A model generated the notes under the pieces. That model did no database searches. It was not told the origin of the DNA and was given only the letters and a program-made list of their open reading frames with translations. Position numbers and translations under genes: made by a program. From Parabacteroides sp. (lineage in GTDB: Bacteria; Bacteroidota; Bacteroidia; Bacteroidales; Tannerellaceae): 35,040 nucleotides of DNA. Numbering within the stretch: the stretch's first letter is position 1; the number at the start of each line of letters is the position of its first letter. This document shows positions 1 to 35,040 of this stretch, piece after piece. The stretch covers positions 1 to 35,040 of the forward strand of contig JAGBDR010000046.1 of assembly GCA_017937385.1 (NCBI GenBank), in the 5' to 3' direction.

Positions 1-331
1 ACATAAATATATATAATATATAATATAAAGGTATATCCTACTTTCTGAAAACGATTATTGTCATATTGTAATATTGTCACACGTCACAGAATAGAATTAC
101 AAACAACCAAGCATATAGTTTTATATCAAGCAAAGTTCTATTTTACAAGAGCAAAAGTTAAATACCAAACTCATTAACCTATTTTTACACGTTAACACCC
201 ATCCTAATTTGCAAAAGGCTATTTTCCACCCTTATTTTTGCGATACGGAAAAGAAACAACACCCCTTTCCTCCGGAACTGTCCAACAATTGGACAATTTA
301 CAGGCTCTTTAGAGAAAAACAGAACGGATCG
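1..331. other. AT-rich non-coding region
   Basis: No convincing coding sequence is visible on either strand. The first 35 bases are almost pure A and T. The right part holds a short inverted repeat (279-295) and runs into the promoter of the ABC permease. Whatever gene lies to the left is outside the window. Confidence 0.6.
279..295. promoter_or_regulatory. 7-bp inverted repeat upstream of the permease promoter
   Basis: The arms TGTCCAA (279-285) and TTGGACA (289-295) are perfect reverse complements around a 3-base centre. The dyad lies about 37 bp upstream of the -33 box of the permease promoter, where an activator could bind. The role is inferred from symmetry and position only. Confidence 0.35.
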
Positions 332-363
332 TTTGACACGTTCGGGGAAAGGAGATAGTTTTG
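332..363 (+). promoter_or_regulatory. Bacteroidetes-type promoter of the ABC permease
   Basis: A perfect -33 TTTG (332-335) is followed after exactly 20 bp by a perfect -7 TAGTTTTG (356-363), matching TTTG-N19-21-TAnnTTTG. Transcription would begin near 368-372. The possible TTG start at 361 would therefore lie inside the promoter, so ATG 388 is preferred. Confidence 0.75.
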
Positions 364-387
364 ATCCGCATCAAAAAAAGAAGAATC

Positions 388-2784
388 ATGAAAACAGTAG
401 CCCTCAAATTGGTCCTCCGTAGCTGGTGGCGCAATAAAACATTTTCCATCATTTCGATTGTCAGCCTGGCGATCGGGATCGCCTGCACGAACCTGCTGGC
501 CGCGTTTGTCATCTATGAGTTCAATATCGAGGTGGGGAATCCGAATAAGGAGCAGATCGTCTACATGGCACAGGACTCGCCGATGAAATCGGGAGAGAGA
601 GCCTCTTTTATAGCTGGTCAAATCCCACCCCGGCTAAAAGAGCAATACACGGAAGTGGAAGATTACGTGCGTTTCGGCTCGATCGACTGCAACTCTGTCA
701 CCATCGGGGATAAAAAATATGCCCCGATCTTGACAATCATCACAGACACGACCTTTGCCCGTTTCTTTGAATACGAAGCGCTGTACGGCGACCTGCAGGA
801 AGCCCTCTCCGTCCCGGGCAAAGCCGCCCTGAGCGAATCGTGCGCCCGGAAACTGTTCGGAAAGACCAACCCGATCGGGAAGATCGTCCAAATAGACCTG
901 GCGGACGGAGGAAGTCGCTATGGGAAGGAAACGGCATCCCCTTCGCGGCCTTTCCAGATTGCCGCCGTACTAAAAGAATATCCCCAGTCCTACCTCAAGT
1001 TCGACATGCTCACAGGTATCGGACAGGACTTCTATGGCGGAGGCATCGCTCTCCTGAAGGTCTCCCCCACGTTCGACAAAGAGGCATTCGCCCTAAAGAT
1101 AAAAGCCGACGGAGTCCCTACCTTGCAACAGGAGAAAGGCCGCTACTATTTCTACACCTTGCAGGAATCCTATTTCCTGCGCCACACGCAAGAGGTAGTT
1201 CCTTATATCGCCCGCTCCCAACAATCGTTGCTGCTCATCGGGCTGGTATCCGCCTTGCTGATCCTGCTGATCGCCTGTTCCAACTACATCAACCTCAGTT
1301 TCTCGCGGGTTCTTCAACAGATACGGATCATACACACGCAGAAGCTGATGGGCGCCACGCAGGCGGAGGTGAACCACCAGTTGTTTCTGGATACAGGACT
1401 CACGGTCGGGATCGCCTTCCTGCTCTCGTTGCTGATCGCCCACGACTTGATTCCCGTTTTCAACCGGATCATGTCCGGAAGGATCACCACCGGCTTCTTC
1501 CTGAACAGGCAGGTATTGCCCGTTATCTGCGGACTGATCCTGATCCTCTCCGTCATCCCCGCCTGCTACATGAGCCGGAAGATCGCGAACCTGACGGACA
1601 GCAACTACCGTCTGTTCTTTACGGGAAACAAGAAAAGGAAGATCGTCACCGCCCTTTCCGTCATGCAGTATATCATATCCATCGGGTTGGTTATCAGCAC
1701 TCTCACGATCCACGCACAACTGAGACTGACACAAAAGAAAGGGGAATGCTACCGCAACCTGATCGAAATCGGAAACTGGGCAGGAGGGAAACTGGATGTC
1801 AACACCTTCGCTTCCGAACTGAAGAACAGGCCGGAAATCGCCTCCGTCACACGCGCCGGCGGCTCCCTCCTCTTCGCTTGGCTCCAACAGATCGTTGTCG
1901 AGAACAGGGATGGATCGGAATCCTACTATTCATCGGTCCAGTACGTAGGCGAAGAAGACCTCCTGCAGACCTTGAACCTCCCTATCCTCCAGGGACTGAT
2001 GCCCCAAGAAGCGATACGCAAATACAACCGGCCGGTCTACATAAACCAAAGATATGCGGACATCCTGATCCCTGACGGCGAAAACCCGGTCGGGCAACCG
2101 GTCGGCCTGTATGACAAACATTCCTATGAAGCTCAGGCCGACGACCCGCAACAGGCCTGTATGATCTGCGGGATCGTCGGCGACCTTTATATCAACACGC
2201 TGGAAGAAGAAGCGATGCCGGCCCTGATCTACCTCAACAATGCCAGCGCGGCAAACTACCGGATGCTCTATATCCGGCTGCATGAAAAACAGAAGAAGAA
2301 AGGGATGGAGACGTTACGGGAGGTATGGGAGAAGGTAAACCCAAGCGAATATTTCACTTACACGGATGTCTATAAAGTCTATATGCAACGCAACCGCAGG
2401 ACGACCGATATGATGAACTTGCTGCTGATGTATTCCCTCATCAGTATCTTCCTGACCTGTTTCGGCCTGTTCGGAATGGCGTTGTATGCAACCGAACAAC
2501 GGACCAAAGAGATCAGGATCCGGAAGGTGAACGGGGCCAGCACGCGGAGTATCCTGTTCCTATTGACGGGCCAGTTCGTCAAATGGATCGCGGTGGCATT
2601 CGCAGTCGCAACACCTCTTACCTGGGTACTGCTGAACCGTTGGCTGGAAAACTTCGCCAACCGGGTGAGCATCTCCCCGCTCCATTTCTTATCAGGAGGA
2701 GCCATCGTCTTGACCATCACATTGCTGACGGTCGGATGGCACAGCTACCGGGCCGCTTCGGGCAATCCGGTCATTCGCTTGTAA
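388..2784 (+). CDS. FtsX/MacB-type ABC transporter permease
   Basis: A 798-residue integral membrane permease of the FtsX/MacB superfamily in the long two-module form usual in Bacteroidetes. A first membrane helix (about 18-42) is followed by a periplasmic MacB_PCD-like domain, then helices near 281-300, 341-360, 378-398 and 426-446. A second periplasmic domain follows, then a C-terminal FtsX module with helices near 676-702, 722-750 and 770-787. The coupling-loop signatures QKLMGAT and RIRKVNGAS mark both modules. There is no ATPase domain and no ATPase gene in the window; the partner is probably outside it. Family members usually work with an ATPase, a HlyD-type adaptor and TolC in mechanotransmission or export of peptides, lipoproteins or drugs; the substrate here is unknown. 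ATG 388 was chosen over TTG 361 because the latter lies inside the -7 box. The 3' end overlaps the convergent DUF4249 gene by 14 bp. Confidence 0.85.
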   Translation: MKTVALKLVLRSWWRNKTFSIISIVSLAIGIACTNLLAAFVIYEFNIEVGNPNKEQIVYMAQDSPMKSGERASFIAGQIPPRLKEQYTEVEDYVRFGSIDCNSVTIGDKKYAPILTIITDTTFARFFEYEALYGDLQEALSVPGKAALSESCARKLFGKTNPIGKIVQIDLADGGSRYGKETASPSRPFQIAAVLKEYPQSYLKFDMLTGIGQDFYGGGIALLKVSPTFDKEAFALKIKADGVPTLQQEKGRYYFYTLQESYFLRHTQEVVPYIARSQQSLLLIGLVSALLILLIACSNYINLSFSRVLQQIRIIHTQKLMGATQAEVNHQLFLDTGLTVGIAFLLSLLIAHDLIPVFNRIMSGRITTGFFLNRQVLPVICGLILILSVIPACYMSRKIANLTDSNYRLFFTGNKKRKIVTALSVMQYIISIGLVISTLTIHAQLRLTQKKGECYRNLIEIGNWAGGKLDVNTFASELKNRPEIASVTRAGGSLLFAWLQQIVVENRDGSESYYSSVQYVGEEDLLQTLNLPILQGLMPQEAIRKYNRPVYINQRYADILIPDGENPVGQPVGLYDKHSYEAQADDPQQACMICGIVGDLYINTLEEEAMPALIYLNNASAANYRMLYIRLHEKQKKKGMETLREVWEKVNPSEYFTYTDVYKVYMQRNRRTTDMMNLLLMYSLISIFLTCFGLFGMALYATEQRTKEIRIRKVNGASTRSILFLLTGQFVKWIAVAFAVATPLTWVLLNRWLENFANRVSISPLHFLSGGAIVLTITLLTVGWHSYRAASGNPVIRL

Positions 2785-3781
2785 ACTCCCGGAACTCCAG
2801 GCAACCGCCGCCCAAGACACCGGTTCCGCCTACTACATTCGAGTAGATACGGACCGGTTCGGCAAAGCCTATATCCGCCAGGTCACCGACAAAACCGCTC
2901 TCACGCAATTCATTCAAGGTTTTCATATAATTGTAGTAGGAACGGGAGACGGAATACAGATAACAACGATATCTGTACGGGTTATAATCCGTACTCAAAG
3001 TATAGCTGCGGCTGATTTCCCAAGGGATCTTAAACCGATAGCTCCTCCCGTCAAACAACTCGTCCGAAAAAGCAAGCCCGTTATATCCCCCTATGTTGTC
3101 ATACCCGAAAATCTGATCCAAGGCGGAGTGCTGAACGGCAAACACCGGCTCGCTTTTATAGTCGGGACTAAAAGAGAACCAGGAATACCGAAGGCTGTCT
3201 TTTTTACCCCACGCGTCCCCCCGGCGGAAATAGATCAGATAATAGTTCTCTTCCCCCGGTTCGTCGTGAAGAGTGAAGCTGAAGATATTCTTCTGGGATA
3301 AATGAATATAGGGATCATCCCACCACATAGAAGTATCCCTCACGCTCTCCTGTTCAAACTCGAAGTCGGAAACTGAGCAAGGGCGCGGCACCTCCGTCAC
3401 GGCCTCTATCGTTTTAAATCCCTCCCGTGAAGCGGTCAGGCGTATCCGGTCGCCTGCGGCAGGCATGTAAGAAGAAGACTTGTAAAGCACGGCATCAACG
3501 TCCGGATTCTCATACTTCACGACCGTTTCGGCCAAGGACTCCCGAAACACATCATTTACATACAGCTTCACATCCGCACCGGAGACAAAAATATCCTGCA
3601 CATTGTTATCGGCATAAAACCAAGTGCGCGAAAGCTCCACCGAGAGCGTATCGCCTTGTATGGCCAGGCAGTTCAAGACCAATTTTGGGTCCGGGCGCAT
3701 AGATTCCAGATTGATCTCCTTCTCGCAACCAGACAAAAGAAACGACAACAAAACCCATACACAACAAAGATCATATCTCAT
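2771..3781 (-). CDS. DUF4249 lipoprotein (distal copy)
   Basis: A 336-residue lipoprotein with a signal peptide and lipobox LLSGC (Cys19). The mature part has the DUF4249 pattern: an early segment of the type KLVLNCLAIQGDTLSVELSRTWF, then a beta-rich domain. It starts 14 nt after the TonB receptor gene stop, so the two are surely cotranscribed, and it is the last gene of the operon. In Bacteroidetes, DUF4249 genes typically sit beside TonB receptors that lack a SusD partner. By position it is inferred to be a surface or periplasmic accessory to the receptor; the molecular function is unknown. It is a diverged paralogue of the protein at 6632-7618. Its stop overlaps the 3' end of the ABC permease tail to tail. 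Confidence 0.8.
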   Translation of the reverse strand: MRYDLCCVWVLLSFLLSGCEKEINLESMRPDPKLVLNCLAIQGDTLSVELSRTWFYADNNVQDIFVSGADVKLYVNDVFRESLAETVVKYENPDVDAVLYKSSSYMPAAGDRIRLTASREGFKTIEAVTEVPRPCSVSDFEFEQESVRDTSMWWDDPYIHLSQKNIFSFTLHDEPGEENYYLIYFRRGDAWGKKDSLRYSWFSFSPDYKSEPVFAVQHSALDQIFGYDNIGGYNGLAFSDELFDGRSYRFKIPWEISRSYTLSTDYNPYRYRCYLYSVSRSYYNYMKTLNELRESGFVGDLADIGFAEPVRIYSNVVGGTGVLGGGCLEFREFTSE

Positions 3782-3795
3782 CCTTTTTTCCTCCT

Positions 3796-6561
3796 TTAAA
3801 ATTTATACGTATATGAAACCGAAGGGATGATCGGGAAAATGCCGATCGACTTGAAGGCATTCCGATAGACGACATTCGGATTCTCATAATCGCCTGCCCC
3901 GGCTATCCTCTTGACCTCCCCTTTGTATACCAGAATCGGATTCATCCGGCTATATACATTATAGATACTGATATTCCAGATTCCCATCCGCCCCCTCTTT
4001 TTAGGGTGATACACGTTAATGCCCAGATCCAGGCGATGATAAGCGGGAAGCTGGTAATTGTTACGGCCGTCATAGTAATCCTCGTCAAGCCTCGTCCCGC
4101 TTCCCCAAGAAGGCGCTTCCCCCGGTTTGTGCAGATGGTCACCCGGATAATAATTCTCCAACGACAATGTCGTGTAATTGCCGGATGAATAGGTCCAGGC
4201 CGCCGACAATTCGACCTTTTGGGATAACTTGTGCATGACAACGATATTCAATTTGTGGCGATTGTCGTAACGGGATGGATAGCGCCTGCCCTCATTTATC
4301 TCGTCAAACCGGCGGTCTGCCCATGCCAGCGCATACCCGACCCATCCGGTCATCTTTCCGGTTTGCTTGCGCACCATGCACTCCAGCCCGTAGGCCCACC
4401 CTTCACCCGAAGCCATTTTGTTCTCCCAGGAAACAGAGGAAGGAATCAGGCTATAACCCTCTTTATACTCCAGCAGATTGTCCATCCGCTTATAATAACC
4501 TTCTACGGAAAAATCCAGCAACCGGTTCCAATTGTAATACCCTCCGATAGAGACCTGGTCGCTGACAAGCGGATCCAGTTTACGGGTCACCGGCACCCAG
4601 GAATCGGTCGGCAAGTCCATAAAACTGTTGCTGATCAGATGTACATACTGATTCATTCGCGAATAAGAGGCTTTCAAACTGATATCCGGCGAAAGCAGCC
4701 AACGCAGGGAGACACGCGGTTCAAGCCCCATATAGGTCCTGTCGTCAATATTAAACAGGCTGAACCGGAGCCCGGCATTCAGACGGAAAGCATCGGAGAT
4801 CAACCAGTCATCCTCCGCGTATGCCGCCAGTTCGTGCGCCCACAATTTATCATCGGAAAAAGTCCTGGCGATCTGCATGGAATCCGGCAGGCGATTATCC
4901 AATGCCTTCATCCGGTGGTACTCCGGCCGAAAATAATGGATCAGGTAATCGCCGCCGAAACGGATATGATGTGCCGCCATCGGCCGATAATCGAACGAAG
5001 TCCGGATACCGAAATCCGTGATTCCAGTCACGTTCGTCGTTTCGTCCAAAGAATACTGATATCCGGGATCACCCTCTTTACCGGAAATATCCTCTTCCCT
5101 GTAACTGACTTTAGAACGATAACGAGTATAAAAGCCGGATAGTTTCCCGAACAATTTGTTGCTGAACGCATAGGTCCAGCCGGCAGAAGCGACCAGGTTC
5201 CCCCAGCGCATATAAGCATTGGAGGTATTGCTAAACGGGGTTACATATTCGGAATACGAAAAATCCTCACTCTCGACCTTCAACACATCATTCCCGTTAT
5301 AAAGGCTCAAATACATCCGGCTCCGGTCGCTGAAACGATGGTCGACACGCACATTCAGATCATGGAAGGCATAGCGAATATTAATACGATCCCCGTGCTT
5401 TTTATTCTTCTTATTCACAATTGCCAGCGCAGGAGCCGTCAACACATCCAGCCACGTACGCCTAAGCGCGATATTGAAAGAGGTCCGGTCCTTCCAAATC
5501 GGTCCTTCCAGATTCAGATTGCCGGAAACCAGTCCCAAGGAGGCGGATCCATGAAACTCTTTCATATTGCCCTCCTTGGTATGCACATCCACCACCGAAG
5601 AAAGGCGTCCGCCGTAACGAGCTGGGAAACCGGCCTTGAAGAAATTCATACCCTTGATCGCTTCATGGTTGAACGCGGAGAAAAAACCGCCGATATGATT
5701 CACCTGATAGACCGGATTGCCATCGATCAGAAAAAGGTTTTCATCCGCATTTCCACCTCTGACATACAAACCGGAGATGCCTTCCGTCCCGGCCGACACG
5801 CCCGGTGTCAATTGCAAAGTACGAATGATATCGGCTTCACCCAGCAAAGTCGGAGTCGCACGGATCGTAGCCTGATTCACCTCCAACGTCCCCATTTGCG
5901 TATTACGGACCGTCTGGCGGGTTGTTTCCGAGGCCGTCACCAGCACTTCACCGATGGCAGCATTAGGGCGCAAACCGATGACCAAGACCGTATCATGTTT
6001 CAACACAGGGATTGTAAACGAACAGCTTTCGTAGCCGATATAAGACACCTGCAAACGAACAGGGACACCCTCATCACCCGGCGGAACAGGCAAAGAAAGG
6101 CTGAAGAATCCATAGGTATTGGCAGCCACACCGCTCAGGCTGCTCATTTCATACACAGAAGCCCCGACCAGGGATTCTGCGGAAGTCTTATCCCGCACAA
6201 AACCGCTGATCGTGACCTGCTTGGGTTTGCGTTTCAAGATGACGACATTTCCTGTCCTTTTGTACACGATCGGATAGCCGGCAAAAAGCTGCGCCAGGCA
6301 ATCGTCCAATGCAGCCTCTTCCACTTTGAAACTCGTCTTCTGAAATGCTTTCAACAAAGATGATTCATACGAAAAAGTCACTCCTGCCTGCTTCTCGATC
6401 TCCGTCAGAATCTCTTTCAAAGATACATTCCGCATATTCAAGGTAACCGTTCGAACCTCATCTACACCGTTTACCTCTGCCGATAACTTCTCCGACATCA
6501 AAAAACAACTCAAACACACAAAAACACAGGTAAACCATTCTCTCAACATAAACTTCTTCAT
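3796..6561 (-). CDS. TonB-dependent receptor with STN domain (distal copy)
   Basis: A 921-residue outer-membrane receptor. In order: signal peptide (about 1-29, ending LSA), an STN domain (about 36-112, with the VTLNMRNVSLKEILTEIEKQ pattern), a carboxypeptidase-regulatory-like beta-sandwich (about 116-200), a TonB plug (about 235-335, with LYVRGGNADENLFLIDG), then a 22-strand-type barrel ending in the aromatic YKF. Energised uptake via TonB/ExbBD is established for the family; the substrate cannot be read from sequence. The STN domain is the module that talks to FecR-type anti-sigma factors in trans-envelope signalling, and a FecR gene lies upstream in the same operon. It pairs with the DUF4249 gene 14 nt downstream and duplicates the cassette at 6632-10283. 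A 70-nt gap with a small terminator-like hairpin separates it from the first cassette. Confidence 0.9.
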   Translation of the reverse strand: MKKFMLREWFTCVFVCLSCFLMSEKLSAEVNGVDEVRTVTLNMRNVSLKEILTEIEKQAGVTFSYESSLLKAFQKTSFKVEEAALDDCLAQLFAGYPIVYKRTGNVVILKRKPKQVTISGFVRDKTSAESLVGASVYEMSSLSGVAANTYGFFSLSLPVPPGDEGVPVRLQVSYIGYESCSFTIPVLKHDTVLVIGLRPNAAIGEVLVTASETTRQTVRNTQMGTLEVNQATIRATPTLLGEADIIRTLQLTPGVSAGTEGISGLYVRGGNADENLFLIDGNPVYQVNHIGGFFSAFNHEAIKGMNFFKAGFPARYGGRLSSVVDVHTKEGNMKEFHGSASLGLVSGNLNLEGPIWKDRTSFNIALRRTWLDVLTAPALAIVNKKNKKHGDRINIRYAFHDLNVRVDHRFSDRSRMYLSLYNGNDVLKVESEDFSYSEYVTPFSNTSNAYMRWGNLVASAGWTYAFSNKLFGKLSGFYTRYRSKVSYREEDISGKEGDPGYQYSLDETTNVTGITDFGIRTSFDYRPMAAHHIRFGGDYLIHYFRPEYHRMKALDNRLPDSMQIARTFSDDKLWAHELAAYAEDDWLISDAFRLNAGLRFSLFNIDDRTYMGLEPRVSLRWLLSPDISLKASYSRMNQYVHLISNSFMDLPTDSWVPVTRKLDPLVSDQVSIGGYYNWNRLLDFSVEGYYKRMDNLLEYKEGYSLIPSSVSWENKMASGEGWAYGLECMVRKQTGKMTGWVGYALAWADRRFDEINEGRRYPSRYDNRHKLNIVVMHKLSQKVELSAAWTYSSGNYTTLSLENYYPGDHLHKPGEAPSWGSGTRLDEDYYDGRNNYQLPAYHRLDLGINVYHPKKRGRMGIWNISIYNVYSRMNPILVYKGEVKRIAGAGDYENPNVVYRNAFKSIGIFPIIPSVSYTYKF

Positions 6562-6602
6562 CTTATCTTCATTGACTTTTCAACCATAAGACGGAAAAAA
6601 CA

Positions 6603-6626
6603 CAAAAACCCCTATCGGGAAATAGG
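6603..6626 (-). terminator. Possible intra-operon attenuator between the two receptor cassettes
   Basis: Read on the minus strand, a CCTAT/ATAGG stem (6611-6626) with a 6-nt loop is followed by two G and a T-rich run (about 6593-6608). The stem is short, so this would be a weak terminator, which could lower expression of the second receptor/DUF4249 pair relative to the first. It lies in the 70-nt gap before the start at 6561. Confidence 0.35.
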
Positions 6627-6631
6627 ATTTC

Positions 6632-7618
6632 TTATTCTCCACCAGGCATCGTAAACCGGCGGTGATACACTTGGCTGCCGGCGACGATGCCGAAACCGTT
6701 CTTTACATTCGTATAAGTGGCTGAAGGTTCGACCAATCCGTCCAGATAAGCATCTCCCAAAGAGATGGAAAAGTTTTGCACGACCGTCAGGTAATGGTAA
6801 TAGGCTTCCGAAACGGCCAGCAAGCGGACATCATAATGTACGGTTGTCATAACCGAATCGTCCGCATACGAGTTTTCGACCGGATAGAAAGAGGAACAGA
6901 CGGTATATTCGTTTCCGTCAAACATATCATCGGTAAACGTGCCCCGGCAGGTCTTCCCGTTCAGTTGATCTACAATCGGATTCGTGGCGGTCGTACGGAA
7001 CACCGGATCTTCATAGACCAGGTTCAGAGATACAGAGAGAGGAATATCCGCATGAGACATGGAACTGGCGACAGCCACGCTATCTCCTTTCTTATACTCC
7101 ACGACCTTTTCCACCATCAGACGATAATAGTTCCGTTTGTCCGGTTCGTCCCGTAAACGGATATACAGACGGAGAGACGGATATTCATAGCCCAGACTGC
7201 TAAACTTAAAAAAGCGGACCGTATCGACCGAAAGTACCTCCACGGGATCGGGAATGACTGTTTCCGCTTCTATCGGATCGAATCCCGGAGCAGCCGCTTC
7301 CAACCGCAAGCAATCTCCTGAAACGACCCGGCATCCGGGTAAAACATATTGCCCCGTATACCGTTCATTCTCCATCGGCTGCATCGTTCCCTGCAACCGA
7401 TCGTTCACAAACACCCGGATCGTCCCGTTCCGGATACCGTCGTCCGTAATCGTATCCAAGATGAACCAGCTTTTCGACAAGAATGCCGTCACATCCTCAT
7501 CAGGTGAAACAGATGAATTGAGTACCAGGCGCGAAGGCACAGGCGGGAGCTCCAACTCCACATCGCGGATGCAGGAAACCGACAGGAGCCAACACAACAG
7601 GAACAAAAACTTCTTCAT
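6632..7618 (-). CDS. DUF4249 lipoprotein (proximal copy)
   Basis: A 328-residue lipoprotein. ATG 7618 is chosen because MKKFLFLLCWLLSVSC forms a proper type II signal peptide with Cys16; the upstream in-frame extension overlaps the receptor gene and is basic and unlike a leader. The mature protein follows the DUF4249 pattern (SRLVLNSSVSPDEDVTAFLS, then DGIRNGTIRVFVNDRL). The start is 4 nt after the receptor stop, indicating tight translational coupling with it. It occupies the position SusD has in glycan systems. Function is unknown; an accessory lipoprotein for receptor 7623-10283 is the natural inference. It is homologous to the 2771-3781 protein but strongly diverged, which suggests the two cassettes handle different ligands. 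Confidence 0.8.
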   Translation of the reverse strand: MKKFLFLLCWLLSVSCIRDVELELPPVPSRLVLNSSVSPDEDVTAFLSKSWFILDTITDDGIRNGTIRVFVNDRLQGTMQPMENERYTGQYVLPGCRVVSGDCLRLEAAAPGFDPIEAETVIPDPVEVLSVDTVRFFKFSSLGYEYPSLRLYIRLRDEPDKRNYYRLMVEKVVEYKKGDSVAVASSMSHADIPLSVSLNLVYEDPVFRTTATNPIVDQLNGKTCRGTFTDDMFDGNEYTVCSSFYPVENSYADDSVMTTVHYDVRLLAVSEAYYHYLTVVQNFSISLGDAYLDGLVEPSATYTNVKNGFGIVAGSQVYHRRFTMPGGE

Positions 7619-7622
7619 GACT

Positions 7623-10283
7623 TCAAAATTTAAACGTATAAGAGAGAGACGGGACAAAAAGGAACAACAACGTCTGTTCCAATACGACCTCCTTCCCATC
7701 TGTCAGTTGATAAATCCGGGGACGGACGGTAAACGGATTCGGCTTAAAATAGGCGTTACACAAACTCAGGTTCCAGATTCCCATACGTCCGTTCCTTTTG
7801 TAACGATAGAAATTCGCACCTAAATCCAAACGATGGTAAGGCGATAGCTGGTAATTATTCCGGGAACTGGCACTCAAACCACTCGTCCATTCCCCCAGCT
7901 CACCCGTCTCGCCATCGGTCAAATCCGGAGACGGCCGGTAATTCACATCCTGTAAAGTGATATGGTTACCGGACTTATACATCCAAGCGGCCGTCAGCTC
8001 CACCTTCTTGGATAACCGATAAGAGGCAACAATATCGATCTTATGTCGGTTATCATAGCGGGAAGGGAAACGTACTCCTTTATTGACCGTCCCGTCCGGG
8101 AACCAGCGGTCGGACCACGAGAGCGTATAGCCGATCCAACCGTTGAAACGCCCGGCTTTCTTCTGCACCATCAACTCCATCCCGTAGGAACGGCCCTTGC
8201 CTACTCCCACCCGGTCTTCCCAACCGGTAAAAGCCGGCAAGACCGGACCGTTATCCTTATATTCCACCAAGTTGTTCATCCGTTTGTAATATCCCTCCGC
8301 CGAGAAATCCAATCCGTGGAAGTACCAAGCCAGGCCACCCGTTACCTGATGGGCATTCATCGGACGGATATTTTCCGTCACCGGAACCCAAATGTCTGTC
8401 GGCTGGCTGATATAACTATTGGACAACAGGTGGATATATTGGTTCATCTTCGTGTAGGAGACTTTCACCGATATCCTCCGCCCCAGCAAATAACGGGCAG
8501 AAAAACGGGGCTGAAAAGATTGGTAGGTCGTCCCTTGCACATGGAAAAGCGTGAAACGCAGGCCGGTATTCACCCGAAAGCGGTCGGTGAGCGACATTTC
8601 GTCTTCCGCATAGGCCGAAAGCTCATGCCCGTGAATCAGGGAATGGGCAAAGACAGTGGTATTCGCTTTCATAACGACCGAATCTTCATACCAGGAACTC
8701 ATATTACTCTGTTCGGGGCGAAAAATATGAAACAGATAATCCCCGCCCATCCGGATCCGGTGGTCCACATTCGGGCGGTAGTCGAAAGAGGCCCGCAAGC
8801 TGATATCTTCCATCGCCGAACGATAATGCCCTTCCTGGAAATAGAGCTGCCCGCCCAAATCCCGGAAAGAGACAAACGTATTCTGTTTCTGAATAATATG
8901 GGAACGATACCGGGTATAACCACCCGTAAAAGTAGCAAACAGCTTCTTATTGATCAGGTAGTTCCAACCGGCAGACCCGATCAGATTCCCCCAACGCCAA
9001 CAGAAATCCCGATCTTCTCCGTGCATGTTTTTCGAATCTTCCCCGTTCCGATAACTATCGCTCCCCATATAAAAGCTAAGATACGCACGGCTCCGGTCCG
9101 TAAAAGAATAATCGACCTTGGCATTCATGTCGTAGAAATGGTATCCGCCTTTGACTTTCGTATCGGATTTCTTGTTGAAAGCGGTCACAAGCGGCCAGGT
9201 AATCAATTCCATCCAAGTACGGCGCACAGAGACATTGAACGACGACCGGTCCTTGATGATCGGTCCTTCCAGATTGGCACGCGCCGCCAACAGACCGACC
9301 GAAACATTCCCGTGATACTCTTTCCGGTTTCCCTCGTTCATACGCACATCTATAACGGAAGAAAGCCTCCCGCCGTATTCCGCCGGAAAACTTCCCTTAT
9401 AAAACGTGGCACTCTTCACCGCATCCGGGTTGAAAGCCGAGAAAAAGCCCAAGACATGATCCGTATGATAAATCGGATTCCCGTCCAACAGAAACAAGTT
9501 GTCGTCGCCATCTCCTCCCCGTACGAACAAGCCGCTCATTCCTTCCGTCCCGACCGTCGTACCCGGCAGGCGTTGCAACGTTTTGACAACATCCGCCTCA
9601 CCTAACAAGGCCGGCAAAGACTTCACCCGGCTCGCCGAAATATCCGACACCCCGATACGGCTTTTCAAGACTTCCGATCGGGGAGAAATTCCTTGAATCA
9701 CGACTTCGCCCAACGTTCCGGCCGGTTTCAGAGAGAGGTCGATCATCGTGTCGCGCGTCAACTCGAAAGTAAGCGTCCGACGTTCATACCCGACATAGGA
9801 AGAGGCCAACAGGACTTTACCCGGCGGCAGCGTCATACTATAAAAACCATAATTGTTGGAAACAGAACCCTTTTTGGAAACCTGATCTATGACAGTCGCC
9901 GAGATCAGGCTCTCATAAGAAGCCGAATCGCGCACGAAGCCGCTGATCGTATATAACTTGGGTTTTCGTTTCAAGATCACATATTGCCCTGTTATCCGAT
10001 AGACGATCGACAAAGGTTCGAATAACCGCTTGAGGCAATCGGAGAGCGATTCGTCATGGGCTTTCAACGATACTTTCCGGTAATCTTTCAACATCGACGA
10101 TTCGTATGAAAAAAACAGGCCGGTCTGTTTTTCTATTTCGAGCAAGATCTCTTGCAAAGGAACCTGCCGCATATCCAAGGTCACGGTCGGAACCGACTCA
10201 GCCGGAAGCAGCGAGGATTCTCTGGCATAAATCAGCGGGCAAATCAAATAAATTCCTATGACAAACAGGTAAATACGATACAT
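7623..10283 (-). CDS. TonB-dependent receptor with STN domain (proximal copy)
   Basis: An 886-residue outer-membrane receptor with the same architecture as the distal copy: signal peptide (about 1-20), STN domain (about 33-108), carboxypeptidase-regulatory-like domain (about 112-195), plug (about 225-320, with LFVRGGDGDDNLFLLDG) and a barrel ending SYTFKF. It follows fecR by 19 nt and precedes its DUF4249 partner by 4 nt, so fecR, receptor and lipoprotein form one operon. The STN domain and neighbouring FecR/ECF sigma genes support a transducer role: ligand binding would relay to FecR and release the sigma factor. The cargo is unknown; siderophore, metal complex or peptide are all compatible. 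The barrel segment with NNLVEYKD and SRYDNRHKIDIV is shared with the distal copy, showing they are paralogues. Confidence 0.9.
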   Translation of the reverse strand: MYRIYLFVIGIYLICPLIYARESSLLPAESVPTVTLDMRQVPLQEILLEIEKQTGLFFSYESSMLKDYRKVSLKAHDESLSDCLKRLFEPLSIVYRITGQYVILKRKPKLYTISGFVRDSASYESLISATVIDQVSKKGSVSNNYGFYSMTLPPGKVLLASSYVGYERRTLTFELTRDTMIDLSLKPAGTLGEVVIQGISPRSEVLKSRIGVSDISASRVKSLPALLGEADVVKTLQRLPGTTVGTEGMSGLFVRGGDGDDNLFLLDGNPIYHTDHVLGFFSAFNPDAVKSATFYKGSFPAEYGGRLSSVIDVRMNEGNRKEYHGNVSVGLLAARANLEGPIIKDRSSFNVSVRRTWMELITWPLVTAFNKKSDTKVKGGYHFYDMNAKVDYSFTDRSRAYLSFYMGSDSYRNGEDSKNMHGEDRDFCWRWGNLIGSAGWNYLINKKLFATFTGGYTRYRSHIIQKQNTFVSFRDLGGQLYFQEGHYRSAMEDISLRASFDYRPNVDHRIRMGGDYLFHIFRPEQSNMSSWYEDSVVMKANTTVFAHSLIHGHELSAYAEDEMSLTDRFRVNTGLRFTLFHVQGTTYQSFQPRFSARYLLGRRISVKVSYTKMNQYIHLLSNSYISQPTDIWVPVTENIRPMNAHQVTGGLAWYFHGLDFSAEGYYKRMNNLVEYKDNGPVLPAFTGWEDRVGVGKGRSYGMELMVQKKAGRFNGWIGYTLSWSDRWFPDGTVNKGVRFPSRYDNRHKIDIVASYRLSKKVELTAAWMYKSGNHITLQDVNYRPSPDLTDGETGELGEWTSGLSASSRNNYQLSPYHRLDLGANFYRYKRNGRMGIWNLSLCNAYFKPNPFTVRPRIYQLTDGKEVVLEQTLLFLFVPSLSYTFKF

Positions 10284-10302
10284 AACAATATTGGATCCTT
10301 AT

Positions 10303-11136
10303 TTACCGGAACACCAACCGGACATCCAATGTCTGGTTGATCACCAACAAGACCTCATCGAGAGGCAAGTCGTTGAATGTAGCGGTCAAGCGGGCATCCG
10401 ACGTACCTGCCTTGTTCGTAATCTTCACATGATAATACTCATTCAAGTCCCGGATCACCTGTTCCAAAGGCGTATCATTGAAGCGCAATTGCTTTGTTTT
10501 CCAGGAAAGCTCATTCAAGTTCTCTTCCGTCCCGATCTCTATTTCTTTCTTTTCCTCCGAATAGGAAGCCGACATTCCGGCGATCAAGATAGCCGGCTCC
10601 GACACTTCATCGGCCGAAAAACGCACCTTTCCGGTCAAGACATCGACTTGCGTGGCCTCCGGCCGCTCGTTTACCTGGAAACTGGTTCCCAACACCGTGA
10701 CCTCCGTACGGGTCGTATGAACGGAAAAGGGGCGTGCTTCATCTCTCTTCACTTGAAAAAAAGCTTTTCCCTTCATCTCCACAACACGCCGTTCCTTTCC
10801 GTACTTTTTCACGTCATAGCGTAACGTTGAGTTTCCTGCCATTGATACCAAAGTACTATCCGGCAGATAGACATCCTTCAATTGTCCCGGTACGGTCACA
10901 ACCGATACCCATTCCGATTCTTTCCGATCCATCCGATAAAAAAGTCCGAAGCCGATAAGCAAAAGCATGACCGAAGCCGCCGCCATCCAATAACGACGGA
11001 AAAAGACCTTCCGACGAATCCCTTGCCGGGCCGCAAAACGTTCCCATGCCTTATCCTCATCCAAGCTTCCCTCTTTGTAGCGCCGGGCTACAAAACGAAG
11101 GCGTTTCTCCCATCTATCCTCTTGCTCGTTGTTCAT
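10303..11136 (-). CDS. FecR-family anti-sigma factor
   Basis: A 277-residue single-pass inner-membrane regulator. A basic cytosolic segment (about 1-48) would hold the sigma factor, then one transmembrane helix (about 50-69, ASVMLLLIGFGLFY), a periplasmic FecR domain (about 80-180, with VYLPDSTLVSMAGNSTLRY and KGKAFFQVKRDEARPF), and a C-terminal DUF4974 domain (about 210-277), an STN-like fold that contacts receptor signalling domains. ATG 11136 is chosen because the longer ORF would translate the 7-bp repeat tract just upstream. It lies after the sigma factor and a small barrel gene, and before two receptor cassettes. The inferred job is to sequester the sigma factor at 12012-12527 until a receptor signals. 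Confidence 0.88.
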   Translation of the reverse strand: MNNEQEDRWEKRLRFVARRYKEGSLDEDKAWERFAARQGIRRKVFFRRYWMAAASVMLLLIGFGLFYRMDRKESEWVSVVTVPGQLKDVYLPDSTLVSMAGNSTLRYDVKKYGKERRVVEMKGKAFFQVKRDEARPFSVHTTRTEVTVLGTSFQVNERPEATQVDVLTGKVRFSADEVSEPAILIAGMSASYSEEKKEIEIGTEENLNELSWKTKQLRFNDTPLEQVIRDLNEYYHVKITNKAGTSDARLTATFNDLPLDEVLLVINQTLDVRLVFR

Positions 11137-11141
11137 CTTTT

Positions 11142-11176
11142 CAATTGACAATTGATAATTGACAATGGACAATGGC
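11142..11176. repeat. Degenerate 7-bp tandem repeat upstream of fecR
   Basis: Five consecutive heptamers on the + strand: CAATTGA, CAATTGA, TAATTGA, CAATGGA, CAATGGC. The tract ends 5 nt before the fecR start codon and fills most of the 60-nt gap after the barrel gene. CAATGG at its edge can also pair with CCATTG at 11188-11193. Similar tracts lie at 22227-22338, 25619-25653 and 30773-30807. Confidence 0.75.
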
Positions 11177-11196
11177 TCCTGCACTCTCCATTGCTT

Positions 11197-11931
11197 TTAT
11201 TTTCCTAATTTGAATTTATACCCGATCGACAAACTGAAAGTATGGTATTTCAAGCCGGCCGAATCATATTCGTATTCCTTACCTAAAGAGGCATCGTAAC
11301 CGACGTTCATCACACAGGAACCGATTTCTAATCCTGCCTGAAGCAAAAGTCCCCAGTCGAAAGGATTATCATGCGTCCATTCATCATCCGAGAAGCCGTT
11401 TCCTTTCCATCCGGCAACATAAACATCACCATACGCCCAATAAACGCCCTCCTCATCCGTCTTTTCATACGCCATATAGCCGAACGAGTTTTTATCGCCC
11501 ATTGACCAAGCGAAATACGGACCGGCCGCCAAATTCAACCGCACATGATCCGCCAACCGGAATGAAAAATTCGCCATCAACGGGACTTGCAAAAAATGGC
11601 GGTTCGTCTTCACGTTGATTTCGCTGAAAACAACATCCGATTGTTCTTCCAGCCGAGGAGACATATTTCCAAACAAAAGGGAATGCGCCCAATGCCCCCG
11701 CTGAGTATAATACAACCCCGATTTCAATGAAAACCGCTCCGGCTTGACAAAAAACTCCGCACCTACTCCGATTTTCCAACGGGCATTCCAAGCCCATCCT
11801 AATTCATTATAATAAGAAGGACCGCCTCTCTTGACAGCCGTCATCCCGACTTCCGGCGTCAGCGACCACCTTTGCGCGTTCACCGCTGCCACACTCATCA
11901 TCAACATCACAAACAACACGAATCTCTTCAT
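11197..11931 (-). CDS. Small outer-membrane beta-barrel protein (PorT-like fold)
   Basis: A 244-residue protein with a clear signal peptide (about 1-19, ending VNA before QRW). The rest is alternating amphipathic beta-strands with aromatic girdles, for example WSLTPEVGMTAVKRGG and YHTFSLSIGYKFKL, typical of 8-10-strand outer-membrane barrels (PF13568-type). No enzymatic motif is visible. It sits between the ECF sigma gene and fecR, an unusual place, since sigma and fecR are normally adjacent. It could be a structural or sensory barrel controlled by the same sigma factor. The 80-nt upstream gap contains a perfect 9-bp inverted repeat. Function is unknown. Confidence 0.75.
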   Translation of the reverse strand: MKRFVLFVMLMMSVAAVNAQRWSLTPEVGMTAVKRGGPSYYNELGWAWNARWKIGVGAEFFVKPERFSLKSGLYYTQRGHWAHSLLFGNMSPRLEEQSDVVFSEINVKTNRHFLQVPLMANFSFRLADHVRLNLAAGPYFAWSMGDKNSFGYMAYEKTDEEGVYWAYGDVYVAGWKGNGFSDDEWTHDNPFDWGLLLQAGLEIGSCVMNVGYDASLGKEYEYDSAGLKYHTFSLSIGYKFKLGK

Positions 11932-11943
11932 TTCCTTTTTACA

Positions 11944-11981
11944 TTAGTGATACATAAACATGTTAGCCATTCTATCACTAA
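11944..11981. promoter_or_regulatory. Perfect 9-bp inverted repeat before the barrel gene
   Basis: The arms TTAGTGATA (11944-11952) and TATCACTAA (11973-11981) are exact reverse complements with a 20-nt spacer. The element lies 13 nt upstream of the barrel gene start and 30 nt after the sigma factor stop. It could be an operator or an mRNA hairpin near the ribosome entry site. The symmetry is seen; the role is inferred. Confidence 0.5.
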
Positions 11982-12011
11982 GACCGAAAATCCGAAAAAA
12001 CCCCTACTCTT

Positions 12012-12527
12012 TCAAGAAAAAAAGAAACAATAAATCCGTATAGCGGTTTCCCGCAAAGCTTTCAACGCTTTTCCTATTTGATTTTCAACCGTCTTGACCG
12101 AAATGTTCAATTCTTCGGCAATCTCCTGATATTTCAATCCGTCCCGCTTGGAAAGCAGAAATATCTTCTTCCGCTCGGGTGGAAGCTCATCGATAGCCGC
12201 CCAAAGACGCGCATCGCGTTCCGCCTGGTACATCTGTTCTTCTTCCGACAGATCTTCCAAGTCGGCAACAAACTCCGAAACCGGTTCGGTATCGGCCAAT
12301 CGGGCAACAAGGGTGAGGGAACGGTTTTTGACAGCTTGGTACAGATAGGATTTAAGATTGGCAATCGTCACGTCGTGGCAACTCTTGTCCCACACGTCGG
12401 CAAAGGCTTGCTGCACGACATCTTCGGCATCTTCCGTCTTTTCCGTAAAACGAAGTGCGAACAAGCAGAGGGGCTTGTACAATTCCTTAAAGGTATGTTC
12501 AAAATCTTTCGCCGATATTGTCGCCAT
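12012..12527 (-). CDS. ECF RNA polymerase sigma factor (FecI-like)
   Basis: A 171-residue ECF sigma factor of the Bacteroidetes expansion. The sigma-2 region spans about 8-75 (FKELYKPLCLFALRFT, then DAEDVVQQAFADVW), and the sigma-4 region about 112-160, with the helix-turn-helix YQEIAEELNISVKTVENQI. There is no sigma-3 region, as expected for ECF. ATG 12527 gives the canonical N-terminus; the in-frame extension to 12575 would translate part of the palindromic repeat array and is rejected. It lies downstream of trpS with a 134-nt gap filled by that array. The expected targets are the barrel gene, fecR and receptor cassettes downstream. Control is expected by FecR at 10303-11136. Confidence 0.9.
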   Translation of the reverse strand: MATISAKDFEHTFKELYKPLCLFALRFTEKTEDAEDVVQQAFADVWDKSCHDVTIANLKSYLYQAVKNRSLTLVARLADTEPVSEFVADLEDLSEEEQMYQAERDARLWAAIDELPPERKKIFLLSKRDGLKYQEIAEELNISVKTVENQIGKALKALRETAIRIYCFFFS

Positions 12528-12546
12528 ACGTTTGCCTTTGTCTTTT

Positions 12547-12652
12547 GTTCCCTTACCGGGGAACGTGAGTTCCATGCCCAGGGAACAGGAATTCCATGCC
12601 CAGGGAACTATAGTTTCATGCCTATGAAACCACAGTTTCCCTGCCGGGGCAC
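12547..12652. repeat. Five-unit array of 18-bp palindromes with exact 22-bp period
   Basis: Units begin at 12547, 12569, 12591, 12613 and 12635, each 18 bp and separated by 4-nt spacers (gtga, agga, tata, caca). Units 1 and 4 are clean dyads: GTTCCCTTACCGGGGAAC and GTTTCATGCCTATGAAAC. Units 2 and 3 share TTCCATGCCCAGGGAAC; unit 5 is diverged. The arms covary between units (GTTCC/GGAAC versus GTTTC/GAAAC), which suggests selection for pairing. The array fills the gap between trpS and the ECF sigma gene. It is not CRISPR: the spacers are only 4 nt. Confidence 0.85.
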
Positions 12653-12661
12653 AAAACAGGG

Positions 12662-13714
12662 TTATCCTCTGAATCCGATAATCTCGCGTACTTCACGCAG
12701 CGTCTTTGCGGCGCTCTCGCTTGCCTTTTCAGCACCGATACGAGCCACTTTCGCCAGATAGTCTTCGTCGGAACGGATGTCCAAGATGCGTTCGCGGATC
12801 GGAGCACAGAATTTATTGATATCTTCGGCCAATTGCTTTTTCAAATCTCCGTAACGGATCTCGCAATTGTTATATTTTTCATTGAAGAAATCGAACGTAT
12901 CTTTGGTCGATACGATTTCCATCATTGTAAACAAATTGGCAATCGGTTCGGGCTTCACACTGTTCGGCTGCGTAGGACCGGCATCCGTCACGGCCTTCAT
13001 CACCTTCTTCTTGATTGTCTTTTCGTCGTCGATCAGATAGATGGCGTTTCCTTCGCTCTTGCCCATCTTGCCGGAGCCGTCCAAGCCGGGCACTTTGATC
13101 GCCTTGCTGGAATAATAGAACGAGGCGGGTTCCGGGAAACATTCAACCCCGTAAGTCGAGTTGAAACGGCGGGCAAAACGGCGGGCCATTTCCATGTTCT
13201 GTTCCTGGTCTTTCCCGACCGGCACCTTCACCGCCTTGTGGATGATGATATCGGCCGCCATCAGGGTCGGATAAGTCAACAAACCGGCGCTTACGCTATG
13301 CTTGTTGTTTTCATTGAAGATTTCCTTTTCCACATCGCCTTCCGTGGTGTTGACACGGTCAATGTGCAATTGCTGGCGTGCCTTATCTTTAAAAGAAGTA
13401 GTACGCATCAACTCGCCGATCCCGGCATTCATATTCAGATACAGATACAGTTCAGGGATCTCGCGCACATCGCTCTGCAGATAGATGGTCGCTTTTTCCG
13501 GATCGACACCACAGGCCAGATATTCAGCCAAAATCGTCTTCACACTGTTACGGATGTTATCGGGATGCGGATGTGTAGTCAACGAGTGCCAGTCTGCAAT
13601 AAAGAAAAAGCAATTATACTCATTTTGCATTTGCAAAAATCCTTTTACTGCTCCGAAGTAATTCCCCAGATGCAAATTACCCGTTGGGCGAATGCCGCTT
13701 ACTACTATTTCCAT
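12662..13714 (-). CDS. trpS: Tryptophanyl-tRNA synthetase
   Basis: A 350-residue class I synthetase that charges tRNA-Trp with tryptophan in the cytosol. The HIGH-type signature is PTGNLHLGN at residues 10-18, and the KMSKS loop is KMGKS at 216-220, a common TrpRS variant. The Rossmann core and C-terminal helical region are intact and the length is normal. ATG 13714 gives the usual MEIVVSGIRPTG start; the 12-residue upstream extension is unsupported. A good promoter lies just upstream (13748-13779). The downstream neighbour on the same strand is the ECF sigma gene, separated by the palindromic array, so read-through into the sigma locus is possible but the two are functionally unrelated. Confidence 0.96.
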   Translation of the reverse strand: MEIVVSGIRPTGNLHLGNYFGAVKGFLQMQNEYNCFFFIADWHSLTTHPHPDNIRNSVKTILAEYLACGVDPEKATIYLQSDVREIPELYLYLNMNAGIGELMRTTSFKDKARQQLHIDRVNTTEGDVEKEIFNENNKHSVSAGLLTYPTLMAADIIIHKAVKVPVGKDQEQNMEMARRFARRFNSTYGVECFPEPASFYYSSKAIKVPGLDGSGKMGKSEGNAIYLIDDEKTIKKKVMKAVTDAGPTQPNSVKPEPIANLFTMMEIVSTKDTFDFFNEKYNNCEIRYGDLKKQLAEDINKFCAPIRERILDIRSDEDYLAKVARIGAEKASESAAKTLREVREIIGFRG

Positions 13715-13747
13715 TTTCTTTCTTAACTTATTAATATCAAATGGCGA

Positions 13748-13779
13748 CAAAGATAATAATTATTTTGACAGATTCCGAA
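13748..13779 (-). promoter_or_regulatory. Promoter of trpS
   Basis: On the minus strand the -7 box is TATCTTTG (13755-13748), a perfect TAnnTTTG. Exactly 20 bp upstream is TTCG (13779-13776), three of four matches to the -33 TTTG. The predicted RNA start is near 13741, leaving a leader of about 27 nt. Confidence 0.65.
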
Positions 13780-13781
13780 TC

Positions 13782-14648
13782 TCAGCTCTCCGGCCGATCC
13801 AATTTCGAACCGCAATATTTACAATATCCGGCCTCCTCTTCATGCCCGGTCCGATGGCAATGCGGGCATTTCAACCGATCCCTTTTACGTTGCTCCCCGA
13901 CCATCGTGGCCGAGACAATTCCCGTCGGGACGGCGATAATCGTATAGCCGATCAACATCACGACCGCCGATAGGAAACGCCCGACAGGTGTCACGGGCGT
14001 TATGTCGCCATAGCCGACCGTCGTCATCGTCACGATCGCCCAATAAATGCTGTTCGGGATATTATCGAATTGCGTATCGGGCTGGTTTCCCTCTATCATA
14101 TACATAATCGTACCGATCGAAGTCACCAGGATCAAGACAAAAAAGAAAAACACGAATATCTTCGGCGCACTGATCCGGAGCGATTTCAATAGCATATTCC
14201 CTTCTTTCAGAAAGTTGAACAACTTAAAGACACGGAAAACGCGGATCAGCCGGAATGCCCGGATGATCAACAAGTAGCGCGTACCGGCAAAGAAAATACT
14301 CAGATAGACCGGCAATGTCGACAACAGGTCCACAATCCCGAAAAAGCTGAAAATATATTTCCGAGGTTTAGGCGAACAATAGATACGGACCAGATATTCA
14401 AATGTAAAAAAGACGGTAAACACATATTCCAATATCCGCAGTCCCAACGTATAATGGTATGAAAAAGACCGTATGCTCTCCAAAATCACCACCAATATGC
14501 TTGCGATGATAAACCCAATCAGGCAGGTATCGAACAGTTTCCCCATCGGAGTATCCGATTCGAATATAATGATATACAGCTTCTTCTTCAATCTCTCATC
14601 ATGTAGAAAAGTATCCACCCGTTCCCGTATTCTCGAAAAAAGTTTCAT
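13782..14648 (-). CDS. Voltage-gated-type potassium channel with C-terminal zinc ribbon
   Basis: A 288-residue six-helix ion channel of the Kv superfamily. The S4 voltage sensor has an arginine at roughly every third position (IIRAFRLIRVFRVFKLF), followed by S5, a pore helix and the selectivity filter TVGYGD (210-215), then S6. The filter predicts K+ selectivity. After S6 the cytosolic tail ends in a four-cysteine zinc-ribbon-like motif (Cys261, Cys264, Cys276, Cys279: CPHC and CKYC). It is encoded upstream of trpS on the same strand with a 67-nt gap that holds the trpS promoter. A perfect -7 box (TAAATTTG, 14706-14699) lies 50 nt upstream of its start, without a good -33. A single-gene unit is likely. 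Confidence 0.9.
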   Translation of the reverse strand: MKLFSRIRERVDTFLHDERLKKKLYIIIFESDTPMGKLFDTCLIGFIIASILVVILESIRSFSYHYTLGLRILEYVFTVFFTFEYLVRIYCSPKPRKYIFSFFGIVDLLSTLPVYLSIFFAGTRYLLIIRAFRLIRVFRVFKLFNFLKEGNMLLKSLRISAPKIFVFFFFVLILVTSIGTIMYMIEGNQPDTQFDNIPNSIYWAIVTMTTVGYGDITPVTPVGRFLSAVVMLIGYTIIAVPTGIVSATMVGEQRKRDRLKCPHCHRTGHEEEAGYCKYCGSKLDRPES

Positions 14649-14768
14649 AATTCAAATCTTTAAAGGATCAAAAACAGTTGAAGTTCATTTACGTATGACA
14701 AATTTACATAAAAACAGACATACAATTCCTATGTTTGCCGAGAATCCGGACAAATTATTTACGACAAA

Positions 14769-14800
14769 TTCGTATAAAATTGAAAATATGCGTATATTTG
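14769..14800 (+). promoter_or_regulatory. Promoter of the propeller lipoprotein gene
   Basis: The -7 box TATATTTG (14793-14800) is a perfect TAnnTTTG and TTCG (14769-14772) lies exactly 20 bp upstream, three of four matches to TTTG. The start codon is 33 nt after the -7 box. The architecture is the same as that of the trpS promoter. Confidence 0.65.
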
Positions 14801-14833
14801 CTCCGTAATAACGTCCTAAAAACAGAAACGATC

Positions 14834-15835
14834 ATGAACAAACTGTTATACATCTTCCTTATTATCTTTTGTTGGAGTTGTAGTCAAAACACCGAAACGG
14901 AAAAACATCAGAGCAAACGCGACCAAATTGTTGACGTACGGGATAAAATGAAAGAATTTTCAACACAGGATGTACTGATAGGACGCATATCAAGAACTTA
15001 TCTAATCGACAATTACTTAATCATTACCGATTACAATTCGCCAGACAAACTCATTCATCTATTTGATAAAAACACGTTCAAACATCTTACCAGTAGCACT
15101 TACCACGGACAAGGGCCAAAGGAAATTGCAAGGATTGGTCACGTTGGAATTGACGAGGCGAACCGACGTTTCTTCGTGTCGGATCATGGCAAACTAAAAA
15201 TATTCGTTTACGACTTAGACAGCGTTTTAACGAATCCGGATTATCAGCCAAGTGTAAAAATGGATATAAAGATCAAGCAGTTCCCGGATGATTATTTATA
15301 TATAAACGACACACTTTGTATTGCCAGAAGCATCGAACCGATAGGAAACAACGATTTTAAGCCCTCAGTTGCCAGATGGAACATGGCTACTGGAGAAATA
15401 ACCCCTATGCCATACGAATATCCCGATCTGGAAAAAGTCCGCTTCATATATGCTGCATCCGCAGAACATCAATTATATGTCCAATGTTACACTCAATACG
15501 ATTTAATGACGATCTGTGATTTCAACGGGAATTTAAAATGGAACATCTACGGCCCAAAATGGAAAAACGGGAAAACGCAGACACAGCACTATTCTCTCGA
15601 TGTCAATTTTTGCGGAGATAAAATCCTGGCACTCTATTCCGGAGGCGATCATCGTACAGATGCCTATTATCCCACAAAGTTTCTGGTCTTCGACTTAAAC
15701 GGCAACTACCTCAAAACCTTAGAAACCGGATATAAGATAACCGATTTTTGCTACGACAAAGAAAACAATCGTCTCATCATAACTCTAAACGATGAGATAC
15801 AATTTGCATATTTGGATTTAAGAGGAATCATTTAA
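14834..15835 (+). CDS. Six-bladed beta-propeller lipoprotein (TolB-like, PF15869 type)
   Basis: A 333-residue lipoprotein. ATG 14834 gives the signal peptide MNKLLYIFLIIFCWSC with lipidated Cys16; the longer ORF passes through the promoter. The body shows repeated propeller blades, with the family hallmark HGQGPKEIARIGHVGID near 95-110 and later blades such as NNRLIITLNDEIQFAYLD at the end. Members are common in Bacteroides, often in variable loci, and their ligands are unknown. The coding DNA is visibly AT-rich (about one-third GC in sampled lines) against more than half GC in the neighbouring channel gene, and it lies next to a tRNA gene, which is consistent with acquisition by transfer. 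It appears monocistronic. Confidence 0.78.
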   Translation: MNKLLYIFLIIFCWSCSQNTETEKHQSKRDQIVDVRDKMKEFSTQDVLIGRISRTYLIDNYLIITDYNSPDKLIHLFDKNTFKHLTSSTYHGQGPKEIARIGHVGIDEANRRFFVSDHGKLKIFVYDLDSVLTNPDYQPSVKMDIKIKQFPDDYLYINDTLCIARSIEPIGNNDFKPSVARWNMATGEITPMPYEYPDLEKVRFIYAASAEHQLYVQCYTQYDLMTICDFNGNLKWNIYGPKWKNGKTQTQHYSLDVNFCGDKILALYSGGDHRTDAYYPTKFLVFDLNGNYLKTLETGYKITDFCYDKENNRLIITLNDEIQFAYLDLRGII

Positions 15836-15970
15836 ATATGGACGAGCCCAAAAGACAACCTATTATCGCCATCAATATACGGAATGTCTTTCTGATCCAC
15901 CATAATAAAAACTATCCGAAAAGACATAAAAAAAGACAGTCACTTACTGTAACTGTCTAATACTAATCCG
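15836..15970. other. Gap between propeller gene and tRNA
   Basis: An AT-rich 135-bp gap. It holds the terminator of the tRNA on the minus strand (15928-15958). A 40-codon open frame starting at ATG 15838 runs through that hairpin and is not supported as a gene. Confidence 0.5.
15928..15958 (-). terminator. Intrinsic terminator of the tRNA gene
   Basis: On the minus strand AGACAGT and ACTGTCT form a perfect 7-bp stem (15958-15934) with an 11-nt loop, followed directly by a run of seven T (15934-15928). It lies 13 nt past the 3' end of the tRNA. Confidence 0.7.
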
Positions 15971-16044
15971 TAGCGAGACCCGGGATTGAACCGGGGACCT
16001 CATGATTATGAATCATGCGCTCTAACCAGCTGAGCTATCTCGCC
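15971..16044 (-). tRNA. tRNA-Met (anticodon CAT, elongator type likely)
   Basis: A 74-nt cloverleaf with no encoded CCA. The acceptor stem GGCGAGA pairs with TCTCGCT (G1-U72), with discriminator A. The D arm is GCTC/GAGC; the anticodon stem CATGA/TCATG carries a loop TTCATAA with anticodon CAT; the T arm is CCCGG/CCGGG with loop TTCAATC. CAT tRNAs may be initiator Met, elongator Met or lysidine-modified Ile. The G1-U72 pair and the anticodon stem lacking three GC pairs argue against an initiator. Absence of C4-G69 and C5-G68 argues against the Ile type recognised by TilS. Elongator Met is therefore the best call. Confidence 0.9.
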
Positions 16045-16077
16045 ATGATATTGTCATCATTTTCTTGATTGACGGTG

Positions 16078-16109
16078 CAAAAGTAGAACTTATTTTTATA
16101 CTGTGCAAC
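16078..16109 (-). promoter_or_regulatory. Promoter of the tRNA gene
   Basis: On the minus strand the -7 box TACTTTTG (16085-16078) is perfect and GTTG (16109-16106) lies exactly 20 bp upstream as a three-of-four -33 box. The -7 box ends 34 nt from the mature tRNA 5' end. Confidence 0.6.
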
Positions 16110-16186
16110 ACTTTCAAGAAAAAAATTTCAATTATTTTGAGTAGTTCCTATTAAGTTCTCAATTTCAAGCTGTTTTTTGAATCAGA

Positions 16187-16218
16187 TTTGGTAAATACCA
16201 ATTCTTTTATTATCTTGT
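16187..16218 (+). promoter_or_regulatory. Probable promoter of the START-like gene
   Basis: TTTG (16187-16190) is followed after 20 bp by TATCTTGT (16211-16218), a near match to TAnnTTTG in which the terminal G is shifted by one position. The start codon at 16241 is 23 nt further on. Confidence 0.45.
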
Positions 16219-16240
16219 GCGCAATAAACACAATGTAAAG

Positions 16241-16624
16241 ATGAAAAAAGAAAAATTTCACATCGAATACATTTTCGACAAAGTTTCAAAACGAAGTTTA
16301 TGGAATCACCTCACCACTCCTCCTGGGTTGTCCGCATGGTTCGCTGATGATGTTATTATTAATGGCAACACGTATGTTTTCAAATGGGACAAGTCCGAAC
16401 AGGAAGCGGAAGTGTTGTCTATGAAACCAGAGATGAGCGTCCGTTTCCGCTGGACGGATGAAGAAGATGAAAATGCCTATTTTGAATTTCAGATCCACAG
16501 CCATGAATTAACCGGATCGACTTCCCTGCAAATAACGGATTTTGCCGAACAGGATGAAAAAAGGGATTCTATCAATTTATGGGACACGCAAGTAGAAGGA
16601 CTGAAGCGGACGCTCGGTATTTAG
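16241..16624 (+). CDS. START-like (SRPBCC/AHSA1-related) domain protein
   Basis: A 127-residue soluble protein. ATG 16241 (MKKEKFHIEYIFDKVSKRSLWNHL) is preferred; upstream in-frame codons lie over the promoter. The sequence fits the Bacteroidetes START-like family (PF19569 type): TTPPGLSAWFADDV near residues 24-38, then a beta-sheet stretch and a C-terminal helix with WDTQVEGLKRTL that closes a hydrophobic cavity. No catalytic residues are evident; related folds bind lipids or other hydrophobic ligands. It sits 71 bp upstream of the lptF/G-like permease gene on the same strand, but that gene has its own promoter, so any functional link to lipid transport is only suggestive. Confidence 0.8.
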   Translation: MKKEKFHIEYIFDKVSKRSLWNHLTTPPGLSAWFADDVIINGNTYVFKWDKSEQEAEVLSMKPEMSVRFRWTDEEDENAYFEFQIHSHELTGSTSLQITDFAEQDEKRDSINLWDTQVEGLKRTLGI

Positions 16625-16643
16625 CTTGTTTTAGTGATTTCTG

Positions 16644-16675
16644 TTAGTGTTCATATCGTTTTTTCACTACTTTTG
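16644..16675 (+). promoter_or_regulatory. Promoter of the lptF/G-ribBA-aminotransferase operon
   Basis: The -7 box TACTTTTG (16668-16675) is a perfect TAnnTTTG, with TTAG (16644-16647) exactly 20 bp upstream. The start codon at 16696 is only 20 nt beyond the -7 box, so the leader is very short. Confidence 0.6.
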
Positions 16676-16695
16676 CGCCGTCAACCGGATAAGCA

Positions 16696-18660
16696 ATGTT
16701 GAAAATAAAACGATTATATACATTTATGCTCCAGACTTTCCTGCCGTTGTTCTTAATGACCTTCGGTATCTGTCTGTTCATTGTGCTTATGCAGTTCCTG
16801 TGGAGGTACATTGACGATATGGTCGGGAAAGGACTGGGGATTCCTGTTTTGGCGGAAATGTTCATGTATGCCGCCCTCTTTCTCGTGCCGATGGCACTCC
16901 CGCTGGCCATTTTGCTGGCTTCTCTTATGACTTTCGGGAATCTCGGCGAACGATTGGAATTGTTGGCAATGAAATCGGCCGGCGTTTCACTCGTCCATAT
17001 CATGCGCCCGCTAATCATCACCGTCAGCCTTATTAGCATCGGGGCTTTCTTCTTCCAAAATTACGCTATGCCGGTCGTACAGGTCAAACTCTACACCCTA
17101 CTTTGGTCCATGAGACAGAAATCTCCTGAACTGGATATACCGGAAGGGGTTTTCTATAACGAAATCACCGGATTTAATGTATATGTAAAACATAAGGACA
17201 CTGAAACCGGACTCCTCCGCGACATGATGATCTATGATTATTCCGAAGGATTCAATAAAGTCGGCGTAATGGTTGCAGATTCAGGACGGCTGAAAACCTC
17301 GGCAGACAAAATGTTTTTGGTCCTTTCCCTATTTAATGGAGAATCTTTTAGAAGTTTGGACAAGCAATCGGGTACAGCAGGCACGAAAAGTTCCGTTCCC
17401 TACCAGAGGGAGACATTCAAAAGCCGGGATATCCTGATCGAATTTGATGCCAACTTCTCACGGACAGACGAATCGTTCATGCAAAACCAGTTTATGGGTA
17501 AAAATATGCATGACCTGCAAACGTTCATTGACTCCGTTTCCGTACGTTTGGACAGCATACAAAGCGTCAACGCCAAAAATGTTTACGAAACTTCCTACAA
17601 AAAGACACTTAAGAGACCGCAAGACATAAAGCAAGATCAAGCAAAGGAGGAACCGAATGATGAGCAATCCGATACCCAGACCGTAACAACGGTCAAGGCG
17701 GATGAACCGGCGATCGTCATGAACTTCGACAGCCTCTACCTGGCAGAAAATCCCGGAAAAAAAGCGACAATCCTGACCCGTGCGAAGTCAAGTATCGAGA
17801 ATATGAAAGCCGATTACTTTTTCAAAGCCGCCACAATCGGAGACGAAGCCTACCGGGTGCGCCGCCATTTGACAGAATGGCACAACAAATTCACGATCTC
17901 GTTTGCCTGTCTGGTCTTCTTTTTCATCGGTGCGCCGCTTGGAGCCATCATACGGAAAGGAGGTTTGGGAACTCCGGTGGTTCTTTCCGTCCTCCTTTTT
18001 ATCTTTTATTATGTGATTAACAATATCGGCTTCAAGATGGCCCGCGACGGCGTTTGGGAAGCCTGGCAGGGAATGTGGTTGAGTTCCGCGGTCTTGGCCC
18101 CGTTAGGTATCTTCCTGACCTATAAGGCCGTAAACGATTCTGTCATCCTGAATGCCGATACCTACCTGAACGCCTTGAAAAATCTGTTCGGAAAACGATC
18201 CGGCAGAAAGGTGGAAATGAAAGAGGTGATTATGTTCAATCCGGATTACGGGCAGACCGTCCTCCAACTGAAACAACTGGCAAAAGAATGTGAGGTATAT
18301 CTGGTTGCCCATAAGCGATGGACCAATTACTTCCGTTTTTGGAAACAGGGCGGACGCGATCATGCAGCCGAGCAACTGACGGTAAAGATGGACGGCATCA
18401 TCGAAGAATTGTCAAACTCGGACCAGAATTTGGTTTTAAACAAACTGATGGACTATCCGATCATCAGCGGTTACAACCAGATAAATGCAAAAATAAACGG
18501 GAAAGCCGGACTGGCAGTCGGCCTCTTTTTCCCGATCGGGCTTCCGGTTTATCTGCTTGCCACATACCAACGCAAACTTTTGCGACATGATATCAAGATG
18601 GTACAAAAGACAAGCAATGAACTGATTGATATAATTGAAAAAATACCCGTATCTTTGTGA
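16696..18660 (+). CDS. LptF/LptG-family (YjgP/YjgQ) permease
   Basis: A 654-residue inner-membrane permease of the lipopolysaccharide transporter family, which with LptB moves LPS from the inner membrane towards the LptA bridge. Three N-terminal helices (about 10-37, 52-80, 101-120) carry the family motif LERLELLAMKSAGVS. The periplasmic domain starts with PEGVFYNEI and contains a charged, low-complexity insertion (about 300-335). Three further helices follow (about 400-420, 428-448, 460-478). Beyond them is an unusually long tail of about 170 residues with one more predicted helix (about 605-625); E. coli LptF and LptG end near residue 360. It is the first gene of an operon with ribBA (26-nt gap). 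Whether it acts as LptF or LptG cannot be told. Confidence 0.88.
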   Translation: MLKIKRLYTFMLQTFLPLFLMTFGICLFIVLMQFLWRYIDDMVGKGLGIPVLAEMFMYAALFLVPMALPLAILLASLMTFGNLGERLELLAMKSAGVSLVHIMRPLIITVSLISIGAFFFQNYAMPVVQVKLYTLLWSMRQKSPELDIPEGVFYNEITGFNVYVKHKDTETGLLRDMMIYDYSEGFNKVGVMVADSGRLKTSADKMFLVLSLFNGESFRSLDKQSGTAGTKSSVPYQRETFKSRDILIEFDANFSRTDESFMQNQFMGKNMHDLQTFIDSVSVRLDSIQSVNAKNVYETSYKKTLKRPQDIKQDQAKEEPNDEQSDTQTVTTVKADEPAIVMNFDSLYLAENPGKKATILTRAKSSIENMKADYFFKAATIGDEAYRVRRHLTEWHNKFTISFACLVFFFIGAPLGAIIRKGGLGTPVVLSVLLFIFYYVINNIGFKMARDGVWEAWQGMWLSSAVLAPLGIFLTYKAVNDSVILNADTYLNALKNLFGKRSGRKVEMKEVIMFNPDYGQTVLQLKQLAKECEVYLVAHKRWTNYFRFWKQGGRDHAAEQLTVKMDGIIEELSNSDQNLVLNKLMDYPIISGYNQINAKINGKAGLAVGLFFPIGLPVYLLATYQRKLLRHDIKMVQKTSNELIDIIEKIPVSL

Positions 18661-18686
18661 AATAAGAAATATAAGTAAAAGAGTAT

Positions 18687-19904
18687 ATGAGCGAAATCAA
18701 ATTAAACACCATTGAAGAAGCTATTGAAGACTTCCGCGAAGGAAAATTCTTAATCGTAGTTGATGATGAAGATCGCGAAAATGAAGGTGATTTTATTATT
18801 GCCGCCGAAAAGATAACTCCCGAAAAAGTAAACTTCATGCTGAAAAACGGTCGTGGCGTACTGTGTGCACCGATCACGGAAGAGCGTTGCCAGGAACTGG
18901 AACTTGACATGCAGGTTGCAAACAACACTTCTCTGTTGGGAACCCCGTTCACGATAACGGTAGACAAATTAGGCGGCGGTTGTACGACAGGTGTTTCGAT
19001 GTTTGACCGGGCAGAAACCATTCTGGCGCTCGCCGATCCGAAAACCAAACCGTCCGACCTGGGCCGTCCGGGACACGTCAACCCGCTTCGCGCCCGTTCA
19101 CGAGGTGTGTTACGCCGTGCCGGACATACCGAAGCTGCCGTCGATTTGGCTCGCCTCGCCGGTTTATATCCGGCCGGTGCACTGATCGAGATCATCAATG
19201 AAGACGGAACAATGGCCCGCCTACCTCAACTGATCGAGGTCGCCAAGAAGTTTGATATCAAAATCATCTGCATCAAAGATTTGATTTCATACCGTCTGAA
19301 AACAGAATCGATCGTAGAAAACGGTGTCGAAGTGGATTTGCCTACCCAATATGGCCACTTCCGCCTGATCCCTTTCCGCCAGAAAAGTAACGGGCTGGAG
19401 CACATCGCCCTGATAAAAGGCAAGTTCGAGCCGGACGAATCGATTTTGGTACGTGTACATTCATCTTGTGCAACCGGTGACATCTTCGGTTCCATGCGTT
19501 GCGAATGTGGCGAACAGCTGCACAAAGCCATGCAACGTATCGAACAAGAAGGCAAAGGCGTAATCGTTTACCTGAACCAGGAAGGACGTGGCATCGGGCT
19601 GATGGAAAAGATGAAAGCTTATAAACTTCAAGAAGACGGTTTGGATACTGTTGATGCCAACTTGCACCTCGGGCATCAGGCAGACGAACGCGATTACGGT
19701 GTCGGTGCCCAGATCCTGCGTCATTTGGGTGTCACCAAGATGCGCCTGATGACTAACAATCCCGTCAAACGTGTCGGACTGGAGGCATACGGGCTGACAG
19801 TCGTAGAAAACGTCCCCATCGAAGTTGCTCCGAATCCTTACAACGAATTCTATATGAAGACGAAAAAGGAACGTATGGGACACGTCTTACACAATATCAA
19901 ATAA
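18687..19904 (+). CDS. ribBA: Bifunctional DHBP synthase / GTP cyclohydrolase II
   Basis: A 405-residue fusion catalysing two entry steps of riboflavin synthesis. The RibB half (about 1-205) makes 3,4-dihydroxy-2-butanone 4-phosphate from ribulose 5-phosphate, with the acidic metal motif [10 protein letters not shown] and [18 protein letters not shown]. The RibA half (about 210-400) opens GTP, with the zinc-binding cysteines in [17 protein letters not shown] and the GRGIGL motif. All key residues appear intact and the length is normal. It lies 26 nt after the LptF/G-like gene and 26 nt before the aminotransferase, in one operon. No FMN riboswitch is visible in the 26-nt gap. Confidence 0.96.
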
Positions 19905-19930
19905 ATTTATAATTACATAATAACACGATC

Positions 19931-21124
19931 ATGACACAAGTATCAGCACGTTTAGCAAGTTTGTCGCCATCCGCAACACTGGCGATGTCCCAAAAGAGCA
20001 GTGAATTAAAGGCTCAGGGAGTTGATGTTATCAACTTAAGTGTCGGAGAACCCGACTTCAATACTCCCGAAGCGATCAAGGAAGCTGCCAAAAAAGCTAT
20101 CGACGAAAATTATTCTCGCTATTCACCCGTTGCTGGTTATCCGGCTTTACGCAACGCCATCGTTGCCAAGCTGAAAAACGAAAACGGATTGGAATACACT
20201 GCCAACCAGATTTCTTGCGCAAATGGTGCCAAACAATCCGTTTGTAATACAATCATGGTGCTGGTTAATCCGGGCGACGAAGTGATTATCCCGGCTCCGT
20301 TCTGGGTCAGCTATCCGGAAATGGTAAAATTGGCAGAAGGCATACCAGTGATCGTTGCGGCCGGTATCGAACAGGATTTTAAGATTACTCCGGCACAATT
20401 GGAAGCCGCTATCACACCGAAGACAAAAGCGCTGGTTCTCTGTTCTCCGTCCAATCCGACCGGTTCAGTCTACAGTGCGGAAGAATTGGCAGGTTTGGCC
20501 GAAGTACTGAAAAAGTATCCGGAAATCATCGTGATTGCAGATGAAATCTACGAACATATCAACTATATCGGCAAGCACAACAGCATCGCACAGGTAGAAG
20601 GGATGAAAGACCGTACAGTCATTATCAACGGTGTTTCCAAAGCATACGCCATGACTGGTTGGCGTATCGGTTTTATCGCCGGACCGGAATGGATCGTGAA
20701 AGCTGTCAACAAATTGCAGGGACAATATACCTCAGGTCCATGTTCCGTATCCCAAAAAGCAGCAGAAGCGGCTTATACAGGTTCGCAGGAACCGGTAGAG
20801 GAAATGCGCAAAGCCTTTGAACGCCGTCGTGACTTGATTGTCAGTTTAGCAAAAGAAGTTCCGGGCTTTGAGGTAAACAAACCGGAAGGAGCTTTCTATT
20901 TATTCCCCAAATGTAGCTATTACTACGGCAAGACAGATGGAACGCATGTCGTCAACAACGCAGACGATCTGGCTATGTATCTCTTGGAAGTGGCACACGT
21001 GGCTTGTGTTGGAGGGACTTCTTTCGGAGCACCTGAATGCATCCGCATGAGCTATGCTACCAGTGACGAAAATATCGTGGAAGCAATCAAACGTATCAAA
21101 GAGGCACTGGCCAGCTTAAAATAG
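19931..21124 (+). CDS. Class I pyridoxal-phosphate aminotransferase (aspartate type)
   Basis: A 397-residue cytosolic fold-type I aminotransferase, class I-gamma, closest in pattern to aspartate aminotransferases (aspartate plus 2-oxoglutarate to oxaloacetate plus glutamate). Visible motifs are LSVGEPDFNTPEAIKEAA (substrate side), CSPSNPTGSVYS, ADEIYEHINY (cofactor aspartate and tyrosine) and SKAYAMTGWRIGF, whose Lys237 forms the Schiff base. The C-terminal arginine that binds the alpha-carboxylate lies in ECIRMSYATS. Some class members also accept prephenate or aromatic acids, so exact specificity is inferred. It is the last gene of the operon and ends 26 nt before a strong terminator. Confidence 0.92.
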   Translation: MTQVSARLASLSPSATLAMSQKSSELKAQGVDVINLSVGEPDFNTPEAIKEAAKKAIDENYSRYSPVAGYPALRNAIVAKLKNENGLEYTANQISCANGAKQSVCNTIMVLVNPGDEVIIPAPFWVSYPEMVKLAEGIPVIVAAGIEQDFKITPAQLEAAITPKTKALVLCSPSNPTGSVYSAEELAGLAEVLKKYPEIIVIADEIYEHINYIGKHNSIAQVEGMKDRTVIINGVSKAYAMTGWRIGFIAGPEWIVKAVNKLQGQYTSGPCSVSQKAAEAAYTGSQEPVEEMRKAFERRRDLIVSLAKEVPGFEVNKPEGAFYLFPKCSYYYGKTDGTHVVNNADDLAMYLLEVAHVACVGGTSFGAPECIRMSYATSDENIVEAIKRIKEALASLK

Positions 21125-21144
21125 GCAGGAATCACAATACCCAT

Positions 21145-21178
21145 AAAAAAGGGGTTCGGAAAACCGAACCCCTTTTTT
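21145..21178. terminator. Symmetric bidirectional intrinsic terminator
   Basis: GGGGTTCGG (21151-21159) and CCGAACCCC (21164-21172) form a perfect 9-bp stem with an AAAA loop. It is flanked by six A on the left and six T on the right, so it can end transcripts from both the aminotransferase operon (+) and the ribosomal operon (-), which converge here. Confidence 0.95.
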
Positions 21179-21200
21179 ATTCCATTCTGCCGAAGCAAAA

Positions 21201-22190
21201 TTATTCAGCACGCAAAGTGAAGCGTTTGAATGCCAAGATCTGCAATTCAGGATCAGCTTCCTTCATAGTTTCTCTTACCGTCTTCTTGCCATCCATGATA
21301 TCTTCCTGGTTCAGCAAGCAAACTTCTTTCAAGAACTTGCCAAGACGGCCCTTAGCAATGTTCTCGATCATTTGCTGAGGCAGGTTTGCTGCTTTTTCAG
21401 CAGAAACTGTAGCGATGATTTCTTTTGCTTTGGCAACATCTTCAGCCGTGATCCAGCCTTTAGCCATGTTGCTTTCCATGTGGTCTTCGCTATCCACGTG
21501 TGTCGGGTTGATTCCGGCTTTCTTCAGAGCAGCTTCAACAGCTTTCTGTACCTGTTCAGCTTTTGTCTTTTCGATAGCTACCTGGATTTCCTGTTCCTTT
21601 ACAGATTCCGGCACACCAGCTTCATCGATAGCGATAGGATTCATGGCTGCGATCTGCATAGCGATGTTGTGAGCAGCTTCTTCTGATTCCTTATTGAAAG
21701 CAGCGATTGTACAGAGCTGGTTCTTACCCATGTGGTTGTAAACAGTCGTATAAGTACCTTCTACCACGTTGTAACCGTCCAGTTCCATCTTTTCGCCCGT
21801 GATACCGCTACGATCCGTAACTGCATCCTGTACAGTACCCTTACCCATCGGCAGAGCTTTCACTTCATCCAATGTTTTGCACTTGTTAGCGACAGCAGCA
21901 TCCAGGATAGCCTGAGTCAAAGCGATAAAGTCTTCATTCTTAGCAACGAAGTCTGTTTCGCATTTCAACGCGATGATAGCAGCGAATTCACCGTCTTTCT
22001 TTGCCAACACGCAACCTTCTGCAGCTTCACGGTCAGAACGTTTAGCGGCAATAGCCTGTCCTTTTTTACGGATAATTTCCATTGCCTTTTCGATGTCACC
22101 GTCAGATTCGGTCAACGCCTTCTTACAGTCCATCATTCCAGCCCCGCTCATTTTGCGCAGCTTGGTTATATCAGCCATAGTTACAGCCAT
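21201..22190 (-). CDS. tsf: Elongation factor Ts
   Basis: A 329-residue guanine nucleotide exchange factor for EF-Tu. The N-terminal UBA-like domain (about 5-45, ITKLRKMSGAGMMDCKKAL) is followed by the TDFVAKN motif (about 80) that contacts EF-Tu, then two core subdomains. Length fits Bacteroidetes EF-Ts, which is longer than the E. coli protein (283). The initiating MAVTMADITKLR could also begin at the second methionine. It is the last gene of the rplM-rpsI-rpsB-tsf operon, separated from rpsB by an unusual 153-nt gap with two opposed heptamer tracts. Transcription ends at the shared terminator. Confidence 0.97.
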   Translation of the reverse strand: MAVTMADITKLRKMSGAGMMDCKKALTESDGDIEKAMEIIRKKGQAIAAKRSDREAAEGCVLAKKDGEFAAIIALKCETDFVAKNEDFIALTQAILDAAVANKCKTLDEVKALPMGKGTVQDAVTDRSGITGEKMELDGYNVVEGTYTTVYNHMGKNQLCTIAAFNKESEEAAHNIAMQIAAMNPIAIDEAGVPESVKEQEIQVAIEKTKAEQVQKAVEAALKKAGINPTHVDSEDHMESNMAKGWITAEDVAKAKEIIATVSAEKAANLPQQMIENIAKGRLGKFLKEVCLLNQEDIMDGKKTVRETMKEADPELQILAFKRFTLRAE

Positions 22191-22226
22191 AATCTTATTC
22201 TCTTATTTATTAAATGTTTACTTTAT

Positions 22227-22338
22227 TAATAGACAATGGACAATTGACAATTGACAATTCAAGTCAAAAGCCAATTGCCCATCGTTTCGTTTTATGTCTC
22301 TCTTAATTGCCAATTGTCAATTATCAATTGCCAATCGG
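22227..22338. repeat. Opposed pair of 7-bp repeat tracts between rpsB and tsf
   Basis: Left tract 22227-22261: TAATAGA, CAATGGA, CAATTGA, CAATTGA, CAATTCA. Right tract 22304-22338: TAATTGC, CAATTGT, CAATTAT, CAATTGC, CAATCGG, i.e. the reverse-complement orientation. With about 42 nt between them, the mRNA could fold into an imperfect stem of about 30 bp. The pair fills the gap between the rpsB stop and the tsf start. Confidence 0.75.
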
Positions 22339-22343
22339 TTGAA

Positions 22344-23186
22344 TTACTCTTCGTCTTTAGCGAACTTGCCAGCAACGTTAGCGTTCAGAGCGTCGTCGTC
22401 TTCTTTCTTAGTACGTTCTTTCTTTACAGCAGCTTTAGCTTTACGTTCTCTTTTAGGAGCTTCGCCTTCGCCGGCAGCTTCTGTATCGATCTTTTCAGCT
22501 TTACGTTCCTGCAGACCTTCGTTCATGGCTTCGCAGATAGCACCCAAGATAACTTCTACAGATTTTGTAGCGTCATCGTTAGCCGGAATCACGTAGTCGA
22601 TGTTGTTCGGGTCAGAGTTCGTATCAACCATACCGAATACAGGGATACCCAGACGGTTCGCTTCACGGACTGCGATATGTTCTTTCATCACGTCAACAAC
22701 GAACAAAGCAGACGGAAGACGAGTCAGGTCTACGATAGAGCCCAATGTCTTTTCCAACTTAGCACGCTGACGAGTGATCTGAAGTTTTTCTCTTTTGGAA
22801 AGATTATCAAATGTACCATCTTTTGTCATCTTATCGATAGTAGCCATCTTCTTGATAGCTTTACGGATAGTCGGGAAGTTAGTCAACATACCACCCGGCC
22901 AACGTTCGATCACGTAAGGCATACCAACAGAAGCTGCCTTATCGGCGACAACTTGTTTAGCTTGTTTTTTAGTAGCGACGAAAAGCACTTTCTTGCCCTG
23001 TTTTGCCAGGTTTTTCATTACTTCTGCTGCTTCGTCTACTTTAGCAACTGTTTTATATAAGTCAATGATATGAATACCATTGCGCTCCATGAAGATATAA
23101 GGAGCCATTGCAGGGTTCCACTTTCTTTTTAAGTGTCCGAAGTGTACGCCAGCTTCTAATAACTGATCAAAATTAACTCTTGACAT
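22344..23186 (-). CDS. rpsB: Small ribosomal subunit protein uS2
   Basis: A 280-residue 30S subunit protein. Family motifs include LLEAGVHFGHLKRKWNPAMAPYIF at the start, FVATKKQAKQVV, and RWPGGMLTNFPTI. The core ends near residue 232; the last 45 or so residues form a highly charged Lys/Arg/Glu tail (from EAAGEGEAPKRERK) that is probably disordered and is absent from the 241-residue E. coli protein. It is the third gene of the ribosomal operon. A 141-nt gap upstream with pairing potential may hold an rpsB-specific leader. Confidence 0.97.
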   Translation of the reverse strand: MSRVNFDQLLEAGVHFGHLKRKWNPAMAPYIFMERNGIHIIDLYKTVAKVDEAAEVMKNLAKQGKKVLFVATKKQAKQVVADKAASVGMPYVIERWPGGMLTNFPTIRKAIKKMATIDKMTKDGTFDNLSKREKLQITRQRAKLEKTLGSIVDLTRLPSALFVVDVMKEHIAVREANRLGIPVFGMVDTNSDPNNIDYVIPANDDATKSVEVILGAICEAMNEGLQERKAEKIDTEAAGEGEAPKRERKAKAAVKKERTKKEDDDALNANVAGKFAKDEE

Positions 23187-23327
23187 TGTTCTTTTCTTAA
23201 AATCGTTTACTTTCTTTTGTTTAACACAATCATCAGGTAGTCCTCCCGTATGTCAGCATATAAAAAGAATCCTGATAATTTAGATACTAAACGCTTTGCT
23301 ATACTTGTAAGGGACTCACAAATAAGA
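23187..23327 (-). ncRNA. Candidate structured leader between rpsI and rpsB
   Basis: The gap is longer than the others in the operon (rplM-rpsI is 5 nt). On the minus strand ATCAGG and CCTGAT can close a stem of 6 bp around a purine-rich loop, and TTTAG-TAT-CTAAA forms a small hairpin upstream. No TAnnTTTG promoter is visible. A uS2 autoregulatory leader is a possibility; it was not matched to a known class. Confidence 0.35.
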
Positions 23328-23714
23328 TTAACGTTTACTGAACTGGAATCTCTTACGAGCTTTAGGACGTCCCGGCTTTTTACGTTCAACAGCACGCGGG
23401 TCACGAGTAACGAAACCTTCTGCACGAAGAACGGATTTGTCTTCCGGATTGATCTTGATCAGTGCACGGGCGATAGCCAAGCGAGCAGCTTCAGACTGTC
23501 CTTTGAAACCACCTCCATCGAGGTTGATCTTGATATCATATTGTTCTGCAACGTTCAGCTTTGCGAGCGGCTGCTTAACAATGAACTGAAGGATTGTAGA
23601 AGGAAAGTAATTAGCCAGATCACGTTTGTTGATCGTAATCTTTCCTGTACCTTCGCTTACGAATACGCGAGCAACTGCTGCCTTACGTCTTCCTATTGCA
23701 TTTACTACTTCCAT
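23328..23714 (-). CDS. rpsI: Small ribosomal subunit protein uS9
   Basis: A 128-residue 30S protein with the family pattern at both ends: NAIGRRKAAVARVFVSEG near the N-terminus, and a basic C-terminal tail ending KARKRFQFSKR, which reaches the ribosomal P site and contacts the tRNA anticodon stem-loop. The GGGFKGQSEAARLAIARAL segment is also typical. Length is normal. It starts 5 nt after the rplM stop, so the two are translationally coupled, the near-universal rplM-rpsI order. Confidence 0.98.
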   Translation of the reverse strand: MEVVNAIGRRKAAVARVFVSEGTGKITINKRDLANYFPSTILQFIVKQPLAKLNVAEQYDIKINLDGGGFKGQSEAARLAIARALIKINPEDKSVLRAEGFVTRDPRAVERKKPGRPKARKRFQFSKR

Positions 23715-23719
23715 TGTGA

Positions 23720-24175
23720 TTATTTATATGAGTTTATGTCGATTAATTTAGGCTGCTGAGCTTCATGTTTGTGCTCTGTACCTGCATATACATACAGATT
23801 ATTCAACAGTTTAGCACCCAGACGATTCTTCGGAAGCATACCTTTTACTACTTTACGGAACAGACGGTCGTCACCTTTAGCCTGCAAATCAGCCGGCGTA
23901 TAAGCGATCTGCCCACCGGGATATCCGGTATATCTCAAATAAATACGATCGTTCCACTTGTTACCTGTCAGAACGATTTTGTCTGCATTGATGATAATTA
24001 CGTTATCACCACAATCAACATGCGGAGTAAAATTGGGTTTGTACTTACCACGCAAAAGCTTTGCTACCTTTGCACAAAGGCGTCCCAAAGCCTGACCTTC
24101 AGCGTCAACAATGACCCACTCTTTGTTAACAGTTGCTTTGTTTGCAGAAATGGTCTTAAAACTTAAAGTATCCAC
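23720..24175 (-). CDS. rplM: Large ribosomal subunit protein uL13
   Basis: A 151-residue 50S protein, first gene of the rplM-rpsI-rpsB-tsf operon. Typical motifs are WVIVDAEGQALGRLCAKVAKLLRGK, NADKIVLTGNKWNDRIYLRYTGYPGG and VKGMLPKNRLGAKLLNNLYVYAG. Length is normal for Bacteroidetes. The 130-nt leader and strong promoter upstream mark the start of the operon. uL13 is a known autoregulator in several bacteria, which makes the leader a natural place for feedback. Confidence 0.98.
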   Translation of the reverse strand: MDTLSFKTISANKATVNKEWVIVDAEGQALGRLCAKVAKLLRGKYKPNFTPHVDCGDNVIIINADKIVLTGNKWNDRIYLRYTGYPGGQIAYTPADLQAKGDDRLFRKVVKGMLPKNRLGAKLLNNLYVYAGTEHKHEAQQPKLIDINSYK

Positions 24176-24305
24176 TTGCTTAAAAAATTAATAAATTAAT
24201 AACTCTAAAAAACAAGAATCCAATCCCCGCGTGCGTTGCCGCTACGGACACTTGACGCAACAACGTGCTAAGAATTAAACTCTTAGTACAATTTTGATAA
24301 TATTC
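24176..24305 (-). ncRNA. Structured 5' leader of rplM, candidate uL13 autoregulatory element
   Basis: About 130 nt lie between the predicted RNA start and the rplM ATG. On the minus strand CTAAGA and TCTTAG form a 6-bp hairpin with a 7-nt loop, flanked by a further GT/AC pair, and GTTGC pairs with GCAAC around a conserved-looking purine-rich stretch. An A/T-rich single strand then leads to the start codon. Length and position fit a ribosomal-protein leader; the class was not verified. Confidence 0.55.
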
Positions 24306-24311
24306 GGCTTG

Positions 24312-24342
24312 CAAAGGTACGTTTTTTCTACAAAACACAAAA
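24312..24342 (-). promoter_or_regulatory. Promoter of the rplM operon
   Basis: On the minus strand TACCTTTG (24319-24312) is a perfect -7 box, and a TTTG within a T-rich stretch (24341-24338) lies 18 bp upstream (19 bp if the preceding T run is used). It lies in the 188-bp gap after hlyD, so the ribosomal operon is initiated independently of the efflux genes. Confidence 0.65.
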
Positions 24343-24363
24343 CTTTTTCTTGAAAAGATTTAC

Positions 24364-25614
24364 CTATTTCAGAATCAGTTCTTCCGCATCCCCAAAAGTA
24401 CTATATCCCGTGACAATCACCTTGTCGCCAGACTGGAGACCACCGGTTATTTCGTATTGTTGCGGGTTTTGACGCCCGATGCTGATCGGGGTTTTCCGGG
24501 CTTTCGTACCCGATTCATTCAGTTTATATATCCACTGGCCGCCGGTAGCCTGGAAAAAGTCACCGCGTGGGATTACAAGTGCTTCTTCCGGTTGACCCAA
24601 TTCGATCTGGACACGGAAACTTTTTCCGATGCGTACGTTTTCGGGGCTTGTCTCCGTAAAGACCAGATCTACGTCGAAACTACGGTCTTTAACTTCCGGG
24701 ACGACTTTAGTGATCCGGAGAGGATATTTTTTGCTTTGCCAGGTGATAGTGGCGGGCAATCCGGTGGTGATCCGGTCGATATAGTATTCGCTGAGGGATG
24801 TATGGATCTTAAACTGGTCGAGGACTTTGATCTCGGCGATCGCTTCGGTACTCTGCACTTGTTGTCCGGGAGTTACCTTGACGAAACTGAGCTGGCCGGA
24901 AAGAGGTGCACGCACAACCAGGCCTTCCATACGCTCTTGGGCACGTTCAAACTTTTTGCGTTCCCGCTCCAAATCACTTTTCATCAGTTCCCGACGCAAA
25001 ATCGTCGCTGCACTGTCATGGCGCAGGCCTTCCAATTGCAAGGCGGTACTTCGGGTTTTGTAGTCAAATTCATCACGGGCCACTTCAAGTTGCGCTTTGC
25101 TTTTGACTCCCATATTGAATTCCTCTTCATCGAGTGCATAACTTTTCTTGAGTCGGTTCAATTCGTAAGTAGTCTGCAAAGTTGCTTGTTGTAAATCGAT
25201 GCTTTTCTGTTCCATTTCAATCTCTTTCTCTTTGTAGGAGATCAGCTGTTTTTCCCATTCATCCTGTTGGTCTTCGATGGCGCGGATAAGGTCGGGATTA
25301 TTAAGTGTCAAGATCGTGTCTCCTTTTTTCATCATGGTGCCTTCCTCCGCGACGATCCGGTCTACACTACCGGATTCACGGGCATTGATCTGAATGGTGA
25401 GAATCGGTTGCACGACTCCCTCAACATCTACATATTCCAAAAATTTGTCACTGGTCACTTCACCGATGATCAGGTTTTCCGCTTCTGTACGGAGTTTCCT
25501 GCCGCCGGAAGCTACAATCCCGACATATACGAGAAGAGCCATGAATGCAATGCCTCCGGCAATATGCCAGCGATACCGGAGGTAGAGGGGCTTGGGGGCG
25601 ATTGGTTTGTCCAT
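24364..25614 (-). CDS. HlyD/MacA-type periplasmic adaptor protein
   Basis: A 416-residue membrane-fusion protein. A short cytosolic N-terminus and one transmembrane anchor (about 18-36) are followed by a first beta/lipoyl half (VEGVVQPILTIQINARESGSVDRI), a long coiled-coil hairpin (about 105-225, rich in Glu, Gln, Lys), the second lipoyl half (VRAPLSGQLSFVKVTPGQQVQ) and beta-barrel and membrane-proximal domains to the C-terminus. Such adaptors bridge an inner-membrane ABC or RND pump to TolC. It is the second gene of tolC-hlyD (47-nt gap with a heptamer tract and a hairpin over the tolC stop). No pump gene follows; the next gene is rplM. The anchored form is more typical of ABC (MacA/HlyD) than lipidated RND adaptors. 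Confidence 0.87.
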   Translation of the reverse strand: MDKPIAPKPLYLRYRWHIAGGIAFMALLVYVGIVASGGRKLRTEAENLIIGEVTSDKFLEYVDVEGVVQPILTIQINARESGSVDRIVAEEGTMMKKGDTILTLNNPDLIRAIEDQQDEWEKQLISYKEKEIEMEQKSIDLQQATLQTTYELNRLKKSYALDEEEFNMGVKSKAQLEVARDEFDYKTRSTALQLEGLRHDSAATILRRELMKSDLERERKKFERAQERMEGLVVRAPLSGQLSFVKVTPGQQVQSTEAIAEIKVLDQFKIHTSLSEYYIDRITTGLPATITWQSKKYPLRITKVVPEVKDRSFDVDLVFTETSPENVRIGKSFRVQIELGQPEEALVIPRGDFFQATGGQWIYKLNESGTKARKTPISIGRQNPQQYEITGGLQSGDKVIVTGYSTFGDAEELILK

Positions 25615-25618
25615 TTCT

Positions 25619-25653
25619 GTGAATTGTGAATTATGATTTATGGATTATGGGAA
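25619..25653. repeat. Degenerate 7-bp tandem repeat upstream of hlyD
   Basis: Heptamers on the + strand: GTGAATT, GTGAATT, ATGATTT, ATGGATT, ATGGGAA. The tract stops 4 nt before the hlyD start codon, where a ribosome binding site would be. Next to it GATGATT/AATCATC (25654-25677) can pair across the tolC stop codon. Confidence 0.65.
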
Positions 25654-25661
25654 GATGATTT

Positions 25662-27128
25662 TTAATTCATAATCATCTCATAATCCTCCGTTATGACCAT
25701 CTTCTTCTCAAAATCGTAACCGGTGAGGCTACGGAGGGCGTAATAGAGATTCCAATAATTATATAAGGCCGCGATGTAAGCACGGCGGGAATTATCTTTC
25801 TCGGCGATGGCGGCATTGAGGTCGAGAATGGTCGATTTGCCTAACAAGTAAAGCCTACGTGCCACATCGTTACGACGTTGGGCTGTTTGGTCTGTTTTGT
25901 AGGCGATGGCAACTTTGCCGGCCTGTATGTTAAACTGTTTGACGATCTTGGCCACGTTCAGTTCGAAGTCCATCCGTTCCTGTTCCAATTCGGTGTAGAC
26001 TTTGTCACGATTGCTTTTAGCCACTTTCACCCGGCCTTTTCCCACCCCCCAGTCCAATATCGGGATGCGTATGCCTAATGTTACCAGTTGTTGGTCCATC
26101 GGGGTGTGGTAGGCCTCTTTCAGCTTTTCGTTGCTTTGCGTCAGACCGAACTGTGCGTATAGGGCCGCTTTAAAGCCCCGGTTGGCTTTTGCCTCAGCGA
26201 CATTGCTTTCGCTTTGCAACCGGCGGCGTTCGAAAGAGCTGATATCCGGATTGTTTTGGAAAGCGAGCTGCATCGCTTCGTTTACATCGACCGTGAAATG
26301 AGGGATACTGTCATCGGGAACCACCACTAAGGTGATATTTTCGGAAATACCCAGATAACTGCGGAGTGACTGAATGTAATCGTCGACCTCGATTTGTGCG
26401 TTGAGACAGTTTGTCTGTTCTGTCAGTTTGTTAAGTTCCAGTTGAAGCATTTCGTTTTCGGTGATCGTCCCGATGTTGTAACGTCCTTGTGCATACCGGT
26501 AAAGGGTATCGGCGTATGCAAAATTATAGTTTGCGATTTCCAGCGAAGTCTGTGCCGTTGCCAAATTGAAAAAACGGTTGGTCGTGTAGGCGGCGACCAA
26601 TTCAAGGGTTTCGATATAGTTCTTTTTAGCTTCTTCATATTTGATCGGCTCGATACGACGTTCCCATTTAAGGTCATTGAAACCGAATAAGTCCTGTTCA
26701 TATCCGATAACGACCGGAGTACTTTTGTAGGACGAGTATTTATCGGTGAACATATCCAATCTCTCAAGGCCGGTTTTCAACAAGACTTTTCCTCCCGTCA
26801 GGGCAATGTTTTGTTGGATTTCAAGGCCGGCATCGACCGAAAGCTGGTTACGGTGCACAAATTTATCGCTGCCGTCTTCCAATGTGACCGACTGGATGGA
26901 GCGATTCAAGACCGGATCGGAAGTAAGCGTCAAACTCGGCAACTGTTTGGCCCGAAACGAACGCCAATTCCAATAGGAAGCCCTGAAAGCATGACGGGCG
27001 GCGATCGCTTCCGGTGAGTTCCGGCGTGCCATTTCGATCGCTTCGCTCAATGTCAGCGTAAGTGTTTTCTGCGCCCGAAGCTGAAAGGAACAGAAAAACA
27101 ATAGTATCATGTATATCATCTGTTTCAT
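25662..27128 (-). CDS. TolC-family outer-membrane efflux protein
   Basis: A 488-residue outer-membrane channel. The signal peptide (about 1-19, ending LRA before QKT) is followed by two OEP repeats rich in long helices and coiled coil. Typical features are LTLSEAIEMARRNSPEAIAARHAF at the start, an ARGRYNIG-like stretch (YAQGRYNIGTITENEML), and IRIPILDWGVGKGRVKVAKSN in the second repeat. It exports with an adaptor and an inner-membrane pump. It heads the tolC-hlyD operon, divergent from a sigma-54 response regulator, with a candidate -24/-12 promoter ending 12 nt upstream of ATG 27128. If that promoter is used, the message would be nearly leaderless, or start at Met4 (27119) or Met7 (27110), which still leave part of the signal peptide. 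Confidence 0.92.
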   Translation of the reverse strand: MKQMIYMILLFFCSFQLRAQKTLTLTLSEAIEMARRNSPEAIAARHAFRASYWNWRSFRAKQLPSLTLTSDPVLNRSIQSVTLEDGSDKFVHRNQLSVDAGLEIQQNIALTGGKVLLKTGLERLDMFTDKYSSYKSTPVVIGYEQDLFGFNDLKWERRIEPIKYEEAKKNYIETLELVAAYTTNRFFNLATAQTSLEIANYNFAYADTLYRYAQGRYNIGTITENEMLQLELNKLTEQTNCLNAQIEVDDYIQSLRSYLGISENITLVVVPDDSIPHFTVDVNEAMQLAFQNNPDISSFERRRLQSESNVAEAKANRGFKAALYAQFGLTQSNEKLKEAYHTPMDQQLVTLGIRIPILDWGVGKGRVKVAKSNRDKVYTELEQERMDFELNVAKIVKQFNIQAGKVAIAYKTDQTAQRRNDVARRLYLLGKSTILDLNAAIAEKDNSRRAYIAALYNYWNLYYALRSLTGYDFEKKMVITEDYEMIMN

Positions 27129-27139
27129 GCCCGAATAGG

Positions 27140-27155
27140 AACAAATAGCGTGCCA
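27140..27155 (-). promoter_or_regulatory. Candidate sigma-54 (-24/-12) promoter of tolC-hlyD
   Basis: The minus strand reads TGGCACGCTATTTGTT (27155-27140) against the consensus TGGCACG-N4-TTGC(A/T): 11 of 12 fixed positions match, with exact spacing. The one mismatch, C to T, falls in the normally conserved GC of the -12 box. A sigma-54 activator gene lies divergently 168 bp away. The transcript would start close to 27129. Confidence 0.55.
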
Positions 27156-27211
27156 TATTCATAATCATGTATCGTTAAACGGATTACATCCAAACCCTGA
27201 TTCGATCCAAA

Positions 27212-27246
27212 GTGCGCAAGCGCACGAATTACGTGCAGTATCGCAC
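27212..27246. promoter_or_regulatory. Paired GTGC-N6-GCAC dyads, candidate enhancer sites
   Basis: GTGCGCAAGCGCAC (27212-27225) is a perfect dyad; GTGCAGTATCGCAC (27233-27246) keeps the GTGC and GCAC arms. Their centres are 21 bp apart, two helical turns, so both face the same side. They lie about 90 and 110 bp upstream of the predicted tolC transcript start, typical for NtrC-type activators. Confidence 0.6.
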
Positions 27247-27269
27247 ACACATTCCATCGGTATAATCCT

Positions 27270-27277
27270 TATCTTTG
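27270..27277 (+). promoter_or_regulatory. -7 box of the response regulator/kinase operon
   Basis: TATCTTTG is a perfect TAnnTTTG, 45 nt before the start codon. No TTTG-like -33 lies at the 20-bp spacing; that position abuts the second enhancer dyad (27233-27246). This would suit activator dependence or autoregulation. Confidence 0.5.
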
Positions 27278-27322
27278 CCCTCTCAAAGTTCCTTTGACAG
27301 GAGATAGAATAACAGCAGGAAT

Positions 27323-28687
27323 ATGAAAAACGGGAAAATATTGATTATCGATGATAACGAAGATGTGCTCTTCGCGTTGAATCTGTTGCTCGAACCCTAT
27401 GTGGAGCAAATAAAGGTAACCACACAACCGGAACGGATCGAACACTTCATGGCCACATTCGCACCGGATGTCATTTTATTGGACATGAACTTCCGACGGG
27501 ATGCGATCAGCGGGCAAGAAGGATTCTTCTGGCTGGAAAAGATAAAGGCTGCCGATCCTGAAGCCGTGGTTCTTTTCATTACGGCGTATGCCGACACGGA
27601 GAAAGCCGTGCGTGCCATAAAAGCGGGAGCGACCGACTTCATCCCCAAACCTTGGGAAAAAGAGAAACTGCTCGCTACTCTCTCTGCCGCCTTGAAGCTA
27701 CGGGAAAGCCGCGCGGAAGTCCATACGTTGAAACAGCGGGTTGAAGTGCTGGAAGCACCTGAAGATACCGGCTTCGAGATTATCGGCGAGAGTGATGCCA
27801 TGCAGGAATTGTTTGCCACAATAGCCAAACTGCAGGATACGGATGCCAATATTCTGATTTTAGGGGAAAACGGAACCGGAAAAGATCTGATAGCCCGTGC
27901 CCTCTATCATCATTCGCCCCGAAGCAACCGGATTTTCGTCAACATCGATTTAGGAAGCATACCGGAACAATTATTTGAAAGCGAATTGTTCGGTTATGAA
28001 AAAGGAGCCTTCACGGATGCCCGGCGCGACAAACCCGGACGTATGGAGGTAGCCTCCGGAGGAACCCTGTTCCTGGATGAAATCGGCAATCTGAGCTTGC
28101 CGATGCAGGCGAAGTTATTGACCGCCATCGAAAAAAGGCAGATTCTCCGCTTGGGGGCTACCCGTTCCGTGCCGATCGATGTCCGGCTGATCTCCGCCAC
28201 AAACATGGATATCCACGCAATGGTCCAGGAAGGGACTTTCCGGCAGGATCTGTTGTACCGGATCAATACGATCGAACTACATATCCCACCACTCCGTGAA
28301 CGGGGAAACGACATCTTGTTGCTGGCCGACCATTTCCTGAACCGTTATGCCCGCAAATACAAAAAGAAGATAGGAGGACTTACCCGGGACGCCAAAACAA
28401 AATTGCAAGGTTATGCATGGCCGGGTAACGTCCGCGAACTGCAACATGCGATCGAGCGTGCCGTGATTCTTTCAGATGGTTCCATGCTGAGACCTGAAAA
28501 CTTTATGTTGCGTCCTGCACCTGCCCAAAAGAAAAAGGAACTGGAAGAGCTGAACTTGGGCGTTCTTGAAAAGGAAGCGATCGAACGGGCCCTTTGCCGG
28601 GCAGACGGGAATATTACCCGTGCCGCCGAATTGTTGGGGATCACCCGTTTTGCCTTATACCGGAAATTGGATAAGTTGGGCCTATGA
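27323..28687 (+). CDS. Sigma-54-dependent NtrC-family response regulator
   Basis: A 454-residue enhancer-binding protein. The receiver domain (1-125) has Asp10/Asp11, phosphoacceptor Asp54, Thr87 and Lys109. The AAA+ domain (about 145-375) has Walker A GENGTGKD (181-188), the sigma-54-contact loop as GAFTDA (228-233) instead of the usual GAFTGA, and Walker B TLFLDEIGN (about 248-256). A Fis-type helix-turn-helix (about 415-452, RAAELLGITRFALYRKLDKLGL) binds DNA. It is expected to hydrolyse ATP and activate sigma-54 promoters after phosphorylation by the kinase encoded next, whose start overlaps its stop (ATGA). The likely target is the divergent tolC-hlyD promoter. Confidence 0.94.
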   Translation: MKNGKILIIDDNEDVLFALNLLLEPYVEQIKVTTQPERIEHFMATFAPDVILLDMNFRRDAISGQEGFFWLEKIKAADPEAVVLFITAYADTEKAVRAIKAGATDFIPKPWEKEKLLATLSAALKLRESRAEVHTLKQRVEVLEAPEDTGFEIIGESDAMQELFATIAKLQDTDANILILGENGTGKDLIARALYHHSPRSNRIFVNIDLGSIPEQLFESELFGYEKGAFTDARRDKPGRMEVASGGTLFLDEIGNLSLPMQAKLLTAIEKRQILRLGATRSVPIDVRLISATNMDIHAMVQEGTFRQDLLYRINTIELHIPPLRERGNDILLLADHFLNRYARKYKKKIGGLTRDAKTKLQGYAWPGNVRELQHAIERAVILSDGSMLRPENFMLRPAPAQKKKELEELNLGVLEKEAIERALCRADGNITRAAELLGITRFALYRKLDKLGL

Positions 28688-29685
28688 AACGGTATGTCCT
28701 TTTCCTGAAGATCGGATTGCAGGTCGTGCTCTCTCTCTCAATCGCATTTTTGCTCCTGAAAGGATTGTATTTTACGGCGGCTATATGTTTCATCGTCCTA
28801 CTGGGAACCGCTTTTTCCCTGTATCGGGACCAATGGAAAATGCTTCAACGGATGGAACATCTGATCGCCAATATCCACTACGGAGACATGAACCTGTCTT
28901 TTCCGGTACCTTCGACGGATGGGCCGGAGGCCAATCTGACACGCGCCATGAACGAAGCGCTTTCCGCCTTCCGGACCCGTCTGTCCAACATGATGGTGGC
29001 GGAGGCGGAGACGGATGCCTGGCAAAAGTTGATCCGCGTCCTGACACATGAAATCATGAATTCTATCGCTCCCATCATCTCCCTGTCGGAAACGGTGAAC
29101 GAACGGGCGGCTACCAACGGCATGAACGAACGGGATTACGCCATCATGTTGCAGGCCATGCAAACGATACACCGCCGGAGCAAAGGGTTGTTGGACTTTG
29201 TCGAGAACTACCGGAAATTAACCCGTATTCCGGTTCCGGTGCAACAGCTATTTCCGGTTTCCTCCCTTTTCGACGATTTAAGGGGGTTGTATCCGGCCGG
29301 TGCCATTTCGTTCTCTTTCTCTGTCCGGCCGGTAGATTTGCGTATTTATGCAGATCGGGCCATGATTGAACAGGTGTTGATAAACCTGTTGAAAAATGCA
29401 GCCGAGGCATGCCGGGAACGCCTTTACCCCGAAGTCCGGGTAAATGCGTTCAGGCGGGACGGAGCTCCGGTAATAACGGTGTCCGACAACGGATACGGCA
29501 TTGTGCCGGAAGCGATCGACAAGATATTCGTGCCGTTTTTTACGACCAAACAGGGCGGTTCGGGAATCGGCCTGAGTGTCTGCAGGCAAATCATGAACCG
29601 GCATGGCGGTAGTATTTCCGTTGTTTCGGAAGAAGAGAAAGGCACTACGTTCACGTTGCAATTTCCCCAGACACGTGTATTATGA
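28684..29685 (+). CDS. Sensor histidine kinase with minimal periplasmic loop
   Basis: A 333-residue kinase. Two closely spaced membrane helices (about 8-25 and 29-46) leave only a few residues outside, so the stimulus is probably sensed within or at the membrane. A linker (about 50-100) leads to the dimerisation helix with phosphoacceptor His122 in THEIMNSI, then the ATPase domain: N box NLLKNAAEA (Asn234, Asn238), G1 DNGYGI, and G2 GSGIGLSVCRQIMNRHGG. The protein is complete and of normal domain order. Its ATG overlaps the regulator's stop by 4 nt, so the two are translationally coupled as a cognate pair. By context it would monitor envelope stress or an efflux substrate. Confidence 0.92.
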   Translation: MKRYVLFLKIGLQVVLSLSIAFLLLKGLYFTAAICFIVLLGTAFSLYRDQWKMLQRMEHLIANIHYGDMNLSFPVPSTDGPEANLTRAMNEALSAFRTRLSNMMVAEAETDAWQKLIRVLTHEIMNSIAPIISLSETVNERAATNGMNERDYAIMLQAMQTIHRRSKGLLDFVENYRKLTRIPVPVQQLFPVSSLFDDLRGLYPAGAISFSFSVRPVDLRIYADRAMIEQVLINLLKNAAEACRERLYPEVRVNAFRRDGAPVITVSDNGYGIVPEAIDKIFVPFFTTKQGGSGIGLSVCRQIMNRHGGSISVVSEEEKGTTFTLQFPQTRVL

Positions 29686-29789
29686 AATCTCAAATCCCCG
29701 TAACCTCAGGAATAAGGGTCCTGATTTTATTCGACCCGCATAAAAATCGGTGGTTTTTGTGTAATTTTACCGGCAAATTGTAGAATTAT
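29686..29789. other. Gap between kinase gene and mnmD
   Basis: A 104-bp gap. An A-rich and a T-rich segment around 29742-29758 can form a weak 7-bp hairpin. TAATTTTA (29762-29769) resembles a -7 box but has no -33 at the right spacing. Whether mnmD has its own promoter is undecided. Confidence 0.3.
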
Positions 29790-30461
29790 ATGCAACATCA
29801 TATCAAACGGGAATTGCAACTGACGGCCGATGGAAGCCATACGCTTTTCATCCCCGAAATGGACGAGCACTATCACTCCGTGAACGGCGCCGTGCAGGAG
29901 TCGCGCCATGTCTTTATCGAAGCCGGACTGCACCAACTGGAACAGCCGGAAATCACCGTTCTGGAAATCGGTTTCGGCACCGGGCTCAATGCCTTTCTGA
30001 CATTGCTGGATGCCGAAGCGCACCAACGGAAAGTACAGTACTATTCCATAGAACTCTATCCGCTGGATATGGAGGTCATCAGACGTTTGAATTACGGGGA
30101 AATGATTGGTGCCGGACGGGAAGAGGTTTTCCAGGACTTGCATCAGGCGGAATGGAACATTCCGGTCCCGATTACGGAGTTTTTCGAGTTGCATAAAATA
30201 CAGGGAGACAGCAACACATGTACGTTGCCGGATCAGATCGGCCTGGTCTATTTCGATGCGTTCGCCCCCGACAAACAACCGGAAATGTGGAACCAGAAAA
30301 TCTTCAACCGGCTGTATGCCCATACGGCCAAAGGCGGGATTTTGACAACCTATTGCGCGAAAGGAGCCGTCAGGCGTATGATGAAAGAGGCCGGATATGC
30401 TGTTGAAAGAATACCCGGCCCCCCTGGAAAACGCGAAATGCTTCGTGCTATCAAACTATAA
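29790..30461 (+). CDS. mnmD: tRNA 5-methylaminomethyl-2-thiouridine methyltransferase, MnmC1-less (MnmD type)
   Basis: A 223-residue Rossmann-fold methyltransferase matching the N-terminal half of E. coli MnmC. It methylates 5-aminomethyl-2-thiouridine at tRNA position 34 using S-adenosylmethionine. The SAM-binding motif is VLEIGFGTGLNAFLTLL (about 51-67); FIPEMDEHYHSVNGA, VYFDAFAPDKQPEMW and TYCAKGAVRRMMKEAGY are strongly diagnostic. The FAD-dependent oxidoreductase half of MnmC is absent, as in stand-alone MnmD of other bacteria. The stop overlaps the convergent trxA stop region by 6 bp. It may be cotranscribed with the upstream two-component genes, but the functions are unrelated. Confidence 0.92.
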   Translation: MQHHIKRELQLTADGSHTLFIPEMDEHYHSVNGAVQESRHVFIEAGLHQLEQPEITVLEIGFGTGLNAFLTLLDAEAHQRKVQYYSIELYPLDMEVIRRLNYGEMIGAGREEVFQDLHQAEWNIPVPITEFFELHKIQGDSNTCTLPDQIGLVYFDAFAPDKQPEMWNQKIFNRLYAHTAKGGILTTYCAKGAVRRMMKEAGYAVERIPGPPGKREMLRAIKL

Positions 30462-30770
30462 AAGAGCTTCGATTTTAGATACGAATGTAGTTTTGGGAGC
30501 TGCCCCAACCTGTTTGTCCACAACCTTACCGTCTTTGAAGAAAAGGATGGTCGGGATATTGCGGATGCCAAACTGTGCAACCACATCGTTGTTGTTATCT
30601 ACATCCATTTTACCGATCGTAACGCGCCCTTCATATTCGGCCGCCAATTCGTCGATGATCGGGCTCACCATACGGCAGGGACCACACCATTCAGCCCAGA
30701 AGTCAAGGACCATCGGCTTTCCAGAGTTTACCAACTCTTCAAAATTTGCATCTGTAATTTGTAGTGCCAT
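30456..30770 (-). CDS. trxA: Thioredoxin
   Basis: A 104-residue cytosolic thiol-disulfide oxidoreductase with the canonical WCGPC active site (Cys29 and Cys32) and the cis-proline region IRNIPTILFFKDGK. There is no signal peptide. The length is that of classical Trx1. It lies 83 nt downstream of dnaE on the same strand and is probably cotranscribed. The start codon is preceded at 2 nt by a heptamer tract. The 3' end overlaps mnmD by 6 bp, leaving no room for a private terminator. Confidence 0.96.
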   Translation of the reverse strand: MALQITDANFEELVNSGKPMVLDFWAEWCGPCRMVSPIIDELAAEYEGRVTIGKMDVDNNNDVVAQFGIRNIPTILFFKDGKVVDKQVGAAPKTTFVSKIEALL

Positions 30771-30772
30771 TT

Positions 30773-30807
30773 CTGATTTATGATTTATGATTTATAATTT
30801 ATGTGTT
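30773..30807. repeat. Degenerate 7-bp tandem repeat upstream of trxA
   Basis: Heptamers on the + strand: CTGATTT, ATGATTT, ATGATTT, ATAATTT, ATGTGTT. On the coding strand this reads as CATAAAT-type units ending 2 nt before the trxA ATG, taking the place of a ribosome binding site. Confidence 0.7.
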
Positions 30808-30853
30808 TCTAACGGCTGCCAAAAGTACTAATTCTTTCTGCACCACACAAATG

Positions 30854-33800
30854 CTACCCGTTAATTTTAAAATCCATATTCTCGTTCGTCTGCAAGAATT
30901 CGACCAGGTTGCGTGTGACATTGAGCCGTATGTTCTGCGAAAAAAAATTCTGGACGATATTGTGTTCGCTATCAACCACCTTGAAATATAACAGGCTTTG
31001 CCCCGGGTTATTTTTGATCAAGGCCGACAATTCGTTTACGGTCGGTTCGTCCAGATCATGGATCGGGACCGTGATGCTGATCTTTTCGATCAGACGGTCT
31101 TTCTCTTCCTGCAACAGCTGGATGGCTCCGATAGACAGACTCAGGCGACCGGAATTGTAGCGGTCTTCCACACGTGCCCGAATCAACAGATACATACCGC
31201 GCTTGCCGAACTTGCTGTAATCGATGTAATCCTTACCGAACAACGCAATTTCTCCGCTACCGGTAAAATCTTCGACCTTGATAATACCGTAAGGGTTCCC
31301 TTTCTTGGTCATGCCTTCGCGGAAATCCGTAACAATACCGCCGAACAGTAAATCTTTTTCTACCAGATTTTCCTTGTCGTTGATCTCCGCCATGCCGGTA
31401 TTGCATACATACGTCAATATGATGCGGTATTCATCCAACGGATGGGCCGACAGATAGATGCCGACCAGCTCTTTTTCCTTATTCAGGCGTTCAAGATCGC
31501 TCCAGCGTTCGCATTTGGGTATTTCCGGCTTGGCAATGGCGACAAAATCATCATCACCGAACAGGGAATTGGCTGCCGTGATCTTGTCCGTCTGGAACTT
31601 GTTGCCGTAGCGGACCAACGTTTCAAGGAACAGTTCTCCTTTTCCGGTTTCGGTAAAGAACTGTTCGCGCAAGATACCGAAATTGTCGAAAGCGCCGGCC
31701 AGCGCCAGCGATTCGATGTTCTTCTTATTGCAAGCAGTCAGGTTGACACGTTCCACAAAGTCAAAGATATCTTTGTACGGCCCGTTCTTCTTCCGTTCTT
31801 CAATGATGTTTTGTACGGCAGATTCGCCGACCCCTTTCACGGCGCCCAGACCGAAGCGGATGTTCTTGTTTTTATCTACACTGAACTTCAGGATCGATTC
31901 GTTCACGTCCGGACCGAGCACCTGAATGCCCATCGCTTTACATTCATCCATGAACTTCGTAATATCCACAATGTTCGACAAACTTCGGCTCAGAACGGCC
32001 GCCATATATTCGGACGGGTAGTTCGCTTTCAGGAAAGCGGTCTGGTAAGCGACCCACGAATAACAAGTCGCGTGGCTCTTGTTGAATGCGTATGAAGCGA
32101 ACTTCTCCCAGTCGGACCAGATCTTCTGTAACGTCTCCTCCTTGTAGCCATTCGCCTTTCCACCTGCCATGAATTTGGATTTCAGGTGGTTCATCTTCTC
32201 AATCAGCTTCTTACCCATTGCTTTACGGAGGGCATCGCTCTCGCCACGGGTGAAATTCGCCAACAGACGCGACAGAAGCATGACCTGTTCCTGGTAGACG
32301 GTGATACCATACGTGTCTTTCAGATACCGTTCCATGACGGGAATATCATATTTGATCTCCTCTTTCCCCTGTTTACGGGCGATAAAAGAGGGGATATAAT
32401 CCATTGGTCCCGGACGATACAGGGCGTTCATCGCGATCAGGTCTTCGAACTTCGACGGTTGCAACTCTTTCAGATACTTCTGCATACCGGCAGATTCAAA
32501 CTGGAATGTACCGGTCGTCTTTCCCTCGCAATACAGCTTGTAGGTGGCTGGATCTTCCAAGCTGATATGGTCGATATCCAACTCATGCCCGGTTGTCAGC
32601 CGGATATTTTCGATCGCTTCCTTGATGATGGACAGCGTCTTCAGCCCCAGAAAGTCCATCTTGATCAGGCCGGTCTCTTCGATCACCGAACCTTCATATT
32701 GGGTAACGAGCATCTCTTCACCGGTATCTTTGTCCTTAGCCGTGCTGACAGGCACGACATCCGATATGTCGTAACGCCCGATGATAACGCCACAGGCATG
32801 TACACCCGTGTTGCGCACGTTTCCCTCCAGCATTTGAGCGTATTTCAAAGTGTCGCGTGCCAACGGATCGTTCCCGGTAGCCGCTTCTTTCAATTCCGGC
32901 ACGTAGTTGATCGCGTCTTTCAGCTTGAACTTCTTCATGTCCGGAATCTTGTCCGGAACAAGCTTGGCGAGGCGGTTCGATTCGGCAAGCGGAAGTTTCT
33001 GTACACGTGCGACATCCTTGATTGCCGATTTGGTTGCCATCGTACCGTATGTGATGATATGCGCCACACGTTCGGCCCCATATTTTTCCGTTACCCAGCG
33101 AAGTACTTCCCCACGACCATCATCGTCGAAGTCGGTATCGATATCAGGGAGGGAGATACGGTCCGGATTCAGGAAACGTTCGAACAGTAAGTCATATTTG
33201 ATCGGGTCGATCTTGGTAATCCCCAAACAATAGGCTACCGCCGAACCGGCAGCCGATCCACGGCCGGGACCAACCGAAACGCCTAATTCCTCACGGGCGG
33301 CACGGATAAAGTCTTGCACAATCAGGAAATAACCGGGGAAACCCATCGTCTTCATGATATGCAACTCAAAGTTCAACCGTTCCTTGACTTCGTCGTTCAG
33401 GTCGTCTCCGTAGCAAATCTTCGCCCCGTCGTATGTAATCTTTTTCAGGTAGTCGGCTTCCAATTTGATACGGTATAGTTTTTCATAACCGCCCAACTTC
33501 TTTATTTTGTCGCGTGCAGCCTCTTCGCTCAAAACCACGTTTCCGTTTTCATCGCGGGTAAATTCATCAAACAAATCCTGTTCGGTGAATTTCCGGCGAT
33601 ATTCTTCTTCCGTTCCAAACTCTTCAGGGATCGCGAAAGTCGGCATGATAGGCCCGTGATCGATGGAGTAAAATTCCACCTTGTCGGCTATTTCCAAGGT
33701 GTTGCCAAGGGCTTCCGGAATATCGGAAAAGATAGCGTTCATTTCAGCCGTCGTCTTCATCCATTCCTGTTTGGTGTAGCGCATACGGTTCGGGTCATCC

Positions 33801-34654
33801 AAGTCCTTGCCCGTGCTGAGGCAGATCAGGCGGTCGTGTGCTTCCGCATCTTCCGCATTGACGAAATGGACATCGTTGGTCGCGATCACCTTGATATTGT
33901 GTTTGCGTGCCAGTTCCAGAATCACCTTGTTGGCGGTCACTTGATGTGGATATACATCCTGCGCCGCGCTCGGATCATGCGTTTCGTGCCGTTGTATCTC
34001 CAAATAGTAATCTTCCCCGAACAGATTCTTGAACCAGAGGACCGATTCTTCCGCCTTGTCTATCCGTCCGTTCAGGATATGCTGCGGGATTTCCCCTCCG
34101 ATACAGGCGGAACATACAATCAGGTCTTCATGATATTTTTCCAGTAACTCCTTGTCGATTCGCGGACGTCCGTAAAACCCTTCGGTCCACGACAGGGAAA
34201 CCATCTTGATCAGGTTCTTGTAGCCGTTCAGGTTCTTGGCCAACACAATCAGGTGCCATCCGCTCCGGTCGTCCTGCGAAGCGAGTTTGCTATGCCGGCC
34301 GTGACGGGCACAATAGCACTCGCAACCGAAAATGGGTTTGAATATCTTTTTCTTCTCTTCTTCAATCTTTGCGGGTATTTCTTCAAGGCGGGCCTGCTCT
34401 TCCGCAGTCAGTTCCGTTTTGCCTTTCAGCTCTTTCAATTCCTTTTCGTAATCATTGATGGCTCTTAACGGTTTGCCGTTTTTCTTGGAAACCTTGTTGA
34501 AGAATTCCTTTATTCCGAACATCACTCCGTGGTCGGTAACGGCTATCGCCGGCATACCATCTTTTTGTGCCTTGTCTATCAAAGCATCGATCGATGCTTG
34601 TCCGTCCAGCAATGAATACTGGGTATGTACGTGCAGATGTATAAACGGTGTCAT
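30854..34654 (-). CDS. dnaE: DNA polymerase III subunit alpha
   Basis: A 1266-residue replicative polymerase, C family, type DnaE. The N-terminal PHP domain (about 1-350) begins with HLHVHTQYSLLDGQASIDAL. The palm and fingers contain GPGRGSAAGSAVAYCLGI and the catalytic PDIDTDFDDDGR, in which Asp504 and Asp506 match the E. coli Asp401/Asp403 pair. A beta-clamp-binding and OB-fold region (about 1085-1190, LFGGIVTDFREGMTKKGNPYG) follows. It is about 100 residues longer than E. coli DnaE, partly through a charged helical insertion in the PHP region (about 85-115), as in other Bacteroidetes. No proofreading exonuclease domain is present. trxA follows 83 nt downstream. No convincing promoter with correct -33 spacing was found; TAATTTTG at 34725-34718 is the best -7 candidate. 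Confidence 0.97.
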   Translation of the reverse strand: MTPFIHLHVHTQYSLLDGQASIDALIDKAQKDGMPAIAVTDHGVMFGIKEFFNKVSKKNGKPLRAINDYEKELKELKGKTELTAEEQARLEEIPAKIEEEKKKIFKPIFGCECYCARHGRHSKLASQDDRSGWHLIVLAKNLNGYKNLIKMVSLSWTEGFYGRPRIDKELLEKYHEDLIVCSACIGGEIPQHILNGRIDKAEESVLWFKNLFGEDYYLEIQRHETHDPSAAQDVYPHQVTANKVILELARKHNIKVIATNDVHFVNAEDAEAHDRLICLSTGKDLDDPNRMRYTKQEWMKTTAEMNAIFSDIPEALGNTLEIADKVEFYSIDHGPIMPTFAIPEEFGTEEEYRRKFTEQDLFDEFTRDENGNVVLSEEAARDKIKKLGGYEKLYRIKLEADYLKKITYDGAKICYGDDLNDEVKERLNFELHIMKTMGFPGYFLIVQDFIRAAREELGVSVGPGRGSAAGSAVAYCLGITKIDPIKYDLLFERFLNPDRISLPDIDTDFDDDGRGEVLRWVTEKYGAERVAHIITYGTMATKSAIKDVARVQKLPLAESNRLAKLVPDKIPDMKKFKLKDAINYVPELKEAATGNDPLARDTLKYAQMLEGNVRNTGVHACGVIIGRYDISDVVPVSTAKDKDTGEEMLVTQYEGSVIEETGLIKMDFLGLKTLSIIKEAIENIRLTTGHELDIDHISLEDPATYKLYCEGKTTGTFQFESAGMQKYLKELQPSKFEDLIAMNALYRPGPMDYIPSFIARKQGKEEIKYDIPVMERYLKDTYGITVYQEQVMLLSRLLANFTRGESDALRKAMGKKLIEKMNHLKSKFMAGGKANGYKEETLQKIWSDWEKFASYAFNKSHATCYSWVAYQTAFLKANYPSEYMAAVLSRSLSNIVDITKFMDECKAMGIQVLGPDVNESILKFSVDKNKNIRFGLGAVKGVGESAVQNIIEERKKNGPYKDIFDFVERVNLTACNKKNIESLALAGAFDNFGILREQFFTETGKGELFLETLVRYGNKFQTDKITAANSLFGDDDFVAIAKPEIPKCERWSDLERLNKEKELVGIYLSAHPLDEYRIILTYVCNTGMAEINDKENLVEKDLLFGGIVTDFREGMTKKGNPYGIIKVEDFTGSGEIALFGKDYIDYSKFGKRGMYLLIRARVEDRYNSGRLSLSIGAIQLLQEEKDRLIEKISITVPIHDLDEPTVNELSALIKNNPGQSLLYFKVVDSEHNIVQNFFSQNIRLNVTRNLVEFLQTNENMDFKING

Positions 34655-34921
34655 ATCAATTCTTGATCGTTTCAGTCGGTAAAGATACAGCTATTTTGCC
34701 CAACACAACTCCTCCAATCAAAATTAATCTGCCCTCTCGTGTAAATCTTTCAAAGCAACCGCATCAAAATCACAAAAGGTACTGATGAGAATTTCCGTGC
34801 ATGTTCCCTCTAACCCCAATTGGAGATTGAACGCAAAGAAGTCCGGACTTTCTTCTTTTCTGCCGGTAGATTGTTTGCTTCACCCGGATGGTCTTCCGAT
34901 TTTGTAGCCATCCATTTTCTG

Positions 34922-34937
34922 TATCACAGCTGTGATA
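34922..34937. promoter_or_regulatory. Perfect 16-bp palindrome, candidate operator
   Basis: TATCACAGCTGTGATA is an uninterrupted perfect palindrome in an AT-rich gap. It has the halves of a Crp/Fnr-type site but without the usual central spacer. The gene it controls is unknown: either dnaE 268 bp to the left or a gene beyond the right edge. Confidence 0.5.
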
Positions 34938-34970
34938 TGAACTATAATAAGAAAACTGCATACGGTTAAT

Positions 34971-34997
34971 GATAATTTGCATAAATATGCAATTATC
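34971..34997. repeat. Imperfect inverted repeat
   Basis: GATAATTTGCAT (34971-34982) and ATGCAATTATC (34987-34997) are reverse complements except for one extra T, around a short A/T centre. It lies 34 bp from the perfect 16-bp palindrome. Confidence 0.45.
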
Positions 34998-35016
34998 TCA
35001 CTCCTGTAAGCTCGTC

Positions 35017-35036
35017 GGGGCTGACTGCGCAGCCCC
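35017..35036. repeat. GC-rich hairpin at the window edge
   Basis: GGGGCTG (35017-35023) and CAGCCCC (35030-35036) form a perfect 7-bp stem with a 6-nt loop. It may be part of a terminator or RNA structure; the sequence is cut 4 nt later, so it cannot be classified. Confidence 0.45.
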
Positions 35037-35040
35037 TTGC

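Follow-up and report, generated by a model that had tools for sequence, protein, structure and literature searches.

Five palindromic 22-bp units between trpS and a FecI-type sigma gene look like one instance of a scattered array family in Parabacteroides and some relatives

Plasmid iterons and LexA/DinR-type boxes are operator arrays of dimeric proteins, in which inverted half-sites recur at a fixed spacing of about two helical turns. The Gram-positive LexA box, GAAC-N4-GTTC, resembles the linker-centred dyad GRAAC-N4-GTTYC of the arrays that we describe here. REP and BIME elements are short palindromes that are dispersed, intergenic and often found several together; in the excerpts of PMC3733652 on which we draw, REP elements carry a GTAG or CGTC tetranucleotide at one end. 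The closest printed element is BrickBuilt, a MITE of Porphyromonas gingivalis made of intergenic 23-nt tandem repeats whose number varies between strains. The portion of its description used here (PMC4596501) places the repeats between a leader and a tail, gives full copies IS5-like terminal inverted repeats, counts up to 22.8 copies, and reports the element from P. gingivalis and P. gulae. The same excerpts note that tandem repeats of 22 nt had been described before in P. gingivalis W83, their exact locations not being given; these could be identical with our arrays or something else.

Each of these systems is matched in part. Like REP/BIME elements, the arrays are short dispersed palindromes of intergenic DNA, but they keep a near-strict 22-bp period and their arm pair 4-15 does not covary. 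With BrickBuilt they share the bacterial order, an intergenic position, tandem repeats of similar length and a varying unit number; they differ in being made of 3 to 7 palindromic 22-bp units, and appear to be set apart by the repeat length and architecture that the excerpted account gives for BrickBuilt. By eye, the flanks of the arrays have no long leader or tail in common, and G002 and G001 arrays share short ends. Operator arrays of dimeric proteins have the same inverted half-sites at a fixed spacing of about two helical turns, whereas here tens of loci are occupied without a common neighbour family, and no LexA domain was found in the 12 array-rich genomes tested. We found no description of these 22-bp dyad arrays in the literature searched. 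A part of the family may already be known outside that literature, since 22-nt repeats of P. gingivalis are mentioned without sequence in the excerpts of PMC4596501.

The window, that is the whole stretch of 35,040 nucleotides that was analysed, is placed in Parabacteroides by its trpS orthologues, the nearest being that of Parabacteroides massiliensis (96% identity). The features that concern us are the following.

12012..12527, minus strand: ECF sigma factor of FecI type (Pfam Sigma70_r2 and Sigma70_r4; translation)
12528..12661, minus strand: trpS-sigma spacer, 134 bp, 106 bp of it array
12547..12564, no strand: unit 1, GTTCCCTTACCGGGGAAC
12569..12586, no strand: unit 2, GTTCCATGCCCAGGGAAC
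12591..12608, no strand: unit 3, ATTCCATGCCCAGGGAAC, a single arm base off
12613..12630, no strand: unit 4, GTTTCATGCCTATGAAAC
12635..12652, no strand: unit 5, GTTTCCCTGCCGGGGCAC, right arm degenerate
12662..13750, minus strand: trpS, tryptophanyl-tRNA synthetase, upstream of the sigma gene (mechanical ORF limits; Pfam tRNA-synt_1b and orthologues)

The preliminary description had reported five palindromes of 18 bp, spaced by exactly 22 bp from start to start, between 12547 and 12652, and this is confirmed, with starts at 12547, 12569, 12591, 12613 and 12635 and 4-nt linkers. Units 3 (ATTCC...) and 5 (...GGGGCAC), however, are imperfect. The array does fill the leader of the sigma gene, as had been claimed, taking up 106 of the 134 bp; it begins 9 bp past the trpS stop and stops 19 bp short of the likely sigma start, the ATG at 12527 (MATISAKDF...). 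The mechanical ORF of the sigma gene extends to 12575, into units 1 and 2. Beyond the sigma gene lie a FecR gene and TonB-receptor genes (Pfam). Across the window, the motif is matched 12 times when one mismatch at most is allowed (shuffled sequence: 5.75 +/- 2.07), and 5 of these matches fall at exact 22-bp steps. The window also carries tandem 7-bp repeats of the CAATTGA / AATTGAC / AATTGCC type (11142-11173, 22228-22259 and 22305-22335), and a similar array, inverted, fills the trpS-sigma spacer of locus L052. A tRNA gene lies at 15971-16044 on the minus strand, and a tRNA is the sole match of an Rfam scan of the window at the gathering cut-off.

Among the three readings offered for the array, that of a dispersed repeat family is clearly supported, as the array is one copy among many in the genome. 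In the 3.73 Mb of the source genome, the two-unit motif with up to three mismatches has 85 forward and 81 reverse matches, and the reversed-pattern control has none; as the motif is almost its own reverse complement, the two sets mostly coincide. Besides the window, 40 regions and two contig ends were examined, 43 stretches in all, and these yielded 32 arrays above the score, with 3 to 7 units each. The family is genome-wide and mostly intergenic. Naive gene calls put 88 classified arrays into 53 co-directional, 17 convergent and 18 divergent spacers, and in the source genome 17 of 27 distances from stop codon to array are at most 28 bp, two being overlaps. Some arrays of the source genome are made of near-identical units (six identical ones and a seventh with one base changed on contig C88, six identical ones on each of C112 and C120), and decayed half-sites are frequent, with A at position 1 in 24%. 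Contigs C112 (12-139) and C120 (14-141) both terminate inside arrays of the identical unit, and their ends are perhaps the two sides of one array within which the assembly broke.

The geometry of the units was counted from exact half-sites within 16 bp in five genomes, namely P. bouchesdurhonensis (G002), G225, G001, the source genome (G000) and P. massiliensis (G014). In that order, a linker of exactly 4 bp (GRAAC-Nk-GTTYC) is seen in 83/85, 73/73, 60/64, 31/40 and 15/22 cases, and an inner distance of exactly 8 bp (GTTYC-Nk-GRAAC) in 100/100, 66/75, 64/76, 39/45 and 12/19. Successive units at most 70 bp apart are separated by multiples of 22 bp in 85/85, 59/64, 50/51, 62/63 and 18/22.

Array loci are partly inherited. 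Loci that hold array stretches in the source genome were recognised in 8 of 20 fetched stretches of P. acidifaciens and 8 of 20 of P. massiliensis, where one shared pair (L196/L352) has no array above the score and another (L219/L291) aligns on a single flank. Across 7 orthologous pairs with 23 units, agreement is 129/138 in the half-site core, 139/184 at positions 6-13 and 57/92 at positions 1, 4, 15 and 18; the flanks of orthologous pairs agree at 9383/11447. Of a larger set of 19 pairs, 17 have an array that scores high enough and 16 have units that can be compared; once gapped units and the five with over 3 arm mismatches are removed, this set gives 378/460 for the arms and 251/368 for the inner bases. 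The arms taken as a whole thus equal the flanks there, so that only the half-site core stands above them. An alignment bias is possible in these comparisons because arms attract arms, and a shift by one unit is conceivable. Preservation thus concerns the spacings and the half-site letters TT-C/G-AA, and the inner and linker bases drift. The number of units varies between orthologous arrays. In G002, units within an array are mostly dissimilar, with arms exact in all listed places (best 100 of 188). By eye, in about 19 of 23 arrays of this genome (loci L234-L255) one end but not the other bears an additional half-site, GTTCCATTTT or AAAATGGAAC, and the inner linkers show a tendency to switch between AAGT and AAAT/AAAC; several G001 arrays have AGTTTCACCT or AGGTGAAAC at one end, also by eye.

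The preliminary description had taken the joint changes of the arms to be compensatory. Units with GTTCC/GGAAC and with GTTTC/GAAAC do exist, but compensation found no support in the covariation test. Among 107 distinct units of the source genome, positions 4 and 15 form a Watson-Crick pair in 55, against 55.1 expected (z 0.0); the same pair gives z -0.4 in P. acidifaciens, -5.5 in G002 and +1.6 in G225. Since this pair is at chance, compensatory changes in the arms are not supported, and the value below chance in G002 comes from the polarity of its units. None of the four genomes therefore shows, at pair 4-15, a stem-loop kept by compensatory change as in REP elements. Of the four, only the source genome has covarying inner pairs (7-12, z 5.5; 6-13, z 2.1).

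How far does the family extend? With up to 2 mismatches, at least one match is found in 32 of the 38 Parabacteroides genomes, the control giving 0-2 per genome; 18 of the 38 are array-rich, with 17-107 matches, and 14 others have 1-5, near the control. In an order-wide sample, at most one mismatch being allowed, 9 of 393 genomes match, including G096 (68 matches) and G225 (93), which belong to other families; the single match of G078 is probably chance. In a phylum sample, 4 of 296 match: the source genome, G096, G752, which has five matches and belongs to a different order, and G587, whose single match is again probably chance. The layout GTTYC-N8-GRAAC-N4 thus has a patchy wider occurrence, in further families of Bacteroidales and in a single genome from a different order. 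Among the genomes behind the trpS loci, 22 of 46 match with up to 2 mismatches, and the control finds 0-1 except in G459 (10) and G451 (5), which we read as candidate arrays with other arms. In this set, arrays of 22-bp period with altered arms occur in Porphyromonas levii and in Parabacteroides sp. Marseille-P3160, and in P. massiliensis both arms of many units are changed together to TTTTC/GAAAA (55 matches with up to 3 mismatches, control 3).

An arm-blind scan for tandem repeats in 80 trpS loci (785 kb) found 17 repeats at lag 22, of which 8 have a palindromic consensus (symmetry of at least 0.7, where 4% would be expected at random); two of these 8 are of the GTTTC type itself (L052, L063), and L074 and L083 at 3654 are single hairpins or simple repeats. 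At other lags the palindromic share is 6/25 (lag 21), 2/7 (lag 23) and 4/43 (remaining lags from 15 to 40). The arms found in this way are lineage-specific, as with GTTGATAATTATCAAC in L083. Tandem repeats of 22-23 bp with very different, mostly palindromic arms were noticed in other Bacteroidales (L083:4822, L129:1811, L066:4660, L119:4148, L116:4417, L057:919). Among the matches listed for G002, the first 450 kb of contig C2, 12% of its length, contain 8 of the 23 arrays fetched. A phage origin was rejected, as only 14 of 2.9 million viral contigs match, with one two-unit match each. A CRISPR array was rejected as well: such an array has repeats of more than 20 nt separated by unique spacers that are longer still, whereas the linkers here are 4 bp and the inner distances 8 bp, and no Cas family is among the 25 neighbour families listed out of 186.

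The trpS-sigma spacer itself is different in the relatives. No GTTYC array stands at this place in 23 stretches that follow an orthologous trpS, those of P. massiliensis and P. acidifaciens included (each up to 230 bases long, and not in every case followed by a sigma gene). Arrays of this type occur in 3 of 80 trpS loci, each outside the trpS-sigma spacer. Absence of the array from orthologous loci, together with a lack of other copies, was to have reduced it to a local duplication; the orthologous spacer indeed has no array, but the genome is rich in other copies. P. acidifaciens has a terminator-like hairpin with a 12-pair stem in the spacer (terminator scan), and P. massiliensis a long hairpin and a T run seen by eye, of which the terminator scan did not report any. 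In P. acidifaciens, P. massiliensis, P. distasonis (L063) and P. goldsteinii (L062), the promoter-like block TTACTTTG precedes the sigma gene, and the window is without this block. The Bacteroides -7 promoter consensus is TAnnTTTG; the block is one base off it, and the strict pattern was found in 0 of 6 spacers tested. At L052, L058, L059, L060 and L065, unrelated inverted short repeats occupy the spacer. Since its contents differ from species to species, elements come and go at this place.

In the window, between 12300 and 12900, no intrinsic terminator (GC-rich stem followed by a T run) was found, against a shuffle mean of 0.9. Because the array occupies the place of the terminator-like hairpin and promoter-like block of the relatives, we infer that transcription probably reaches the sigma gene by reading through from trpS. 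Replacement of terminators was rejected as a general rule, since arrays also lie in the convergent and divergent spacers counted above.

What, then, are these arrays? We lean, tentatively and without holding it to be probable, to a row of double-stranded sites for a putative dimeric DNA-binding protein, two helical turns apart. Each unit would consist of two inverted 5-bp half-sites, GTTYC...GRAAC, 8 bp apart, with a 4-bp linker between units, so that the dyads, recurring every 22 bp, or about two helical turns, would face the same side of the helix. The putative protein, which might be chromosome-organising or a broadly acting regulator, would load side by side and cooperatively along this face, and copies of the array would be gained and lost in spacers. 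The fixed half-sites, the alternation of 4 and 8 bp and the length of about two turns per unit fit the cooperative loading of a dimeric protein. Of the multi-site operator proposed in the preliminary description, only the general form survives, with sites at many unrelated loci; an operator specific to the sigma gene is not supported, given the lack of an array in the 23 stretches after orthologous trpS genes. Several observations speak against a protein row. The patchy distribution in the order and phylum samples suits a mobile repeat at least equally; the polarity of G002 units goes beyond what a simple symmetric site explains; the end sequence that some G002 and G001 arrays share might mark where a mobile element terminates; many half-sites of the source genome are decayed; inner pair 7-12 covaries in that genome; and the transcribed strand of the trpS-sigma spacer folds better than shuffles.

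Candidates for the protein and for its regulon were sought and rejected. Among 113 flanking proteins of G001, G002 and G225, no Pfam family has more than 2 members, so that no neighbour family common to them would point to a regulon; the test took 113 of the 118 listed proteins, leaving aside the last 5 and the 56 of the source genome. LexA was rejected too: its domain PF01726 is present in 0 of 12 array-rich genomes and in 2 of 3 array-poor ones, one of them below the cut-off. A bolder form of the protein reading would have Bacteroidales keep helically phased dyad arrays with a period of 21-23 bp in tens of spacers per genome, with half-site letters shifting in concert by lineage, as docking rows of a putative fast-evolving chromosome-organising or silencing protein; this we regard as rather doubtful.

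Nearly as likely as the protein row is a selfish or neutral repeat of REP/BIME-like kind, because a repeat independent of RAYT explains the patchiness and the shared ends of G002 and G001 arrays at least equally. Tandem palindromes would here spread without RAYT, change length by whole units and have no host function, and their arms would seem conserved as the copies are young or homogenised. The patchy occurrence across families, the relatives' trpS-sigma spacer without an array, the near-identical units on C88, C112 and C120, the concerted shift of arm letters in P. massiliensis, the differing unit numbers of orthologous arrays and the ends GTTCCATTTT/AAAATGGAAC and AGTTTCACCT/AGGTGAAAC all argue for it. 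Against it stand the mostly unlike units within G002 arrays, whose arms are exact in the best 100 of 188 places, a linker length that is stricter than the inner length in G225 and G001, and the fact that no target duplications were noticed by eye. It is also without a transposase candidate. No Y1 (IS200/RAYT) transposase was found in the source genome, which is 90.5% complete; Y1_Tnp occurs in 8 of 38 Parabacteroides genomes (4 of 18 array-rich and 4 of 20 array-poor), is absent from 14 of the 18 array-rich ones and is not tied to array number. The tetranucleotides GTAG or CGTC lie within 6 nt of a unit edge in 1/109 units of the source genome (the window array excluded), 0/79 in G001, 0/110 in G002 and 11/78 in G225; for the Parabacteroides units pooled, this is 1/298. 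Mobilisation by a RAYT, as with REPs, was thus rejected: the source genome is without Y1_Tnp, Parabacteroides arrays are without the tags, and array number shows no tie.

It is less likely, and on the whole improbable, that the array works through RNA hairpins in a row, which would serve 3' of trpS as terminator, attenuator or mRNA stabiliser and set read-through into the sigma gene. The preliminary description had raised such hairpins, and the array's own five units and their spacer do fold well in prediction: the units reach -2.6 to -8.7 kcal/mol on the plus strand, and the transcribed strand of the spacer -54.8 kcal/mol (z -4.13, equalled by 0 of 200 shuffles), against z -2.39 for the opposite strand (equalled by 3 of 200). 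The short distances from stop codons to arrays and the covarying inner pair 7-12 of the source genome point the same way. However, arm pair 4-15 is without covariation in four genomes and most stems are weak: predicted single-unit stems have medians of -1.9 to -2.8 kcal/mol in four genomes on both strands, and 57-67% of units are weaker than -3 kcal/mol on the plus strand. The lack of a T-run terminator in 12300-12900 and the 18 of 88 arrays in divergent spacers also count against hairpins, as does the polarity of G002 units, which is independent of gene direction; of the 13 arrays with a polarity in co-directional spacers of that genome, 5 have the G-U side on the transcribed strand, so that there is no tie to transcription. 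A local operator for trpS or the sigma gene alone, to which the leader of a FecI-type gene with adjoining fecR and TonB-receptor genes would be suited, or a chance duplication, is most improbable, given tens of arrays elsewhere in the genome, none at the trpS-sigma place of relatives, and arrays beside unrelated genes in three related genomes.

The trpS-sigma array therefore looks like an instance of a pattern scattered through the genome and some relatives, rather than a feature of the trpS/sigma pair. Such arrays may break short-read assemblies, and two contigs of the source genome terminate inside them. If the arrays are indeed docking rows for a protein, they would amount to an undescribed genome-wide binding system in gut Bacteroidales; if they are selfish, they would be a family of palindromic repeats that spreads independently of the transposase to which REP mobility is ascribed. 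On either reading, arrays can replace promoters and terminators, so that operons are rewired, as seems to have happened between trpS and the sigma gene.
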